Below the pieces are notes generated by a model. The model searched no databases. It worked only from the letters and a program-made list of their open reading frames with translations, and was not told the DNA's origin. This document shows, one piece after another, positions 1 to 64,000 of a stretch of DNA of 64,000 nt (positions are counted from its first letter, which is position 1; each line of letters begins with the position of its first letter). Made by a program: the position numbers and the translations under genes. The stretch is from Prochlorococcus sp. AG-402-C22 (GTDB lineage: Bacteria > Cyanobacteriota > Cyanobacteriia > PCC-6307 > Cyanobiaceae), in assembly GCA_003279535.1 (NCBI GenBank), contig QCHO01000003.1, forward strand, positions 1 to 64,000, written 5' to 3'.

Positions 1-4
1 ATTC

Positions 5-1357
5 TCACGCGTCACCAGTTATTGATAATTGATCTACCCATATATGTGGAGACACTCCACTAGTTGTTACCTCCTGGTTTGACTCAATATTTACTATATT
101 TTTCAATAGATATTTGATATCGCCTGCTACAGTTGCAGATTCTATTGAAATTTTTGTACCGTCTTTATAAAGCCATCCATCAAATGGAAGAGAGAACGAA
201 CCTTGACTTGCTCTTACACCTGCATGAATTGCATTTAATTCTTCAATATAAACAAATTCTCCATCATAATTAAGATGATTTAGTGATGTTTTAAGATCAT
301 AGTCTCCATTTGATTTCTCAACTACTATCCAATCAGGAGATACTGAGACTTTTGATCCAAGTCCGGCGTGGCCAGTGGGGATTGTTTTAAAAATTCTTGC
401 AGTTGATTCAGAGTGTATGAAATTTTCAATTTTCCCCTTGTTTATTAAACATAGTCTTTTGGTAGGGGTTCCTTCTCCATCAAATGGTGATGAAGAAATA
501 TTCTTTTCGTGAAGACCATCATCATAAACATTAAGTGCTTCTGTAGATAGTATCTCTCCAATGGAGTTTTTATTAGATAGGCTCACCCCATCTAGAATGC
601 TTCTAGCATTAAACATAGAGCTAAAGGCATTAATGATCGTCAGAAAGGCTTCTGGGGAAAAACATATTAAATATTTTTCCGTTTTAATTGGTGAATAATT
701 AAGATGAGATATTGTTTTATCTGAGGCCTCTTTAATACAAGATTCTATATCAATATCATCAACTCCATGTCCAAGTTTTACAGAACCTGAGCTTCGAGGT
801 TTCATATTTTTCTCTTCCGCTCTTGCATATAAATATAGTGCAGCTTGACTTTTAGTATAACTTCGAAAGGCTCCATCACTATTTGCATAAACTCTCTCAA
901 AGAAACTCTCAGATAAACCATTATATGGAACAGATTTTATGGATTCATGACTTTTAATTAGTTTTACCTCTGCTTCTCTTAAAAGCATAAGTAATTTTTT
1001 TATTCCAACAGGATTTCTTTTCTTAAATTCCTCAACTTTAATAGGATCCTTCGCTAGTGGTGAAAATTCAGTGCTTTCATTCTTATTGCCAAAATCAGAA
1101 GCTATATTCGCTTGATTTAGAGCCTTTTTAATACCAGATTCACTAATATCACTTGTTGTAGTAATACCAACTAGATTAGATTCGTTCCAAACTCTTATAG
1201 TTAAAACTTGCTTTTGTGAGGACTTAAGTTGTTTAGCATCACCTTTATCTACTTGTACAGAATAGTCATTAGAAAAGCTTGCTCCATAATCCCATTTTTT
1301 AACATTTAGAAAATCTGCAGCTTTGGAGATTTGAGTTGTTATTTCTTTTGAATCCAT
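5..1357 (-). CDS. tldE: TldE/PmbA-family subunit of the TldD/TldE metalloprotease
   Basis: This 450-residue protein has the length and layout of PmbA/TldE, the partner of TldD. In E. coli the TldD/TldE heterodimer degrades unfolded peptides and trims microcin precursors. It has no HExxxH motif, as expected for the non-catalytic subunit, and keeps the family's glycine-rich C-terminal segments (for example 'SPFDGEGTPTKRL' and 'GVRASQGSFSLPFDG'). It lies 3 bp downstream of tldD on the same strand, so the two are almost certainly co-transcribed. The stop codon is at the very start of the window and the gene is complete. The family call is firm; the substrate in a cyanobacterium is unknown. Confidence 0.9.
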   Translation of the reverse strand: MDSKEITTQISKAADFLNVKKWDYGASFSNDYSVQVDKGDAKQLKSSQKQVLTIRVWNESNLVGITTTSDISESGIKKALNQANIASDFGNKNESTEFSPLAKDPIKVEEFKKRNPVGIKKLLMLLREAEVKLIKSHESIKSVPYNGLSESFFERVYANSDGAFRSYTKSQAALYLYARAEEKNMKPRSSGSVKLGHGVDDIDIESCIKEASDKTISHLNYSPIKTEKYLICFSPEAFLTIINAFSSMFNARSILDGVSLSNKNSIGEILSTEALNVYDDGLHEKNISSSPFDGEGTPTKRLCLINKGKIENFIHSESTARIFKTIPTGHAGLGSKVSVSPDWIVVEKSNGDYDLKTSLNHLNYDGEFVYIEELNAIHAGVRASQGSFSLPFDGWLYKDGTKISIESATVAGDIKYLLKNIVNIESNQEVTTSGVSPHIWVDQLSITGDA

Positions 1358-1360
1358 AGT

Positions 1361-2785
1361 TTATCTTCCACCAACAGTGATTGAATCAACTTTAATATGA
1401 GGCTGGCCAACCGTTACGTTGACACTTCCACTAATTGATCCACAGAATCCAGGTGCTAGTTCCAAGTCATTTCCGCACATTGATATTTTTGGCATAACTT
1501 CTTTAGCCTCACCAATCAAAGTTGCCCCCTTAACTGGATTTGTTAATTTTCCATTTTTAATTAGATATCCCTCTTCTACAGCAAAATTAAATTGTCCTGT
1601 AGCACCAACACTTCCCCCACCCATTGATTTGCAGTAAAGACCATCTGTAATACTACTTATTAAGTCTTCTTTAGAGTATTCACCTTTCGCAATATAAGTA
1701 TTTCTCATCCTTGAAGCTGCTGCAAAAGAATAATTTTGTCTTCTTCCACTCCCTGTTCTTTTATGGCCAGTTCTCAATTCACCTGCCCTGTCGGAGATAA
1801 ATTTTTTTAAAATCCCATCCTTTATAAGGACTGATTTCTCTGGTTCCATTCCTTCATCATCTACTGATAATGAACCAAAAGATCCTTCCGATATACCTTC
1901 ATCAATTGCTGTTACTGATTCATGTGCAATTTTTTCATTCAATTTATTCTCAAAGGGTGTTGTCCCTCTCTCTATTTGTGTGGTTTCAAGCAAATGTCCA
2001 CATGCTTCATGAAATATAACGCCTCCAAATTTATTAGCTAATACAACAGGCATTTGTCCAGCATCAACGTAATCCGCGTACAACATATTCATTGAACTTT
2101 CAAACACTTCATTTGCAGCTTTTTCATGATCCCAAAATCTGAATTCATTAGGCATTCCTGAAGATCCAAATCTTCTACTCCCATTAGATCTATATTGGGC
2201 ATCACTAGCAATTACGTTAAGACCAACTGTTTGATGCAACCTAATATCTGAGGCATAAGTTCCATCGCTGGAGGCTATGATTACCTCTTGCAGATTTCTT
2301 GAGTAACTTCCTTTTCTAGTAATTATTTTGTTATTTTTTTTAAGAGACTTTGTACTGATTAATAGTTTTTCACTTATCTCATGAATAGATGGAACTTCAT
2401 TAATCCATGTTTTCTTGGACAAGCTGTAATCTCTATGTTTATTTAAACCGTTAAAAACTCCTCTATTTCTTTTGTCTGTTATATCTAACATCTCAATAGC
2501 CTGAGATACTGATCTCATCAAGCCATGTTTTGATAAATCATTTGTGCTAACAAATCCGTCCCTCTTGTCTTTGAAAATTCTTATCCCAGCACCCCTTCCA
2601 AATGATGGGCTTACACTTGTTATGTAATCCTCTTCAGCTAGAACACTTGCGTTATCAGTATTTTCTATAAATATTTCTATAAAATCGGCACCTAGTCCAA
2701 TGCCATAGAAAATAATTTCTTCTAATAAATCTTTATTACAACTTCCAAATTCGATTTCATTTGATTTGATTTGTGACGTAAGCAT
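1361..2785 (-). CDS. tldD: TldD metalloprotease, catalytic subunit
   Basis: The 474-residue protein carries the zinc motif 'FHEACGHLLE', an HExxxH site with H259, E260 and H264. This is the catalytic signature of TldD. The C-terminal half holds the conserved glycine-rich TldD segments (such as 'GSGRRQNYSFAAASRMRNTY'). In known systems TldD pairs with TldE to form a cylinder with an internal active site that cuts unfolded peptides. The gene is followed after 3 bp by tldE and preceded by acsF on the same strand, with about 30 bp between. Length matches the usual ~480 residues, and I see no damage. Confidence 0.93.
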   Translation of the reverse strand: MLTSQIKSNEIEFGSCNKDLLEEIIFYGIGLGADFIEIFIENTDNASVLAEEDYITSVSPSFGRGAGIRIFKDKRDGFVSTNDLSKHGLMRSVSQAIEMLDITDKRNRGVFNGLNKHRDYSLSKKTWINEVPSIHEISEKLLISTKSLKKNNKIITRKGSYSRNLQEVIIASSDGTYASDIRLHQTVGLNVIASDAQYRSNGSRRFGSSGMPNEFRFWDHEKAANEVFESSMNMLYADYVDAGQMPVVLANKFGGVIFHEACGHLLETTQIERGTTPFENKLNEKIAHESVTAIDEGISEGSFGSLSVDDEGMEPEKSVLIKDGILKKFISDRAGELRTGHKRTGSGRRQNYSFAAASRMRNTYIAKGEYSKEDLISSITDGLYCKSMGGGSVGATGQFNFAVEEGYLIKNGKLTNPVKGATLIGEAKEVMPKISMCGNDLELAPGFCGSISGSVNVTVGQPHIKVDSITVGGR

Positions 2786-2816
2786 ATGAGTCTATAAATT
2801 TACTCTATATAAAAGA

Positions 2817-3989
2817 TTATCTAATCGCAGGTTGGAAATCTTTACTATCTAGAGGTTTTAATAAGTATAGTCTTAATAGCTGGTAACCGTTTGATAAATA
2901 TTTAGGTAATTTCTTTAAGGTTTTAGTTACTTTATTTCCATCGCTGGTAGCAATATCAGAAAGCACCTTATTGTTTTCAACTATTTTGTCTAATCTTCCA
3001 TAAAATGAGTCATCATATACGTCTAAAACAACTGGAAAAACTCTGGCAGATGTTTCATTTGTTTTATTAATGACATACTGGTCGTATTCTCTTGCATCTA
3101 ATCCTAAAGAACTGTAGAAATCTTTTTTTATTCCCAGATCCCTAGCATACATTGTTGCAAAAACAGCTAAAAGAAAAAATCTTGACCATAATTTAGAAGT
3201 TAATGGAAGATTGTTTAAAAAGTATCTAAATCTATGAAAATAGTCGAATAGTGGATGTGTAAATGTAGACCCACCAATGGTAATTTTTTTACTTAGAGAT
3301 TTGACAGTACGCGGTTGTGCTTTCATTAGTGCATCAAAGAAATCACCATGTCTATTTTCATCTTGACACCAATTTTCAAAGTAATTGAATAGTGGAAAAA
3401 TCTTGCTATCTGGATTTTTTTCAAGATGCCTATAAATTGCGATATATCTCCAATAACCTATTTTTTCAGATAGATAAGTGGCATAAAAAATACTTCGTGG
3501 TGGGAAATAGGTGTAATCTTTATTGGCCGTTAAAAAACCTAAATCCAACTGTAATCCAAAATCACTCATAGATTTATTTAAGAAACCCGCATGCCTAGCT
3601 TCATCTCTGGCCATATGAGCAAAACATTCAGCAAGAAGAGGGTTCTTGGCTTTGATCCTTTTGCTAAGCTCTTTGTAAAGCAAAAATCCTGAAAATTCTG
3701 AAGTACAACTTCCTTCAAGAAAATCAACAAAAAGCTCTCTTGTCTCTGGATCTAATTTTTCTGCAGCACCTTCAAATTCACTATTTCTAACAAAGTGATG
3801 CCTGTTGTAATCTTTTCTAAATTCTTCACATATAGCTTCTAATTCCTCCTCGTTTATTGATAAATCCATATTTTCCATAGCCTCAAAGTCTGTTGTATAA
3901 AACCTTGGAGACAATATTGTTTCCTTTGAGGGTACTTTTCCATTATTTACTTCTTTTTTATTTTTTGATTCAATAGTTGATTGAGCCAT
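2817..3989 (-). CDS. acsF: Mg-protoporphyrin IX monomethyl ester oxidative cyclase (aerobic)
   Basis: This is the diiron subunit of the aerobic cyclase that closes ring E of chlorophyll, turning Mg-protoporphyrin monomethyl ester into divinyl protochlorophyllide. Two ExxH iron-ligand motifs are visible: 'DEARHAGF' (E130, H133) and 'DENRHGDFF' (E211, H214). An additional conserved glutamate lies in 'CTSEFSGF'. Length (390 residues) is normal for cyanobacterial AcsF. The N-terminal ~20 residues are lysine- and asparagine-rich and poorly conserved in the family. It stands just upstream of tldD on the same strand. The call is very secure and marks the organism as an oxygenic phototroph. Confidence 0.96.
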
Positions 3990-4068
3990 ATTTGATTTAT
4001 TTATTAATACTATTATTTACTATTATTTGTATTTTCGAGGGAAAAGTTTACTAGGTGTTATTGTTTCT

Positions 4069-4647
4069 TTAATTAACCCCTATTAATTTTTGTCCATTTA
4101 ACCTCTGCATTATACGTGAAATAATTAATTTAAGGGTTATTCTCTTCTCATCGATAAGGAATGACTCGATAATACTAGGTTTTTGACTTGGTTTGGATAA
4201 AGAAATACTTTTTGATGAACTAATGTCTTCTTTCTCGAATGATAGCCAAAAGCTGCATGTATCTTTAATTTCACAATTTACTACCCAACATTTATCTCCA
4301 GCAATAGGTCTATTAGTATTTTCAAGATTGATATTATTTACTTCTAACCCCCTTTGATTAATTTCTTGTATTAAGGAGGGTATAAGATGAATATTAATAA
4401 ATTCTTGGAATGGCTTTTTCTCTATAGGAAGTTCTTTTTTTGGTTTAGAAATAGTATTGGAGGAGATAGCATTTTCATTGTTTTTATCAACTTTAGGAGT
4501 AGGATTATTTTGAGATTCATCAGTGTTTGCATTCAAATCGATATTTTTATCTGATTTAGTATCTTTTACTTCTTCAGAGTTAGATCTATTGTTATTATCT
4601 GATATTTCATTATTTACTTCTTTAATTGGTTCTAAATTATCTTCCAT
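4069..4647 (-). CDS. DUF2996-family cyanobacterial protein
   Basis: The protein has 192 residues. The first ~75 are low-complexity, rich in Asn, Asp, Glu and Lys, and probably disordered. The C-terminal ~110 residues form the conserved block, with 'CWVVNCEIKDTCSFWLSFE' and a final helix 'LKLIISRIMQRLNGQKLIGVN'. This arrangement, a variable acidic head and a conserved tail, fits the DUF2996 family found in cyanobacteria and plastids. No membrane segment or catalytic motif is seen. The function is unknown. It shares its strand with acsF but a gap of ~80 bp leaves operon membership open. Confidence 0.65.
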   Translation of the reverse strand: MEDNLEPIKEVNNEISDNNNRSNSEEVKDTKSDKNIDLNANTDESQNNPTPKVDKNNENAISSNTISKPKKELPIEKKPFQEFINIHLIPSLIQEINQRGLEVNNINLENTNRPIAGDKCWVVNCEIKDTCSFWLSFEKEDISSSKSISLSKPSQKPSIIESFLIDEKRITLKLIISRIMQRLNGQKLIGVN

Positions 4648-4716
4648 AAAAATAATTATATTTAAACTTTATTATAAATAAAAATATACATTTTTTATAA
4701 TTTAAATTATTTTCAT

Positions 4717-5160
4717 CTACCAATCATTATCATCATTAACCCAGTCATTTTTGTCGTTTGGCTTTTCTGAAAAATTCTGATCACTTTTGGAATAATTTTC
4801 TTCTCCATTTTGGACTACTCTATAATTTACTGATATTGTTGGCTGAGAATCTCTTATATCCCTTTGTGGAGGCATTTCAACATTAGATTTTATATCTTCT
4901 ACATCATTTAGTGGTTCATAATTTTCTTCTGCATTTTCGAATTTATTTTTTTTATTACCAGTTATTGTTGTATTTAAAAACGCGCTTATAAATAAACCAG
5001 AATAAAAAGAGATACTGATCAACTTACCTAAACTTACTTCTTGAACAGTCCATTTAAGATATCTGATTGAAACCCTCTGTTTATTATTTGTGTGTAATAA
5101 TATTTGGAATATTATTATTAAAAAAAAAGTTAATAATAAATATTTTTTCTTAAAGATCAT
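4717..5160 (-). CDS. Small membrane protein with two N-terminal hydrophobic segments, unknown
   Basis: 147 residues. Hydrophobic segments at about 5-24 and 46-65, separated by a short basic loop, suggest a hairpin in the membrane. The rest (66-147) is hydrophilic, rich in Asn, Asp and Glu, and ends in the acidic stretch 'NDWVNDDNDW'. The spacing of the two segments recalls LapA/DUF1049-like small membrane proteins, but this is only a resemblance. It lies between the RNB-like gene and the DUF2996 gene on the same strand. No function is assigned. Confidence 0.55.
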   Translation of the reverse strand: MIFKKKYLLLTFFLIIIFQILLHTNNKQRVSIRYLKWTVQEVSLGKLISISFYSGLFISAFLNTTITGNKKNKFENAEENYEPLNDVEDIKSNVEMPPQRDIRDSQPTISVNYRVVQNGEENYSKSDQNFSEKPNDKNDWVNDDNDW

Positions 5161-5224
5161 TATATAAACTGTATATATATTTTATTGGGAGAATTATTTC
5201 CATAATATATTTTTGGTAATTTAT

Positions 5225-7441
5225 TTATGTTAACTCTAAATCAATTTGATATTTAAGAATATCAACTTTAATGATTTTTACTTCTATTTCATCTCCAACT
5301 TTATATGACTTCTTGGATTTTCTTCCAATCAATAAATTTTGTTTTGATCTATATTCGTACCAATCATTATTAAGGGTACTGACATGAACAAGACCTTCCA
5401 AATTTAGTTCTGTTATTTCAACAAAAAAACCATAACTTTGCACTGACAAAATAAAACCACTATATGAATTACCTAATAATTTTTCTGCCTTTCGTACTTT
5501 TTTTAAACTTAAAATATTTGATTTATATTGGATAACTTTATTTTTATATTCATTAACTTTATCCATTATAAATTCATTAAATATTAAATCTATATTTTTT
5601 GAAATTGATGAATTAAATATATCCCAATTTACTTTCTCCCATGAATTGCTCTCCATTATATTTATATCATTTGTATTATTTTTCTTTGATTTCTTTCCAT
5701 TTATTATCATATTAAAAATACAGTACTGATTCATAAGATTTGTGAAGTCATATCCGGGCAATGTCCAAGGAGAAGTAAATAATTCTTCTGATTCATCATT
5801 TTCTGAATTTTTAGATATCAGGCTTAATTCATTTTCTTTAAATTCATTAATTAATAGTTTATGTAAGATTCTCTTTTTATCGTCATCGCAAAATTTAATT
5901 ATTTGACTTAATGTTAAATTACCATCTTCATTTAGCTCTAAATCATTGCCAAGAAATTCCGAATATTTGATCATTTCATTTAAATTTATATAGTCTAATC
6001 CCTTTAAAATGTATCCTGCACTTTTTAATCCGTATTGAATTGAGTGTTTGAACCATATTAAATTCCCCTCATCAAGTATTGGTGAAAGGTATGTTTGGCA
6101 ATCATCTTTTTTTAATGGCTCAAAATATCCTTTTGAATATTCAGCAGGGTTATGAATAAAAAATTCATCTAATGATTTTATTTTATTTAGAGGAGTCGGG
6201 ATTTCAACTTTGCCTTCTAAGAGATGTCTTTGTCTAAATGATGTTGAAATTTCCAATATTTTATCTAGATCTTCTATATATTCTTTAATAGGTTTTAGTA
6301 TTCGGGATGTAATTCTAGTCTTACTTTTTCTTGATAAAAGTGCGTCAGTATAATCATTGCCAACAATAAGAGAACATCTTACAAAAGTAAGGTGAAATGA
6401 CCAGTCTGTAATTTCGTTATCGCTATTCAAATGAATGCATATACTTATTGCTTCATTCTTTTCTCCTAAATTAAATTCAGAAGCATTTATTATTTCATCA
6501 CTAATGTAATTTTGCCAATCATTCAATAAAGGGAATGATTCAAAGCTATTAAAGAACATTTCTAAGGATTTTTTACTATTTAGTTCTACTCTTTCTGCAA
6601 TATTATTTGTGTGTAACCATAATTTAGAACATTGATTCTTTTCTAGCTCTATTTGAATCATTGGAAGAATTGGAGAATTATCCGAATTCCAGCTTTTGAT
6701 CAAATAAGAGTTTTTATCTGATAAGTCTATTCTTTCCCTTTTTTCTATCTTCTTAGTTTCAATAACATTATTGTTTGACTTGATGATATTGCTTTTAGAT
6801 AAAACAAAATCAGTATCAAATTCCTCATTATTATTCAAATGTAATTCTTTTATCACATGGCCTAATCCTTCCTCCTGACCTATAGGGAACCTCTCAATTT
6901 CAACTTTTACTATATTTTTCTTTTCTGGTTTGAAGGTGTACTTTTTATCCTCTTTTGGAAGTTTTATTTTAGAAAGAATTCTATCATCGATAGGAATGGC
7001 GTATACAACATTGTTTATTATTTCAACTTTAGATAGAAGTATTTTATTTGATCTTTCTAGAATACAATCAACTATTCCCTCTGGCGATCTTCTTCTGTAA
7101 CCTTCTTTTATAATTCTTACTAATACTTTATCTCCATTCCAGGCATAGTTAAGTAGATTTTCTTTAATATAAATATCTTCTTTATTTTTTTCTCTTACGG
7201 CAAAGCAATAACCTTTGCTACTGCACCTTATTTTTGCGACAATATGATCGCTGTCTTTTATGTAGATATATTCATTATCTTTATTTTTATTAATTATCTC
7301 AAGTTTCTCTAGAGCTGTTAAAGCGATATTTAGTTTATCTTTATCGGATTTTTTTGTTATTTTTAAAGATCTACATAATTTTTTATATTCTAACCCTTCT
7401 GACTGATTCAAATTATCAATTATTGAAGATGTTGTGAACAT
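5225..7441 (-). CDS. RNase II/R-family protein with eroded RNB active site
   Basis: 738 residues with the domain order of RNase R: an N-terminal helix-turn-helix-like region (~5-50), a cold-shock-like OB segment (~65-130, 'GYCFAVREKNKEDIYI'), a large central RNB-like region (~215-620) and a C-terminal S1 domain (~658-738, 'GFFVEITELNLEGLVHVS'). The catalytic signatures are missing. The place where the family has an Asp-rich loop ending in DDA reads 'SWNSDNSPILPMIQIEL' ahead of 'LWLHTNN'. The later 'TSPxRRYxDL' motif reads 'TSPWTLPGYDF' (~556-566), so both arginines are gone. I infer an RNA-binding protein without exonuclease activity. The ORF is intact and long, so it is probably under selection. 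A second RNB gene with an intact core lies at 22157-23341. Confidence 0.75.
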   Translation of the reverse strand: MFTTSSIIDNLNQSEGLEYKKLCRSLKITKKSDKDKLNIALTALEKLEIINKNKDNEYIYIKDSDHIVAKIRCSSKGYCFAVREKNKEDIYIKENLLNYAWNGDKVLVRIIKEGYRRRSPEGIVDCILERSNKILLSKVEIINNVVYAIPIDDRILSKIKLPKEDKKYTFKPEKKNIVKVEIERFPIGQEEGLGHVIKELHLNNNEEFDTDFVLSKSNIIKSNNNVIETKKIEKRERIDLSDKNSYLIKSWNSDNSPILPMIQIELEKNQCSKLWLHTNNIAERVELNSKKSLEMFFNSFESFPLLNDWQNYISDEIINASEFNLGEKNEAISICIHLNSDNEITDWSFHLTFVRCSLIVGNDYTDALLSRKSKTRITSRILKPIKEYIEDLDKILEISTSFRQRHLLEGKVEIPTPLNKIKSLDEFFIHNPAEYSKGYFEPLKKDDCQTYLSPILDEGNLIWFKHSIQYGLKSAGYILKGLDYINLNEMIKYSEFLGNDLELNEDGNLTLSQIIKFCDDDKKRILHKLLINEFKENELSLISKNSENDESEELFTSPWTLPGYDFTNLMNQYCIFNMIINGKKSKKNNTNDINIMESNSWEKVNWDIFNSSISKNIDLIFNEFIMDKVNEYKNKVIQYKSNILSLKKVRKAEKLLGNSYSGFILSVQSYGFFVEITELNLEGLVHVSTLNNDWYEYRSKQNLLIGRKSKKSYKVGDEIEVKIIKVDILKYQIDLELT

Positions 7442-7512
7442 AATATAGGTTTATATTTATGAGTTGATTATTTTATATATTCTATTATTACACCTTTTAT
7501 CCAAGCTTAAAA

Positions 7513-7824
7513 CTAATTATTTTTTTTGTCTTCTTTTTCTTCTTTGTCAATAACGAATGAATTAATAAAAAGCCTGCTACCAATAATTAAAAAAGTAATG
7601 GAAGCAATTGATTTAAGAACAATCTCTGGTAAAAAACTGGATATAGAACCACCTGTTAAAGCACCTAGTAAACTCGCAAAAACGAGTGCTGAAGAAGAAC
7701 CTAAAAAAACAGCAAATGGTTTATTTGAAGTTCCACTTATAGTTAAAGTAGCTAGTTGAGTCTTGTCACCTAATTCAGCTATAAAAACGGTAAAAAATGT
7801 TGATAGTAATAAACTTAAAACCAT
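7513..7824 (-). CDS. UPF0016/GDT1-family half-transporter (second of a pair)
   Basis: 103 residues with the hallmark motif 'AELGDKTQLATL' (E-x-G-D-[KR]-[TS]) at about 16-27 and three hydrophobic segments, which equals one half of a GDT1/UPF0016 transporter. Family members move Mn2+ or Ca2+; in the cyanobacterium Synechocystis the two-domain homologue Mnx exports manganese from the cytoplasm. Here each half is its own gene. This one starts at the base right after the stop codon of the upstream half, so the two are translated from one message and probably form a heterodimer. Manganese as substrate is inferred from the family. Confidence 0.8.
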   Translation of the reverse strand: MVLSLLLSTFFTVFIAELGDKTQLATLTISGTSNKPFAVFLGSSSALVFASLLGALTGGSISSFLPEIVLKSIASITFLIIGSRLFINSFVIDKEEKEDKKNN

Positions 7825-8151
7825 TTATAAATAATTTTTAAAAGTATCATAAGCTAAAAATACACTTATTAATATCATTAAAATTCCAGTAAATAATGCA
7901 AATTTGCTTGGTGAAATTTTTTTTGACAACCATTTTCCAATAAGAACTCCTACTACACTAGAGCTTATCAAAGCTAGAGAACTCCCAAGAAAAACAATTA
8001 TTGGCTTCCCTGATTCAGCAGAAAGCATTAATGTAGCTATCTGAGTTTTATCACCAAGTTCTGCAATAAATATGGTCGTAAAAGTTGTAATGAATATAGA
8101 TAAGAAACTTTTTTCTATATTGTCCTCTTTTTTTTCTAATTTACTATTCAT
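7825..8151 (-). CDS. UPF0016/GDT1-family half-transporter (first of a pair)
   Basis: 108 residues with the signature 'AELGDKTQIATL' at about 30-41 and three predicted membrane helices. A short charged N-terminus ('NSKLEKKEDNIEKS') precedes the first helix. It is the partner of the adjacent 103-residue half, with no bases between the genes. Its own start overlaps the stop of the upstream CxxCxxCC gene by 4 bp (ATGA), so three genes are translationally coupled. The likely role is export of manganese or another divalent cation, by family resemblance to cyanobacterial Mnx. Confidence 0.8.
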   Translation of the reverse strand: MNSKLEKKEDNIEKSFLSIFITTFTTIFIAELGDKTQIATLMLSAESGKPIIVFLGSSLALISSSVVGVLIGKWLSKKISPSKFALFTGILMILISVFLAYDTFKNYL

Positions 8152-8495
8152 TTTCCGGAGACTGCCATTTTAAAACTTTTCATCTCTTTACTTTTATTTC
8201 CATAATTTGATGAAATATGTTGTTTGCAACAATCTATAAGAAATTTGTCACCAGATTTTAAATATCCTTGAAATGCAGTTGAAAATTCAGTTACTCGACA
8301 AAAATGAGGTCTTGTTTCGTAAATTAAGCATTTTTTATTTTTTCTGTCCAGATTTTTACACCAACCGTCCTTAGCCGTCATTGAATTGATTAAAGTAATA
8401 TCTTGATCATTAAGTTTGTCAGCCAGATCAATTCTTTCGTTCAAGTTGAATTTACAACAAGCTCCACAATTTTCTATACATGTCCATGATTTCAT
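8148..8495 (-). CDS. YkgJ-family CxxCxxCC zinc/iron-binding protein
   Basis: 115 residues with an N-terminal cysteine cluster 'CIENCGACCKFNL', the CxxCxxCC signature of the YkgJ/UPF0153 family, followed by 'CLIYETRPHFCRVTEF' with two more conserved cysteines and a late 'DCCKQHI'. The cluster is thought to hold a zinc or iron ion. No enzyme function is established. It begins the apparent operon with the two UPF0016 genes, and a metal-related role for the whole unit would make sense. That link is inference from the 4-bp overlap. Confidence 0.8.
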   Translation of the reverse strand: MKSWTCIENCGACCKFNLNERIDLADKLNDQDITLINSMTAKDGWCKNLDRKNKKCLIYETRPHFCRVTEFSTAFQGYLKSGDKFLIDCCKQHISSNYGNKSKEMKSFKMAVSGK

Positions 8496-8577
8496 AATTT
8501 AATTCAATCTTGTAACGTAGTAGTACAGTTCTGTCGTTTATTTGTAAAAATAGTATCACAAAACATATTAATTAATC

Positions 8578-8655
8578 ATGGCAACACTCATTCCTTTAGC
8601 CGTAGTTGCGTTAGCAGGACCAGCAATAATAGCTCTAGTATTTTATCGTAAATAA
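8578..8655 (+). CDS. psb30: Psb30 (Ycf12)-like photosystem II small subunit
   Basis: A 25-codon ORF too short for the ORF track. It encodes one transmembrane helix ending in 'LAGPAIIALVFYRK'. The 'AGPxxI-L---R' pattern matches the C-terminal half of Psb30/Ycf12, a single-helix subunit at the edge of photosystem II. It starts with ATG and ends 12 bp before the HAD gene on the same strand. At 25 residues it is shorter than Psb30 of other cyanobacteria. Another single-helix photosynthetic subunit cannot be excluded. Confidence 0.6.
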   Translation: MATLIPLAVVALAGPAIIALVFYRK

Positions 8656-8667
8656 AAGAATTTCTTC

Positions 8668-9432
8668 TTGGTGGCTAATCTTGAAGGGGTTTATTGGGAT
8701 TTAGATGGTACTATTGCAAATACAGAATTAGAAGCACATCTACCCGCTTTTAATCATGCATTTAATGACTTTGGTCTTGATTGGAATTGGAATACTGATA
8801 AATACATCCAACTTTTGAGAATAAATGGTGGCAAAAATAGAATTGCTTACTATTCCGAATCGAAAAATTATTCTTTATCAGATGATTTAATCATCAAAAT
8901 CCACGAAAAGAAACAGTTTCACTATTTAGAACTTATAAAAAAAAATTGTGTCAACTTAAAAACTGGAGTTTTTAGGTTAATAAATGAATTACATAGAAAA
9001 AAAATAAGACAATTTATTATTACTTCAAGTTCTAGAGTTCAAGTTGATTTACTAGTTGAATATCTTTTTAATGGCTTCAATCCTTTTGAGTTCATTATTT
9101 CAAGTGAAGACGTTGAATTAAAGAAACCAAATCCATTACCTTATTTAAAGGGTATTCAATTAAGTGGTATAAACAAAAATAACTCAATTGTTTTTGAAGA
9201 CTCCAATCCAGGATTGAAATCTTCCTTAGCAGCTAACTTACCTACAATTTTTGTTCCTTCAAATATCCCAATTATTCTTGAGGAAGATATTAAATTGGAT
9301 TGTATTTTAGACAGTCTCGGTGATGAGAATAATGTGGCAAATGTAATTAAAGGTCCTAAACTAAAAAAATCATATGTTGACTGTAGCTTTCTAAGTGATT
9401 ATTTAGTGTCTTTTAATAATGCAAAAAACTAA
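8668..9432 (+). CDS. HAD-superfamily hydrolase, CbbY/phosphoglycolate-phosphatase-like
   Basis: 254 residues with HAD motif I 'YWDLDGTIANTE' near the N-terminus, motif II 'FIITSSSR', motif III around 'ELKKPNPLPYLKG' and motif IV 'VFEDSNPGLKS'. The cap is inserted after motif I (subclass IA). This is the CbbY/Gph-like group of sugar-phosphate phosphatases; the substrate cannot be read from sequence. The track starts at TTG, but the next codon is GTG and either could be used. It overlaps ycf20 downstream by 14 bp, implying coupling. Confidence 0.85.
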   Translation: MVANLEGVYWDLDGTIANTELEAHLPAFNHAFNDFGLDWNWNTDKYIQLLRINGGKNRIAYYSESKNYSLSDDLIIKIHEKKQFHYLELIKKNCVNLKTGVFRLINELHRKKIRQFIITSSSRVQVDLLVEYLFNGFNPFEFIISSEDVELKKPNPLPYLKGIQLSGINKNNSIVFEDSNPGLKSSLAANLPTIFVPSNIPIILEEDIKLDCILDSLGDENNVANVIKGPKLKKSYVDCSFLSDYLVSFNNAKN

Positions 9433-9745
9433 TTTTTCAAGAATTATCTACCAGTTAAATAATTTATTTTTTGGGTTTCTAAGTGATACTTGGAGGATAA
9501 AATCTATTGGTTTAATTTCTGTTTTGACAGGCTATTTTTTGTTCGCCAATTTTCTTACAAAATTTATATCTGAAGGTAAAAATGAGTTGATTATGGTTCC
9601 AATAATTATCGTTTTTATTGAATTCATTATAAGAATTAAGCCTTCCTCTAGCTCAAAATTTTATTATATATGGACCGTAGTTGATAAATTAAGAATTGGT
9701 GCAGTCTATGCCATAATACTTGAGGCATTTAAATTAGGATCTTAA
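9419..9745 (+). CDS. ycf20: Ycf20-like (DUF565) membrane protein
   Basis: 108 residues with two clear hydrophobic segments (about 28-50 and 58-76) and the pattern of the Ycf20/DUF565 family conserved in cyanobacteria and plastids, including 'LSDTWRIKSIGLISVLTGYF'. In algae and plants Ycf20 has been linked to non-photochemical quenching and pigment stress, but its molecular role is not settled. The start lies inside the 3' end of the HAD gene. It converges on rpmF with only 3 bp between the stop codons. Confidence 0.8.
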   Translation: MQKTNFSRIIYQLNNLFFGFLSDTWRIKSIGLISVLTGYFLFANFLTKFISEGKNELIMVPIIIVFIEFIIRIKPSSSSKFYYIWTVVDKLRIGAVYAIILEAFKLGS

Positions 9746-9748
9746 AAG

Positions 9749-9919
9749 CTATTCTTCTTCTTCTTCTTCAATAGGGTAAACAAATCCTTGAGCTTTCCCA
9801 GTTAAAACTGATTTACCTAAAGATATAGCTTTTTGAGCTGCTAATGCTGCTTTGCCTTTCCAGACAGCGTGCCTTTGGTTCCTTTTGCTCTTTGATTTTT
9901 TCTTCTTTGGTACAGCCAT
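9749..9919 (-). CDS. rpmF: 50S ribosomal protein L32
   Basis: A 56-residue protein on the minus strand that is missing from the ORF track. It starts '[20 protein letters not shown]' and then reads '[19 protein letters not shown]', which is the L32 signature. The C-terminus is a run of six glutamates encoded by a GAA/TTC repeat. It is a structural protein of the large ribosomal subunit. The gene is divergent from the FtsH-like gene, and the ~130 bp between them must hold both promoters. Confidence 0.93.
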
Positions 9920-10050
9920 TCTGTTTCTTTGTTTCCATATATTAATATAACCCTTAACTGGTTATCTCCAAAACTTTTGAGTATATTTTGTTTATATACG
10001 TCAATTTTTTAAATAAGCATATATGCTTTATTAATCACTTATAAAGATTA

Positions 10051-11805
10051 GTGTTTAGATCAAAATTCTCATATTCAAATTCTAAATCAAGTTATTCGGA
10101 TCTTCTAGAGGATATAGAGACTGGAAAAATAGAATCAATATTTTTCTATCCGAGACAGAGAGAAATTGATGTTCTGTACAAAAATGGCGATAAATTTAAA
10201 ATACCTATCCTTTACAACGATCAATTAATCCTTGAAAAGGCAACTGAAAATAAAGTGGATCTCAGTATAAATAATAGTAGAAAAGAAACTACAGCTGCAA
10301 ATTCGTTCGCTTCAATAAGTCTTTTTCTGATTTTTATATTAGCTATAGTCTTAATCTTGAGGAGTACATCAAAATTGGCTTCCAGAGCTTTTGGTTTTTC
10401 TAAAAATCAAGCTAAATTTGTAACTATTGATGATGTAGAAACGAGATTCGATGATGTAGCTGGTGTTCCTGAAGCCGCTGAGGAATTAAAAGAGGTAATA
10501 ACTTTTTTGAAAGAACCAAAGAAATTTGAAAATCTTGGAGCAAAAGTACCTAAAGGTGTTCTTTTAATTGGCCCTCCAGGAACAGGTAAAACATTATTGG
10601 CTAAAGCAATTGCTGGTGAATCAGGAGTCCCTTTTCTCTCAATATCGGCATCAGAGTTTGTAGAACTTTTTGTTGGTGTTGGTGCAAGCCGTGTGCGGGA
10701 TCTATTTTCTAAGGCTAAGGAAAAATCTCCTTGTATAATTTTTATTGATGAAATTGATTCTATTGGTAGGCAAAGAGGGTCTGGGATCGGAGGTGGAAAT
10801 GATGAAAGAGAACAAACACTCAATCAGCTTCTAACTGAATTAGATGGTTTTGCTGATAATTCCGGGATTATTGTTTTAGCAGCAACAAATAGACCAGATA
10901 TTTTGGATGCAGCATTATTAAGACCAGGAAGATTTGATAGAAAAATAGAAGTAATGCTTCCAGATTTAGTTGGAAGAAAAAAAATTCTTTCAGTTCACTC
11001 ACTTTCAAAACCACTTTCAAACGGAGTTGACTTAGGATATTGGGCTTCTAGAACTGTTGGATTTTCGGGAGCAGATCTTGCAAATTTAATGAACGAGAGT
11101 GCTATTCACTGTGCAAGAGATGAATCTAAATTAATCAGTGATCTTCATATAGAAAATGCTCTTGATAAAATTACCATTGGCCTGAGAAGTTCATTAATAA
11201 CTTCTCCAAATATGAAAAAAATTATCGCTTATAACGAAGTAGGCAGAGCTATTGTATCTGCTGTGAGAAATGGTATTGAGTCAGTTGATAAAATTACGAT
11301 TTTACCTAGATCTGGATCTCTAGGAGGATATACAAAAATATGCCCTGATGAAGATGTAATTTCTAGTGGCTTGATTTCAAAAAAATTATTATTCTCAAAA
11401 ATAGAAATTGCCCTTGCTGGAAGAGCAGCAGAAACGATAGTTTTTGGGGAAAGTGAAATTACGCAATGCTCAATAAATGATATCTCTTATGCAACAAATA
11501 TTGTAAGGGAAATGGTTACAAAATATGGATTTTCAATTATTGGTCCAATTTCAATGAGTTCTGATAATAATGAAATGTTTTTGGGAGATGGATTATTTAG
11601 AAGAAAGCCTCTCATAGCAGAAAATACTAGTTCTAGAATAGATAGTGAAATCATAAAGATTTCTAAAATTTCATTAAATAATTCAATAAAAATATTAAAA
11701 AAAAATAGAGTCTTACTAGATAAATTAGTTGAAATACTTTTAAATCAAGAAACTATAGATAAAAAAGTTTTTAAATTAACAACTTCTAAATTGTTGAAAG
11801 TTTGA
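10051..11805 (+). CDS. FtsH-like AAA protein lacking the zinc-protease site (FtsHi-type)
   Basis: 584 residues, GTG start. An in-frame TAA six bases upstream of the start rules out an earlier one. It lacks the usual first membrane helix and opens directly with an FtsH-ext-like domain (~15-75), then one membrane helix (~88-103), then a complete AAA domain with Walker A 'GPPGTGKT' (174-181), Walker B 'IIFIDEID' and '[10 protein letters not shown]'. The peptidase domain is present in outline, but the zinc motif HEAGH is replaced by 'NEVGR' (N395-R399), so both histidine ligands are lost. The third-ligand aspartate survives in 'CSINDI' (D477). I infer an ATPase/unfoldase without proteolysis, like the inactive FtsHi proteins of chloroplasts. 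The frame is open and the ATPase motifs are perfect, so this is not ordinary decay. Confidence 0.88.
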
Positions 11806-11844
11806 TTTAATTGTTTTAAATTAAATTAAAAATATAATATTTTC

Positions 11845-12597
11845 TTGATAATTAAAAACAATACAACGAAGTTATTAGTTACAGTTTCATTTTTACTTAT
11901 TCTTCCACTTGTACAAAAACAATGGTTTAATTTGTATTTGTTCAATATTAATGATATTTCCTTTTATTCAATTCTTTACTATTTGAGCGGTACAATATGT
12001 CCATCTATGGTATGTTTAAATTCTTTAAAATGCTATACATACTATGATTTTAATAAGAATAATATTTATAGTAAAAATATAATTACAGGTAAAAGATTAT
12101 TTTTCTTAGTAGCAATAAATTTGATATTTCTCTCGTACTATATAGCTGATTACATATATATAAATTTTGATCTTATATTTAATCTATTTTTTGAAGAAAT
12201 TAATATACCAAAACCGGATATTATTCAGTTAAGTTTTTTCATTTTTATAATTTCTAGTCTATTAATTTTTAAGAAATCTAGGTTTTTATTAAAAAAATTA
12301 ATCTTGGTAAATTTTATATTGATTTCTCTTTTTCTTTGGCATCTTCAAATTAATAATATTAATGTTGATGATCAGTTTCATATTTATAGATATTTTGGTT
12401 TAAATGACCTAAATTTAATTAATGTTTTTATCTTAGTCGCTATAGAAATTTCTTTTTTTACGTGGTCTTTTTTATCATATAAAACTAATTTAAGCGATTG
12501 GATCGTACACAAACCTCATAAAGTGGATGTTATCCCCATTTTGAATATGTTTATTTTTTATTTTTTTATAATTATTTACTACTCAATACTTAATTAA
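11845..12597 (+). CDS. Unknown polytopic membrane protein downstream of the FtsH-like gene
   Basis: 250 residues from a TTG start. About six hydrophobic segments can be seen (near 8-25, 39-57, 84-102, 125-141, 150-167 and 188-206, with another at 231-247). It is extremely rich in Ile, Phe, Asn and Leu. I do not recognise the family. It begins 39 bp after the FtsH-like gene on the same strand and could share its transcript, which would make it a candidate partner. It converges on the peroxiredoxin gene. No catalytic motif is visible. Confidence 0.6.
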   Translation: MIIKNNTTKLLVTVSFLLILPLVQKQWFNLYLFNINDISFYSILYYLSGTICPSMVCLNSLKCYTYYDFNKNNIYSKNIITGKRLFFLVAINLIFLSYYIADYIYINFDLIFNLFFEEINIPKPDIIQLSFFIFIISSLLIFKKSRFLLKKLILVNFILISLFLWHLQINNINVDDQFHIYRYFGLNDLNLINVFILVAIEISFFTWSFLSYKTNLSDWIVHKPHKVDVIPILNMFIFYFFIIIYYSILN

Positions 12598-12613
12598 AAA
12601 TTGTCTAATCCTT

Positions 12614-13198
12614 TTATAGTGCAGAAAAATATTCCTTACTACCTTTGGGGTCCTCTAACATTGTTTTCTCCCCGGGGGTCCAGTTGGCTGGACAGACTTC
12701 ATCTGGGTTTGCCGCAACGTATTGGTAACCTTGAAGAATTCTTAGTGTTTCATCAACATTTCTGCCTACAGGAGCCTTGTTAACAGTAGTATGCATAACT
12801 ACACCTTCGGGATTGATAAGAAACAAACCTCTATCTGCCTCTCCATCATCATTAAGAACATTGTATGCCTGGCAAATTTCTCTTTTTAAGTCAGAAACTA
12901 ACGGGTAGTTAATATCACCTATTCCACCTTCATTTCTTGGAGTTTGTATCCAAGCCAAATGACAGTGTTTGCTATCAACTGATACTCCAAGTATTTCCGT
13001 ATTAAGTGCTGAGAAATCTTGATATCTATCACTAAATGCAGTGATTTCAGTTGGGCATACAAATGTAAAATCTAGTGGGTAAAAGAATAAAACAACCCAT
13101 TTACCTCTTAGACCTGAAAGTGTAATCTCCTTAAACTCCTGATCATATACTGCTGTAGCACTAAAGTCTGGTGCTTCTTGGCCAACTCTTAAGCTCAT
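12614..13198 (-). CDS. Typical 2-Cys peroxiredoxin
   Basis: 194 residues of the AhpC/TSA family. The peroxidatic cysteine is C48 in '[12 protein letters not shown]' and the resolving cysteine is C169 in '[12 protein letters not shown]', the arrangement of typical 2-Cys enzymes that work as head-to-tail dimers and decamers. It reduces H2O2 and organic peroxides with thioredoxin as electron donor. The C-terminal 'YF' region of overoxidation-sensitive forms is present as 'KEYFSAL'. A good promoter lies upstream (separate entry). Codon use is slightly GC-richer than its neighbours, as expected for a highly expressed gene. Confidence 0.95.
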
Positions 13199-13251
13199 GA
13201 AAAAATTTGTCCTTATTTAAATTATTTATGGTCTGAATGACCGTAATAAGT

Positions 13252-13281
13252 ATTATAATTTTATTGATAATGAATTAGCAA
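13252..13281 (-). promoter_or_regulatory. Predicted sigma70-type promoter of the 2-Cys peroxiredoxin gene
   Basis: On the minus strand, -35 TTGCTA (13276-13281) and a perfect -10 TATAAT (13252-13257) are separated by 18 bp. Transcription would start near 13245, leaving a leader of about 45 nt before the ATG at 13198. Read by eye only; no start-site data. Confidence 0.5.
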
Positions 13282-13503
13282 GTTTTTTTTTAATTCAATG
13301 AAATGGCATTATTCTTTTACTAGGAAATTTACAATTTTGAATCATAATAAACTTTTAAAAAATCTCAAAAAGGAGTTAACTAAATATCCCATTAAGAGGC
13401 TTGACAACAAAAAATTATAATTAAAAGAAATTTTATTTTATTTAAGATTCCCTTAAATTAAACTCTCTATAATTGGGGTTACTCTTTTTAAAAACTTTTA
13501 ATT
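13282..13503. other. AT-rich intergenic region before the small-ORF island
   Basis: With the promoter above, this makes a ~305 bp gap without a recognisable gene. A TATAAT at 13468-13473, about 30 bp before the ATG at 13504, is a plausible -10 box for the small ORF that follows. A TTGACA at 13401-13406 has only 9 bp to the next TATAAT and is probably not used with it. I see no RNA gene or repeat here. Confidence 0.4.
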
Positions 13504-13662
13504 ATGGCTAAATATATTGAAAGACTAAAAGATAAAGTTAAAATAAAAAAATTTGATTCTAATCAACCAATTGGAGCTTGGGTTTTCGTTATAATATTAA
13601 ATATAGTAGGATTTGCGGGTTATTATTACTTAAAGGTAAATCATATACAACTAGGTAGTTAA
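13504..13662 (+). CDS. Small single-helix membrane protein, unknown
   Basis: 52 residues, not in the ORF track. A basic N-terminus ('KYIERLKDKVKIKKF') is followed by one hydrophobic segment at about 23-43 ('PIGAWVFVIILNIVGFAGYY') and a short tail. It lacks the ExxNGR motif of high-light-inducible proteins, so I do not call it an Hli. A TATAAT about 30 bp upstream supports expression. It is the first of a series of tiny ORFs in this stretch. Confidence 0.5.
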   Translation: MAKYIERLKDKVKIKKFDSNQPIGAWVFVIILNIVGFAGYYYLKVNHIQLGS

Positions 13663-13666
13663 AAAC

Positions 13667-13933
13667 TTATCTTATTTCCTTTTTAATTGAGCGGCAAAAA
13701 TTTCTTAACCTTTCGCTGCTCGTTAAATCAGGTAATGTCCATATTGATTCTGTTTCCGGTATTGGATCCTTGCTCCATTCTTTGAATTCTTCCATTATGG
13801 AAGCCTTATTCAATTTTGAAATTTCCTTTTTTCTTTTGTTTAAATATTTTCTAATAACAGTTAAATTTTCCTCAATATATTCAATCATAATAAAAACAAA
13901 ATCTAGAATTAATCTATCATCTAGCGTGTTCAT
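13667..13933 (-). CDS. Small hypothetical protein
   Basis: 88 residues, hydrophilic and probably mostly helical, with a basic segment 'IRKYLNKRKKEISKLNKAS' and a C-terminal 'LTSSERLRNFCRSIKKEIR'. No membrane segment or known motif is seen and the family is not recognised. It converges with the small membrane ORF at 13504-13662 (4 bp between them) and lies just downstream of the broken ORF at 13952-14122 on the same strand. Confidence 0.5.
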   Translation of the reverse strand: MNTLDDRLILDFVFIMIEYIEENLTVIRKYLNKRKKEISKLNKASIMEEFKEWSKDPIPETESIWTLPDLTSSERLRNFCRSIKKEIR

Positions 13934-13951
13934 ATTTATAGTTGAACTTGA

Positions 13952-14122
13952 TTAGACGTTTTGTACAGCTTGGAATAGTCCAAAAGAATATCCACCTATA
14001 AGAATCCATCCAAGTACACTCGAGATTATTGTAGATCTTCTATTGTGCCTTCTTAGAGCAGATTCAATCATCTCATTTACTTCAGCTCTATTTAAAAATT
14101 ATTCTCTAGAGTTTTTTTCCAT
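13952..14122 (-). pseudogene. Small membrane-protein gene with an in-frame stop at codon 8
   Basis: From an ATG at 14122 the frame reads MEKNSRE, then TAA, then 'FLNRAEVNEMIESALRRHNR' and a C-terminal hydrophobic helix ('STIISSVLGWILIGGYSFGL') to a stop at 13952. The total is 57 codons and the frame is otherwise continuous. A single base change (for example AAA or GAA to TAA) explains the stop. Translation could restart at the ATG at 14071 and give a 39-residue protein that keeps the membrane helix. It may therefore be a pseudogene, a shortened gene or a sequencing error. Confidence 0.5.
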
Positions 14123-14323
14123 TTTTTTTTTTTTTTACAATAAACGAATTTACATGAAAGTGAGTTTAGGATTTTGAATTGATAACTAAAGTTTTATTTC
14201 TGCAGAATTAATATTTTATTTTTTTATTTAGAGATAGATTTTAAATAAGTTTAAGAAGTAATTTTTAAATTTTAAGATAGACTGATTCTATTAAGATACT
14301 ACAGTTATTTTTTACTGCCAAAA

Positions 14324-14491
14324 ATGAATATTAATGATAAATATGTTCTTGAAATGCTTAATAAACTTATAGCTATAGACAGGCTAAATAAAATTCAAAT
14401 TCTGCAAATGGTTAATTTAGTTTCTCTATCAAACGATATCAATGATTTAAAGGATAATTTAAAATGGGAAAATCCCGAATCTTTGCTTTAA
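14324..14491 (+). CDS. Small hypothetical helical protein
   Basis: 55 residues, not in the ORF track, starting with ATG. The sequence ('YVLEMLNKLIAIDRLNKIQI...') shows a heptad-like spacing of Leu and Ile through most of its length, suggesting a coiled coil or amphipathic helix. No known family is recognised and no strong promoter is visible upstream. Support is limited to an open frame with sensible composition in a region full of similar tiny ORFs. Confidence 0.4.
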   Translation: MNINDKYVLEMLNKLIAIDRLNKIQILQMVNLVSLSNDINDLKDNLKWENPESLL

Positions 14492-14638
14492 ATTACTTAT
14501 GGTTTATCCACTATTAATTCGTTAAATTCAATAGTTTAAATTTAGAATAATTATTAATAATTAAATAAATTAATTAAATAAGTAAATTAATTAAGAGTAC
14601 TCAGTATCAACAATATAAAAATAAAATTTTAATTTAAA

Positions 14639-14830
14639 TTATACGGACAAATTGTTTAAATTAATTTTTGATAATAAGGTTTTCTTTTGATATATTTCCT
14701 CTTGATTACCTTGATTCAGGGTTGTTTTCTTATCCTTGTTAAATGTTTTGACTAATATTGTGGTAGTTAGGATTATTAAAAATATTATTAGTAAATCTCC
14801 AACAGTTATTCCTCGCTCCTTAAGATTCAT
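14639..14830 (-). CDS. Small single-helix membrane protein, unknown
   Basis: 63 residues: short basic start 'NLKERGITVG', one transmembrane helix at about 11-28 ('DLLIIFLIILTTTILV'), then a Lys/Asn/Gln-rich tail. The helix lies near the N-terminus, so it would act as a signal anchor. The family is not recognised. The intergenic sequence on both sides is low-complexity AT. Confidence 0.5.
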   Translation of the reverse strand: MNLKERGITVGDLLIIFLIILTTTILVKTFNKDKKTTLNQGNQEEIYQKKTLLSKINLNNLSV

Positions 14831-14991
14831 AGTAGATTATATATTTTCTTTAATATAGCCTTTTTTATTTATATGATTAGTAATTTTTACAAACTTGCTA
14901 AATATATGAGTATTGATTAATTATAAAAAATTATAAAAATATCAAGACTTACGTTTGTTTTTTCATATAAAAAAATATAACAAATTTATAA

Positions 14992-15172
14992 ATGTATAAT
15001 ACAAAAAAAATTGATAGTACTAACCCTCCTGATTTTTTCTCAAAGGAGATGATTATTACAAAAAAAAGCTCTTAACGAAAATCGACTTAAATATACTTAT
15101 CAAAAACAGTTAATCTCAGATTTAGACTATAAGCACAAAGAATGGTCAAAATTTGTTGGAAGTGAGTTTTAA
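14992..15172 (+). pseudogene. Small gene split by a +1 shift in an A8 run
   Basis: ATG at 14992 opens 'MYNTKKIDSTNPPDFFSKEM' and runs to a stop at codon 28, just after a run of eight adenines (15060-15067). Removing one A joins it to a second open frame, 'ALNENRLKYTYQKQLISDLD', that continues to a stop at 15172. The joined product would be 59 residues, hydrophilic and basic. The same ACA8 string occurs near the 5' end without harm to the frame. This could be a mutation, a sequencing error, or a slippage site where polymerase restores the frame in part of the transcripts. Confidence 0.45.
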
Positions 15173-15321
15173 AAGCTTTCGTTAATTATATTTAAAAGTT
15201 TATTTCTTTTATTTGTGTTCTTCTCTTCCAAATTAATTGTTACTTCGTCATTAATAATAGGCTTTGCTTCATAAGCTAAATACCAAAGAATAAATCCTAC
15301 AGGTAATATTAAGATATGCAT
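15169..15321 (-). CDS. Small membrane protein, unknown
   Basis: 50 residues, not in the ORF track. A hydrophobic N-terminus ('MHILILPVGFILWYLAYEA') is followed by a charged tail rich in Asn, Glu and Lys. It could be a signal anchor with a cytoplasmic tail. It converges with and overlaps the frameshifted ORF by 4 bp, and is divergent from the ribbon-helix-helix gene at 15399. Confidence 0.4.
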   Translation of the reverse strand: MHILILPVGFILWYLAYEAKPIINDEVTINLEEKNTNKRNKLLNIINESF

Positions 15322-15362
15322 AATAAAAATTATTTGACTTAAATCAAATATAGTGCAACACT

Positions 15363-15385
15363 TATAATGTGCAAGTGTGACACTT
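15363..15385 (+). promoter_or_regulatory. -10 box followed by a perfect palindrome, candidate operator
   Basis: TATAAT (15363-15368) is followed by the palindrome AAGTGT-G-ACACTT (15373-15385), which would cover the transcription start of the RHH gene whose ATG is at 15399. A nearly identical string, in opposite orientation (GTGTCACACTTA), sits right after that gene's stop codon. RHH repressors typically bind short palindromes over their own promoters. The assignment to this gene's product is inference. Confidence 0.5.
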
Positions 15386-15398
15386 AAATTTATTTATT

Positions 15399-15767
15399 AT
15401 GCCCTCTCAGAGGAAAAGAATTGGTTTTTTGCCGAGTGAGGAAGTTCACGAAATTATTGATAAATTATGTAAGGCTAATGAATTTAGTCAGTCAAAAGTT
15501 ACTGGTTTATTGGTTGAAGAGGCATTAAGATCCAGAGGAGTATTAAGCGATATATTTCCCGACAAATCAAGCTTTATGTTGAATTTTGTAAATAATTCTT
15601 TTGAACAAGAATCAGTCTCTAAAAATGACAAATCCCTAGTTAATAGTGATGATTATATGATGAATAAAAACACATTGTCCAATGATATCAAATTGATGCA
15701 TGAATTTATTGAATTTAAGTATTTCAAGAAAGTTATGAACCAAAATAACGACATTTTAAAAAAATAG
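15399..15767 (+). CDS. Ribbon-helix-helix (CopG/Arc-like) DNA-binding protein
   Basis: 122 residues. The N-terminal ~45 fit an RHH fold: a basic strand 'SQRKRIGFLPSEEV', helix 'HEIIDKLCKANE' and helix 'SQSKVTGLLVEEALRSRGVL'. The remainder (~50-122) is hydrophilic and unlike any domain I know; it may mediate assembly. RHH proteins bind DNA as dimers through the strand. A palindrome over the promoter and a copy after the stop codon suggest autoregulation. No toxin gene follows directly, so a toxin-antitoxin role is not supported. Confidence 0.7.
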   Translation: MPSQRKRIGFLPSEEVHEIIDKLCKANEFSQSKVTGLLVEEALRSRGVLSDIFPDKSSFMLNFVNNSFEQESVSKNDKSLVNSDDYMMNKNTLSNDIKLMHEFIEFKYFKKVMNQNNDILKK

Positions 15768-15904
15768 GTGTCACACTTATTATAATTAGTATCAAATAAC
15801 TTTTACGTGTGAGGTTGAAATCAAAAAATACTAAATATTTTTGAAACTAATTCTAAATAATTGCTTAAAGGGATTCCTAAAATTATTTGAAACTTTAAAA
15901 TTAA

Positions 15905-15943
15905 GCGGACTAAATCCTCGTGGAGAAATGAACCTTAGCCCGC
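15905..15943. other. GC-rich hairpin in AT-rich intergenic DNA, possible structured RNA or terminator
   Basis: GCGGACTAA (15905-15913) pairs with TTAGCCCGC (15935-15943) with one A-C mismatch, and the loop holds a smaller CTC-GTG-GAG hairpin. The surrounding 260 bp (15768-16029) have no convincing ORF. On the plus strand the stem is followed by ATTAAAAAAA; on the minus strand by a T-rich stretch, so a minus-strand terminator is possible. No known RNA family is recognised. Confidence 0.4.
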
Positions 15944-16029
15944 ATTAAAAAAATAGCAATAAAAAAATATTTATACAATAAACGTGTATACTTTCGATCT
16001 AAAATTGGAAGTTTAAACCCTATATCTTT

Positions 16030-16182
16030 ATGGCAGTAACTGAATTAAATGAAGACACACAAGATCAAATATGTGATCTTCTTGAGAATCTTCAACAAGT
16101 AGAGAATCTTAAAAATAAAGATATGCGTATTTTACTTGATAAAATAGTAAGAAGGTTTGGAGGGAAAGTAGTAAATAAATGA
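16030..16182 (+). CDS. Small hypothetical protein coupled to a thioredoxin-like gene
   Basis: 50 residues, not in the ORF track: 'MAVTELNEDTQDQICDLLEN', then a Leu-rich helical part ending 'RILLDKIVRRFGGKVVNK'. It starts with ATG, and its TGA overlaps the ATG of the thioredoxin-like gene (ATGA), which indicates translational coupling. A TATACT about 35 bp upstream may serve as a -10 box. The family is not recognised. Confidence 0.55.
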   Translation: MAVTELNEDTQDQICDLLENLQQVENLKNKDMRILLDKIVRRFGGKVVNK

Positions 16183-16568
16183 AACGTTTATTAATCCTAC
16201 TTTTTGTTGTTCTTACTTCACCAAATGCACTCCATAGCTCTCATTTATATAAACAGAGAGAACTTATAGTTACTTCAGAAAGTACTAGAGAAAATATTAA
16301 GTTTGCAAAGTATCTAAAAGATAGTGGTGTAATTAAATATTCAGCATATTGGTGTCCTAATTGCCTTAATCAAGGAGAATTTTTTGGTAAGCAAGCTTAT
16401 AAGGAACTTAATGTAGTTGAGTGTGCTAAAGATGGCAAAAACAGTCAAACTCAAGTATGTATTGATAAAAAAATTAGAGGTTTTCCCTCATGGGAAATAA
16501 ATGGAAAAATAATTTTAGGCGTACTCACACTAAAAGAGCTATCCATATTGACTGGATATGAGAATTAG
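16179..16568 (+). CDS. Exported thioredoxin-like domain of the VKOR-fused type, standalone
   Basis: 129 residues. A signal peptide (~1-20, 'KRLLILLFVVLTSPNALHS') precedes a thioredoxin-like domain with the redox motif 'YWCPNCLNQGEFFGKQA' (C59, C62) and two more cysteines, C82 ('VVECAKDG') and C94 ('QVCIDKK'), then 'GFPSWEINGK'. This four-cysteine pattern matches the thioredoxin domain that follows VKOR in bacterial and plastid fusion proteins that make disulfide bonds. Here there is no VKOR membrane part. The protein should act in the periplasm or thylakoid lumen, perhaps with a VKOR encoded elsewhere. Confidence 0.75.
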   Translation: MKRLLILLFVVLTSPNALHSSHLYKQRELIVTSESTRENIKFAKYLKDSGVIKYSAYWCPNCLNQGEFFGKQAYKELNVVECAKDGKNSQTQVCIDKKIRGFPSWEINGKIILGVLTLKELSILTGYEN

Positions 16569-16609
16569 GGATTAAGTAATAAGATTATTACTTAGATAAA
16601 GTAATTATT

Positions 16610-16762
16610 TATTTCCTTCTTAAAAGTCAATTCTTGAGCTCCTTTCATGCATCCTCCAACTGGATAACTAATTACTTTCTTTGATATTGCACCAATACTA
16701 ATAGCAAGTATCCCAATACCAAATATTGCTTTTGATCTTTTGCTAGCAAAGAGAGATTTCAT
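16610..16762 (-). CDS. Small membrane protein with Gly/Cys tail, unknown
   Basis: About 50 residues, not in the ORF track, from an ATG at 16762: basic start 'MKSLFASKRSKAIFGIGILA', a hydrophobic helix, then 'KKVISYPVGGCMKGAQELTF'. The family is not recognised. My reading of the last few codons is uncertain: a one-base difference in counting moves the stop up to ~20 bp further downstream, so the 3' end should be checked. Confidence 0.4.
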
Positions 16763-16957
16763 TTTATGGGTTTATTTACTAAATAGTAGGAATTTTACAA
16801 TTATTATGTGGATATATTTCAGTCTCAAGTGCAAAAATTCAAGCAATCCCGAATATAAAAGTTTTCTTATAATAACTTTTTAAAGATACTAATATTTTTA
16901 AAAATTCTTCAAAAAAAAGTTCATATATTCTCTTTTAGCAGCATTATTAGTTTGTAA

Positions 16958-16985
16958 TTGACAGTCTATTTACAATGAATATATG
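16958..16985 (+). promoter_or_regulatory. Predicted promoter of the small ORF at 17003
   Basis: A perfect -35 TTGACA (16958-16963) is followed after 16 bp by TATATG (16980-16985), a weaker -10. Transcription would start about 10 bp before the ATG at 17003, giving a very short leader. The ~195 bp upstream (16763-16957) contain only a 25-codon ORF that I do not consider real. Confidence 0.4.
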
Positions 16986-17002
16986 AGACCCTTCTTTTAC
17001 TT

Positions 17003-17134
17003 ATGGAAGATAAAGGATTTAATGTTACTCAAGGAATGGCTTTACTTCTTTTGAAGCCATTAAACATGCCTTCTAATTACGTTCTAAATCTAATAATTTA
17101 CATAACTAACCCTAGAAATAATATTGGTTATTAA
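17003..17134 (+). CDS. Very small hypothetical protein
   Basis: 43 residues, not in the ORF track: 'MEDKGFNVTQGMALLLLKPL' followed by 'VLNLIIYITNPRNN'. It has modest hydrophobic stretches but no clear transmembrane helix. A TTGACA-type promoter lies directly upstream, which is the main support. It converges with, and overlaps by 4 bp, the broken DUF1651 gene. Confidence 0.35.
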   Translation: MEDKGFNVTQGMALLLLKPLNMPSNYVLNLIIYITNPRNNIGY

Positions 17135-17339
17135 AATTCTTCCCAAACGGGTTTAGTTCTTCTCCAACCTTGCGCGATTAACTTTTTCCATTCATCTCTA
17201 GCTGAATCAATTTTAAGTCTTCCCCTTGTTTTCACAAGAGGTGGTTTGTTTCCTAAAACAACAATAATTCTTCCAGAGTCAATAAATATATATTCAAAAT
17301 TTTATCTTTATTTTTTTTCTTTGCAAATCTTTTAACCAT
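17131..17339 (-). pseudogene. Frameshifted DUF1651-family gene
   Basis: A minus-strand open frame contains 'IDSGRIIVVLGNKPPLVKT', then 'DSARDEWKKLIAQGWRRTKP' and 'VWEEF', which fits the C-terminal core of DUF1651, a small family seen in marine cyanobacteria. This frame has no start codon: the first in-frame codon upstream is a TAA. An ATG at 17339 opens another frame ('MVKRFAKKKNKDKI') that would join it after one indel near an AAAATTTT tract. The 209-bp span is not a multiple of three. Function unknown even in intact members. Confidence 0.5.
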
Positions 17340-17390
17340 TGAACAATTAGAATTTATAAGCCAAAAATTTTCTGTCACTTTTGATTATTT

Positions 17391-17678
17391 TTATGTTTTC
17401 TCAATTGGTGCCATGGTTAAACCTTTACTGACAAGTTGATCATGATATAGCTCTGCCTGTTCAAGATTACCTCTCCACACTTCCGCCGAACCAGAATTGT
17501 CTACTTTGACAGTTAGATCCCATGCTCTTTTTTCACTCATCCCTGGGATAATCGTAAGGAGACAATTTGCGACATGTTGAAAAGTATTAAAACTATCATC
17601 AAGAACTATTACCCTTGCTTCAGGATATTTTGCTTTTGCTTTCTTTGGATCTAAGACTGTACTAGTTGAATTGAACAT
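17391..17678 (-). CDS. clpS: ClpS adaptor of the Clp protease
   Basis: 95 residues with the ClpS core 'VIVLDDSFNTFQHVANCLLT', 'SEKRAWDLTVKVDNSGSAEV' and 'AELYHDQLVSKGLTMAPIEK'. ClpS binds proteins with destabilising N-terminal residues and hands them to the Clp ATPase. The N-terminal extension before the core is short, as in the canonical cyanobacterial ClpS. The gene lies upstream of the broken DUF1651 gene and next to the tRNA-Met gene, all on the minus strand. Confidence 0.93.
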   Translation of the reverse strand: MFNSTSTVLDPKKAKAKYPEARVIVLDDSFNTFQHVANCLLTIIPGMSEKRAWDLTVKVDNSGSAEVWRGNLEQAELYHDQLVSKGLTMAPIEKT

Positions 17679-17733
17679 TAATATATGTACTAGTTATGGG
17701 ATTGAAAAATTCTTTAATCGCAAAGTATTGAAA

Positions 17734-17807
<74 letters not shown>

Positions 17808-17836
17808 ATGGAATTATTGTAAGACATTGTTTGTAC

Positions 17837-18319
17837 TTAATTACAATTTTGAAAGTATATTTGTTTATGAGCCTCATATATAGCAATACCACATGCGACA
17901 GAAAGATTTAGACTCCTAACACCTTTATGATCATTGCTCCCAGTTTGTAAATTTGGCATAAATATTGATATTAAAAAGTCACTTCTATCAATAATGCATT
18001 CTGGCAATCCAGAATCTTCTCTACCAAATAGCAAAATATCATCTTCCTTAAATTTAAAATCCTTCAAGTAAATCCCGTTTTTTTTACTAAAAGAGATTAA
18101 TCTTTTTGTTGTTTTTGACTCCAAAAATATTTCAAAATTACTGTACTTGTTAACAGTAACTAAAGGCCAATAATCTAATCCAGCTCTTTTTAAATATTTA
18201 TCTTCTATTTTGAAACCCAAAGGCTCTATCAGGTTTAAAGGTAGGTTAAATGCAGCACATGATCTGGCAATATTACCAGTATTTTGCGGGATTCTTGGTT
18301 CGAAAAGAGCAACTTCCAA
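17837..18319 (-). CDS. trmL: tRNA (cytidine/uridine-34 2'-O)-methyltransferase TrmL
   Basis: 160 residues of the SPOUT superfamily. The three family blocks are visible: 'EPRIPQNTGNIARSCAAFN' at the start, 'LFGREDSGLPE' in the middle, and 'QTGSNDHKGVRSLNLSVACG' near the end, which form the AdoMet-binding knot. TrmL methylates the ribose of the wobble base in certain leucine tRNAs. It follows cobU after 2 bp and is probably in the same transcript. Confidence 0.9.
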   Translation of the reverse strand: MEVALFEPRIPQNTGNIARSCAAFNLPLNLIEPLGFKIEDKYLKRAGLDYWPLVTVNKYSNFEIFLESKTTKRLISFSKKNGIYLKDFKFKEDDILLFGREDSGLPECIIDRSDFLISIFMPNLQTGSNDHKGVRSLNLSVACGIAIYEAHKQIYFQNCN

Positions 18320-18321
18320 TT

Positions 18322-18882
18322 TTAAGTAGGTATTTCTAAACTTATTTCATCTATTTTGATTGCTCTGCCGTTTATTGCAAGCCAATTATCTTTTGATATT
18401 TTAGTTATACTCTTTTGCAGTTCACCGATTCTTTCAATATAAGTATTACCAATTTTATATTCTGAGACCAAACTCCACCCTACTTGCTCTCCAACAATAA
18501 ATGTCATGCTTTTTCTTTTCTTTAAAAGATTTATTAATGAATTCATCTTTATTAACCATTCTTTATCTTCTTTATTAATACTTTCCATAACAAAACCACC
18601 TATAGAGTCTATTAGTAATGGACCATCTTCTTTACTTAATGTATTTAATAGATCTGTTGTCTCTATTAAGTTCCAATTTTTTGGTCTTCTTTTTCGATGT
18701 AAGTTAATTTTTTCTTGCCATTTTTTATCTTCTGGATTTATTTCTGATAAGGCAACATATGATAAATTCTTTTCTAACTTTGCTAGATATTCCGCAAATT
18801 CACTTTTACCACTCCTTGTTCCTCCTGTAATAAAAATAATATGAGATAATTGATTACTAATGCTTGAATCTTTATCATTCAT
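18322..18882 (-). CDS. cobU: Adenosylcobinamide kinase / adenosylcobinamide-phosphate guanylyltransferase
   Basis: 186 residues with a P-loop 'FITGGTRSGKSEFAEYLA' near the N-terminus and 'LIDSIGGFVMES' and 'FIVGEQVGWSLVSEY' further on, the CobU/CobP pattern. The enzyme phosphorylates adenosylcobinamide and transfers GMP to it, a late step in assembling the cobalamin nucleotide loop. It fits with cobN and B12-dependent metH in this window. It shares a strand with trmL, and with the unknown gene upstream after an 8 bp gap. Confidence 0.92.
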   Translation of the reverse strand: MNDKDSSISNQLSHIIFITGGTRSGKSEFAEYLAKLEKNLSYVALSEINPEDKKWQEKINLHRKRRPKNWNLIETTDLLNTLSKEDGPLLIDSIGGFVMESINKEDKEWLIKMNSLINLLKKRKSMTFIVGEQVGWSLVSEYKIGNTYIERIGELQKSITKISKDNWLAINGRAIKIDEISLEIPT

Positions 18883-18890
18883 AAATTCTC

Positions 18891-19202
18891 TTATTTAGAG
18901 AAGTACCACCATGTTGCTAAAGGAATTATTGTGGCAGCAACTAACAAACCAATAACAATGTAAGTAGCAGTTGAGCTTTCAGTATCTGCAGATCTCATAA
19001 CGTTAAAATTTGGATCAACTACTGGGTTATCTATTGATGAAGGCTGGCTTTTTTCGTAATTGATAATGTTTTTTTGTTGTGAGACAACAAATAATTTATT
19101 TATATTGTTAGTAACATCTGCGAATGAAGTTGAAGGAATAACTATGAATATTAAACCAGAAGCTATAAACGAAAATAGATATTTATTAATTTTTAAATTC
19201 AT
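18891..19202 (-). CDS. Exported protein with C-terminal membrane anchor, unknown
   Basis: 103 residues. A signal peptide (~1-28, ending in 'PSTSFA') is followed by a polar stretch and one C-terminal transmembrane helix ('ATYIVIGLLVAATIIPLATW'). The layout, a short lumenal segment anchored by a C-terminal helix, is common among small thylakoid proteins, but I recognise no family. It lies just upstream of cobU on the same strand and divergent from the CCB-like gene. Confidence 0.55.
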   Translation of the reverse strand: MNLKINKYLFSFIASGLIFIVIPSTSFADVTNNINKLFVVSQQKNIINYEKSQPSSIDNPVVDPNFNVMRSADTESSTATYIVIGLLVAATIIPLATWWYFSK

Positions 19203-19313
19203 TTTAAAAGGTTTTGGTTAATTATATATTAAAAACACTATGTTTGAGTATTATTGAACTTACTAACTAATATAATATTTGCATAGTTTAATTAGAATTA
19301 ACATATTTTATAT

Positions 19314-19940
19314 ATGGGATTCAATGGAAAATCTTTAATATTAATTGGTACAATACTCTTTATTTTTCAAATAGCTAATTTCTTTTCAATAGAAATAATT
19401 ACCCCTGAACTCGAAAGAGCGCAAGTACTAGCTGCAATTGCTTCATTGATTATTATTTTGATAGGTTTCTTATTTAAACAATTTGAACCATTAGCTGGTA
19501 AGAAGGCTTCTCTTAAAGGAGAAAATAAGTTTATCTTCGATAAAAACATTCCGAATGAAGTTATTGATGAACTTGCATGGGGATCTGAAGCGATATTAAC
19601 TTCTACTGCTGCCGCAGCAATTTTAATACACAATGATGGAGTTAATATTTTGAGAAGGGGAATTACTTCAAGTAATGAATTTAGTCCTGGAGATACTTGT
19701 CTTAGATCAACAAAAGATATGAAACTCATATCCTTAGCAAATACCAAATTTTATCCAGGAAGAGATGAATTTTCTGATTTTTGTCCCGAGATTCCATCTA
19801 TTTTAGTTGTGCCAATAAATGCTAAGGCTTTTATATTGATAGGTGGTTGGAGTGCAAAATGTTTTACCAAGTCTGATGAAAAATGGATAAATAATTGGTC
19901 GAAGAAAATTAATAATATTTTTTTAAAAAATAATATTTAA
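19314..19940 (+). CDS. CCB2/CCB4-like cofactor assembly protein of complex C subunit B
   Basis: 208 residues. Two N-terminal membrane helices (~6-23 and ~38-56) precede a soluble domain with 'DELAWGSEAILTSTAAAAIL', as in the CCB2/CCB4 (DUF2930) family. In algae and plants these proteins help attach heme ci to cytochrome b6 in the b6f complex. The cyanobacterial homologues probably do the same in thylakoid membranes. The 3' end overlaps the lptC-like gene by 4 bp in convergent orientation. Confidence 0.75.
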   Translation: MGFNGKSLILIGTILFIFQIANFFSIEIITPELERAQVLAAIASLIIILIGFLFKQFEPLAGKKASLKGENKFIFDKNIPNEVIDELAWGSEAILTSTAAAAILIHNDGVNILRRGITSSNEFSPGDTCLRSTKDMKLISLANTKFYPGRDEFSDFCPEIPSILVVPINAKAFILIGGWSAKCFTKSDEKWINNWSKKINNIFLKNNI

Positions 19941-20566
19941 AAATAAATTATTGAGCGAACTCTTTTTTCTTTTGCTTTAAAACTTACTGATTCGGTCTCG
20001 ATATTATAGTAAGCATTTTCAGAATTGATTTCATATTTATCCTCGTTTTTATTCCCCTTAATTACATATTTTACTGGATTAAAAAACTCAATTATATTAT
20101 CTGTACCCAAAATTGCTTTAGCTGAATTTAATACTATATTTTTATTTTCAAATCTTATATTTCCCCTTAATAGATAATTAGTCTCATCTATATTCCAAAT
20201 GAAATTATCTGCATGTAAAATATCCCCATCTTGACCAATGGTTTTTAACTTTACATTTCCTTTTAATTCTAGAAATTTATTGTTGTTTGATAACGTAGAT
20301 TCATCGGATTTTATAATATATTTGGTTTCCTCACCGTTAAAAATATTTATAATTGTCTTTTTTAATTGAAATTTTTGCTTATTTTTATCGAAACTTGAAT
20401 ATGGACTGGTTATAGAATAAATTTTCTCTCCTTTATTAGAGAATATATTCATATCTAAACTATTTATTTTTTGCTTTACTATATTTTCTTCAATTACATT
20501 AGGAGTACATCCAAGTATTAAGATTGGGAGAAAAGATATTAACCTATAGATTCTATTCATACTCAA
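19937..20566 (-). CDS. lptC: LptC-like lipopolysaccharide export lipoprotein
   Basis: 209 residues. The N-terminus has a lipobox 'LISFLPILILGCTPN' with the lipidated cysteine in LGC. The body has repeated beta-strand blocks typical of LptC/OstA-like domains ('KIYSITSPYSSFD', 'LELKGNVKLKTIGQDGDILH', 'YLLRGNIRFENKNIVLNSAK'). LptC bridges the inner-membrane LptBFG transporter to LptA in LPS export. The start overlaps the end of metG by 14 bp, so the two are coupled. A membrane-anchored rather than lipidated form is the usual type elsewhere. Confidence 0.78.
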   Translation of the reverse strand: MSMNRIYRLISFLPILILGCTPNVIEENIVKQKINSLDMNIFSNKGEKIYSITSPYSSFDKNKQKFQLKKTIINIFNGEETKYIIKSDESTLSNNNKFLELKGNVKLKTIGQDGDILHADNFIWNIDETNYLLRGNIRFENKNIVLNSAKAILGTDNIIEFFNPVKYVIKGNKNEDKYEINSENAYYNIETESVSFKAKEKRVRSIIYF

Positions 20567-22088
20567 GTTTATTTATTACAGGAGATGGTTTAGGAAGGGT
20601 TGAGTTACTAATTAATTGTCCCCAATTAAGTTGTTGATGCCATGGTACTTCTTTTTTGTATAGAGATCCTAGTTGACTATTTATTTTTGATGATAATTCA
20701 GGAAGTAAGGGTAATAATAATAATCCTATTATTCGAGTACTCTCCAATACGTTATAAATTATTTCTTTGACAATAGGTAAATTATCTTTTTCTTTTATTA
20801 ACAACCAAGGTTGATTATCGTTTAAGTATAAATTTGTGTTGATGGCGAGGTTAAGCACCTCATTAGCCGCAAGATCTAATTTGTATTTATTGAATTTTTC
20901 ATGATAGTTTTCTACTGATATTTTTGCGAGATGCTCTAATTGATTTTCATTAGATATTTTTTCATTATCTGGTACTTTATTATCAAACCATTTTCTCGAC
21001 ATAGATGATGTTCTATTAAGCAAATTACCAATAGTATTAGCCAAGTCATTATTGATAATGTCTACAAATCTTTTATCTTGGAAATCTCCATCATTTCCCA
21101 GTGATATATCTTTAATTAGGTACCATCTAACAGGATCATTCCCATATTTAGAAAGTAATAAGTCGGGGTCGAGTACGTTTCCTAAACTTTTACCCATTTT
21201 TTGACCCTCTCTGGTGAGAAAACCATGTCCGAAAACTTTTTTTGGGACTTTCATACCGGCAGAAATAAGCATTGCAGGCCAATAGACAGCATGAAACCTG
21301 AGTATATCTTTCCCAATCAAATGAATGTCAGCAGGCCATCCTCCACTAATTGATTTTTCCAATGAATGTTCTTTAGAATCAGAACTGATAGCACTTACAT
21401 ATCCAAGTAATGCATCAAACCATACATAAAAGGTATGTTTATCATGGTCAGGAACTGGAATACCCCAAGAGACATTTGTTCTTGAGATTGAAAAATCCTT
21501 TAAACCTCTAGAAACAAAATTTATAATTTCGTTCTTTCTCTCAATCGGCTCTATGAATGAGGGTTCGTTTATAATCTTTTCTATATGTTTTTGGTATTTC
21601 GAGAGCCTAAAAAAAAGATTCTCCTCATTTTTCCATTCTAAATTTTTTTGATGTATTGGACATTTGTATGTTGCCGAATTATCTGGATTATCTTTAAATT
21701 CTTCACAACCGACACAATACCAACCTTTCTGTACACCCATATATATGTCATCTGACTCTTTTACTCTTTCATAGAATTCACTAACAACTAACTCATGATT
21801 TATTGAGCTTGTTCTTATAAATTTGTCGTAGGATATATCCCAATTTTTCCAATTAATATTGAAGATTTCTGAAATTTCATCACAATGAATCTTAGGTTCA
21901 ATTCCCTTTTCATTTGCTGTTCTTTGTATTTTTAAACCATGTTCATCAACACCTGTTATAAAAATTACGTCTTCACCTACAAGCCTTTTATACCTTGCTA
22001 TGGAGTCGCAAATTATAGTTGTATATACACTTCCTAAGTGAGGTTTATCATTTACATAATATAAAGGGGTTGTAATGACAAAACTCAT
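20553..22088 (-). CDS. metG: Methionyl-tRNA synthetase
   Basis: 511 residues with class I signatures 'YYVNDKPHLGSVYTTI' (HIGH region) and 'GQKMGKSLGNVLDP' (KMSKS region). The connective-peptide zinc site reads 'CVGCEEF...CPIHQ', a single metal-binding knuckle. The C-terminal dimerisation domain of longer enzymes is absent, which is usual for this form. The enzyme charges tRNA-Met. The next gene, lptC, overlaps its 3' end. Confidence 0.96.
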   Translation of the reverse strand: MSFVITTPLYYVNDKPHLGSVYTTIICDSIARYKRLVGEDVIFITGVDEHGLKIQRTANEKGIEPKIHCDEISEIFNINWKNWDISYDKFIRTSSINHELVVSEFYERVKESDDIYMGVQKGWYCVGCEEFKDNPDNSATYKCPIHQKNLEWKNEENLFFRLSKYQKHIEKIINEPSFIEPIERKNEIINFVSRGLKDFSISRTNVSWGIPVPDHDKHTFYVWFDALLGYVSAISSDSKEHSLEKSISGGWPADIHLIGKDILRFHAVYWPAMLISAGMKVPKKVFGHGFLTREGQKMGKSLGNVLDPDLLLSKYGNDPVRWYLIKDISLGNDGDFQDKRFVDIINNDLANTIGNLLNRTSSMSRKWFDNKVPDNEKISNENQLEHLAKISVENYHEKFNKYKLDLAANEVLNLAINTNLYLNDNQPWLLIKEKDNLPIVKEIIYNVLESTRIIGLLLLPLLPELSSKINSQLGSLYKKEVPWHQQLNWGQLISNSTLPKPSPVINKLEYE

Positions 22089-22156
22089 ACAGCTTTTTTA
22101 TTAATATTAACAGATATTTTTTAAACTAATAATGAGTTATATATTTTATTTCCTGA

Positions 22157-23341
22157 TTAATAAATAAACTCTAATAGATTATTATCATTTATATTATATT
22201 TTACGTTATAAATTTTATTACTATATATTTCTATTGAAACAAATAGAGTAATAAGAATTTCGAGTGAATGCTCTGGAAAAAAAACTAACGCAATATTTCT
22301 TTTATGATTAATCCACTTAACAAATATTATTTTATAAAAAGGTTTATTTTCATTATTGAAAAATAAAGATAAATATTTAAATCTATCATTTTTATAGATA
22401 TTGTTATTCTCTAGTTGTCGTTTTTTAGAATACTCAATAATTTGAGTCATAGAATTTTTGGATATAAGTTCAAAATTATTTAATTTATTATATACCTGTC
22501 TTTGTATAATTAAATCTAGGTATCTTCTTAATGGTGAAGTACATTGTACATACATTTTAAGACCTAGAGACTCATGATTATTCGGTTTTATTGTTATATA
22601 ACTTCGCCCCATATATTGTTTAAGTAGTATATATTTTATCTGACTATCTCTATATTTATTTAATATTTCATGTGGATTACAATTAATTTTTTGAACTCTA
22701 TATGCAACCGCAAGATTATTTTTATTTAAAAATAAACTTGTTACATAACCCATTAATATCATTGCTTCAGCAATAATAATTTGTGCTAATGTTTTTTCAA
22801 CTTTAGTTATTAAAATTTTATCTTTATTTAACTTAACTTTACTATTTGGACTTTCAAAGATTATTGCTCCTTGTTTTTTTCTATATTCAATACTTTTTTC
22901 TAATAAATTTTTAATTTCAACTAATTCAATTTCTTCTTTTGGCTCAAGATCTATTATTTCATTTGCATCTTCATATGTTAATTGATATTTTGGTTTTATA
23001 ATAGCTTCAATTATTTCATAATGATTTATAGAGCCATCTTCGTTGAACTCTATTGATGCACTAATAGTTTTTGAAATTTTATTTTGAGATAGATTAGCCT
23101 CCTGAACTATTTCTAAAGGTAGCATTGCTGTATATTGATCAGTCAAATATAAACTGCTATTTCTTCTTTTTGCATCAAGATCGATATTCGAATCTTGTAA
23201 AAATAACCTACATGGATTACTAATATGTATCCATAATTTTTTTATATCTCCCTCTTTTATTTCTAAAGAGATAGCATCATCAACTTCATGTGGATCTTCT
23301 GAGTCAATAATATATGTTTTTAAACTAGTTAAATCTTTCAA
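22157..23341 (-). CDS. Minimal RNB-family exoribonuclease (catalytic core only)
   Basis: 394 residues from a TTG start. It opens only 12 residues before the catalytic Asp loop 'IIDSEDPHEVDDAIS' (D13, D16, D21, D22) and also keeps 'TSPLRRYLDLIIQRQVY' (from T268). Both signatures of RNase II/R are therefore intact. There is no N-terminal cold-shock or HTH domain: an in-frame stop and rpsR lie within ~50 bp upstream. The C-terminal ~80 residues are short and not a clear S1 domain. Family enzymes degrade RNA 3' to 5'. This form would depend on other proteins for RNA capture, possibly the RNB-like protein at 5225-7441 (inference). Confidence 0.85.
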   Translation of the reverse strand: MKDLTSLKTYIIDSEDPHEVDDAISLEIKEGDIKKLWIHISNPCRLFLQDSNIDLDAKRRNSSLYLTDQYTAMLPLEIVQEANLSQNKISKTISASIEFNEDGSINHYEIIEAIIKPKYQLTYEDANEIIDLEPKEEIELVEIKNLLEKSIEYRKKQGAIIFESPNSKVKLNKDKILITKVEKTLAQIIIAEAMILMGYVTSLFLNKNNLAVAYRVQKINCNPHEILNKYRDSQIKYILLKQYMGRSYITIKPNNHESLGLKMYVQCTSPLRRYLDLIIQRQVYNKLNNFELISKNSMTQIIEYSKKRQLENNNIYKNDRFKYLSLFFNNENKPFYKIIFVKWINHKRNIALVFFPEHSLEILITLFVSIEIYSNKIYNVKYNINDNNLLEFIY

Positions 23342-23387
23342 ATATTTGAAATATTAAACATAATGCTAGTTATTTATAAATAAGTAA

Positions 23388-23609
23388 CTACCCTTCAGGA
23401 TTAACAAAGGGTAATAAGGCCACAATTCGAGCCCTTTTTACGGCTAATGTTAGATCTCTTTGTTGTTTTGAAGTTAACCCAGTCATCCTTCTTGGTAGGA
23501 TTTTACCTCTCTCAGTAATGAATTTCTTAAGGAGTTCTACATCCTTATAATCAATAGGATCTCCAGGCTTAATAGGTGATAATTGTTTTTTAAAAATTGA
23601 ATTAGGCAT
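23388..23609 (-). CDS. rpsR: 30S ribosomal protein S18
   Basis: 73 residues with the S18 core '[20 protein letters not shown]', '[20 protein letters not shown]' and '[13 protein letters not shown]'. It is a primary component of the small-subunit platform. It follows rpmG after 7 bp, the usual rpmG-rpsR pair, with the RNB gene downstream on the same strand. Confidence 0.97.
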
Positions 23610-23616
23610 GATTTGA

Positions 23617-23811
23617 TTATTTTATTTCTTTGTGAATAGTCATTTTGTTTAAATGAGGATTAAACTTTTTTAGTTCTAATCTTTCAGTCGTATTTCTACG
23701 GTTCTTTTCCGTAGTATATCTTGATATACCATTAGATCTCTTAGGGTCTGTGCTTGTTCTAGCTTCAGTACATTCTAGGGTCACTACAACTCTTGTCCCT
23801 TTTTTAGCCAT
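23617..23811 (-). CDS. rpmG: 50S ribosomal protein L33
   Basis: 64 residues starting '[19 protein letters not shown]', then '[20 protein letters not shown]' and '[16 protein letters not shown]'. The ORF track extends 16 codons further upstream, but the family start is this ATG, and the upstream residues ([10 protein letters not shown]...) are unlike L33. The four-Cys zinc ribbon of some L33 forms is absent, so this is the zinc-free type. First gene of the rpmG-rpsR pair. Confidence 0.95.
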
Positions 23812-23912
23812 TTTAATTAATACGTTAATGTATAATTTTCTATTGTACATCTTCAACAAACTATTTTGAAGATATTTCCATTTCTTTTATTATCATCGAA
23901 TAGTATTTATAT

Positions 23913-26354
23913 ATGAAAGTTTCTCAAAATTGGTTAAAAAATTTAGTAGAGATAAATTCTACACCCGAAGATCTTTCTGAGAAATTATCTATTGGTGGAT
24001 TTGAGGTCGAATCACTAGAAAATTGTTCAAAAAATGTAAATGGCGTCGTATTAGGTAAGGTATTATCTGTTTTAAAACATGAAGGATCTGACAAGCTATC
24101 TATTTGCCAAGTCGATATTGGTAATCCAAAGAATCTACAAATTATCTGTGGTGCGCCTAATATTAAACCAAATATTTATGTCTATGTTGCTACTGTCGGA
24201 GCAGAATTAAATGCTGTTAATTTAATTATTAGAAGAAGCGAAATTAGAGGTGTCCTTAGTGAAGGAATGATATGTTCGTTGCAGGAACTCGGTATAGAAG
24301 ATTCTAGCGATGGTATAGAGATAATAGATGAAGAATTAGCCTTAAAACATAAATTAGGGACTCCAGGATCTAATTTACTTCAATTAAATGATTTTATTTA
24401 TGATTTAGCCATTACAGCCAATAGACCTGACGGAATGTCAGTTATTGGTATAGCACGCGAAATTTCTGCTCTTTTAGAATCAAAATTAGATTTTCCACAA
24501 TTAAATTATAAATACGAGATCAATTTACTTAAAGAAATTCAACTTTGCCCCGAGGCGATAACATCAAATTGTCTTTATACAATAACCTGTATTAACGGAG
24601 TAAATGGAGAGAAATTATCGCCAAGATGGCTCAAAGATCGTATAGAAAAATCAGGTATCAAATCAATTAATCTTCTAGTTGATTTAACAAACTATATTCT
24701 CTTAGAACAAGGACAACCTTTGCATGCCTTTGATAAAGATAAACTATCTAATTTAATTGGTAAGGAAGTTTCTCCAAATGACTTCTCTGTAAGAAAAGCC
24801 AAAGATAATGAAAGCCTTAAATGCTTGGATGGTAAAAATTATGATTTAAATGAAAATATCACCATTATTACTTGTTGTGATAAACCAGTTGCTATTGCAG
24901 GGGTTATAGGAGGTTTAGAGACTTCAGTAACCAATACCACCTCATCAATTTATCTTGAAGGGGCTGTTTTTAATCCAGTCACGATAAGAAAATCTTCAAG
25001 GGAGATTGGAGTAAGAACAGAATCTAGTAGTAGATATGAAAAAGGGATTTCATCTAAAAATACAATAGGTGCAGTTACACGGGCAATTAATCTTTTAGAA
25101 GAATATTATCCAATTAATTTACCAATCATTAATACTTCAAATTTAATAAATAATGAGGATGTGTTTATTAAATTAAGAAGAAATCGTATACATAAAATTC
25201 TTGGTCCTTTAATCATCAACGATCAATTAGAGAAAAGAAATTTATCTGACACTGAAATAGTTGATAAATTAATGCTCATAGGTTGTACTTTAAAGAGTAA
25301 AGAATATGGTTGGGATGTAGCAGTAATTCCCAATAGATCGCAAGATTTAATACGAGAAATAGATTTAATTGAAGAAATTGCGAGATTAATAGGGTATGAC
25401 AGATTTGACTTAAAACTTCCTAATCCAATTAAGCCTGGAAAATTGTCACCAGAGCAGTTGGCATTGAAAAAGGTAAAAAGTGGTTTCATAGAAAACGGCT
25501 TTAATGAAGTACTTAGTTATTCTCTTGTTCCAGAAAATAAAGAATCACTTATAAAGATTTCTAATCCGTTGTTATTGGAAACTAGCTGTCTTAGAGATAA
25601 CATCTGGGAAGAACATTTGGAGATTGTAAATCGTAATATAAAGTCTGGACAAACCAATTGTTTTATTTTTGAAGTTGGAAATGTTTTTTATAGGAATTCT
25701 GAATTTAAACAAGAAGAAATACTAAATGGCGCAATTTTTGGAAATAGAAAATTTGGGGAATGGGTTAATTCAGGAAAGGATAACGATCTAAATTATTATG
25801 AAGCAAGAGGAAAGTTAAAGGAGTCCTTATCATCTTTGAATATAAAAGTGGATGATAAACCTACTAATTCTATTGATTTTCTTCATCCTGGAAGAACAGC
25901 AAAATTATTTATTGAAGGAAAAGAAGCTGGATATTTTGGTGAAATTCATCCAAAACTCTTATTAGATAAGACTGCTTTAAAAAAAGTTTATTTATTTAGC
26001 ATAAATGTAGCCAATCTCTTGGGAGCTAGTACTAGGAAAAATAAATGGATTCCAATATATAAGCAATACCCAATTGTTCCAAAAATGGAACGAGATATTA
26101 ATTTCATTTTCAGTAAAGAACATTTAATTAGCGAGATAGCATCAGAAATAAGAAAAACAGGAAAGAATCTTCTAGAGGATGTTAATTTAATTGATGTTTT
26201 TGAGGATATTAATTTTGGAGAAGATTTTATAAGTTATACATTTAGATTATCTTATAGAGATAAAGATAAAACATTACTTGATTCAGATATTTCATCAATT
26301 CATTCAAATATAGTTTCTAAAGTTGAAAAAAGATTTAATACAAAATTGAGATAA
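23913..26354 (+). CDS. pheT: Phenylalanyl-tRNA synthetase beta subunit
   Basis: 813 residues in standard domain order: N-terminal tRNA-binding (EMAP-like) domain ('GVVLGKVLSVLKHEGSDKLS'), B3/B4 editing domain with 'LDGKNYDL' and 'VAIAGVIGGLETSV', B5 domain, catalytic-like core ('IARLIGYDRF') and C-terminal anticodon-binding FDX-ACB domain ('YPIVPKMERDINFI'). The enzyme charges tRNA-Phe as an alpha2-beta2 tetramer. pheS is not adjacent. The gene is divergent from rpmG and is followed by a hairpin-rich accessory region. Confidence 0.96.
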   Translation: MKVSQNWLKNLVEINSTPEDLSEKLSIGGFEVESLENCSKNVNGVVLGKVLSVLKHEGSDKLSICQVDIGNPKNLQIICGAPNIKPNIYVYVATVGAELNAVNLIIRRSEIRGVLSEGMICSLQELGIEDSSDGIEIIDEELALKHKLGTPGSNLLQLNDFIYDLAITANRPDGMSVIGIAREISALLESKLDFPQLNYKYEINLLKEIQLCPEAITSNCLYTITCINGVNGEKLSPRWLKDRIEKSGIKSINLLVDLTNYILLEQGQPLHAFDKDKLSNLIGKEVSPNDFSVRKAKDNESLKCLDGKNYDLNENITIITCCDKPVAIAGVIGGLETSVTNTTSSIYLEGAVFNPVTIRKSSREIGVRTESSSRYEKGISSKNTIGAVTRAINLLEEYYPINLPIINTSNLINNEDVFIKLRRNRIHKILGPLIINDQLEKRNLSDTEIVDKLMLIGCTLKSKEYGWDVAVIPNRSQDLIREIDLIEEIARLIGYDRFDLKLPNPIKPGKLSPEQLALKKVKSGFIENGFNEVLSYSLVPENKESLIKISNPLLLETSCLRDNIWEEHLEIVNRNIKSGQTNCFIFEVGNVFYRNSEFKQEEILNGAIFGNRKFGEWVNSGKDNDLNYYEARGKLKESLSSLNIKVDDKPTNSIDFLHPGRTAKLFIEGKEAGYFGEIHPKLLLDKTALKKVYLFSINVANLLGASTRKNKWIPIYKQYPIVPKMERDINFIFSKEHLISEIASEIRKTGKNLLEDVNLIDVFEDINFGEDFISYTFRLSYRDKDKTLLDSDISSIHSNIVSKVEKRFNTKLR

Positions 26355-26371
26355 TAAATGTTTTAAGCGTC

Positions 26372-26414
26372 TTATATGAGACCAGGAAGTAGTCTAGTTT
26401 TGATTCTCATATAA
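26372..26414. repeat. 10-bp perfect inverted repeat downstream of pheT
   Basis: TTATATGAGA (26372-26381) and TCTCATATAA (26405-26414) are exact inverted copies around a 23-bp loop that contains an AGTCT. The left arm is preceded by GTC, making GTCTTATATGAGA, a string that recurs at 26933-26945 in the repeat array. It lacks a following T run, so it does not look like a simple terminator. Confidence 0.5.
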
Positions 26415-26462
26415 TACAATTAATAATCCTATAAAACTATTTTATGTTGTATCATATTAATC

Positions 26463-26711
26463 ATGATTAATATACTATCATTCTTGCTATCTTCCGTGCT
26501 TTGGGTGCAGGTCCCACAGTGGTCTGATGATTGGTCCAAATGTTCTGTTGATGTTCCTGACGCGTCATGCCATTGGTATATAACTTCACCTGATAATACT
26601 TTTGGTGAAGGGTTTGATTGGGCCAACGCTCCTTGGTTTGATGCCAACGGTTTAAGTGATGTCCCAAGTATTGACAAACAAACCGCTATCCAAAAGTTAC
26701 AAAATAAGTAG
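26463..26711 (+). CDS. Small Trp-rich exported protein, unknown
   Basis: 82 residues. A short hydrophobic N-terminus ('MINILSFLLSSVLWVQ') looks like a signal peptide or anchor. The body has six tryptophans in all and two cysteines ('WSKCSVDVP', 'DASCHWYIT') that could form a disulfide, then 'NTFGEGFDWANAPWFDANGL'. The sequence is ordered and unusually GC-rich for the region, and it has its own terminator-like hairpin. The minus-strand ORFs in the track here are shadows. The family is not recognised. Confidence 0.65.
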   Translation: MINILSFLLSSVLWVQVPQWSDDWSKCSVDVPDASCHWYITSPDNTFGEGFDWANAPWFDANGLSDVPSIDKQTAIQKLQNK

Positions 26712-26742
26712 TACTGTCTTTAAGGCAGTACTTATAATTTTA
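26710..26742 (+). terminator. Predicted intrinsic terminator of the Trp-rich small gene
   Basis: AGTACTGTC and GGCAGTACT form a 9-bp stem (one G-T pair) around a TTTAA loop directly at the stop codon, followed by TATAATTTTA. The T tract is interrupted, so termination strength is uncertain, but position and stem support it. Confidence 0.6.
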
Positions 26743-26896
26743 TATTATAGTTGTACTAAGCCTTCTCAGATGTTAAAAAATACTTGGACTGATGAAGGAC
26801 ATGATTTATGAATTTATCTTCTATGTATATATGTTTTGTGGACAAAAGTGATTAAAGTATGTGTAAATTGATCAGTAATAATATTAATATCCTATA

Positions 26897-27133
26897 AGTC
26901 TAGGATAAGACTATTACTAAGACTTATTAATAGTCTTATATGAGATTTATAATATTATTTATATAGTCTTTTAATCAATACAATAATCTCATTCCTCTAT
27001 CATCCTTTTTTATTTAGATATTTATTTCAAATTTTAAAATTTAGCTAATAAATAAACTGCTAATTTATATTTAAAATATACTATTACTTATCTAATATAA
27101 GACTCTTTACTAGACTAATATTAAGTCTTATAT
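26897..27133. repeat. Cluster of AGTCT/AGACT inverted repeats
   Basis: Within the 435 bp between the Trp-rich gene and the RHH-J gene there is no ORF of note, but eight AGTCT/AGACT elements lie between 26897 and 27128. They form three inverted repeats: AGTCT-6-AGACT (26897-26912), TAAGACT-7-AGTCTTA (26918-26938) and ATATAAGACT-19-AGTCTTATAT (27095-27133). Single copies are at 26965 and 27112. The spacing between dyads is uneven, so these are not CRISPR-like repeats. They could be protein-binding sites, RNA hairpins or terminators for the gene ending at 27147. Confidence 0.65.
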
Positions 27134-27146
27134 AAGAATAGTAATA

Positions 27147-28160
27147 CTAATTTCTGTATAAATTTTTTAGCAGTTGATAGGCTTCATTTATTTTTCGCAT
27201 TTGATCTGTTGATCCTCCAGCATCTGGATGACTCTCTAAAGCTTTTGATTTATAAGCATCTCTAATTTTTCGTAATGTATGCGCAGACCCTGCTGCTGTT
27301 GATAAATTCAAGATTTTAAGTGCTCCATGTACCGTCATTGTTGAATCCAATGCTTCTAATGAATTTGATCTGTTATTTCGCTTAAATCTACATACAAACC
27401 TCCTCACTAGTGTTGGTATTCTATTGATTAAATCTGATGTAGCAAATGGGTCTTCTAAAACACCAATCATTAATAAAACCATTTCAAGCGTGGGGGTTTT
27501 CTTTACCCAATATGGGCATAATTCAGACATTAATTTGTTAGCTGCGCTCCACGTAAAGGGTAGATTTTCTGTTCCATCAAGATTTGGCCATATATCTCTT
27601 CCAAACCAATCCATTGAGGCTTCTATTACATGATCATTTGGAATAGTTCCATATAAGTTTTTCCAATGGCTAATTAATGCTATTCGACATTTTATTAATT
27701 CATTTTCTTTAATTGTATTAATTTGAATATCATTAATATTCTCTTTTAACTTTTCACTATTAATACTTCTTCTTAGATTCTTTACTTTTTTTTCAACAAA
27801 ATTGGGAAGGCTTATATCTAATTTAGCTTTTTCTATGCATTCATCATTATTTGAATCAATTGTTTTTAGAGCTGTCTCTTTAGTTTCTTTATTAGTATCT
27901 GGTTTAATTAATACCAATGCAGTATTTTCATCAATATTATAATTTTCATTATTATTCATGTTCTCACTAAAGTTTATTTCTTGTTGTTGGTTCTTAGGTA
28001 GAAAATCATCTTCTTTAAGAAGTTCTGTTATCAACTTTTCAATTACAGGACCTCTTGATCTAAATCCCCACTCTTTTCGTAATTGATCAAACCTAGAGAT
28101 TAGTTCCTCAGGTAAATCAATTGAAATCCTTTTTGTATTTGAATTTTCAGGAATATTCAA
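27147..28160 (-). CDS. Fusion of an RHH DNA-binding domain and a C-terminal J domain
   Basis: 337 residues from a TTG start; no in-frame ATG is available before residue ~68. The N-terminus is a ribbon-helix-helix domain: strand 'TKRISIDLPEELISRFDQL' and helix 'RSRGPVIEKLITELLK'. Residues ~55-150 are low-complexity, rich in Asn, Glu and Lys. A Trp-rich middle block ('HWKNLYGTIPNDHVIEASMD', ~170-265) is unassigned. The C-terminus (~275-337) is a J domain with the essential HPD (311-313) in 'ALESHPDAGGSTDQMRKINE'. The J domain should stimulate DnaK, and the RHH domain should bind DNA as a dimer. I infer a DNA-bound recruiter of DnaK; the target is unknown. Start-site repeats suggest autoregulation. 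Confidence 0.8.
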   Translation of the reverse strand: MNIPENSNTKRISIDLPEELISRFDQLRKEWGFRSRGPVIEKLITELLKEDDFLPKNQQQEINFSENMNNNENYNIDENTALVLIKPDTNKETKETALKTIDSNNDECIEKAKLDISLPNFVEKKVKNLRRSINSEKLKENINDIQINTIKENELIKCRIALISHWKNLYGTIPNDHVIEASMDWFGRDIWPNLDGTENLPFTWSAANKLMSELCPYWVKKTPTLEMVLLMIGVLEDPFATSDLINRIPTLVRRFVCRFKRNNRSNSLEALDSTMTVHGALKILNLSTAAGSAHTLRKIRDAYKSKALESHPDAGGSTDQMRKINEAYQLLKNLYRN

Positions 28161-28205
28161 TAATTTATAACTTGAATAATAAAGAATTTACTTAATTTTA
28201 TTCAA
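28154..28205. promoter_or_regulatory. TATTCAA inverted repeat at the start of the RHH-J gene, candidate operator
   Basis: TATTCAA (28154-28160, containing the start codon on the minus strand) and TTGAATA (28172-28178) form a perfect 7-bp inverted repeat with an 11-bp spacer, and TATTCAA occurs again at 28199-28205. The position over the start codon and leader fits autorepression by the RHH domain, but AT-rich composition raises the chance of coincidence. Confidence 0.4.
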
Positions 28206-28305
28206 AAATAATTGAAAGTCTATACGGAATATTGTTTATAAATTAAAACCAACTTATTTTCATGTCACAAGTCAATTAAATATCTTTTTATAATAAAAAT
28301 AAAAA

Positions 28306-28485
28306 ATGTTTAATTGTTATTTCAAGTCATCAAAAGAAAAAAAGAGTTTTTATCAACATAAGAAATTAGAAATGCTCAATTATATTAAAGATTCACTTGA
28401 GCGTAAAATTGCCTCTGTAACGGCTTCTATAGAAGTTTTAGAAAACCAAATAACCAGAGATAAAGAAGTTGAAGTTACTAATTAG
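28306..28485 (+). CDS. Small helical hypothetical protein
   Basis: 59 residues, not in the ORF track, ATG start. A basic N-terminal part ('NCYFKSSKEKKSFYQHKKLE') leads into a regular coiled-coil-like helix ('MLNYIKDSLERKIASVTASI', then 'EVLENQITRDKE'). The family is not recognised. It is divergent from the RHH-J gene, sharing a ~145 bp upstream region, and ends 3 bp before the convergent nucleotidyltransferase gene. Confidence 0.5.
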   Translation: MFNCYFKSSKEKKSFYQHKKLEMLNYIKDSLERKIASVTASIEVLENQITRDKEVEVTN

Positions 28486-28488
28486 TAT

Positions 28489-29319
28489 TCAAACGAAGCT
28501 TTCTAGAAGTTTTTCAGGGCCAAATTTTTTTAAATAATTAATATCCGATTTTTCAGTTACTAATAAATATCCTGCGAAACCTAATCCGTTAATACTAAAA
28601 CCATGGATATGATCATATTTTCTCTTAATGATTGCGATCCATTTATTAGTTATTAAAAGATTGTATGCATATTTAGGTTGAATGTTACTAATTGGGTCCC
28701 CAAGTCCTAATTTCTTACATAATTCTAAATACAATTCAAAAAGACATATAGAGTTTTCTAAGAAATTAAATTTGGATACAATAATATTTTTTTTAAGCTT
28801 ACAGTCACTATCTTTACTTACTTCCATTTCTAAAAACCACTTTTCTCTTGGGCATGATATTTCATCTTTAGATCTACGTAGAAGTTGAAAATGCCTGTGT
28901 GGCTGACTTGCTCCTGCAATTGGAGAACTATTGAAAAACCATAATCCACTTGTATCTTTATTAACTTGTTGAATCGCTTTCCAATCATTAATATCTAACC
29001 ATCCATTTTGAGCCTTCCAATTATTTGTAATCAGTAAAATATGTCCTTTTTGTACAGGGTACTTATTTAAAATTAATTGATGATTATCGCCAACTTTATC
29101 AATTTCTAATATTTTTTCCCATGGATAAAATGGATTCTGCTTAGGACCATATATTTTTTTTTTATTAAATTTTGAAGTATCAAGCTTCCTAATTATGAAG
29201 TCATTTTTTTGATACAAATCGCTTGTAATAATATCAGTCTTGAGAGGATATAATGATTCATCATCAATTGATAATCTAGTTTGCTCTAGAGCTTTTTTCC
29301 AATATATTTCTAAATTCAT
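28489..29319 (-). CDS. ATP adenylyltransferase / Ap4A phosphorylase family protein
   Basis: 276 residues. The HIT-like catalytic motif is 'SSPIAGASQPHRHFQLLRRS', in which the family has xxQPHxHxQ with a nucleophilic histidine. The N-terminal 'KQNPFYPWEKILEI' and 'ILNKYPVQKGHILLITNNW' also fit. Such enzymes split Ap4A with phosphate to ATP and ADP, or transfer AMP. The gene stands alone on the minus strand with DUF2237 upstream. Confidence 0.85.
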   Translation of the reverse strand: MNLEIYWKKALEQTRLSIDDESLYPLKTDIITSDLYQKNDFIIRKLDTSKFNKKKIYGPKQNPFYPWEKILEIDKVGDNHQLILNKYPVQKGHILLITNNWKAQNGWLDINDWKAIQQVNKDTSGLWFFNSSPIAGASQPHRHFQLLRRSKDEISCPREKWFLEMEVSKDSDCKLKKNIIVSKFNFLENSICLFELYLELCKKLGLGDPISNIQPKYAYNLLITNKWIAIIKRKYDHIHGFSINGLGFAGYLLVTEKSDINYLKKFGPEKLLESFV

Positions 29320-29367
29320 TTAAAAAAAATTATCATAATTATTCTAAAAAAAATAGTAAATTTGTAA

Positions 29368-29751
29368 TTAAGTTTTATTAAATTGATATTCTTTCAATTT
29401 TTCTAGAGGTACCGATTCTAAGACCACAATATTTGTTGATTCTAATACAACTTTAGGTGCAAGTCCGTCTAATAATGCTTGTTTCCATCTATCTAGACAA
29501 ATACACCAATGATCACCATCCTTAAGTCCAGGAAAGGAATAAATAGGCATGGGAGTTATTAAATCATTTCCTTGTGATTTACTATATTTCAGGAAATTAT
29601 CATCCATTACACAGCATATAGAATGATTACCTCCATCATTTTTGTCATAATTGCAAAATCCATCTCTGAACCAGCCTGTCATAGGGTCACAACTACAAAC
29701 TTCAATTTTATCTCCTAAGACATTCAACTGAACCTGATTTTTTATGGTCAT
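29368..29751 (-). CDS. DUF2237-family protein
   Basis: 127 residues with the family blocks 'NVLGDKIEVCSCDPMTGWFR', 'GFCNY...GNHSICCVMDDNF' and 'FPGLKDGDHWCICLDRWKQA'. Conserved cysteines suggest metal binding or a redox role, but no biochemical function is established. It is widespread in bacteria, often near photolyase-like genes, though not here. Confidence 0.85.
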   Translation of the reverse strand: MTIKNQVQLNVLGDKIEVCSCDPMTGWFRDGFCNYDKNDGGNHSICCVMDDNFLKYSKSQGNDLITPMPIYSFPGLKDGDHWCICLDRWKQALLDGLAPKVVLESTNIVVLESVPLEKLKEYQFNKT

Positions 29752-29861
29752 AGATTTCTGTTTTTTTTAAATAATAATAATAAAACACCAACATTTCTTA
29801 AAAAAAGGTTGACGAGTATGGGGGGTGAGGAGGTAATAATTCTAATAAGGTTTTTTTCATT

Positions 29862-30080
29862 ATGGATTGGGACTTTACTGAAAACATAGCATTTAAAGCT
29901 CTTTATGATGCTTTTAAAGAAAGTGAAGAAAAATCCGCATTAGAGTTTTTATCTAGTGATGGTGCTTCATACTATCTTGAATTAACTCAGGATGCAGCTG
30001 GTGAGGGACTAGATCTGGGTGATAATGAAACGATGGAAGAACTTCAGGAAGAAATTATTGAATATCTTGAAAAAAACTAA
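29862..30080 (+). CDS. Small acidic hypothetical protein
   Basis: 72 residues, strongly acidic (about one residue in three is Asp or Glu), with 'ALEFLSSDGASYYLELTQDA' and a C-terminal helix 'NETMEELQEEIIEYLEKN'. No membrane segment. Its upstream leader has an unusual G-rich stretch, GGGTGAGGAGG, about 35 bp before the ATG. It is convergent with metH. The family is not recognised, but ordered composition and a good start support a real gene. Confidence 0.6.
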   Translation: MDWDFTENIAFKALYDAFKESEEKSALEFLSSDGASYYLELTQDAAGEGLDLGDNETMEELQEEIIEYLEKN

Positions 30081-30095
30081 TGATTTAGATTTAGG

Positions 30096-33000
30096 TTAAG
30101 CGCTGAAATATTTAGCTTTTGAGTGAAGTGAAATGATAGCTGTAGTACTTTGTTCAGGATGAAGTTGTTCAGATTCATCCATGGTCATATTAATTCTTTT
30201 TGCATCTAACAATGATAATTGTATGTTTGAATCAGAAACTTTTGGACATGCAGGATATCCAAAAGAATATCTAGCTCCTCTATATTTTTGCGAAAGTATT
30301 TCTCTATTTTTATCAGGTTCTTCATTCATAAAACCACATTCAATACGAATTAATCCATGGACATACTCAGCTAGAGCTTCTGCTAACTGTACAGTAAGTC
30401 CATGGAATAATAAATAATCACTATATTTATCTTCTTTAAATAATATTTGAGAATATTCACTAGCAATATCACCCATTGTTACTGCCTGCATAGGAAATAT
30501 ATCTATTGGTTTATCATTTTTTAAATCACAATAGAAATCAGATATGCAAAGATTGTTCCCAGATTTTTGTCTTGGAAAATTGAATTGGGAAATCTTATTT
30601 AAAGTTTTATCATCAAATAAAAAAATACTATTATCTTTTCTACCACACCTAAAATACCCATAAACTGCTTTTGGTGAAATAAGTTTTTTTTCTATTATTG
30701 TCTCTAACCAATTATCTAATAATGGTTTTGCATATGAATCTAAATAGTTATTGTATTCATCTACGGTTTGGTTTTTGGCTTTTTTTATTTGCCATTGTCC
30801 ACTAAATAAAGCTTTTCTATCTAAATAAAAAATTAACTTATTAAAGTCTATATCACCTTCGTATAAGACTTTCGTTCCCAAAAAAGGAGGATTAATTGGT
30901 TCTTCTTCATTTATAAATTTAGATCTTGTAAAATTTTCTTTTTGATTTAATTTTGCCGTCGAGGTAGTTATGGATATTGATTTTTTAACCACTTCTGTAT
31001 TAGTTTTTGATGAGGATAAATTAATATTTATGCCCTCTTTATTAATAAATCCTTCTGTATTTGACCAATTCCCCTTTTTTTTATTATCCATATATTCATT
31101 CATGAATTTTAGATCAGTGAAAGCATCTTTTCCGTATAATATTTTTCCTTTATATATTTTGCTGCAGTCTTCATTTACAAATTTGGGCGTTAACGCTGCT
31201 CCACCTAATATCACTGGTACACTAATATCTGCATTATTAAAAGCCTCTAAATTATCTTTCATAAACGCAGTAGACTTTACAAGTAATCCACTCATAGCGA
31301 TACAATCTGCATTGTGTTTCTTTTGTGCATCTATAATTGCGGAAACATCTTGTTTTATTCCAAGGTTTATAACGTCATAGCCGTTATTTGTAAGAATTAT
31401 GTCAACCAAATTTTTTCCAATATCATGAACATCACCTTTGACTGTTGCAATTAAGAGTTTTCCATTTGATATGTTTTCATCTACAGTATCCATATGTGGT
31501 TCTAATATTGATACAGCAAATTTCATTGTTTCCGCAGATTGGAGTACGAATGGCAATTGCATTTGACCTGAGCCAAATAAATCTCCTACAACTTTCATTC
31601 CATCTAGTAAAAAAGTATTAATTATCTCAAGAGGTTTATATTTTATTAACGCTTCTTTTAATTGATCTTCTAAACCAATTTTTTCTCCATCTATAATATG
31701 ATTTTTTAAACTTTCTTCCAAAGTTAAATTTTTATTTTCTGAAGATGCTTTTTTGAAATCCTGAATAGATAAATCTTGAAAAGCCTTTGTAAGTTCAACT
31801 AATGGATCATAAGTACAAATATCATCTTCAAATTTTCTTTTGTCATATATCAAATCTAAGCAAAGCTTTTTAGTTTCATCAGTAATCTTTGATAAGGGCA
31901 ATATTTTATTTGGTGCGATGATAGCAGAATCCAATCCTGCTTTAATGCATTCATCTAAAAATATTGAATTTAAATTAATTCTTGATAATGGTGAAAGACC
32001 AAAACTTATGTTCGATATTCCCAATATAATATGAATTTCTGGGAAATTTTCACGAATTTTAGATATAGCAGTAATTGTCTCTTTAGCGTTTGTTCTATCT
32101 TCTTCTATCCCCGTAGATATCGGAAGTGCTAGTGGATCAAAAAAGAGCTCATAATCTGATAAACCACATTCTCTGGTTCTATTTATCGCTCTTTTAACAA
32201 TTTTATATTTTTTTTCTGAATTCCTTGCCATTCCATCTTCATCAATAGTTCCTACAACAAGTCCTGAACCATAACCTAAGGCCAAATTAAGAACTTGATC
32301 AAACCTTTCATCACCGTCCTCATAATTGGTTGAATTTATAATACATTTACCTCCAGCCGACTTTAAACCACTTTCCATTTTGTCAGCATCTGTCGAATCA
32401 ATCATTAATGGCAAATTTATATTAGTCACTAGTCTTGATGTGATTTCTTTCATATCTTTTACTCCGTCTCTTCCTACATAATCCACATTCACATCAAGAA
32501 CATGAGCATTTTCTTTTTGTTGTTGCTTAGCAATCGAAACTAGACCATCCCAATCGTCATTATTTAGTAACTCCCTTACCTTTTTAGAACCACTTGCATT
32601 TAATCTTTCTCCAACAATCAAAATAGAATTATCTTGTTTGTATGGCACAGAATTATAAATTGAAGATGCAGAGGGTATAAATTCGTTTGAATTGTTCTTA
32701 CCATTTTTGTTAGTACTTTCCTTATCAATAATTTCATCGATTATTGAAGATAGATATTTAATATGTTCTGGTGTTGTCCCACAACATCCCCCTATTAATT
32801 GAACATTAAAGTCATATATAAAATTCATTAACTGCATTTTTAATTCTATTGGCTTTAATCTGTAATGGGCGACCCCACCAATATTTTCAGGTAGACCTGC
32901 ATTAGGAATACAACTTATAGAGAAGGGTGAATTTTCAGATAAATATTTAATATGTTCCTTCATTTGTTCTGGACCAGTTGCACAATTAAGTCCAAGAATA

Positions 33001-33662
33001 TCTATATTAAATGGCTCTAATATTGTTAGTGCAGATGCAATATCAGATCCAACAAGCATAGTGCCCGTTGTTTCCATCGTTATAGAAACCATTATAGGTA
33101 TTTCTATATTATTACTTTCAAGTATTTCTTTTGATGCTAATAAGGCAGATTTAATTTGCAGAACATCCTGACAAGTTTCAATTAAAAGAAGATCAACCCC
33201 TCCATCTATAAGACCATAAATTTGTTCTTTATATGATTGCTTTAATTCATCAAAATCTATATGTCCTAATGTTGGTAATTTAGTTGTTGGTCCAATTGAA
33301 CCAGCAACAAATCTTGGTTTATCAAATGATGAATACTTGGCAGCTGCTTTTTTTGCTATTATTGCCGCATTTTTATTTATTTCATAAGCCTTATTCGCAA
33401 TATCATATTCATCAAGAACTATTGATGAGGCACCAAATGTATTAGTTTCTATAACATGGCAACCTGCTTCTAAAAATGAGTTATGAACCTTTTCAACTAC
33501 CTTTGGTGATGATAAAACAAGGTTTTCATTACATCCCTCTAATTCTTTTCCTCCAAAGTCATCTGCAGTAAGATTTAAATTCTGAAAAGATGTGCCAGTA
33601 CCCCCGTCGAAAATAATTAATGGCTTTTCATCTCTATTTAGATAGGTTCTGAAAGATTCCAT
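30096..33662 (-). CDS. metH: Cobalamin-dependent methionine synthase
   Basis: 1188 residues with all four modules in order: homocysteine-binding domain with the zinc cysteines in 'LIGGCCGTTPEHIKYL', methyltetrahydrofolate domain ('SILIVGERLNASGSKKVREL'), cobalamin domain with the DxHxxG motif in 'KGDVHDIGKNLVDIIL', and C-terminal AdoMet activation domain ('RGARYSFGYPACPKVSD'). It makes methionine from homocysteine. Its presence with cobN and cobU shows a complete demand for corrinoid. The gene precedes nothing on its strand for 15 bp after its stop, where the acidic small ORF converges. Confidence 0.97.
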   Translation of the reverse strand: MESFRTYLNRDEKPLIIFDGGTGTSFQNLNLTADDFGGKELEGCNENLVLSSPKVVEKVHNSFLEAGCHVIETNTFGASSIVLDEYDIANKAYEINKNAAIIAKKAAAKYSSFDKPRFVAGSIGPTTKLPTLGHIDFDELKQSYKEQIYGLIDGGVDLLLIETCQDVLQIKSALLASKEILESNNIEIPIMVSITMETTGTMLVGSDIASALTILEPFNIDILGLNCATGPEQMKEHIKYLSENSPFSISCIPNAGLPENIGGVAHYRLKPIELKMQLMNFIYDFNVQLIGGCCGTTPEHIKYLSSIIDEIIDKESTNKNGKNNSNEFIPSASSIYNSVPYKQDNSILIVGERLNASGSKKVRELLNNDDWDGLVSIAKQQQKENAHVLDVNVDYVGRDGVKDMKEITSRLVTNINLPLMIDSTDADKMESGLKSAGGKCIINSTNYEDGDERFDQVLNLALGYGSGLVVGTIDEDGMARNSEKKYKIVKRAINRTRECGLSDYELFFDPLALPISTGIEEDRTNAKETITAISKIRENFPEIHIILGISNISFGLSPLSRINLNSIFLDECIKAGLDSAIIAPNKILPLSKITDETKKLCLDLIYDKRKFEDDICTYDPLVELTKAFQDLSIQDFKKASSENKNLTLEESLKNHIIDGEKIGLEDQLKEALIKYKPLEIINTFLLDGMKVVGDLFGSGQMQLPFVLQSAETMKFAVSILEPHMDTVDENISNGKLLIATVKGDVHDIGKNLVDIILTNNGYDVINLGIKQDVSAIIDAQKKHNADCIAMSGLLVKSTAFMKDNLEAFNNADISVPVILGGAALTPKFVNEDCSKIYKGKILYGKDAFTDLKFMNEYMDNKKKGNWSNTEGFINKEGININLSSSKTNTEVVKKSISITTSTAKLNQKENFTRSKFINEEEPINPPFLGTKVLYEGDIDFNKLIFYLDRKALFSGQWQIKKAKNQTVDEYNNYLDSYAKPLLDNWLETIIEKKLISPKAVYGYFRCGRKDNSIFLFDDKTLNKISQFNFPRQKSGNNLCISDFYCDLKNDKPIDIFPMQAVTMGDIASEYSQILFKEDKYSDYLLFHGLTVQLAEALAEYVHGLIRIECGFMNEEPDKNREILSQKYRGARYSFGYPACPKVSDSNIQLSLLDAKRINMTMDESEQLHPEQSTTAIISLHSKAKYFSA

Positions 33663-33683
33663 TTTTAGTTAAAAGTCAATTTA

Positions 33684-34595
33684 TTATATTGAAATTCTTG
33701 TTACCCAATTATCATAGTCTTGAGAACGACCTTCTGTTATTTCTATAAGCTTACTTTTTAATTTATTCATTATTGGTCTTTCAGCATTTAAATCAGTTGA
33801 TTCAATTTTTTTAACTGGTGTAATTTTTGCTGCTGTACCAGTTAGAAAAACTTCATCTGCTATTAATAATTCTGTTTTATCAACAGGCCTTTCAATTACA
33901 TTTATTCCAAATGATTTTGCTAATTCAATTACGCTGGCTCTAGTTATTCCTTCAAGGATATCTTGATCTACACCGGGAGTAATTAATTCTCCATTTCTTA
34001 CAATAAATAGATTCATTCCACTAGCTTCACTTACCTTACCACTTGAATTTAATAGTAAGGCCTCGTCAAATCCCGTTAAACTAGCTTCTGTTTTAGCTAA
34101 CGAACTAGTAATATATGCTCCACTTATTTTTCCTCTCAATGGAAGAGATCTATCTTCTTGCCTAGTCCAACTACTCATTCTACAAGAAACACCATCTGGG
34201 GATAGATAATCTCCTAGTTCAATACAATAAACAAAAAAATCCGTTTCAATATTGTGTAACCTTGGAGCTATACCTAAATCGCTTGTATATACAAATGGTC
34301 TTATATATATAGGTTTTTGTGGCTTGTTTCTTTTTATAACTTCCTCTAAGGCATTAAAAATATATTCTTCAGAAATATCAGTTAAGAGTAATTTTGCACT
34401 TTGAGATAATCTTTTTATGTGTTTATCAGTTCTAAATAAAAGGAATTCTTCTTTATTCGAAGGGTTTGGTATCGCTCGCATTCCTCCAAATGCAGCGGTG
34501 CCGTAATGTAGAGCATGAGTGGCTATTGATATTTTTGCTTCTTTAAATGGAATACATTTACCTTCGAACCAGGCGTATGGAAGAAATTCATGCAT
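33684..34595 (-). CDS. ilvE: Branched-chain amino acid aminotransferase
   Basis: 303 residues, class IV PLP enzyme. Seen are 'YGTAAFGGMRAI' at the start, the PLP lysine region 'SGAYITSSLAKTEASLTGFD', 'SEASGMNLFIVRNGELITPG' and 'EVFLTGTAAKITPVKKIE'. It transfers amino groups in valine, leucine and isoleucine synthesis. It lies 21 bp upstream of metH on the same strand and may share a transcript, and is divergent from cobN. Confidence 0.93.
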   Translation of the reverse strand: MHEFLPYAWFEGKCIPFKEAKISIATHALHYGTAAFGGMRAIPNPSNKEEFLLFRTDKHIKRLSQSAKLLLTDISEEYIFNALEEVIKRNKPQKPIYIRPFVYTSDLGIAPRLHNIETDFFVYCIELGDYLSPDGVSCRMSSWTRQEDRSLPLRGKISGAYITSSLAKTEASLTGFDEALLLNSSGKVSEASGMNLFIVRNGELITPGVDQDILEGITRASVIELAKSFGINVIERPVDKTELLIADEVFLTGTAAKITPVKKIESTDLNAERPIMNKLKSKLIEITEGRSQDYDNWVTRISI

Positions 34596-34667
34596 ATTTA
34601 ATTTATTTAATTAAGGTAAAATTGTTATATCCTACTTACGTATTCTAAACCTTATTTATATATAAAA

Positions 34668-37600
34668 ATGCACAGAATACTAAATATCGCAGGAAATGAA
34701 AAAAATAATGATGATTTAATAGAGCAACCAGTAGCCGATTTTATTTTTATCACAAGCGTTAAAGCTGATTTAAATCTTATATCAAACCTATTGATAGAAG
34801 AGGAATTCGCTTCATTAAAAAATAATATAAGGGCCATAGAAATTTCTAATTTAAATTCCTTATCCCAAATAGATAACTATCTATTAAAAACCGTTAATTA
34901 TGCAAAAGTTGTCGTACTAAGATTATTTGGAGATAAAGGTACATGGAATTATGGAATTGAACAACTTTTAAACTGGCAAGCAGTTAATAAAAAAAGGAGA
35001 CTAATAGTACTGTCGGGCACCATTGATCAGGAAGTTTCCTTATGTGAAATAAGTAGTATTGATAAAAATATTGCATTAAATATTTCTAGATTACTAAGAT
35101 CTGGCGGATTGGATAACTATAGAAAATTCCTTAATTGTTTAACTTATCTTCAAAAAGAAGAAATATTAATTCCCGATAAATTTTTAAATATTACTTTTTA
35201 TGCAGATCCTTATTTATATGATTGGAAAATTGAAAAAGGAGAAAAAATAGGAATTATTTCTTATAAATCACTTTTTTTAGCCAATGAAATTGACGTTAAC
35301 GAAAAACTTAACTTGCAGTTAAGAAAATGCGGACTATCCCCTAAAACATTTTTTATTTCAACTCTAAAAGATCAAAATATCCAAAAGAAATTAATAGACA
35401 TTTTTAAAAAAGAAGATATAAAACTAATAATTACAACAACTTCATTTTCTTCATCTCAAATAAAAAATAACGATTTAATTGAAAATTCAACAAATATTTT
35501 TACTTCATTAAAAATCCCAATTCTACAACTTCTTTCGTCTAATAGATCAAGACAAAATTGGTTAAATTCATCTATTGGTATGAATTCATCTGATTTATTA
35601 ATGCAAATAATTATTCCTGAATTTGATGGAAGAATTACTACCTGTCCTTCTGCTTTTAAAGAAATTATTTCTGTCAAAAATACACTTTACAGTGAAATTA
35701 GTAGTTACAAAGCTGATACTAATGGTATTAAATGGATTTCAAAATTAGCAAAAAATTATGTGATACTTCAAAAACTTGATAATTTTAATAAAAAAATTTG
35801 TTTAGTAATAAGTAATTATCCAGTAAAAAATGGAAGAATTGGAAATGGTGTTGGTCTTAATACACCAACTTCGATAATAAATATTCTTAACTGGTTAAAA
35901 GAAGAAGGTTATGACCTTGGATCTGGAGATCATCCACAAGATTCTTCTGAATTAATGTCTATGCTTATTAAAACCAGAACAAATGATATTGAATCTCAAA
36001 ATAATAAACCATTAGATTACTTACCACTTAGCAAATACCTAAAATATTGGAATTATTTAGAAATTGACCCCAAAAATCTTATAGTAAAACGTTGGGGACA
36101 GCCATCTGAAGCAATCGATCTGGATAACAAAGGCTTCTCAATAAATGGTCTTAAATTCGGAAAAATAACATTATTGATTCAACCTCAACGAGGATATGAT
36201 TCTTACACCGATAGAGATATTCATTCTCCTGATCTTCCCCCTCCGCATAGATATTTGGCGCAATATCATTGGATAGAAAAAGTTTTTAATGCAAATGCTA
36301 TTTGCCATATAGGTAAACACGGTACTGTTGAATGGTTACCTGGCAAATCTATAGGTCTCAGCAATAAATGTTTCCCAAATATTATTTGTCCAGCTATACC
36401 TAATATATATCCCTTTATCGTAAATGATCCTGGAGAAGGATCCCAGGCTAAAAGAAGAACTGCTGCTACAATTATTGACCATTTAACACCTCCTTTGGAT
36501 AGGTCAGAATTATATGGAAAATATTCAAATTTGGAAAATTATTTAGACGAATATTTTGAAGCAAAATTATTAAATTCTAATCGTATTGAAATAATAGAAA
36601 AATCTATTTTTGATTTAATTAATAAAGATTTTACCGAAATAACTTTAGATAATAAAAACAATCAAATAGAGGAAATTGATTCCTTTCTATGCAAAATTAA
36701 AGAATCTCAAATTAGGACAGGTCTGCATGTATTTGGTAATAGGCAGAATGAAATTAATGAAATAAATTTATTCTTGTGTATTGCTAGAGTGCCAACTGCA
36801 TCCCGCATTGGTGTTGTTCAATATATAGCAAAACATTTAAAACTAGATTTGAACCCTTGGACTAATAAATATGATCAGGAGTTAAGTGTAAAAGATAAAA
36901 AAATATTATTTACTTTTTCAAACAAAAACATTTTAAACTTTAGAATGTCTATTGACTTTTTGGAACAACAAGCAAAATATCTAATATATTTGTTTTTTTA
37001 CAAAAACAAAGCCAATATAAAAAATCTAGATAAATATAAAAATCAAAAGATAATAGACTTTTTCATTAATAATAAAAAACATAATGATTATTTTTTATTA
37101 TTAAAAAATGAGATTCTAAACCCCATAATTAATTCCTCATATAATGAGAAATTTTCATTTATTAATTCATTAAATGGTCAATATGTAAAAAGTGGTCCAT
37201 CAGGAGCTCCAACGAGAGGTAAAACTGAAGCTTTACCCACTGGTAAAAATTTTTTTTCAGTTGATTCGAGAGGACTGCCAACTGAATCAGCATGGATTGT
37301 GGGTTGTAAATCTGCCTCTCAAATACTTGATTTATACAAACAAGAAAATGGAGAAGATTTAAAAAATATAGCAATATCTGTATGGGCAACATCTACAATG
37401 CGAAATGGTGGAGAAGATATTTGTCAAATACTATATTTATTAGGCGTACAACCCATATGGGATGGACCTTCAAGGAGGGTAATCGATTTAGAAATTATTC
37501 CTTTATCTATTATCGATAGGCCCAGGGTTGATGTGACGTTAAGGATTTCGGGAATGTTTAGAGACGCATTTCCTCAGCTAGTAAAATTAACATCTAAAGC

Positions 37601-38405
37601 AATAAATCTTGTTTCTAATCTTAATGAGGATAGTAAGTTTAACCCTCTAGCTAGATTATTAAGGGAAGGTGAACCAATTAACCGAATTTTTGGATCAGCA
37701 CCAGGTTCATATGGAGCCGGTCTACAGGAACTAATATCAAATTCTAATTGGGAAGATATTGATGATTTTGGAGAATCTTTTCTTAATTGGAGTAAGTGGA
37801 TTTACAATGATAATCCTGATCCAATAGAGGATAAAAAATCATTAGAAAATGCTCTTAAGAATGTGCAGTTAGTTGTTCATAACCAAGATAATAAGGAACA
37901 TGATATTTTAGATTCCGATGATTATTATCAGTTTCAGGGTGGTTTATCTTCCGCAATTAAAAAAATTAGTGGTAAATTACCTGAACTTTATCATGGTGAT
38001 TTATCTAAATTTGGATTATCAAATATTTCAAAATTAAAAGATGAAATTAATAAAGTTGTTATATCAAGAATTCTTAACCCTAAATGGATAAATGGGATGA
38101 AGGAAAATGGATATAAGGGAGCTTTTGAATTTTCTGCGTCATTGGATTACTTATATGCTTTTGATGCCACTACAGATGTTGTTTCAGATTGGTGTTATGA
38201 AGAAGTTTATAAATCATGGTTATGTGATCAAGATCTTATGAATTTCTTTTTAGAGAATAATCCATGGGCTTTGAGAGATATATCACAAAGATTTCTTGAA
38301 ATCATAAATAGAAAAATGTGGAAAAATTGTTCTTCTGGTGTCACTGAAACTTTAAAGCATATAATTATTAATACAGATTCAATAATTGAGAAAAACGAAT
38401 TCTGA
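34668..38405 (+). CDS. cobN: Cobaltochelatase large subunit CobN
   Basis: 1245 residues of the CobN/ChlH family. The length and motifs such as 'QPQRGYDSYTDRDIHSPDLP', 'AICHIGKHGTVEWLPGKSIG' and 'SAWIVGCKSASQILD' favour CobN over the ~1330-residue ChlH. It inserts cobalt into the corrin ring in the aerobic style and normally works with AAA/VWA partners; in cyanobacteria the ChlI/ChlD pair is thought to serve. Partners are not in this window. Start is ATG, in a ~70 bp divergent promoter region shared with ilvE. Confidence 0.9.
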   Translation: MHRILNIAGNEKNNDDLIEQPVADFIFITSVKADLNLISNLLIEEEFASLKNNIRAIEISNLNSLSQIDNYLLKTVNYAKVVVLRLFGDKGTWNYGIEQLLNWQAVNKKRRLIVLSGTIDQEVSLCEISSIDKNIALNISRLLRSGGLDNYRKFLNCLTYLQKEEILIPDKFLNITFYADPYLYDWKIEKGEKIGIISYKSLFLANEIDVNEKLNLQLRKCGLSPKTFFISTLKDQNIQKKLIDIFKKEDIKLIITTTSFSSSQIKNNDLIENSTNIFTSLKIPILQLLSSNRSRQNWLNSSIGMNSSDLLMQIIIPEFDGRITTCPSAFKEIISVKNTLYSEISSYKADTNGIKWISKLAKNYVILQKLDNFNKKICLVISNYPVKNGRIGNGVGLNTPTSIINILNWLKEEGYDLGSGDHPQDSSELMSMLIKTRTNDIESQNNKPLDYLPLSKYLKYWNYLEIDPKNLIVKRWGQPSEAIDLDNKGFSINGLKFGKITLLIQPQRGYDSYTDRDIHSPDLPPPHRYLAQYHWIEKVFNANAICHIGKHGTVEWLPGKSIGLSNKCFPNIICPAIPNIYPFIVNDPGEGSQAKRRTAATIIDHLTPPLDRSELYGKYSNLENYLDEYFEAKLLNSNRIEIIEKSIFDLINKDFTEITLDNKNNQIEEIDSFLCKIKESQIRTGLHVFGNRQNEINEINLFLCIARVPTASRIGVVQYIAKHLKLDLNPWTNKYDQELSVKDKKILFTFSNKNILNFRMSIDFLEQQAKYLIYLFFYKNKANIKNLDKYKNQKIIDFFINNKKHNDYFLLLKNEILNPIINSSYNEKFSFINSLNGQYVKSGPSGAPTRGKTEALPTGKNFFSVDSRGLPTESAWIVGCKSASQILDLYKQENGEDLKNIAISVWATSTMRNGGEDICQILYLLGVQPIWDGPSRRVIDLEIIPLSIIDRPRVDVTLRISGMFRDAFPQLVKLTSKAINLVSNLNEDSKFNPLARLLREGEPINRIFGSAPGSYGAGLQELISNSNWEDIDDFGESFLNWSKWIYNDNPDPIEDKKSLENALKNVQLVVHNQDNKEHDILDSDDYYQFQGGLSSAIKKISGKLPELYHGDLSKFGLSNISKLKDEINKVVISRILNPKWINGMKENGYKGAFEFSASLDYLYAFDATTDVVSDWCYEEVYKSWLCDQDLMNFFLENNPWALRDISQRFLEIINRKMWKNCSSGVTETLKHIIINTDSIIEKNEF

Positions 38406-38406
38406 A

Positions 38407-39054
38407 TTATCTTCCTAAAAGTGAAAGCCCATGACTATCTGTTCCACATGTTTTTAGCATGGAATATTTATCTGCTAATTTATCGATTTCTGAACAGACA
38501 AATAAACTAGGTTTCCATTCATCATTTAGTTCATAATCGTACCAAACTTCTACACCATCAATACCTTGTATATTGGCCTCTGGAATTAATTTATAAAAAG
38601 GAATCCTGTACCTCGCTGGATGTGCCAGAAATGATAAACCACCAGCTAAATTTATTGCTTTAATAACTGATTTAATATTCAAATCATTTCCTATTGGTGA
38701 TTCTCCAAGGATGTAGGGATTAAGGTATTTACTTGTTATGTCTATTCCCAATCCAATTACATGTACTAAACATCCTAGAATTAAACAATTAATTTCTATG
38801 CCAGTAATTAATCTAAAAGAATCTTTAGGATAATTTCTAAGTATATTATTTTTTTTAATATATTCATGAGCCTTAATTGTATGATGATCGGTTATTGATA
38901 AAAATTTCAATTTATTTTTATGAGCTTGTTCTAGAATTTCATACGGATCTAGACTGCCATCACTAAATTTCGTATGACAATGAAAATTAATATTTTTTGG
39001 ACAACTATTTTTATTAATATTTGAGGTTAATTTTATTAAGTCTTCCCTATTCAT
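38407..39054 (-). CDS. PHP-domain metal-dependent phosphoesterase
   Basis: 215 residues with the PHP motifs 'NFHCHTKFSDGSLDP', 'SITDHHTIKAHEYI', 'GIEINC' and 'AHPARYRIP', which bind two or three metals. It resembles the TrpH/RNase AM group, which removes nucleotides from short RNAs and 3',5'-bisphosphonucleotides, but the substrate here is not provable. The start overlaps hemJ by 8 bp and the stop lies 1 bp from cobN's stop (convergent). Confidence 0.85.
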   Translation of the reverse strand: MNREDLIKLTSNINKNSCPKNINFHCHTKFSDGSLDPYEILEQAHKNKLKFLSITDHHTIKAHEYIKKNNILRNYPKDSFRLITGIEINCLILGCLVHVIGLGIDITSKYLNPYILGESPIGNDLNIKSVIKAINLAGGLSFLAHPARYRIPFYKLIPEANIQGIDGVEVWYDYELNDEWKPSLFVCSEIDKLADKYSMLKTCGTDSHGLSLLGR

Positions 39055-39613
39055 TACTTAAAGAGTTCTCATTTTTCTTTCTAATCTTTGCATATAATTG
39101 TATTGAGGCCAACATGAAAATAACTAATCCAACTACACTCCATGTAGCAACACTCGTAGGAAAATTATTTTTAAAAATAACTAAAAGTACAATTATAAAT
39201 AATAATAAAGTCGGTAATTCGTTTAATAATCTTAGATTTCTTGCTGAAATGGTAGAGGTACCATTTTGTAATGAATACATGATTTTATAACAATAAGAAT
39301 GATAAATTACCAACCCTAAAACAAAAGAAATTTTGATTTGCAACCACTTTTCACTTAACCAACTTGGCTGCATAATAACCATGCATATAGCCATACTTAA
39401 AGCTAATATCATCCCAGGAGTAGTGATTATATTCGCCAACCTTTTTTCCATCAAGGTATATTGATTATTAAAGGCAATTTTTAATTCATTATCCAAATTT
39501 TTAGATTCTTCATGATATATAAAAAGTCTTACTAAATAAAATAGTCCTGAAAACCAAACGATTACACCAATTATGTGAAGTGATTTAAACCAGAGATATG
39601 CTTCAGCTGTCAA
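39047..39613 (-). CDS. hemJ: Protoporphyrinogen IX oxidase HemJ
   Basis: 188 residues, TTG start, with about four membrane helices. The N-terminal signature 'YLWFKSLHIIGVIVWFSGLF' contains the conserved histidine of the HemJ/UPF0093 family, and 'IYHEESKNLDNELK' follows. HemJ oxidises protoporphyrinogen to protoporphyrin, the last common step of heme and chlorophyll synthesis, in organisms lacking HemG and HemY. It is coupled to the PHP gene by an 8-bp overlap. Confidence 0.92.
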   Translation of the reverse strand: MTAEAYLWFKSLHIIGVIVWFSGLFYLVRLFIYHEESKNLDNELKIAFNNQYTLMEKRLANIITTPGMILALSMAICMVIMQPSWLSEKWLQIKISFVLGLVIYHSYCYKIMYSLQNGTSTISARNLRLLNELPTLLLFIIVLLVIFKNNFPTSVATWSVVGLVIFMLASIQLYAKIRKKNENSLSNE

Positions 39614-39706
39614 ATTACTAGATTTTTAATAATTATATATTTTAAATATAGTTATTTTTAACAATATCAAGAAATCTATTTTTCAAAAATTAATTAATAT
39701 TTATAA

Positions 39707-41659
39707 CTAATGAAAATATTCATATATATCATTTACTGAATTTTTACCAAGTCCTTTAACTTTGGATAATTCCTCTTTACTAGCTATTCTTATTGCGTCT
39801 ATTGATTTGAAATGTTCTAGCAATTCTCTTATTCTTGATGGCCCCAATCCACTTATTTGTGATAGTTGTGATCTATTCATTCTTTTAGATCTTTTGTCCC
39901 TATGAAAAGACAATGCAAATCTATGTGCTTCATCTCTTAACCTTCTTAGTAAAAGAACTCCTTTTTGATTTTCATCAGTATCAAGAGATTTAGTAAAGCC
40001 TGGTATAAATATTTCTTCATTTTTTTTTGCCAATGAACATATAGTAACTTCTTCCTCAAGATTTAATTCTTTTAATGCTTTTATGGCGGCATTTAACTGC
40101 CCTTTACCACCGTCAATCATTATTAAATCAGGCCAATCTGATAGAAGTTCATTATCTAATTTGCTATTCGTTTTATCATTTAATATTGAAAAATCTCCTC
40201 CGCTTTTTTTAAATCTTGACCATTTTTTAAATCTTCTATATATAACTTCATATATCGAGGCAAAATCATCACTATGTCCAATAAAAACGTTAGGATCTTT
40301 AATCTTATATTTCCTATAATGCTGTTTAGAAGGAATGCCATCAATAAAAACGACTTGTGATGCTACAGGGTCAGTACCTTGAATATGGCTTATATCATAA
40401 CCTTCAATTCTTTTAGGTTGTTCGCTTAATTCAAGTATTTGGGTAAGATCTTCAACTGCAGATTCATTATCTTGTATCCCATTTAATATTCTATCTAATT
40501 CTAATTTTGCATTTTTTAAAACCATCTCTACCGTCTCATGTTTTTTATTTCTTTTTGGGATAATAAGTTTTACTTTGTTTTTTCTTAGCTCAGTTAACCA
40601 ATCCTCTATTGTTTTTTGTTTTGGAATGTTATATTGCACAAGAATTTCTGATGGTATTTCTACTCCTTCTACATTCATATAATGCTCTTCTAATACTCTT
40701 TGCAATATAAGATTTTCTTCTTCATTATTTAATTTTTGACTATAGCCAATTCTTCCAATGAGCTTACCAGATCTCATTTGAAAAATTTGTATGCTAGCAA
40801 CGTTTTTTTCTGAAACTATCCCAAATATATCTCTATTAATTGATGAATCTGGAATTGAAATTTTTTGTGATTCAGTTAATAAATTTAAACCTGTAATTTG
40901 ATCTCTTATTTTTGCTGCATTTTCATAATCTAAATCATCTGAGAATTGCAACATTTTTTTTTGTAAAAATATTTCTAAGTCATCATTTCTTCCCTGAAAT
41001 ATCATTGATACTTGTTTTATTATTTTTTTATAATCCTCTGATGATATTACTTCTTGGCATACACCTGGACATCTTCCTATTGAATAATTCAAACAAGTTC
41101 TATCCTTATAAACTGGCCTTGGTCTTTGTCTAAGGGGAAATATTTTTTTAATCGTAAATAATGTTCTCCTTAATAGTCCGACATCAACATATGGTCCATA
41201 ATATCTATCTAAATTATTTCTGTTTCTTCTTCTTCTTGTTATAAATATTCGCGGGTATTTCTCACTCCAAGTTATACAAAGATATGGATATTTCTTATCA
41301 TCCTTTAAAAGAATATTAAAATATGGTTTGTTTGTTTTTATTAAATTTGACTCTAAATTTAATGCTTCATATTCGCTATCTGTAATTATAATTTCGATTT
41401 CAGTTATTTGACGCACCATCAAACTTAATCTTGGAGTTAAATCTGAAAAATTATTGAAATAACTACTTACTCTACTGCGTAGTTTTTTAGATTTTCCAAT
41501 ATAAAGTAAATTATTATTTATGTCTTTAAAAAGATAACATCCAGAAGATTTTGGAATTTCGGATAGTCTTGATTTCAATAATTCCTTATTATCAATTAAT
41601 TTATATTCGATTTTAAAATTATATTTTTTATCTATTTTTTCGATTGAGGTATTACTCAT
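39707..41659 (-). CDS. uvrC: UvrABC excinuclease subunit C
   Basis: 650 residues. N-terminal GIY-YIG nuclease ('SSGCYLFKDINNNLLYIGKS'), UVR/UvrB-binding motif ('DDLDYENAAKIRDQI'), RNase H-like endonuclease ('EGYDISHIQGTDPVASQVVF') and C-terminal helix-hairpin-helix pair ('LSQISGLGPSRIRELLEHF') are all present. It makes both incisions in nucleotide excision repair. A cysteine-containing block ('TCLNYSIGRCPGVCQ') typical of UvrC is kept. Complete and unremarkable. Confidence 0.96.
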   Translation of the reverse strand: MSNTSIEKIDKKYNFKIEYKLIDNKELLKSRLSEIPKSSGCYLFKDINNNLLYIGKSKKLRSRVSSYFNNFSDLTPRLSLMVRQITEIEIIITDSEYEALNLESNLIKTNKPYFNILLKDDKKYPYLCITWSEKYPRIFITRRRRNRNNLDRYYGPYVDVGLLRRTLFTIKKIFPLRQRPRPVYKDRTCLNYSIGRCPGVCQEVISSEDYKKIIKQVSMIFQGRNDDLEIFLQKKMLQFSDDLDYENAAKIRDQITGLNLLTESQKISIPDSSINRDIFGIVSEKNVASIQIFQMRSGKLIGRIGYSQKLNNEEENLILQRVLEEHYMNVEGVEIPSEILVQYNIPKQKTIEDWLTELRKNKVKLIIPKRNKKHETVEMVLKNAKLELDRILNGIQDNESAVEDLTQILELSEQPKRIEGYDISHIQGTDPVASQVVFIDGIPSKQHYRKYKIKDPNVFIGHSDDFASIYEVIYRRFKKWSRFKKSGGDFSILNDKTNSKLDNELLSDWPDLIMIDGGKGQLNAAIKALKELNLEEEVTICSLAKKNEEIFIPGFTKSLDTDENQKGVLLLRRLRDEAHRFALSFHRDKRSKRMNRSQLSQISGLGPSRIRELLEHFKSIDAIRIASKEELSKVKGLGKNSVNDIYEYFH

Positions 41660-41670
41660 TATATAGAAAA

Positions 41671-42159
41671 TTAACCTCCGTAATTCCAGCCAGTTGATGA
41701 TAAATTAAGAGAATCAACATCATTATTCAAATAAGCAGATTGAACTTCACCTACAAAAACGGTATGGTCTCCATGCATAACACTTCCAACAACTTTACAT
41801 TCAACACCACCAACACTATCTACTAAAATAGGCAGGCCAAGCTCACCTAAATTAAATTCAACAGATTCAAATCTTCCTCCTAATGCTTTTTGAGGTTTAA
41901 AGAAAACAGCTGCTAGATCCTTTTGATCACTTTTAAGAACATTAAGTGAGAACTTATTTGTAGATGTTATTATTTCATGACTAGAACCCTCTGCTCTAAC
42001 AGCCATAACAACTAATGGTGGATTAAATGAACCTTGAGTAACCCAGCTAGCAGTAAATCCATTTACTTCATTTTTATTTTCATCCATAACACCACAAATG
42101 AATAATCCGTGAGGTATTTTTCTTAATAAGATTTTTTTTGCTTCTAGATTTAATGTCAT
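41671..42159 (-). CDS. Flavin reductase-domain protein
   Basis: 162 residues of the flavin reductase/HpaC-like split-barrel family: 'IPHGLFICGVMDENKNEVNG', 'TASWVTQGSFNPPLVVMAVR', and 'VGSVMHGDHTVFVGEVQSAY'. These bind FMN or FAD and reduce it with NAD(P)H, or use it for electron transfer; partner unknown. In cyanobacteria such domains are also found at the C-terminus of flavodiiron proteins, but here it stands alone. It is 11 bp upstream of uvrC on the same strand. Confidence 0.8.
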   Translation of the reverse strand: MTLNLEAKKILLRKIPHGLFICGVMDENKNEVNGFTASWVTQGSFNPPLVVMAVRAEGSSHEIITSTNKFSLNVLKSDQKDLAAVFFKPQKALGGRFESVEFNLGELGLPILVDSVGGVECKVVGSVMHGDHTVFVGEVQSAYLNNDVDSLNLSSTGWNYGG

Positions 42160-42218
42160 AATTGTTTTATCTAATAAACTTATTTTAACTAAATTTCTTA
42201 TTCGATCATAATAAATTC

Positions 42219-42692
42219 ATGAAAATTCTTTATCCAGGTACATTTGATCCACTTACAAACGGGCATATTGATTTAATAGAAAGGGCTGAAAAATTATTTG
42301 GCAATCTAGTTGTAGCTGTTTTAGAAAATACTTCTAAAACACCAACATTTAATCTTCAAAGAAGAATATTACAAATAAAAAATTCACTTTCTCATTTACC
42401 TAGTGTTGAAGTTATTTCTTATTCAGGCCTAACTGTCGATTGTGCTAAGGAATTAAAAGCTAACCTTATATTAAGAGGCTTACGAGCAATGAGTGATTTT
42501 GAGTATGAACTCCAGATCGCTCATACAAATAAATCTTTAAATGATGATGTTGAAACTATATTTTTATCAACAAATACAAATTTTAGTTTTCTTAGTAGTT
42601 CTTTAGTAAAAGAAGTTGCAAAATTTGGAGGAGAGATTAATCACATGGTACCCCCATTTGTAGAAAGGGATTTAAAAGAATACTTTAAATAA
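42219..42692 (+). CDS. coaD: Phosphopantetheine adenylyltransferase
   Basis: 157 residues with the nucleotidyltransferase motif '[20 protein letters not shown]' (TxGH as TNGH), '[20 protein letters not shown]' and '[17 protein letters not shown]'. It makes dephospho-CoA from phosphopantetheine and ATP. It converges on dacB with 5 bp between stop codons. Confidence 0.96.
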
Positions 42693-42697
42693 TATTT

Positions 42698-43927
42698 TTA
42701 TTTACATGACTTCATATAATAAATTTTGCGTAATAATTTAAAAGCCTTTTCTTTATCAATTTTATTAGAATTTTGGATAATGCTAATAATTATGGGCTTC
42801 TCATTTTTATATAAATAGCCTGATAATGCAAATACGTTTGAAAGAGTACCAGTTTTACCAAAGAACTTTCCTGCCAATTCAGTATTTACAAATCGTTTAG
42901 CTAATGTTCCTCTTACTCCCATAATTGAAAGTGTAGATTGATAAGCTTTAAAATCATTAGAATATCTCATTTTATCTAAAAATAATACAACTAACTTTGT
43001 TGTAATTTTATTTTTTCTAGACAATCCACTAGCATCTGCAAAATATATATTAGTTACTGGGAGACCTTTATTCTCTAACCAATTTTTCAATTTTATATAA
43101 TCATTATCGTTCCATGTATTTGAGGCATTTTTAAAGATAGATTCTGCAGTAAAATTATGGCTTTCAGAATTTGACAGAGTTAATAATGAGAGAATTGGAG
43201 TTGAATATACTTTATTAATCTCGGTAGTATCTTTTAAATAGAATTTTTTTTCTGAATCAAAAATATTAATATTTAAATTTGAATTTGAAAATTTATTTTT
43301 TAAATAGTTTTTAATAAAATTTTTTAAAGCATAAATATCATCATATTTATTGTGATTACTTTCTATTGCAAGAGAGGTAATTGGAGATCCATATTCGTAA
43401 AGTTTATCAGTATTTGTCCAACCTATAGGCCAATATAATTTTGAATCAATTTCTACAATATTAAAGTTAATAATTTTGTTTTCATTAACATTTGAAATTA
43501 GTTCAATTATGTTTTCATAATTTAAATCTGGATCACCTTGACCAAGCAAATAATAATTATTTTTATCTTTTTTTAATAAGGATGTTTTTAAATTATCATT
43601 TAGATTATATTTACTTAAAACATAAGCTGATGAGAATAATTTTTGGTTTGATGCTGGCAATCTAGTAACTTCATCATTATAGGAACTAATTATTGTCCCA
43701 TTATTATTGATAATTGATACACTAAAAGATTCATCAAGAGTTTCTTTCAATAAAGCATCATAATTAGGACACGTTTTATTTTTAGTAATTATTCCTGGAA
43801 AATTAAAATAAATACTATTTAGTAACCGTATTTTTTGATTTATTAGTAAATATCTTATTAAGAAAGGAGATGTTACTAATACAAGAAAAATGAGGAAAAA
43901 TGAATAAATTTTTTTTATCACATTCAA
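42698..43927 (-). CDS. dacB: D-alanyl-D-alanine carboxypeptidase, PBP4 (DacB) type
   Basis: 409 residues. N-terminal hydrophobic segment (~8-28) as signal or anchor. Penicillin-binding motifs are SxxK in 'RLPASNQKLFSSAYVL', the SxN-equivalent 'ADASGLSRKNKITT' and KTG in 'KFFGKTGTLSNVFALSG'. It trims peptidoglycan peptides in the periplasm. The protein is shorter than E. coli PBP4 (~477), with a reduced inserted domain. Its 5' end abuts the DUF1995 gene. Confidence 0.88.
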   Translation of the reverse strand: MNVIKKIYSFFLIFLVLVTSPFLIRYLLINQKIRLLNSIYFNFPGIITKNKTCPNYDALLKETLDESFSVSIINNNGTIISSYNDEVTRLPASNQKLFSSAYVLSKYNLNDNLKTSLLKKDKNNYYLLGQGDPDLNYENIIELISNVNENKIINFNIVEIDSKLYWPIGWTNTDKLYEYGSPITSLAIESNHNKYDDIYALKNFIKNYLKNKFSNSNLNINIFDSEKKFYLKDTTEINKVYSTPILSLLTLSNSESHNFTAESIFKNASNTWNDNDYIKLKNWLENKGLPVTNIYFADASGLSRKNKITTKLVVLFLDKMRYSNDFKAYQSTLSIMGVRGTLAKRFVNTELAGKFFGKTGTLSNVFALSGYLYKNEKPIIISIIQNSNKIDKEKAFKLLRKIYYMKSCK

Positions 43928-43928
43928 T

Positions 43929-44555
43929 CTATAAATTCACAAAAATAGATTCATTGTCGGGTTTAATTTCAAATTCTTTTTTAAAAAAATATTTTTTGTT
44001 TTCTTCTTTGAAAAGCAACCAGTTATTTGGATAAATATGCATTAGAGCAGCTTTATTTAAAGGCTGAATAAAATAAATATTTTTCCATGCTTTAACAAAG
44101 TTTTTACGCCTCTCTCTGATAACACTTCCTATACCAATATTTGCATCTTCAAATTTTGGATTTAATGAATAATGAGTTCCTTGATAATTATCAGACATAG
44201 GTTCAAATGAATCGAAATCATAAGGCTGAGGTAAAATAGATATCATTGCACTATCAATATTATTGATATTATTTGATTCATTAAATGATTTAAAAGTAAA
44301 GATTTTGTCTTTGATATCTGGATAGTCTCTTTGAGCCAAAGCAACAGCACCTTGATCAGCAAATGTTATGAATACATTTTTATTTTTAGCTAATATCTTG
44401 TAAATAGTTATTCCAATTCGGTTATATTTCAATCCTTCAAAATTAAATTCTATAGTAAATCTTTTATTTGAATCTAATAAACTTGGAATAATTGCATCTT
44501 CCATATTTTTAAGAGATTCGTTTAAATCTTTAGGTAATCTGTAAATAGTTTCCAT
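43929..44555 (-). CDS. DUF1995-family protein
   Basis: 208 residues when started at 'METIYRLPKDLNESLKNMED' (ATG at 44555), which overlaps the upstream stop by one base. The track start lies 18 bp further up and is less likely. Motifs 'KRFTIEFNFEGLKYNRIGIT' and 'VFITFADQGAVALAQRDYP' fit DUF1995, found in cyanobacteria and plastids and linked in plants to photosystem assembly. No enzymatic motif is visible. Probably co-translated with the cysteine desulfurase. Confidence 0.8.
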   Translation of the reverse strand: METIYRLPKDLNESLKNMEDAIIPSLLDSNKRFTIEFNFEGLKYNRIGITIYKILAKNKNVFITFADQGAVALAQRDYPDIKDKIFTFKSFNESNNINNIDSAMISILPQPYDFDSFEPMSDNYQGTHYSLNPKFEDANIGIGSVIRERRKNFVKAWKNIYFIQPLNKAALMHIYPNNWLLFKEENKKYFFKKEFEIKPDNESIFVNL

Positions 44556-45727
44556 TAAAATTTGCCAATACATATTTGAATAAGCTCTAAAAATTTATCT
44601 ATTTCTGACTTATTGTTTATTGAACCTAAAGTAACACGAATATTAGAATATAGTTCATCATCATTAAAACCAATATTTTTGAGGGTTGAGCTAGGTTTCC
44701 CAGATGAGCTAGAACATGCACTTCCACTACTTATTGCTATATTATTTTCTGACATGAAATTAACAATCTTGTAGGCCCTTATAGGCTCAAATCGTTTATT
44801 TAATAGTAGAAATGAAATATGATTTGGAAGCCTATGGTTAATACTTCCTGTAATCTTAATATGATTATTATTCTCTATTTTTTGGAAAAAATAATTTTTA
44901 AGTTTATTACTATTATTTAAAGGGAATTCAGTTAAGTAATCATATAATTTTATTTTACCTTTAATATTTTTTATTGATTCATACATTCCAGCAATTAATG
45001 GCAATGCTTGTGTACCTTGTCTAATTGAATATTCCTGGGTAAGTGATATGTCATTATTTTTTAAAATTAGTCTAGACTTTTCTTTTGTTAAAAGAATACC
45101 GATACCTTTTGGGCCTCCAAATTTATGAGCAGATAAACTTAAAAAGTCACATTTAAGATCTTTCCAACTGAATATTCCATTACTTAATATTTGAGTTCCA
45201 TCTAAATGAAACATTATATTTAATTCTTTACATTTTGAACCAATAAATTGAACAGGTTGTATTGTCCCAATTTCACTTTGTCCCCAAATAATTGATGCAA
45301 GCTTGGTTTCTTTAGTTAACGTTTTATCAATATTAGAAATATTTAAAATTCCATCATTATTTACTGTCCATTCACATATATCCCAGTTTTGTTTTCTTAG
45401 TTTATTAGCACAAATAGTTGTTGCTTGATGTTCAACATTTGAAATGACAATTCTACCATTTTTAAAGGTTTCATAAATATTACTAAATACAATATTTGTT
45501 GATTCCGAAGAACCAGATGTAAAAATTATATCTTCTGGTTCTGCTTCAAATATATGAGCAATTTTAGATCTTATTTTTTCAAGATATGTAGAGCATTTTA
45601 TCCCTAGCTCATATGTAGATGATGGATTATGCCAATAATTCCTATAAGTTGAATTTATTATCTTTAAAACATTCTCAGATAATGGAGTTGTAGATGCATT
45701 ATCTAAATAGATAAAATTATTTTCCAT
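44555..45727 (-). CDS. Cysteine desulfurase (NifS/IscS family)
   Basis: 390 residues, class V PLP enzyme. The PLP lysine lies in 'CDFLSLSAHKFGGPKGIGIL' and the persulfide cysteine in 'AISSGSACSSSSGKPSSTL'. N-terminal 'YLDNASTTPLSENVLK' is typical. It supplies sulfur for Fe-S clusters and other cofactors. The flexible Cys loop places it in the NifS/IscS group rather than SufS. It overlaps dapF by one base on the same strand. A role in Fe-S assembly is inferred from the family. Confidence 0.9.
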   Translation of the reverse strand: MENNFIYLDNASTTPLSENVLKIINSTYRNYWHNPSSTYELGIKCSTYLEKIRSKIAHIFEAEPEDIIFTSGSSESTNIVFSNIYETFKNGRIVISNVEHQATTICANKLRKQNWDICEWTVNNDGILNISNIDKTLTKETKLASIIWGQSEIGTIQPVQFIGSKCKELNIMFHLDGTQILSNGIFSWKDLKCDFLSLSAHKFGGPKGIGILLTKEKSRLILKNNDISLTQEYSIRQGTQALPLIAGMYESIKNIKGKIKLYDYLTEFPLNNSNKLKNYFFQKIENNNHIKITGSINHRLPNHISFLLLNKRFEPIRAYKIVNFMSENNIAISSGSACSSSSGKPSSTLKNIGFNDDELYSNIRVTLGSINNKSEIDKFLELIQICIGKF

Positions 45728-46587
45728 TAATTTACTAATATTGATCCTGAGAAAACCTTTTTAGCATTACCGGTCATCATGACTTCACATTCATCTTTTG
45801 ACCAATCAATCTTAAGATTTCCTCCAGGTAAGGTTATTATGGTTTTTGAATTACATAGGCCTAATTTGTAAGCTGCTACATGAATAGCACAAGCTCCTGT
45901 TCCACAAGCTAAGGTTTGTCCTGCACCTCTTTCCCATACTTTTACTTTGATATTTTCTCTATTTAGGATTTGACAAAAATGAACATTAGTTTTTTCTGGA
46001 AATAATTCATTTTTTTCAAATATTGGACCAAGTATAGAAAGAGAAATTGAGTCTAAGTCTTGTACAAAGAATATTAAATGAGGATTTCCCATTCCTACTG
46101 CATAACCTTTGTTATTAAAATTTTTCTCAATAAATTCATGTGAAGGAACTGAATTAATTTTTTTTTGAATCTTAGTTGGAATATTTTGACTATCTAATAT
46201 TGGAACTCCCATTTTTACTGTTATTTCATCATTTATGTATTTTGCAACTTTTAAACCTGCTTTAGTCTCAATTTTATATTCAATATTTTTATTCTTAATT
46301 GCATCATTTACATGGAGATACTCAACTAAACACCTAATTCCGTTTCCACACATTTGCGCCTCAGAACCATCAGAATTAAAGATTATCATTTTTGCATAAT
46401 TATCTTCATTAGGTTCTTCTATAAAAATTACTCCATCTGCTCCAATACCAAATTGCCTGTTACAAATTTTTTTTATATCAAAAAATTTATTTGTCTCGTA
46501 ATTTTTATATAAATCATTTCCCCTGGAATCAATTACTACAAAATCATTTCCATTTCCTTGATATTTTTCAAAAGTTATATTTTTCAT
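45727..46587 (-). CDS. dapF: Diaminopimelate epimerase
   Basis: 286 residues with both catalytic cysteines: 'NSDGSEAQMCGNGIRCLVEY' and 'GAGQTLACGTGACAIHVAAY'. N-terminal 'FEKYQGNGNDFVVID' is the family start. It interconverts LL- and meso-diaminopimelate for lysine and peptidoglycan synthesis. Divergent from leuS; overlaps the cysteine desulfurase by one base. Confidence 0.96.
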   Translation of the reverse strand: MKNITFEKYQGNGNDFVVIDSRGNDLYKNYETNKFFDIKKICNRQFGIGADGVIFIEEPNEDNYAKMIIFNSDGSEAQMCGNGIRCLVEYLHVNDAIKNKNIEYKIETKAGLKVAKYINDEITVKMGVPILDSQNIPTKIQKKINSVPSHEFIEKNFNNKGYAVGMGNPHLIFFVQDLDSISLSILGPIFEKNELFPEKTNVHFCQILNRENIKVKVWERGAGQTLACGTGACAIHVAAYKLGLCNSKTIITLPGGNLKIDWSKDECEVMMTGNAKKVFSGSILVN

Positions 46588-46694
46588 TTGTAGAACATAT
46601 ATTTTAAATTTTAATTATAAATTATTCCTTTTAACAATCTATTTCTATTTTATACAATGGATATTAAAATAATAATTTAATAAACAAGAATTAA

Positions 46695-49265
46695 GTGATT
46701 TCTACTGATAAACAATATGAAGCAGATTCCAATTTATATAATCCATCTGAAATAGAAAAAAAGTGGCAGTCAGTATGGACAGAAAACAATTTATATAAAA
46801 CCGATGAATTAATTCAGAATAGCGATAAATTTTATGCATTATCAATGTTCCCCTACCCATCAGGTAATCTTCACATGGGACATGTTAGGAATTATGTTAT
46901 TACAGACTTAATAGCTCGTTTTCAAAGGTTTAAGGGAAAATCTGTTTTACATCCAATGGGTTGGGACGCTTTTGGTCTGCCTGCAGAGAATGCTGCAATT
47001 GAAAGAGGAATTAGTCCAAGTGTCTGGACTAAAAAAAATATATCTCATATGAAGTCACAATTAAAGCTTTTGGGACTATCAGTTGATTGGGATAGGGAAT
47101 TTGCAACCTGTGATGAAAATTACTATGTTTGGACACAATATCTATTTTTAGAGTTATATAAGTCAGGTCTTGTATATCAAAAGGAATCAGAAGTTAATTG
47201 GGATCCTATAGATAATACAGTCTTAGCTAATGAACAAGTTGACTCAGAGGGTAAATCTTGGAGATCTGGAGCAATAGTTGAAAAGAAATTATTAAAGCAA
47301 TGGTTTTTAAGGATTACTAACTATGCAGATGAGTTATTAAAGGATTTAGAAAAATTAGATGATTGGCCAGAGAGAGTAAAAATAATGCAAGATAATTGGA
47401 TTGGAAAGTCAATTGGTACAAATATAAATTTTATTATTAACACCCATCCAAAAGAGAAAATAACTGTATTTACAACAAGACCAGATACTTTATTTGGAGT
47501 TACCTATTTAGCAATCTCGGTTAATCATTCATTAATCAATAATATTTCTGATCAGACAACCATACAAGATATAGAAAAACTAAAACAATATTTGAAAAAT
47601 AATAAAAATAATGAACTTGAAAAAATTGGAATAAAAACTAGCTTAATAGCTATAAATCCAGTAAATTCTGAACCTGTTCCTATTTGGGTGGCAAGTTATG
47701 TTCTTGATGAATACGGTACAGGTGCTGTTATGGGTGTGCCTGCTCATGATTTAAGAGATTTTGAATTTGCTAAGAAAAACAATATTGATATTAAACAGGT
47801 AATTATAAAAGATAAAAGTGAATCATCTAATGAGCTTGATAAAGCTTATGTAGAAAATGGATATCTTATTAATTCTAATCAATACGATGGTATAGAAAAT
47901 AATATTGCTAAATTAAAAATTTCCGAGGAAGGAGTAAAAAAAGGATGGGCCAAAAATAAGATTCAATATCGTCTAAGAGATTGGTTAATATCTAGACAAA
48001 GATATTGGGGATGTCCAATACCAATAGTTAATTGTAAAAAGTGTGGATCTGTTCCTTTAAACCAATCCGAATTACCTCTTTCCTTACCAAAAGATATAGA
48101 AATCTCGGCTAATAAGATTAATTCTTTAGGTGAAAATAATAAATGGATAAATACAACATGTCCAAAATGTGGAATAGCTGCAAGAAAAGAAACTGATACT
48201 ATGGACACCTTCATGTGTTCGTCTTGGTATTTTTTAAGATATCCATCGTCAAAATGTACAACTAAGCCATTTGAAAAAATAGAAATTAATAAATGGTTGC
48301 CTGTAGATCAATATGTTGGAGGAGTAGAGCATGCAATATTGCATTTGTTATATGCAAGATTTTTCACGAAAGCCTTGCGAGATAACGATCTATTTGAAAT
48401 TGATGAACCATTCAAAAAGCTATTAACTCAAGGAATGGTGCAGGCCGCAGCCTATAAAAACAATAAAACGGGTAAATATGTTTCTCCTTCCGATATCACT
48501 GACCTATCAAATCCAACAGATCCAATTGACAATTCAAAACTAGAAGTTCTTTTCGAGAAGATGTCTAAGTCAAAATATAACGGAATAGATCCTGAATCAG
48601 TAATTAAAAAATATGGAGCAGATACAGCAAGAATGTTTATATTATTTAAAGCACCACCAGAAAAAGATTTGGAATGGGGAGATACAGATGTTGAAGGACA
48701 ATTTAGATTTTTAAGCAGGATTTGGAAGCTTTATATAAATTGTGCAAAAGATATAAATAGTAAAAGTAAGTCCTATCCAGATAAAGAAAAAACTTTAATA
48801 AAGTCAATGAACATTGCTATAAAAGAAATTTCAAATGATATATTAAATAACCAATTTAACACTGCAATTTCAGAACTAATGAAGTTTTATAATTCATTAT
48901 CAATTTCCATTAATGATGTAAACAGTAATTTAAAAAAAGATGCTTTAAAAACTTTTTGTATTTTGTTGGCTCCATTTGCACCACATATTTCTGAAGAGAT
49001 ATGGCATCTCATAGGATTTAAAAATTCTGTTCATTTAGAACACTGGCCTTCATTTAATGCCGAAGTATTAAAAGAAGATTCATATGAACTAGTAATTCAA
49101 GTGAATGGAAAAGTTAGAGATAAAATAAATATTAATAATGAAATGAATGAAGATCAAATTAAGGAATTGACTCTTAAAAGACCTAATATATTGAAATGGA
49201 TTAATGATAAGGAAATAAGAAAAATAATTATTGTTAAAGGAAAAATTATGAATATTGTTGTTTAA
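46695..49265 (+). CDS. leuS: Leucyl-tRNA synthetase
   Basis: 856 residues from a GTG start. HIGH region '[20 protein letters not shown]', CP1 editing domain with '[16 protein letters not shown]', zinc ribbon '[20 protein letters not shown]' and KMSKS in '[16 protein letters not shown]' are all present, with the C-terminal '[13 protein letters not shown]'. It charges tRNA-Leu. It converges on pgi with a 4-bp overlap of the stop codons. Confidence 0.97.
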
Positions 49266-50845
49266 GTATTATTTTTTTTAATAACTAATGAATTTGGATT
49301 TGACCAATCACCCTTAACTAAATAATCATCATTACCGAAACACATTTCACGAAGTATGAAAAATATAGGTTCATTTACTGAATTCTCAAATAATGATGTT
49401 AAGTCACTCATAGAATATTCTCCTCCTTCGTCTAATAAATTTCTTACTTTTTGTTGATACTCAATAATATTTGCAGCTGCTTTCTTTCCAGCTTCAACTC
49501 CAGGTTGATCATATGCATTTATATTTACTAATTCAGCGTAGAAGGATACAGCCCTTTCAAATAAAGCGATTAATGCACCTAGTGATAAACAATTTAATTT
49601 TTCTAATGTTATGGTAATACTCTGTCTATTTTCACTAGAAAGTGCAGATCTGGTTCCTTGCAAAAAACCAGAAAGATATTCTTTAGGATTCTCTTTTTTA
49701 TCAAAAATATTAGTCGTTGGAGAATCTAATAATTCAATAAAAATACAAAAGAAGTTATCAATACCATCTCTCAGTTGCTGAACATAAGCATGTTGATCTG
49801 TAGATCCTTTATTACCAAAAACTGAAATACCTTGATTAACTATTTCACCATTCCTATTAAATTTCTTACCTAATGATTCCATTACTAATTGTTGAAGATA
49901 TTTACTAAATACCTGTAACCTATCTCTATAAGGTAAAACGACCATATCTCTCTTTCCAAGGCCATCTCCTGTTAAATACCAGGCAGATGATAATAATGCT
50001 GCGGGATTATTTTTAAAATTAGTTGTACGTGTAGCCTCATCCATTAATGATGCACCTCTAATGAATTCAAATATATTTTCATTAATAAGAGCTAATGGAA
50101 GTAATCCCACAGAGCTTGTAATACTAGTTCTTCCTCCAACCCATTCTTGTAAATTAAATATTTTTAACCAATTTTCAGAAGTGGCTTTTTTAAATAACTT
50201 ACTATCTTTCATAGTTATAGCTATAGCATTTGAATTCCATTCAAGAGAATTGTATTCGCAATGACTTTTGATAATTTCCATAGCAATTCTAGGTTCAGGT
50301 GTACCACCTGATTTGCTTACTACTACAAATAATGTTGTGGATAATTTTTCAGATAACTCTTCTAACTTTTCGTTAATTAAAAAAGGATCAATATTATCGA
50401 TATAGGAAAAATTTAATCCAATAGAGCACTTCTGCAATGACTCTGTAATAAGTAATGGGCCTAATCCACTTCCACCTATTCCTATCCATAGAACATCAGT
50501 ATAGTTCTTATTATTCTTATTCTTAATTTTTCCATTTAAAATTTGTTTTCCAAATTCAGAGATTTCATTAATTTCTGCACTAATATCCTCTCCTATTTTT
50601 GAAGATGGAGAAATTGATGGATTTCTAAGCCAATAATGTCCAACTTGTCTATTTTCATCAATATTTGAGATTGCACCATTTTCTAATTCTTTTATTGATG
50701 AAAAAACATCTATAAATTTATCTTCAATTTTTTTTATCTCTTCATTTGTGTAATTAATTTTGCTTATGTCTAACCAAATATTTAATTTTTTATCAAACCA
50801 AAGATAATTACAGAATTTATCCCAAGATTTTAAATCTCCAATCAT
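49262..50845 (-). CDS. pgi: Glucose-6-phosphate isomerase
   Basis: 527 residues. SIS-fold motifs '[19 protein letters not shown]' and '[19 protein letters not shown]', and the family signature region '[20 protein letters not shown]' near the C-terminus. It interconverts glucose-6-P and fructose-6-P, needed for glycogen and the oxidative pentose phosphate route at night. Convergent with leuS, divergent from purN across ~150 bp. Confidence 0.96.
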
Positions 50846-50995
50846 TTTATATATTTGTTTCTTTTATTTATTATTTAATTATATCTAAACGAATAGTACA
50901 TAGATTTGAATCATTTAAATTTGTTTAAATTTTATCTTCAAATAAATATGTTATTGAATATAAACAAATAAAATATAGGGTTTTTTTTATTTCAT

Positions 50996-51679
50996 ATGAA
51001 TTTATCATTGGATAAAATAAAAAATTTGGATAAATCAATTAAATACATAATTTCGCCTGAGATATCTGAATTTAGAAGATTTTCACCAAAATTAAAAATA
51101 GGTGTAATGGCTTCTGGGAAAGGATCAAACTTTCAGGAGTTAATTAATCTCTCAGAAAAAGGAGAATTAGATATAGATATAAAAGTTCTTATAACTAACA
51201 AAGATGATGCAGGATGTATAAAAAGAGCTGAAAGTGTAAAAATACCTCACAAAATAATTAGGGGTAAAGACTTTGCGCAAAAAAAGCTATTTGAATTAGA
51301 AATTATAAATACTTTAATTAATTACGATGTTGAACTAATTGTAATGGCAGGCTGGATGAAAATTGTCTCTCCTTTCTTTATCAATAAATTTAAGAACAAA
51401 ATAATAAATATTCACCCGTCATTACTTCCTGCATATAAAGGGGGTTCTGCAATTAAGGAATCTTTATTAAATGGTTCCAAAATTACAGGTTGTTCAGTGC
51501 ATTATGTTGAGGAGGAGGTAGATAGTGGTTCTCTTATAATGCAAGCTGCATTGCCAATTTCAAATGAAGACAATGTTGAAAAACTTTCTAAAAAAATTCA
51601 AATACTCGAGCATATAATTTTACCTCATTCAATCTCGCATGCTGGCTATTTGATAAGGCGCTTTACGGAAAATTATTAG
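50996..51679 (+). CDS. purN: Phosphoribosylglycinamide formyltransferase
   Basis: 227 residues with 'IGVMASGKGSNFQELINLSE', the catalytic region 'INIHPSLLPAYKGGSAIKES' (N and H of the NIHPSLLP motif) and 'GCSVHYVEEEVDSGSLIMQA' with the catalytic Asp. About 30 residues of N-terminal extension precede the domain. It formylates GAR in purine synthesis. It overlaps argC's 3' end by 17 bp in convergent orientation. Confidence 0.95.
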   Translation: MNLSLDKIKNLDKSIKYIISPEISEFRRFSPKLKIGVMASGKGSNFQELINLSEKGELDIDIKVLITNKDDAGCIKRAESVKIPHKIIRGKDFAQKKLFELEIINTLINYDVELIVMAGWMKIVSPFFINKFKNKIINIHPSLLPAYKGGSAIKESLLNGSKITGCSVHYVEEEVDSGSLIMQAALPISNEDNVEKLSKKIQILEHIILPHSISHAGYLIRRFTENY

Positions 51680-52718
51680 TTAACTCAAGACCATCATCTA
51701 TTGAAAATCCGCTCATAATATTTAAATTTTGAATAGCTTGACCTGTCTGACCTTTTAACAAATTATCAATCACAGATAAAATAATAATCCTTCCATTTCG
51801 ACTATCAACTTTTACAGATATGATAATTTGGTTTGTGTTTTTAACCCATTTGGTTGAGGGGTATATATCTACAGGTAAGACTTTAATATTATTAAAATTT
51901 CTATAGAAATTATCCAAAAGAATTCTGCAATCATCAGAAGTCAAACCTGGATCTCTCAATCTCCCATATATAGTCGAATGCATACCTCTTGAAATTGGAA
52001 TTAAATGAGGAGTAAATAGCAGTTCAATGCTATTTCCCGATATTGAAGATGCTATTTGTTCTATTTCTGACGTATGTCTGTGGTTTATCAATCCATAGGC
52101 AGATAGTCCTTCTCCACATTCTGATAAAAGCAACTTTTGATTAGGTTCTCTACCCCCTCCAGAAGTTCCGCTTTTAGAATCAATTACAATACCATCATTT
52201 TCTATAATACCCTGCGATAACAAAGGAGCTAATGGAATAAGAGCTGATGTTGGATAACATCCTGGACATGCAATTAATCTTGCTTTTGAAATAGCTTCTT
52301 TATTTATTTCAGGAAGGCCATAAACCGCCTCTTTACATAAATCATCATCATTTCTTTTATAAATAGCAGCTTCTTTGGAATATATTTTTTTCCATTTATC
52401 TAAAGACTTATACCTATAATCAGCTGATAAATCAATAACTTTTACTCCTCTATCTAATAATTTTCTTGTCAAAGTAGAAGATATTCCATTTGGTAAACAA
52501 AGCAAGGCAATATCAGCTTTATTGGAGATTTTCGCAATGGAAATTTCTTCTATATAGGGATCATCCTCAAGATAAATAAACGGAAAATTATCATTCCATT
52601 TTGATCCGGATGTTTTATTACCTCCTAAAAATGAGATTTTATAGTTTTTATTCTTCTTTAAAAGATTTACTGCTTGAATACCGCCGTAACCAGTAGCACC
52701 TACTATTGCAACATTCAT
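51663..52718 (-). CDS. argC: N-acetyl-gamma-glutamyl-phosphate reductase
   Basis: 351 residues. NADP-binding 'VAIVGATGYGGIQAVNLLKK' and active-site 'EAISKARLIACPGCYPTSAL' with the nucleophilic cysteine. C-terminal histidine region 'SRGMHSTIYGRLRD'. It is the third step of arginine synthesis. Start is ATG; divergent from ribBA. Confidence 0.96.
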   Translation of the reverse strand: MNVAIVGATGYGGIQAVNLLKKNKNYKISFLGGNKTSGSKWNDNFPFIYLEDDPYIEEISIAKISNKADIALLCLPNGISSTLTRKLLDRGVKVIDLSADYRYKSLDKWKKIYSKEAAIYKRNDDDLCKEAVYGLPEINKEAISKARLIACPGCYPTSALIPLAPLLSQGIIENDGIVIDSKSGTSGGGREPNQKLLLSECGEGLSAYGLINHRHTSEIEQIASSISGNSIELLFTPHLIPISRGMHSTIYGRLRDPGLTSDDCRILLDNFYRNFNNIKVLPVDIYPSTKWVKNTNQIIISVKVDSRNGRIIILSVIDNLLKGQTGQAIQNLNIMSGFSIDDGLELTNNFP

Positions 52719-52806
52719 TTCTTTGAATTGGCAGACTTTGAGATAGGATTATAAAGTGTTGAATTTAGGATAACTAACACACTATTTTTCTATATTGATA
52801 GGAATA

Positions 52807-54531
52807 ATGAAAGAAACAAGTCCCAAATCAAATAATGGAACAATTTTGGATATAAATGAAAGTTTTAAAATTGAATTTGATCCTATCAGTGATGCACTAG
52901 CCGCAATAAGGAATGGTGAATGCATAATCGTGGTAGATGATGAAAGAAGAGAAAATGAAGGTGATCTGATTTGTGCGGCTCAGTTTGCTACTCCTCAACA
53001 AATTAATTTTATGGCTACAGAAGGAAGGGGTCTTATATGTCTTGCTATGCAAGGTGAAAAACTTGACTCATTGGATTTGCCATTAATGGTAGATAGAAAT
53101 ACTGATGAAAATCAAACAGCTTTTACGATATCAATTGATGCTGGTCCTGAAAATAATGTATCTACTGGTATTTCAGCCGAAGACAGAGCTAAGACAATTC
53201 AAGTTGCAATAAATCCTAATACAAAGCCTGAGGATTTAAGAAGGCCAGGACATATATTTCCATTAAGAGCAAAAAAAGGTGGGGTTTTAAAACGAGCAGG
53301 TCATACAGAAGCAGCGGTAGATATTGCAGCAATGTCAGGTCTATATCCTGCTGGAGTAATTTGTGAAATACAAAATCCTGATGGATCCATGTCAAGACTT
53401 CCGCAACTTAAAGAATACGCAAAACAGTGGGGCATGAAATTAATATCAATAGCTGATTTAATTAGTTATCGATTTCAAACTGAGAGATTTGTTTTCAGAA
53501 AATCAGATGCTGTTCTACCAAGTATTTTTGGAAATTTCAAAGCCTACGGATATATTAATGAACTTGATGGTTCAGAACATGTCGCATTAGTTAAACAAAA
53601 ATCTTCAAAATTAAGTGAACCTGTATTAGTAAGAATGCATTCAGAATGCTTAACGGGTGATGCTTTTGGATCATTGCGTTGCGATTGTAGACCTCAGTTA
53701 GAGGCCGCTTTATCAAGAATAGAAAAGGAGGAAGAGGGAGTTGTTGTTTATTTGAGGCAAGAAGGTAGGGGTATTGGTCTTATAAATAAATTAAAAGCTT
53801 ATAGTTTGCAGGATGGTGGATTAGATACAGTGGAAGCTAATGAAAAACTAGGATTTCCTGCAGATCTCAGAAATTATGGAGTTGGAGCTCAGATATTAAC
53901 TGATCTTGGGATAAAAAAATTAAAATTACTAACAAACAATCCAAGAAAAATAGCTGGATTAGGCGGTTATGGAATAGAAGTTATTGAGAGAGTTCCATTA
54001 GTTATTTGTCCAAATGATAATAATGCTGAATATTTGAGTGTAAAGAAAACGAAGCTAGGCCACATGATTGATGAAGATAATTCTAATTCAATGAATATCG
54101 ACCCATTTATATCTATTTTTCTTGACGGTAATTATAGATCTATAGACTTAGTTCCAATAAAAAATAAAGTAATTAAATTCTGTAATGATCAAAACATTAA
54201 TATTAAACTTGAAAGTACTCCGAGATTATTGGCTTTTTGGAATCGACCAAAATTAGTTTGGCGAATTTTACATGATCAAAATAGAACTGATTCAAACATT
54301 ACTGATCTAGAAATAAAAAATATAGAATTATTTATTGAGTTTTTATCCAAATACGAACATAGTACAAAAATTGGGATTATTGTTTCTAGAAATATTGAAC
54401 AAGCGTTACATCCAAAAAGTAGCATCAAACTTATCAATACGAAATTTACTTTTAATAATGAAATTCTATATTCATCTACTAGAAAATTTAATCTAGATAA
54501 AGAGACATTTAGTATTGTTTTTGAAGACTAA
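52807..54531 (+). CDS. ribBA: Bifunctional riboflavin synthesis protein RibBA with C-terminal extension
   Basis: About 574 residues from the ATG at 52807, which follows an AGGA; the track's TTG is 12 bp upstream. N-terminal DHBP synthase ('VVDDERRENEGDLICAAQFA', 'RRPGHIFPLRAKKGGVLKRA') is followed by GTP cyclohydrolase II with its zinc site 'SECLTGDAFGSLRCDCRPQL' and 'VVYLRQEGRGIGLINKLKAY'. These make the two precursors of riboflavin. The cyclohydrolase ends near 'KTKLGHMID', leaving about 150 residues of extra C-terminal sequence with no motif I know. This extension is odd compared with ~400-residue enzymes. Confidence 0.94.
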   Translation: MKETSPKSNNGTILDINESFKIEFDPISDALAAIRNGECIIVVDDERRENEGDLICAAQFATPQQINFMATEGRGLICLAMQGEKLDSLDLPLMVDRNTDENQTAFTISIDAGPENNVSTGISAEDRAKTIQVAINPNTKPEDLRRPGHIFPLRAKKGGVLKRAGHTEAAVDIAAMSGLYPAGVICEIQNPDGSMSRLPQLKEYAKQWGMKLISIADLISYRFQTERFVFRKSDAVLPSIFGNFKAYGYINELDGSEHVALVKQKSSKLSEPVLVRMHSECLTGDAFGSLRCDCRPQLEAALSRIEKEEEGVVVYLRQEGRGIGLINKLKAYSLQDGGLDTVEANEKLGFPADLRNYGVGAQILTDLGIKKLKLLTNNPRKIAGLGGYGIEVIERVPLVICPNDNNAEYLSVKKTKLGHMIDEDNSNSMNIDPFISIFLDGNYRSIDLVPIKNKVIKFCNDQNINIKLESTPRLLAFWNRPKLVWRILHDQNRTDSNITDLEIKNIELFIEFLSKYEHSTKIGIIVSRNIEQALHPKSSIKLINTKFTFNNEILYSSTRKFNLDKETFSIVFED

Positions 54532-54537
54532 GATTAT

Positions 54538-54975
54538 TTACTTTAGAGTTGCCTTTAGTATTTTTGAACCGTTAGTTAGTTTAAGAACTACATCCATATC
54601 ATCTGTTTTTCCAAAAACAGTATGAACTCCATCAAGATGCGGTTGTGGTTCATAAACTATAAAAAATTGACTACCGCCAGTATCCTTTCCTGCATGTGCC
54701 ATAGAAAGTGATCCTTTAAGATGCTTATTTGAATTTATTTCGCATTTAATTTTGTATCCAGGGCCTCCAGTTCCAGGCATACCAGATGCTCCATCACGAG
54801 TATTTGGGCATCCACCCTGGGCCATAAATCCAGGAATAACTCTGTGAAATGCAAGACCATCATAAAAACCATCACTTATCAATTTCGTGAAGTTATTAAC
54901 TGTATTAGGTGCGTCCTCAGAGAAAAATTCAATATTAATATTTCCTGCTTCTGTTTCAAATAATGCCTTTGTCAT
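54538..54975 (-). CDS. Cyclophilin-type peptidyl-prolyl isomerase
   Basis: 145 residues: '[20 protein letters not shown]', '[18 protein letters not shown]' and '[20 protein letters not shown]' hold the catalytic Arg and surrounding residues. No signal peptide, so it acts in the cytoplasm. It speeds proline isomerisation in folding. Convergent with ribBA (6 bp between stops). Confidence 0.93.
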
Positions 54976-55009
54976 TTTTTTATTTTTTTAATTATTTGTA
55001 TTTTAATCC

Positions 55010-55390
55010 TTAAAGCAACTTTTCTAGGTTTTCCTTAATGGTGTTTATATCAATTTTTGCTTGATTATCTACATTCTCCTCCCAATTTTCCACCTCAAGA
55101 TTTTTTTGAGGCGGAGATATTAGTAACCTGTCTTCGGAGGTTTTAGGAACAAAATTTTTCTCTACAAGTTTACATTCGTAATCCAACTTAATGCAGAACT
55201 CTCTAATTTCCTCTATATCAATCATTTCAACTGTAGGTAAAGGAAAATCTTGAGCCTCTAGCAGTCCACAGTATCTAGTTGCATCATCCTTGTCCTCAAA
55301 CATTAGTACTATAGTTCTTCCTTTAAGTTCAATTGAGTGAATTCCTTCTTTATCTGTTCCTGAATTATATAAAAGAACGTAAATATTCAT
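55010..55390 (-). CDS. DUF3110-family protein
   Basis: 126 residues. N-terminal 'MNIYVLLYNSGTDKEGIHSI' and 'RTIVLMFEDKDDATRYCGLL' match DUF3110, a cyanobacterial and plastid family of unknown function. The tail is acidic. It lies between the cyclophilin and dnaJ genes on the same strand, ~30 bp from each, perhaps in one transcript with dnaK-dnaJ. Confidence 0.8.
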   Translation of the reverse strand: MNIYVLLYNSGTDKEGIHSIELKGRTIVLMFEDKDDATRYCGLLEAQDFPLPTVEMIDIEEIREFCIKLDYECKLVEKNFVPKTSEDRLLISPPQKNLEVENWEENVDNQAKIDINTIKENLEKLL

Positions 55391-55420
55391 AAAATAGTAT
55401 TTTCTATATATATTATTTGA

Positions 55421-56347
55421 TTAGGAATCAGAAAGTGATAATTCTTGTAATCTTGTATACAATGCAATTTCTTCATCATTGATATCAGCAGGAATTACTA
55501 CTAAGATTTCAACATATTGATCACCTACATTATCCTCGAATGTTAGACCTCTACCCTTTAAACGTAACATTCTCCCGGTGGATGATTTTGGAGGCACTTG
55601 AAGGGTTACATTCCCATCAAGGGTAGGAACCTCTACTGCACAACCAAGAAGTGCATCATGAGGAAACAACTCTAATTTATAAATAACTCTTAAACCATCA
55701 ATTCTTAGTCCACTTTCCGTTTGAACCTTTAACTGTAAATAATGATCTTTTCCGCCCCTTGCAATATTTTCAAGTCTTAATCGCCAACCATCTCCAGCAA
55801 AAGGAGGTGTATCAACTTCAACCATAGTTTGATCTTCAAGTTCGATTAATATTGAAGCTCCATTTAAGGCCTCATCAGGAGTTAATTCAATAATTGTTTC
55901 TATATCTTTATGGAGTTTAACTGGAGGGGGTTCTTCGGGAGATGTTGTAGGGTAATCGTAATTATTAAATTCATCATTTTCTAGATTCGTTGATTCATCA
56001 TCAAGTGGTTCATCAGTATATTCGTATTTATTATTAACGTTATATTCATATCCAAATAATGAATCAAGATAGTCTTGAAAATCAGGAAAACCTGTTTTGA
56101 AATTATTATTTTCGTAATCTTCCTGAATATTTACATCTGAATTTTTATTTCTTTTATTGGGATCACGAAGGTATTCATATGCTTCATTAATCAATTTAAA
56201 TCTTTCTTCTGCATTTAAATCATTTTTATTTAAATCAGGATGCCATTTTCTTGCTTCTCTTCGAAATGCTTTTTTTAGTTCTTTATCGTCGAAATCATTG
56301 GATAAACCCAAAATCGACAAATAATCTTTTTTAGAGGAAATAGTCAT
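55421..56347 (-). CDS. dnaJ: DnaJ-family co-chaperone (no zinc finger)
   Basis: 308 residues from the ATG giving 'MTISSKKDYLSILGLSNDFD'; the track start adds 11 unlikely residues that come from the dnaK overlap. The J domain (~6-75) has HPD in 'EARKWHPDLNKNDLNAEERF'. There is no Gly/Phe-rich or four-knuckle zinc region; an acidic, Asn-rich linker leads to a DnaJ C-terminal substrate domain ('LELFPHDALLGCAVEVPTLD', 'LRLKGRGLTF'). It is CbpA-like. The start overlaps dnaK by 17 bp, so both are coupled. Confidence 0.9.
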   Translation of the reverse strand: MTISSKKDYLSILGLSNDFDDKELKKAFRREARKWHPDLNKNDLNAEERFKLINEAYEYLRDPNKRNKNSDVNIQEDYENNNFKTGFPDFQDYLDSLFGYEYNVNNKYEYTDEPLDDESTNLENDEFNNYDYPTTSPEEPPPVKLHKDIETIIELTPDEALNGASILIELEDQTMVEVDTPPFAGDGWRLRLENIARGGKDHYLQLKVQTESGLRIDGLRVIYKLELFPHDALLGCAVEVPTLDGNVTLQVPPKSSTGRMLRLKGRGLTFEDNVGDQYVEILVVIPADINDEEIALYTRLQELSLSDS

Positions 56348-58328
56348 TGTCCCATGGATCATCATCCCTAGAATCACCATACCTCGAATTTCGATAATTT
56401 CTATTCATTTGATTATCCCAAGGATCATCATCCCAATAATCGTCTGAAAACAGTTCATCCTTCAATGATCCAAATGTATTTTTAATACCCTGTAATGGAT
56501 TATTATCAGTTTTCCTTTCTGATGCAAATTTTCTGTTTAATCCAAATAATGCTTCTTGGAGAGCACTTACTGAAATTTCTAATTCTTGAGGATCATCATC
56601 ATTTATGTATTCTTCAACATCTTCAATAGCTAATTCGACAGCACGTTGTTGTCTTTCAGCTCCATAAGGTCCAAATTCTAGAGAAGCATCTCTAAGTCTT
56701 CTCTCAGCTTGCGCAATAAGAGTTAAAGCACTATTTTTTCTATCAATGACAGATCTTATCATTCTGTCTTCATTTGCTTTTGTTTTAGCTTCTTCAATTA
56801 TCGAATTAATTTCTTGCTCATTTAAATTCGAGCCTCCTGAAATTGTAACTGTTTGCTTTCTTCCTGTTGTTCTATCCGTTGCACTAACTTCTAAAAGACC
56901 ATTAGCATCAATATCGAATGCAACCTGTACTTGTGGAATTCCTCTAGGTGCTGGAGGTATTCCTGATAGCCTAAATTTGCCAAGGGATTTATTTTCAGAA
57001 GCCAATGGTCTTTCACCTTGTCTTACTTGAACAACCACTGAAGATTGATTAGCTTCTGATGTACTAAAAACATCAGATTGCCTTACTGGTATAGGTGTAT
57101 TACGAGGAATAAGTATCTTCATAAGACCACCAATGGTTTCTAAACCTAAGGATAAGGGCGTAACATCATTTAGAAGTAAATCTTGTAAATCACCACTTAT
57201 TATTCCGGATTGTATAGCAGCACCAATTGCAACAACTTCATCTGGATTAACTGATTGACAGGGGTCATTAGGAACAAGAGTCTTGACTAATTGTTGAACC
57301 ATTGGGATTCTTGTGCTACCACCTACCAGAACTACCTCATCTATATCTTCTGCGTTCCATCCAGAGTCATCTAGGGCTATTTGCACAGGCTCTAATAATC
57401 TGTCTAATAGATCCTGAGATAAGGATTCAAATATTTTTCTATTTAAAGTCTCCTCAATATGTAATGGCCCCTCTTTACTTGTTGTGATAAAAGGTAATGA
57501 TATTTTTGTTTTTTGTAATCCTGATAATTCACATTTAGCTTTTTCAGCGGCTTCAGTTAATCTCTGCAAAGCTTGTCTATCCCTTCTAAGATCAATATCA
57601 TGTTTTGCAAGAAATCTTTCAGCAAGCCAATCTACTATTTTTGAGTCAAAATTATTTCCTCCTAATTGGGTATCTCCACAGGTGGCTTTTACATCAAATA
57701 CACCATTTGAAATTTTTAATAATGAAACATCAAACGTTCCTCCGCCTAAATCAAATACCAAAACATTATTAGAAGAACTTTTTTCAAAGCCATAAGCAAG
57801 AGCAGCTGCAGTGGGTTCATTTAGGATTCTATCTACTTTGATACCCGCCAATATTGCTGAATCCTTTGTGGCTTGCCTTTGAGATTCATTAAAATAGGCG
57901 GGAACTGTAATAACAGCAGAGTCAACAGTATCTCCTAAATATGTTTCAGCATCATTAATTAATTTTCTAATTAATGAGCTGACTAGCTCTTCAGGAGCAT
58001 ACTCTCTTTGTGTATTTGGACTAAGAACCCTTACACTTCCAGTATTATTTGCTTTGACATTATAAGGAACAGAAATACTTGTATCATCTAATTCGTCCCA
58101 GTCGCTACCAATGAATCTTTTTAAGTTATAAAAGGTATTCTTTGGATTTAAAACAAGTTGTCTTCTTGCTTGTTCGCCTATTAAAATTTCTTTGTCTTTT
58201 GTAAAACCAATTATTGAAGGTGTAGTTCTAGACCCTTCAGAATTTGCAATTACAATTGGACGACCAGCTTCTATAACTCCAACAACAGAGTTAGTAGTAC
58301 CTAAATCAATTCCAACTATTTGCCCCAT
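56331..58328 (-). CDS. dnaK: Hsp70 chaperone DnaK with acidic DDDPWDN tail
   Basis: 665 residues. ATPase motifs 'GIDLGTTNSVVGVIEAGRP', 'NVLVFDLGGGTFDVSLLKIS' and 'EVVLVGGSTRIPMVQQL', linker 'VTPLSLGLETIGG', then the substrate domain. The C-terminal ~60 residues are Asp-rich and repeat DDDPWDN twice. The dnaK-dnaJ overlap resembles the dnaK3-dnaJ pair of Synechocystis rather than dnaK2, and such DnaK forms have been tied to membranes and ribosomes. That subtype is inference. No CIRCE element is visible upstream. Confidence 0.93.
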   Translation of the reverse strand: MGQIVGIDLGTTNSVVGVIEAGRPIVIANSEGSRTTPSIIGFTKDKEILIGEQARRQLVLNPKNTFYNLKRFIGSDWDELDDTSISVPYNVKANNTGSVRVLSPNTQREYAPEELVSSLIRKLINDAETYLGDTVDSAVITVPAYFNESQRQATKDSAILAGIKVDRILNEPTAAALAYGFEKSSSNNVLVFDLGGGTFDVSLLKISNGVFDVKATCGDTQLGGNNFDSKIVDWLAERFLAKHDIDLRRDRQALQRLTEAAEKAKCELSGLQKTKISLPFITTSKEGPLHIEETLNRKIFESLSQDLLDRLLEPVQIALDDSGWNAEDIDEVVLVGGSTRIPMVQQLVKTLVPNDPCQSVNPDEVVAIGAAIQSGIISGDLQDLLLNDVTPLSLGLETIGGLMKILIPRNTPIPVRQSDVFSTSEANQSSVVVQVRQGERPLASENKSLGKFRLSGIPPAPRGIPQVQVAFDIDANGLLEVSATDRTTGRKQTVTISGGSNLNEQEINSIIEEAKTKANEDRMIRSVIDRKNSALTLIAQAERRLRDASLEFGPYGAERQQRAVELAIEDVEEYINDDDPQELEISVSALQEALFGLNRKFASERKTDNNPLQGIKNTFGSLKDELFSDDYWDDDPWDNQMNRNYRNSRYGDSRDDDPWDNDYFL

Positions 58329-58540
58329 GATTGTAGATTGCTAAATTAAAGCAAAATTTACTAATAATTAAATCAATTTATATCTTTGATATTTACATAT
58401 AATAGTAAAAATCAAATATTTTCAACTTAATTTAAATAAATAAGATTATTTATAACCGGACAAACTGCTTACTATCAATTTAGAGGTAACCTTTTCAGAG
58501 GGTTTGTTGATGTAATTAACCAAAATCAACTAAACTAGAA

Positions 58541-58627
58541 CGGAGAGAGAGGGATTCGAACCCTCGATAAAGTTGCCCCTATACAGCATTTCCAGTGCTG
58601 CGCCTTCAACCACTCGGCCACCTCTCC
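58541..58627 (-). tRNA. tRNA-Ser (anticodon GGA)
   Basis: An 87-nt cloverleaf with acceptor GGAGAGG/TCTCTCC (closing G-T pair), discriminator G, D arm with TGGCCGAGTGGTTGAAGGC, anticodon loop CTGGAAA, a long variable arm typical of class II tRNAs, and T arm GAGGG-TTCGAAT-CCCTC. CCA is not encoded. It lies between dnaK and the ferredoxin gene. Confidence 0.95.
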
Positions 58628-58676
58628 CAAGAAAACTATTTTAACCCTTTATCATCCCATTTTTGAGGAAAGTTAT

Positions 58677-59051
58677 TTGAAGAAGACTTTCACAGTCACG
58701 ATTAAAAATAAAGAAACCGGAAAGGTCTACCGAGAGGAGGTTAATAGTGATGAGTATATTCTTAAGGAATTCGAAAAAAAAGGTTTTAAGCTTCCATTTT
58801 CATGTAGAAATGGTTGCTGTACAAGTTGCGCAGTTAAAATAATATCTGGTGAATTGAAACAACCTGAGGCAATGGGAGTTTCTCAAGCCTTAAAAGATAA
58901 AGGTTATGCACTACTTTGTGTTGCTAAGGCCTCAGCAGATCTTGAAGTAGAAACAACTTACGAAGATGAAGTTTATGATTTGCAATTTGGTCAATATTTT
59001 GGAAGTGGTAATACAAGAGTTGCTCCACCTTGGGAATTTGAGGAAGATTAA
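58677..59051 (+). CDS. Plant-type [2Fe-2S] ferredoxin with C-terminal extension
   Basis: 124 residues from a TTG start. The cluster cysteines are C43, C48, C51 in 'FSCRNGCCTSCAVKI' and C81 in 'ALLCVAKA', the plant-type spacing. An extra cysteine (C47) lies within the loop. Compared with photosynthetic PetF (~97 residues) it has ~25 extra C-terminal residues ('YFGSGNTRVAPPWEFEED'), so it is probably a specialised ferredoxin (FdC-like) rather than the main PSI acceptor. It is 2 bp upstream of the suhB-like gene. Confidence 0.88.
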   Translation: MKKTFTVTIKNKETGKVYREEVNSDEYILKEFEKKGFKLPFSCRNGCCTSCAVKIISGELKQPEAMGVSQALKDKGYALLCVAKASADLEVETTYEDEVYDLQFGQYFGSGNTRVAPPWEFEED

Positions 59052-59053
59052 TT

Positions 59054-59902
59054 ATGTTTGAACTGAGCGAAATAGAAGAACTTGTAAACCAAATAAGCTT
59101 ACCCAGGTTGTATGAAATAGCCAAAAATTCTGCTCAAATTGGTAATGAAATTTTAAAGATTAATTATAATAAAATACAAAAAATTTCATCTAAAGGGAGA
59201 AAAGGAGATCTTGTAACGAATGTAGATTTGGAAGTTGAAAATAAAATAAAAGAATATTTATTGGAAGAAACACCCAATATATCTATCCATGCAGAGGAAA
59301 CTGGGAAATTAAATAAATCCTCAGATTTAACATGGTGTATAGACCCATTAGACGGTACAACTAATTATTCCCATGGCTATCCTTTTTTTGGATCTTCTAT
59401 CGGTCTTGTATATAAAAATAAGCCAATTATAGGAGCTATATCAGTACCATATTTAAATGAATTATATTCTGCCTGTATAGGATTAGGATCGTTTTGCAAT
59501 GATAGTAAACTTAAAGTATCGAGTCCTATTAACCTTTCTGATAGTTTACTTGTTACCGGTTTTGCTTATGACAGGTTTGAGGTAGAGGATAATAATTATG
59601 CAGAATTTTGTTACCTAACACATAAAACTAGAGGAGTTAGAAGAGGAGGAGCAGCAGCAGTAGATCTTGCATTTGTTGCAGCTGGAAAGGTAGATGGATA
59701 CTGGGAAAGGGGATTAGAGGTTTGGGACTTAGCAGCCGGTGCTATTATTGTTAATGAGGCAGGTGGAACTATTTCGGATTATCCATCAGGTGAATTTAAT
59801 TTAAGTTCAGGAAGAATTCTTGGATGTTCCCCCAGCATTGAGAAAGAATTAAAAAAAGAACTAGGTAATGTTTCTCCATTTAATAAAAATCTTTATACGT
59901 AA
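59054..59902 (+). CDS. suhB: Inositol-monophosphatase family phosphatase (SuhB-like)
   Basis: 282 residues. Metal-site motifs 'ISIHAEETG', 'WCIDPLDGTTNYSHGYPFFG' and 'GLEVWDLAAGAIIVNEAGG' define the lithium-sensitive phosphatase family. Substrates may be inositol phosphates, histidinol phosphate or related sugar phosphates. The next gene is hisZ, and some family members act as histidinol-phosphate phosphatase, so a role in histidine synthesis is possible but not shown. Confidence 0.88.
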   Translation: MFELSEIEELVNQISLPRLYEIAKNSAQIGNEILKINYNKIQKISSKGRKGDLVTNVDLEVENKIKEYLLEETPNISIHAEETGKLNKSSDLTWCIDPLDGTTNYSHGYPFFGSSIGLVYKNKPIIGAISVPYLNELYSACIGLGSFCNDSKLKVSSPINLSDSLLVTGFAYDRFEVEDNNYAEFCYLTHKTRGVRRGGAAAVDLAFVAAGKVDGYWERGLEVWDLAAGAIIVNEAGGTISDYPSGEFNLSSGRILGCSPSIEKELKKELGNVSPFNKNLYT

Positions 59903-59920
59903 GAACCGTTAAATATTAAA

Positions 59921-61072
59921 ATGACTGATATAAAGGAAATTAAATTAGTAGATGTAAGGAATAACTCCAATATCATAAATAATTTAAATAATATTTATAA
60001 ACTATGGGGTTATGAGGAAGTCTCCCCTTCATTTATAAATACTTTAGAGACGATAAAAGGTCGTGGTTTTATTGAAGAGAATGAGGTTGTTGGAATAGTA
60101 AGTAATAATTCATTATGTCTAAGGCCGGAAATGACAACATCTATTGTCAAATTGTCATCTACTAGATTAATAAATAAGAAACGACCAATAAGATTATTCA
60201 CAAACGGAATGGTCTTCGATAAAAAAGAAAATAATAAAAATTCGTTTAAGTTGCAAGAGAAACTACAGAGTGGGATCGAATTAATTGGATATGACACAAA
60301 ATATCCCGAAATTGAAGTTATCAATATTTTGTTTGATTCCATAGACAATATTAATTTGAAGGATGATTGTAATTTATGTCTACTAGTTAGTACCACAAAA
60401 ATAATGGACTTGATCTTGAATAAGTATAAGAATAATAATTTTGAAGAAATTAAGAAAAGTTTGGTTAATTTTGATCAAGACAAATTATCGAAATTAGGAA
60501 TAGATGAGGAGGATAAATATATTCTGAAAGATTTATTGTTCACAAGAGGAGAACCAATTGCAATATTAAAAAAATTGACAAGTATATTTGGAGCTAGTAA
60601 AACTCTAGATGATTTAAATTTTTTATTTGAAATATTATCAAAAATATCAAGTAAATATGGTGTTAAATTACAACTTGATCCGACTTTTCAGCCCCACTTG
60701 AATTTATATGAAGGAATAGTTTTTCAACTTATAAGTGAAAGTGATAATAATAAATACGTGATAGCAAAAGGTGGAAGATATGATGAACTGGTTAGATTCT
60801 TTAGTCCAAATGAGAAAATGTTAAATGGTATTGGATTTACAATTTCAATAGATGTTTTAAGAAATTTAATTAAGGATGAAAAGAAAGAGAGGAAAAAGAT
60901 TTTATTAATGTTTAAAGATTCTTATTTATTAGATAAAGGTATGAATGAGCAAAAAGAACTTCAGAAAAGTGGAAATATTGCTGTCTTACATTTAAATCCT
61001 TGTAATGACTTAGCTAAAGCTAATCAAATAATGAGAGAGAATAACTGTAATGAGATTTTTTGGGTTAAATAA
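59921..61072 (+). CDS. hisZ: ATP phosphoribosyltransferase regulatory subunit HisZ
   Basis: 383 residues, homologous to histidyl-tRNA synthetase but shorter and without its anticodon domain. Class II-like motifs are 'SLCLRPEMTTSIVKLSSTRL' and 'YVIAKGGRYDELVRFFSPNE'. HisZ associates with the short form of HisG and gives it histidine feedback control in the first step of histidine synthesis. It is 18 bp after the suhB-like gene. HisRS is excluded by its length and lack of a C-terminal domain. Confidence 0.85.
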   Translation: MTDIKEIKLVDVRNNSNIINNLNNIYKLWGYEEVSPSFINTLETIKGRGFIEENEVVGIVSNNSLCLRPEMTTSIVKLSSTRLINKKRPIRLFTNGMVFDKKENNKNSFKLQEKLQSGIELIGYDTKYPEIEVINILFDSIDNINLKDDCNLCLLVSTTKIMDLILNKYKNNNFEEIKKSLVNFDQDKLSKLGIDEEDKYILKDLLFTRGEPIAILKKLTSIFGASKTLDDLNFLFEILSKISSKYGVKLQLDPTFQPHLNLYEGIVFQLISESDNNKYVIAKGGRYDELVRFFSPNEKMLNGIGFTISIDVLRNLIKDEKKERKKILLMFKDSYLLDKGMNEQKELQKSGNIAVLHLNPCNDLAKANQIMRENNCNEIFWVK

Positions 61073-61108
61073 AACCGTTTAATTATTAATTTAAGTTCTT
61101 AATTAATA

Positions 61109-61124
61109 TATTGTTCGGACAATA
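61109..61124. repeat. Small perfect hairpin between hisZ and htpG
   Basis: TATTGT-TCGG-ACAATA gives six base pairs around a TCGG tetraloop in a 117-bp gap. There is no following T run, so terminator function is doubtful. It could be an operator upstream of htpG. Confidence 0.35.
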
Positions 61125-61189
61125 CTCCTAATTAAACTTGATTAACTAGTTTTTAAGAAATAGGATTTATATGTTTAATTTTTTTTTTA

Positions 61190-63094
61190 ATGGAAAAAGG
61201 CGAAATTCGTATTAATACCGAAAATATTTTCCCAATTATCAAAAAGGCAGTTTATTCTGACCATGAAATATTTTTAAGAGAGCTTGTAAGTAATGGTGTA
61301 GACGCAATAAGTAAGCGAAGAATGGCTTCTATGGCGGGTGATTGTGAAAATACTGAAGAGGCTCAAGTAAAAATAACAATTGACCGTGAGAAAAATACGC
61401 TGACGATTTCCGATAATGGAATTGGAATGAATGATGATGAAATTAAGAAGTACATAAATCAAGTAGCATTCTCTAGCGCAGAAGAATTTCTAACAAAATA
61501 CAAAAAAGATAATGATGAATTTATAGGTCATTTTGGACTTGGCTTTTATTCAAGTTTTATGGTGGCAGATAGAGTTGATATATTAACTAAATCCGCTATT
61601 GGGGAATCAAAGGCATTCAAATGGTCTTGTGATGGATCGCCAAATTTCACTTTAGAGGAATCAGAAAGAGAGACAATTGGCACAGATGTGATACTTCACC
61701 TTTTAGAAGAAGAAAAAGAGTTTATTGAGCCTGAAAGGATTAAATCATTAATAAAAAAATATTGTGACTTTATGCCAATTGATGTCTTATTAGAAGGTGA
61801 GACAATTAACAAGAAAAATCCTCCTTGGAGAAAACAACCTAGTGAATTAAAAGATGAAGATTATATTGAGTTATATAAATACCTTTATCCTTTTCAAGGG
61901 GACCCACTGTTATGGATACATTTAAATACAGACTATCCATATGACATACAAGGTATATTGTATTTTCCTAAGTTATCTGGCAGAGCCGATTGGGAAAAGG
62001 GAGAAATAAAACTATTTTGCAATCAAGTATTTGTAAGTGATTCAATTAAAGAGATAGTACCAAAATATCTTTTGCCTCTAAGAGGGGTTATAGATTCTAC
62101 GGATATACCCTTAAATGTTAGTAGAAGTGCATTACAAACAGATAGGAAGGTAAGGTCTATATCATCATTTATCTCAAAAAAAATTGCTAATAAATTAAAG
62201 GATTTGATAAAAAATTCTCCAGAATTTTATGCTGAAGTTTGGGATTCCATCTCTGCTTTTATTAAAATTGGTGCTATCGAAGATGAGAAATTTGCTGATT
62301 TAGTAGATAAAAGTATAATTTTTGAAACAATTATCAATTCAGAAAAAGACGTAACTCAGGATATTGAAAATAAATCCCTTATCAAATTAAATGATAAATA
62401 CTTTACTACTCTCGCAAGTTACAAAGAAAGAAATAAGATAATCGATTCTAAAAAAATAATTTACTGTTCAGATTTGATTGCTCAGTCTAGTGCATTAAAT
62501 ATCTGTTTATCTGATAACAAAGAAGTTATTAAATCAGATCCTTTAATTGATGCACAATTTCTACCATGGTTAGAAAGTAAGAATGAAGATTATCAATTCC
62601 AAAGAGTTGATTCAGAAATTAATGAACTAGAAGATAAGGAATCTAAAGAAATAGTAGATAAGGATGGCAAATCAAATACAGAAAATCTTAGAGATACGAT
62701 AGTTAAAGCACTTAATAATGAGAAAGTAACAGTTAAAGTTCAGTCACTTTCAAGCAAAGGTGCTCCTCCAGCAATGATTTTGCTTCCAGAGCAAATGAGA
62801 AGAATTAATGATATGGGAGCTTACATGGAACAAAAGATGCCGGGTTTACCTGAATATCATGTCCTTTTAATTAATAAAGATCATCCACTTATTGTTGGCC
62901 TTAATAAAATTACAGGTAATAAAATAATTATTGATAAAAAAGAACCTGTTGAAAATCAACTAGCAACAAAAATTGCGAATCAAGTTTACGATATGGCTAA
63001 ACTATCTGTTGGTGGATTAGATCAAGAACAGATAATTAAATTACAAAACAATAATGCTGAATTAATTTCAGAATTGCTTAATTCAACAACTTAA
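61190..63094 (+). CDS. htpG: Hsp90-family chaperone HtpG
   Basis: 634 residues. The N-terminal ATP-binding GHKL fold has 'IFLRELVSNGVDAISKRRMA', 'TISDNGIGMNDDEIKKYINQ' and 'FIGHFGLGFYSSFMVADRVD'. The middle domain includes 'GVIDSTDIPLNVSRSALQTD', and the dimerisation domain is at the C-terminus. The usual 'ELISNASDA' reads 'ELVSNGVDA', a Ser/Asn region change seen in cyanobacterial forms. A general stress chaperone, cytoplasmic. Confidence 0.96.
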   Translation: MEKGEIRINTENIFPIIKKAVYSDHEIFLRELVSNGVDAISKRRMASMAGDCENTEEAQVKITIDREKNTLTISDNGIGMNDDEIKKYINQVAFSSAEEFLTKYKKDNDEFIGHFGLGFYSSFMVADRVDILTKSAIGESKAFKWSCDGSPNFTLEESERETIGTDVILHLLEEEKEFIEPERIKSLIKKYCDFMPIDVLLEGETINKKNPPWRKQPSELKDEDYIELYKYLYPFQGDPLLWIHLNTDYPYDIQGILYFPKLSGRADWEKGEIKLFCNQVFVSDSIKEIVPKYLLPLRGVIDSTDIPLNVSRSALQTDRKVRSISSFISKKIANKLKDLIKNSPEFYAEVWDSISAFIKIGAIEDEKFADLVDKSIIFETIINSEKDVTQDIENKSLIKLNDKYFTTLASYKERNKIIDSKKIIYCSDLIAQSSALNICLSDNKEVIKSDPLIDAQFLPWLESKNEDYQFQRVDSEINELEDKESKEIVDKDGKSNTENLRDTIVKALNNEKVTVKVQSLSSKGAPPAMILLPEQMRRINDMGAYMEQKMPGLPEYHVLLINKDHPLIVGLNKITGNKIIIDKKEPVENQLATKIANQVYDMAKLSVGGLDQEQIIKLQNNNAELISELLNSTT

Positions 63095-63133
63095 GCTGTA
63101 TGTTAAAATTTTTTAAGATACAACTCAAAAGAT

Positions 63134-63370
63134 ATGTCAAGAGTTTGCGAACTTACTGGAGCAAAAGCTAATAACGGGATGGCTGTAAGCCACTCACATA
63201 TTCGTACAAAAAAATTACAGCAAGTTAATCTTCAAAAGAGAAGGCTTTGGTGGGAAGAAGGGAAAAAATGGGTAAATATAAGAATTAGCACTAAAGCCCT
63301 AAAATCTGTACAAAAAATCGGATTGGATAAATTTGCTAAATCAAATGGAGTTGATTTGAAAAAATTCTAA
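63134..63370 (+). CDS. rpmB: 50S ribosomal protein L28
   Basis: 78 residues with '[20 protein letters not shown]', '[20 protein letters not shown]' and '[17 protein letters not shown]', the L28 pattern without zinc cysteines. It lies 39 bp after htpG and a few bases before the prxQ-like gene. Confidence 0.96.
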
Positions 63371-63375
63371 ATTTG

Positions 63376-63909
63376 ATGAGAAATTTAGTTATTAGTGTAT
63401 TTATATCATTTTTTCTTTTAATTAATTTTAATTCAGCATTAGCATTTGACTTTGCTCCTGAGGTTGGTGACTTAGCACCAAATTTTCATCTAGAAGGTTT
63501 TAATAAAAACATTAAAATAAAAAAAGTCTGGGAATTAAGTGATTTTGAAGGTAAGTGGCTTGTTATTTATTTTTATCCAAAAGATTTTACAGCTGGTTGC
63601 ACCCTTGAAGCTAAAGGTTTTTCAGAATTAAAAAAAGATTTTTCAAAATATAATGCAGAAATTGTTGGTATCAGTGCAGACAATCAAGATTCTCATGAAA
63701 GTTTCTGTAGCGAAAAATCAATAAATTACACATTATTATCTGATCCTGACGGAATTATCAGTGATAAATATGGTTCTTGGATTCCGCCATTCTCAGATAG
63801 AAATACTTTCTTAATTTCTCCAAATGGACAAATTTCTTATAGATGGATTAGTGTTTTACCTCTAAATCATGCTAAGGAAGTACTTAACGTATTAAAGAAA
63901 AAAATATAA
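63376..63909 (+). CDS. Exported PrxQ/BCP-type peroxiredoxin
   Basis: 177 residues from the ATG at 63376; the track start is a TTG one codon earlier. A signal peptide ('NLVISVFISFFLLINFNSAL') ends near 'LAFDF', so it acts in the lumen or periplasm. The peroxidatic Cys is in 'FYPKDFTAGCTLEAKGF' (C75 from this start). The resolving Cys five residues later, seen in many BCPs, is replaced by Lys, but a second Cys lies 36 residues on ('ESFCSEKSI'), the spacing of the helix-3 PrxQ subtype. It reduces peroxides using thioredoxin. Confidence 0.88.
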   Translation: MRNLVISVFISFFLLINFNSALAFDFAPEVGDLAPNFHLEGFNKNIKIKKVWELSDFEGKWLVIYFYPKDFTAGCTLEAKGFSELKKDFSKYNAEIVGISADNQDSHESFCSEKSINYTLLSDPDGIISDKYGSWIPPFSDRNTFLISPNGQISYRWISVLPLNHAKEVLNVLKKKI

Positions 63910-63912
63910 ATT

Positions 63913-64000
63913 TTGCACGAACTATCATTTGGAACTTGGTTAATACATATCTCATCAGTCATTGAATGGATTTTTGCCATATTTGTCATATATAAAATTT
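63913..64000 (+). CDS. DUF2499-family membrane protein (5' part only)
   Basis: A TTG-started frame cut by the window end gives 29 codons: 'HELSFGTWLIHISSVIEWIF' followed by 'AIFVIYKI'. The 'SFGTWxIHxxSVxEW' pattern fits DUF2499, a small cyanobacterial and plastid membrane family of unknown function. It starts 3 bp after the prxQ-like gene, suggesting co-transcription. Confidence 0.65.
   Translation, partial: MHELSFGTWLIHISSVIEWIFAIFVIYKI

Follow-up and report, generated by a model that had tools for sequence, protein, structure and literature searches.

A gene for an RNase II/R-family protein that has kept its RNA-binding parts and lost its active site lies at 5225..7441 on the minus strand of the window analysed here, which is the whole 64,000-nucleotide stretch (positions 1 to 64,000 of contig QCHO01000003.1) from Prochlorococcus sp. 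AG-402-C22. An earlier note on this DNA had described it as an RNase R-like protein with the RNA-binding domains kept and the catalytic core lost.

Gene and domain structure

The open reading frame consists of 738 codons with an ATG start and no internal stop, the clean frame that the earlier note had reported, and ORF call and family matches define it as a gene for a 738-aa RNase II/R-family pseudonuclease. The cold-shock-like and S1 segments described there were recovered by Pfam, with OB_RNB at residues 70-124 (8e-17), S1 at residues 657-735 and matches to CSD2. The RNB match at residues 237-540 was weak, 50.5 bits compared with 191 in the intact paralog of the same genome. Against the NCBIfam RNase R model TIGR02063 the protein scored 164.8 bits (E 2.8e-48), below the curated cut-off of 597.85.

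From Pfam and conservation, the CSD1/OB_RNB domain covers residues 63-131 (7049..7255, minus strand) and is the most conserved domain of the family. The CSD2 region follows at residues 132-216 (6794..7048, minus strand); these limits, drawn from conservation and alignment, are approximate and were placed by hand, because the best Pfam CSD2 stretch (85-130) overlies CSD1. The degenerate RNB domain was set at residues 237-600 (5642..6733, minus strand) by Pfam and profile-profile alignment, and the S1 domain (5237..5473, minus strand) by Pfam and conservation. An AlphaFold model built with 19 close Prochlorococcus homologs was of low confidence (pLDDT 39.5, pTM 0.25).

Identity as Zam

Zam, which descends from an RNA-degrading enzyme, occurs in nearly all cyanobacteria. 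It is a cyanobacterial clade of RNB proteins near RNase R, with conserved OB domains and a degenerate active site (PMC9145284, 2022). The window protein has the Zam domain order, OB/CSD1-CSD2-RNB-S1, and a degenerate RNB active site, and its genome encodes a separate Rnb alongside it. On a quick tree made without bootstrap, the window family was nested inside Zam as sister to family f11 (SH-aLRT 97) and near f19. Alignment and tree therefore make the gene orthologous to zam of Synechocystis (sll1910). Both Zam and the loss of its active site are already known in kind (PMC9145284); none of the papers searched described zam in Prochlorococcus.

In Synechococcus PCC 7002, Zam has two redox-active cysteines in CSD1, C73 and C79, that are essential in vivo (PMC9145284). 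Exactly the same two positions are cysteines in the window protein, Cys73 (7223..7225, minus strand) and Cys79 (7205..7207, minus strand), within the motif RCSSKGYCF, and alignment pairs them with the published residues. Both were present in 65 of the 70 family Zam and in 96 of 101 other Zam, 161/171 sampled Zam in all, while the first of the two was missing in 52/52 Rnb sequences.

Five family members (L010, L102, L091, L094 and L096, family f1) carry one cysteine each, the other being Ser. In these five a C73-C79 disulfide is impossible, and therefore the disulfide is not universal. In family f16, three Zam homologs (L197, L202, L211) have neither of the CSD1 redox cysteines, and their Asp loop is shortened.

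Loss of the catalytic residues

Alignment with RNase R and RNase II places K, P, L and P at the positions of E. coli RNase R D272, D278, D280 and D281, so the earlier reading that the DDA signature is gone from the Asp loop holds for all four metal-binding positions. The arginine of the RRY motif is replaced by Y, and the channel tyrosines of RNase II, Y253 and Y313, correspond to P and N. Two independently built profile pairs agreed on this register (hhalign probability 100% and 99.8%). None of the four Asp-loop acids and the RRY arginine that mark an active RNase R was found. On this alignment, the residues on which two-metal RNA hydrolysis depends are missing from the window protein, and we infer that it is catalytically inactive.

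The former Asp loop, residues 251-260 (WNSDNSPILP; 6662..6691, minus strand), has the family motif W.....P.LP in place of the four acids. The former TSPxRRYxDL motif, residues 556-572 (TSPWTLPGYDFTNLMNQ; 5726..5776, minus strand), has lost its arginine and follows the family motif PW..P..xY....NQ; both replacements were located by alignment, conservation and profiles. The earlier note had paired the second signature with 'TSPWTLPGYDF'. It was right that the signature is lost, but its register was off by three residues, and the true column pairing is 'FTSPIRRYPDL' with 'WTLPGYDFTNL'. The TSP seen there is not the TSP of the motif, as relatives with APWCCP..HY.D..NQ show.

Could the RNB domain still support nuclease activity with acids recruited from other parts of it? 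The RNB fold remains recognisable by profile, and the family has several conserved acidic columns, such as E283 (98% Glu) and, at 98-100% acidic, positions 426 and 489. These columns, however, are scattered and do not gather at the Asp loop; among the RNB-domain acids only D239 and E283 reach 90% as a single residue, and the catalytic arginine and both channel tyrosines are gone as well. Even with a related protein, Alr1240, reported as active (PMC10989914), we consider a rebuilt site very improbable.

Conservation and selection in the family

The zam gene was found in 134/151 genomes of the GTDB family, including 93/94 of those at least 90% complete; the window genome itself is 1.17 Mb and 81% complete. 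Relatives in named public contigs were nearly all from Prochlorococcus. Among the 70 family Zam sampled, 66 had none of the four acids and four had one acid, the Asp pair was kept in 0/70, and the RRY-position arginine was gone in 69/70, one protein retaining it. W251, P257, L259, P260, P558, W559, N571 and Q572 were each present in at least 90% of the family. The replacements are common to all relatives in the family, so they are beyond chance.

In diverse family Zam, mean column identity was 0.70 in CSD1 and 0.67 in S1 but 0.38 in RNB, and the motifs RCSSKGxCF and RRRSPEG were near-invariant. Rnb shows the opposite pattern, 0.54 in RNB against 0.37-0.41. The dN/dS of the window zam against ten Prochlorococcus orthologs was 0.11-0.18 overall, and by part 0.02-0.13 in the N-terminal/CSD1 part, 0.05-0.16 in S1 and 0.12-0.27 in RNB. 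Homolog L040, whose frame is broken, was left out of the analysis. Purifying selection maintains the gene and acts most strongly on the OB/cold-shock and S1 domains; the RNB domain has no catalytic residues left, yet it is not drifting freely. Conservation analysis, one of the checks that the earlier note had proposed, thus gave catalytic positions replaced family-wide and RNA-binding domains strongly conserved, and together with alignment and dN/dS it supports the picture of a lost core and kept RNA-binding domains. That zam is decaying and on the way to loss would fit the reduced genomes of this lineage and an RNB domain less conserved than that of the paralog, but with a clean frame, presence in nearly every near-complete family genome and such low dN/dS it can practically be dismissed.

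Graded loss across cyanobacteria

In the wider sample all four acids were kept in 0/171 Zam compared with 52/52 Rnb paralogs, in agreement with the published work (PMC9145284). Outside the window family (n=101) the loss was less complete: the DD pair and arginine were both kept in 45/101, and 22 had three acids, mostly D-A-D-D. Under a model that allows acids to be lost but not regained, the tree calls for at least eight losses of the DD pair. This count comes from a quickly built tree in which 24 branches had weak support and the outgroup was not one clade; without the assumption, a two-state count comes down to three changes. Active-site loss is graded and probably repeated across cyanobacteria, and it is ancestral to the whole window family and widespread in the phylum. 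In genomes G237, G246 and G207 (93-99% complete) only Rnb was found, with no clear Zam.

Some Zam may still be enzymes, since Alr1240 of Anabaena, which is Zam according to PMC9145284, is reported in the review PMC10989914 to degrade unstructured RNA. New in the present analysis are the completeness of the loss in this marine lineage, its graded and probably repeated course across cyanobacteria, the motif that replaces the active site and is conserved in the family, and the reduction of the catalytic paralog to a bare RNB domain in Prochlorococcus-type genomes.

Rnb paralog and neighboring genes

This paralog, rnb, lies at 22157..23341 on the minus strand and encodes a 394-aa bare RNB domain in which alignment and Pfam showed intact Asp-loop acids, RRY arginine and channel tyrosines. 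No RNB protein besides it and Zam was found in the window genome, which is 81% complete; RNase E is also encoded. Open frames of family Rnb were ~400-470 aa in Prochlorococcus-size genomes and ~676-737 aa in most larger genomes, and the one long Rnb scanned had an HTH/winged-helix region at its N-terminus. The order rpmG-rpsR-rnb-metG is conserved in relatives, and the rnb frame of L125 opens ~30 bases past rpsR. Simultaneous truncation of Rnb and inactivation of Zam was considered and rejected, because Zam is already inactive in members with full-length Rnb.

Immediately upstream of zam, and like it on the minus strand (7513-8495), a tandem pair of half-size GDT1 cation-transporter genes is accompanied by a CxxCxxCC protein. 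The GDT1 pair has this position and strand throughout the family and the CxxCxxCC protein in most members. As a general cyanobacterial feature the linkage was rejected, with no GDT1 gene within ~1.5 kb of zam in the other families sampled.

Proposed function

We think it probable, with some reserve, that the window Zam is a redox-sensitive RNase R-like pseudonuclease that binds RNA and/or RNase E; its RNA binding, its contact with RNase E and its redox control are carried over from other cyanobacteria. The CSD and S1 domains would hold RNA and/or bind RNase E. A disulfide between Cys73 and Cys79, in the L12 loop of CSD1 that faces RNA, may couple Zam to the photosynthetic redox state, and Zam coupled in this way could tune mRNA turnover. 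The dead RNB domain would most likely be retained as a scaffold or binding surface, and exonucleolytic decay would be left to the Rnb paralog and other nucleases.

Deletion of Zam and mutation of its cysteines in PCC 7002 altered pigmentation and photosystem ratio (PMC9145284). Alr1240 binds to RNase E, whose cleavage it enhances (PMC9145284, PMC10989914). The earlier note had proposed repurposing as an RNA-binding or chaperone protein: RNA binding agrees with the published interpretation of the Zam clade (PMC9145284) and may extend to the window protein, and a chaperone role found no specific support.

A purely protein-binding adaptor, for example an activator of RNase E that does not need RNA, must be weighed here. 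Purified PCC 7002 Zam, which was aggregation-prone, bound no Rnb substrate RNA (PMC9145284), OB and S1 folds bind proteins too, and Alr1240 is described as binding the RNase E catalytic region 1:1 and stimulating RNase E in vitro (PMC10989914). Against this, Zam is reported to conserve the residues of the CSD1 L12 loop that contact RNA (PMC9145284), and both motifs named above are near-invariant in the window family. We regard such an adaptor as unlikely, though it deserves some weight. A split enzyme in Prochlorococcus, with non-catalytic Zam delivering RNA in trans to the bare catalytic Rnb (or to RNase E) under redox control, is a very doubtful idea.

For the redox-sensitive pseudonuclease that we favor, the most promising clues to function are the redox cysteines and RNase E. 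Prochlorococcus has no phycobilisomes. The Zam phenotypes were measured on phycocyanin (PMC9145284). It means that the downstream targets of Zam must differ in Prochlorococcus. Zam is kept in nearly all near-complete genomes of a streamlined phototroph family, including phycobilisome-free Prochlorococcus, and this retention points to a more general role, plausibly redox-linked RNA turnover.

Comparison with known systems

Zam is among the few bacterial pseudonucleases of the RNase II/R family to be described. The window protein resembles the Zam of Synechocystis (sll1910) and Synechococcus PCC 7002 (A1543) in domain order, RNase R-like ancestry, loss of Asp-loop acids, conserved CSD1 C73/C79, and OB domains more conserved than RNB (PMC9145284). 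It differs in the fuller loss in its family, usually with no acids, no arginine and no channel tyrosine, and in a family-specific replacement motif. Its host lineage also lacks phycobilisomes, where the reported phenotype was measured.

Compared with E. coli RNase R (rnr), fold and domain order are alike, but the window Zam has 0 catalytic residues and scores 165 bits against the cut-off of 598. Cyanobacterial Rnb (Synechocystis sll1290; 22157-23341 in the window) belongs to the same RNB superfamily and differs from Zam in keeping the catalytic residues and having no cysteine pair; Synechocystis Rnb is biochemically RNase II-like (PMC3293843, PMC10989914).

Another parallel is fungal Ssd1 of the Dis3L2 branch (PMC8934651, PMC8097288), an RNase II-family protein that lost its active site, conserved its cold-shock domains, acts as an RNA-binding protein and arose through repeated independent losses. 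The window Zam likewise combines a lost active site with cold-shock domains conserved under selection. Ssd1 differs in having arisen separately, out of Dis3L2 in eukaryotes, and in its known RNA targets, which are not known for Zam. The graded loss in Zam has a counterpart in the repeated losses of fungal Ssd1/Dis3L2 and offers a natural series for when a nuclease stops being one.

Follow-up and report, generated by a model that had tools for sequence, protein, structure and literature searches.

The locus lies in the 64,000-nucleotide stretch of Prochlorococcus sp. AG-402-C22 DNA analyzed here (hereafter the window). On its minus strand, an open reading frame whose exact ends are a TTG at 28160 and a stop at 27147 (27147..28160, stop included) encodes a protein of 337 amino acids, supported as a gene by its homologues and by purifying selection. 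The protein is a fusion consisting of an N-terminal ribbon-helix-helix (RHH) domain, a variable linker, an LPxF motif, a Trp-rich domain and a C-terminal J domain, and in orthologues the J domain was always accompanied by the RHH and middle domains. Mean pN/pS values were 0.22 for the RHH domain, 0.64 for the linker, 0.20 for the LPxF region, 0.16 for the middle domain and 0.16 for the J domain; ordered regions under purifying selection around a relaxed linker are the pattern expected of a tether. The N-terminal RHH and the C-terminal J domain with its HPD motif, both assigned by an initial annotation made from the sequence alone, scored above the curated cut-offs of Pfam, and the Trp-containing block noted between them proved to carry five tryptophans (W166, W185, W191, W204 and W218) that are invariant in 164 of 164 homologues.

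Translation of the fusion appears to start at a conserved non-ATG codon (28158-28160). No in-frame ATG exists upstream of the RHH domain in the open reading frame, all 57 close relatives from Prochlorococcus start with TTG, and GTG or TTG opens at least 28 of 36 diverse homologues, mostly GTG outside Prochlorococcus, at start positions that we picked from the alignment. Such a start codon possibly holds expression low. Upstream of the gene, an inverted repeat (TTTCAA-TTGAAT) overlaps a likely promoter but did not qualify as an operator, as its arms show no co-variation in the upstream alignment; the perfect form of this pattern is absent from the window.

The RHH domain spans residues 9-50 (28011..28136, minus strand). 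It conforms to the strand-helix-helix pattern of ca. 45 residues of the superfamily, with a predicted strand at about residues 10-16 and helices A (18-31) and B (36-50), the helices being taken from a low-confidence model. Pfam RHH_1 matched residues 11-49 (E 6.4e-5, 23.2 bits versus a cut-off of 20.5), and the RHH profile aligned with the RHH domain of Pyrococcus horikoshii NikR over 39 gapless columns (hhalign probability 88%, E 3e-6), using a NikR sequence that agrees with the one in the PDB alignment. Of 36 diverse members, only 11 gave an RHH_1 match at E ≤ 0.01. Two monomer structure predictions, run on sequences sharing roughly 81-96% identity with the window protein, gave low mean pLDDT values of 44.7 and 47.1 and placed helices where the RHH fold has them. 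Residues R11, S13, R34, R36 and G37 are nearly invariant in homologues, which fits the strand and helix-turn of an RHH domain that binds DNA. The third strand position of RHH proteins often contacts DNA, yet here this position (residue 15) is mostly acidic, about 150 of 166 sequences having D or E, so that contact with DNA could be weak or altered. Judged from these residues, the RHH domain of the fusion likely, but not certainly, binds DNA. Some related genomes (L216:840-1022, L217:1088-1327) encode stand-alone RHH proteins of 60-80 amino acids that are close to the fused RHH domain and could form mixed dimers with it. Elsewhere in the window, a 122-amino acid protein (15399-15767, plus strand) has by eye an RHH-like N-terminus, gave no Pfam match, and matched the profile only doubtfully, with gaps.

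The J domain occupies residues 273-337 (27150..27344, minus strand), so that the protein ends just past helix III. Pfam DnaJ matched residues 283-333 (E 4.5e-7, 30.3 bits versus a cut-off of 27.8) and was detected at E ≤ 0.01 in 36 of 36 diverse members; the domain also aligned by hhalign with the DnaJ encoded in the same window, and its best PDB match was Tim14/Pam18 (E 3.2e-4). The HPD motif (residues 311-313; 27222..27230, minus strand) is kept in 163 of 163 homologues together with R/K300, Y303 and K/R304, positions that we take to be those of the DnaK-contact residues HPD, R22, Y25 and K26 of Escherichia coli DnaJ. Positions equivalent to R27 and R36 of E. coli DnaJ are not kept. Retention of HPD, Y303, R/K300 and K/R304 argues against a degenerate pseudo-J domain and indicates that the domain is likely functional; a DnaK gene is located in the window at 56331-58328. 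No DnaJ_C or zinc-finger match to Pfam was found in the protein at E values up to 10. Since class C is defined by the absence of these two regions (PMC13254874), the fusion can be classified as a class C J-domain protein. In picocyanobacteria, another J protein of ca. 261 amino acids (L213:1572-2354 and similar) carries a C-terminal J domain after a coiled-coil-like region.

Between both domains, the variable linker (residues 51-110; 27831..28010, minus strand) is acidic in many members of the alignment and contains one conserved patch, ALVLI (81-85), in which V83 is conserved. It is followed by an I-x-LP-[GN]-F motif region (residues 111-122; 27795..27830, minus strand) with invariant I116, L118, P119 and F121. 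The Trp-rich domain (residues 146-272; 27345..27725, minus strand) is predicted to be all-helical, an assignment that comes from low-confidence models. This middle block of ca. 125 residues also contains an invariant EDP and, near its C-terminal end, a basic helix (IRRFVxRFRRR) that precedes the J domain. It has no Pfam family and gave no significant PDB match. When its profile was searched over 291 genomes of the class, the 43 matching family members scored E ≤ 6e-54, whereas the best value elsewhere was 0.018; this gap points to a lineage-specific domain, seen only inside the RHH-J fusion.

The closest relatives of the window are Prochlorococcus, and a search for the same fusion in other genomes, proposed in the initial annotation, was strongly positive, with matches in nearly all genomes of the picocyanobacterial family. 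These amounted to 120 of 130 near-complete genomes, including those of streamlined Prochlorococcus; this is a slight overestimate, as at least one of the 120 matches (G282) is weak (E 2.4e-4). Family genomes without the fusion belong mainly to one genus (g9), plus G121, G125 and G149. All 29 near-complete genomes of the genus Prochlorococcus gave a match, which in G037 spans the first 106 residues only and in G041, a complete genome, corresponds to stop-ridden debris (G041:C1:880125-880566) between intact syntenic neighbours, indicating that at least one strain can do without the gene. The extra J-domain protein of G041 was considered as compensation for this loss and discarded, as it is unrelated outside the J domain. 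Among 390 genomes of the class, full-length matches occurred in the picocyanobacterial family only; outside it, only fragments or separate J or RHH matches were found, mostly to the J domains of other J proteins. The fusion is a core gene of the family, single-copy, syntenic and under purifying selection. A viral or plasmid origin was rejected: no relative was found in IMG/VR, phage matches were confined to the J domain, and no plasmid match was obtained. J-domain proteins, most of them annotated as hypothetical, are found in phages of Klebsiella, Aeromonas and Morganella (MH791414, PP397179, PP565371 and others), and related phage J proteins act on sigma32, according to a 2026 review (PMC13254874).

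In genomes that we call Synechococcus and Cyanobium-type, partly from their gene order, the locus reads ATP adenylyltransferase, sigma-70 family factor, DUF3370, RHH-J, convergent apcF and an RlmD-like methyltransferase. There DUF3370 always precedes the fusion gene in the same orientation; wherever the DUF3370 alignment was complete to its end, 15-52 bases separated the two alignments. In Prochlorococcus, DUF3370, the sigma factor and apcF were lost and RHH-J was retained between pheT and the adenylyltransferase; its neighbours in the window are pheT, the ATP adenylyltransferase gene and metH. This context suggests vertical inheritance and makes co-transcription possible. A small, conserved and divergent open reading frame of ca. 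59 amino acids upstream of the fusion (28306..28485, plus strand) occurs family-wide near DUF3370 and has no Pfam match. Another one of 82 amino acids, possibly exported (26463-26711, plus strand; MINILSFLLSSVLWVQVPQWSDDWSKC...), is conserved beside the fusion in Prochlorococcus, also with no Pfam match.

Each half of the protein resembles known systems. Like other class C (type III) J proteins, the fusion retains an intact HPD and lacks the G/F-rich, zinc-finger and C-terminal beta-sandwich domains, and it shares with Pam18/Tim14 a short J domain at the C-terminus; it differs in the addition of the RHH and the lineage-specific Trp-rich domains, and a membrane tether is not expected. Like CopG/NikR-type regulators, it has an N-terminal RHH domain, which aligns with NikR without gaps, but the nickel-binding domain is absent and a J domain stands in place of a ligand-binding domain. 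The NCBIfam NikR models matched the N-terminal region only, with 16.6-23.7 bits versus cut-offs of 83-119, which does not place the protein in that family. Control of transcription through DnaK, as would be expected of the fusion in its proposed role, is exerted in the HspR-DnaK system of Streptomyces, where HspR has a MerR-type fold, and in the sigma32-DnaJ-DnaK system of E. coli. In these systems, however, the factor that binds DNA and the J protein are distinct molecules, whereas the fusion joins both in one chain. Zuotin/ZRF1 (DNAJC2) also combines a J domain and a DNA-binding-type domain in one chain; it is eukaryotic, ribosome-associated and uses SANT/Myb domains, and the comparison implies no homology beyond the J domain.

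Considering these traits, the reading that we favour, to which we give about an even chance, is that the fusion is a class C J-domain protein that would be tethered to DNA as an RHH dimer and direct DnaK to chromosomal sites. The RHH domains of two chains would pair and grip a short operator-like site, and the linker would give both C-terminal J domains the reach needed to stimulate the ATPase of a DnaK, which would then close on a substrate at the DNA site. The substrate would most likely be the fusion protein itself, the DNA-bound dimer being dissociated or reshaped, or a protein held by the Trp-rich domain, and the most likely output would be a regulatory switch whose occupancy of DNA is governed by DnaK. 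Points against this reading are the low-confidence structure predictions, the small share of diverse members in which RHH_1 was recognized, the mostly acidic residue 15, the upstream repeat that did not qualify as an operator, and the loss of the gene from one Prochlorococcus strain. The initial annotation had proposed, in general terms, a factor that combines a DNA-binding fold with a domain for recruiting DnaK. Its two-domain assignment holds, and the general idea fits all observations.

Both RHH and J domains are known singly, but there appears to be no earlier description of their combination, of the middle domain or of a near-universal presence in picocyanobacteria. No published report of an RHH-J fusion was found in the open literature that was searched, nor was such a fusion found in the passages searched of the 2026 review, which names CbpA as a DNA-binding J protein (PMC13254874). 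In the known bacterial links between DnaK and DNA-bound factors, separate J proteins must find the client. With the recruiting domain fused to a predicted DNA-binding domain, the action of the chaperone would instead be targeted to a chromosomal location. The fusion is a core gene in a group that has very small genomes and few regulators and comprises the most abundant photosynthetic organisms on Earth; being a core gene with a domain that has no known relatives, it makes the client and target sites directly testable.

Alternatively, the fusion could be a nucleoid-associated J protein, whose RHH domain would bind with little sequence preference and spread a DnaK co-chaperone over the chromosome in the manner of CbpA. 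There is precedent for this in CdbA of Myxococcus, an RHH nucleoid-associated protein genetically linked to DnaK-like chaperones (PMC10313047), and in CbpA of E. coli itself, a J protein that binds DNA (PMC13254874; PMC4063869), as the fusion is predicted to do; the basic helix ahead of the J domain could add non-specific binding. However, CbpA binds DNA through a different architecture, its J domain being N-terminal and its C-terminal domain of the DnaJ type, whereas in the fusion the J domain lies at 283-333 of 337 residues and the DNA-binding candidate is the RHH domain. This, and the acidic linker of many members, make the nucleoid-associated reading rather unlikely. To the same degree, we regard as unlikely a client-specific J protein in which DNA binding was lost, the RHH domain would serve for dimerization or protein binding only, and the Trp-rich domain would hold the client. 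The acidic third strand residue, the weak Pfam RHH scores in many members and the conservation of the Trp-rich domain, at least equal to that of the RHH domain (pN/pS 0.16 versus 0.22), would all agree with such a protein, but not the near invariance of R11, S13, R34, R36 and G37.

The fusion might be a proteostasis sensor, kept in the HrcA-less Prochlorococcus, in which the supply of free DnaK, acting on the J domain of an RHH repressor, would directly set how far this repressor occupies DNA; we consider it a doubtful proposal. That the fusion is a heat-shock repressor acting in place of HrcA, its J domain sensing free DnaK, is improbable. In its favour, DnaK-dependent repressors such as HspR of Streptomyces are an established principle, and HrcA was found in none of the 25 Prochlorococcus genomes searched, where the fusion is retained. 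On the other hand, HrcA was present in 105 of the 130 near-complete genomes of the family and the fusion gave a match in 120, so that both occur together in most of the family outside Prochlorococcus, and the fusion did not arise as a replacement of HrcA. Moreover, lineages devoid of the fusion differ from those devoid of HrcA, and heat-shock genes are not adjacent to the fusion; a replacement of HrcA was rejected, the two distributions not being complementary. HrcA was also present in 15 of 15 cyanobacteria searched outside the family.

Many RHH proteins are antitoxins, and one weak NCBIfam match to the BrnA antitoxin was observed (E 0.0099), but a toxin-antitoxin pair whose antitoxin acquired a J domain is extremely improbable, since no toxin gene is adjacent, the fusion is flanked throughout the family by conserved housekeeping genes in constant order, and its distribution is core, not patchy. 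A dark-induced 'copG' gene of strain MED4, given without locus tag (PMC5082946), is a candidate counterpart of the fusion.
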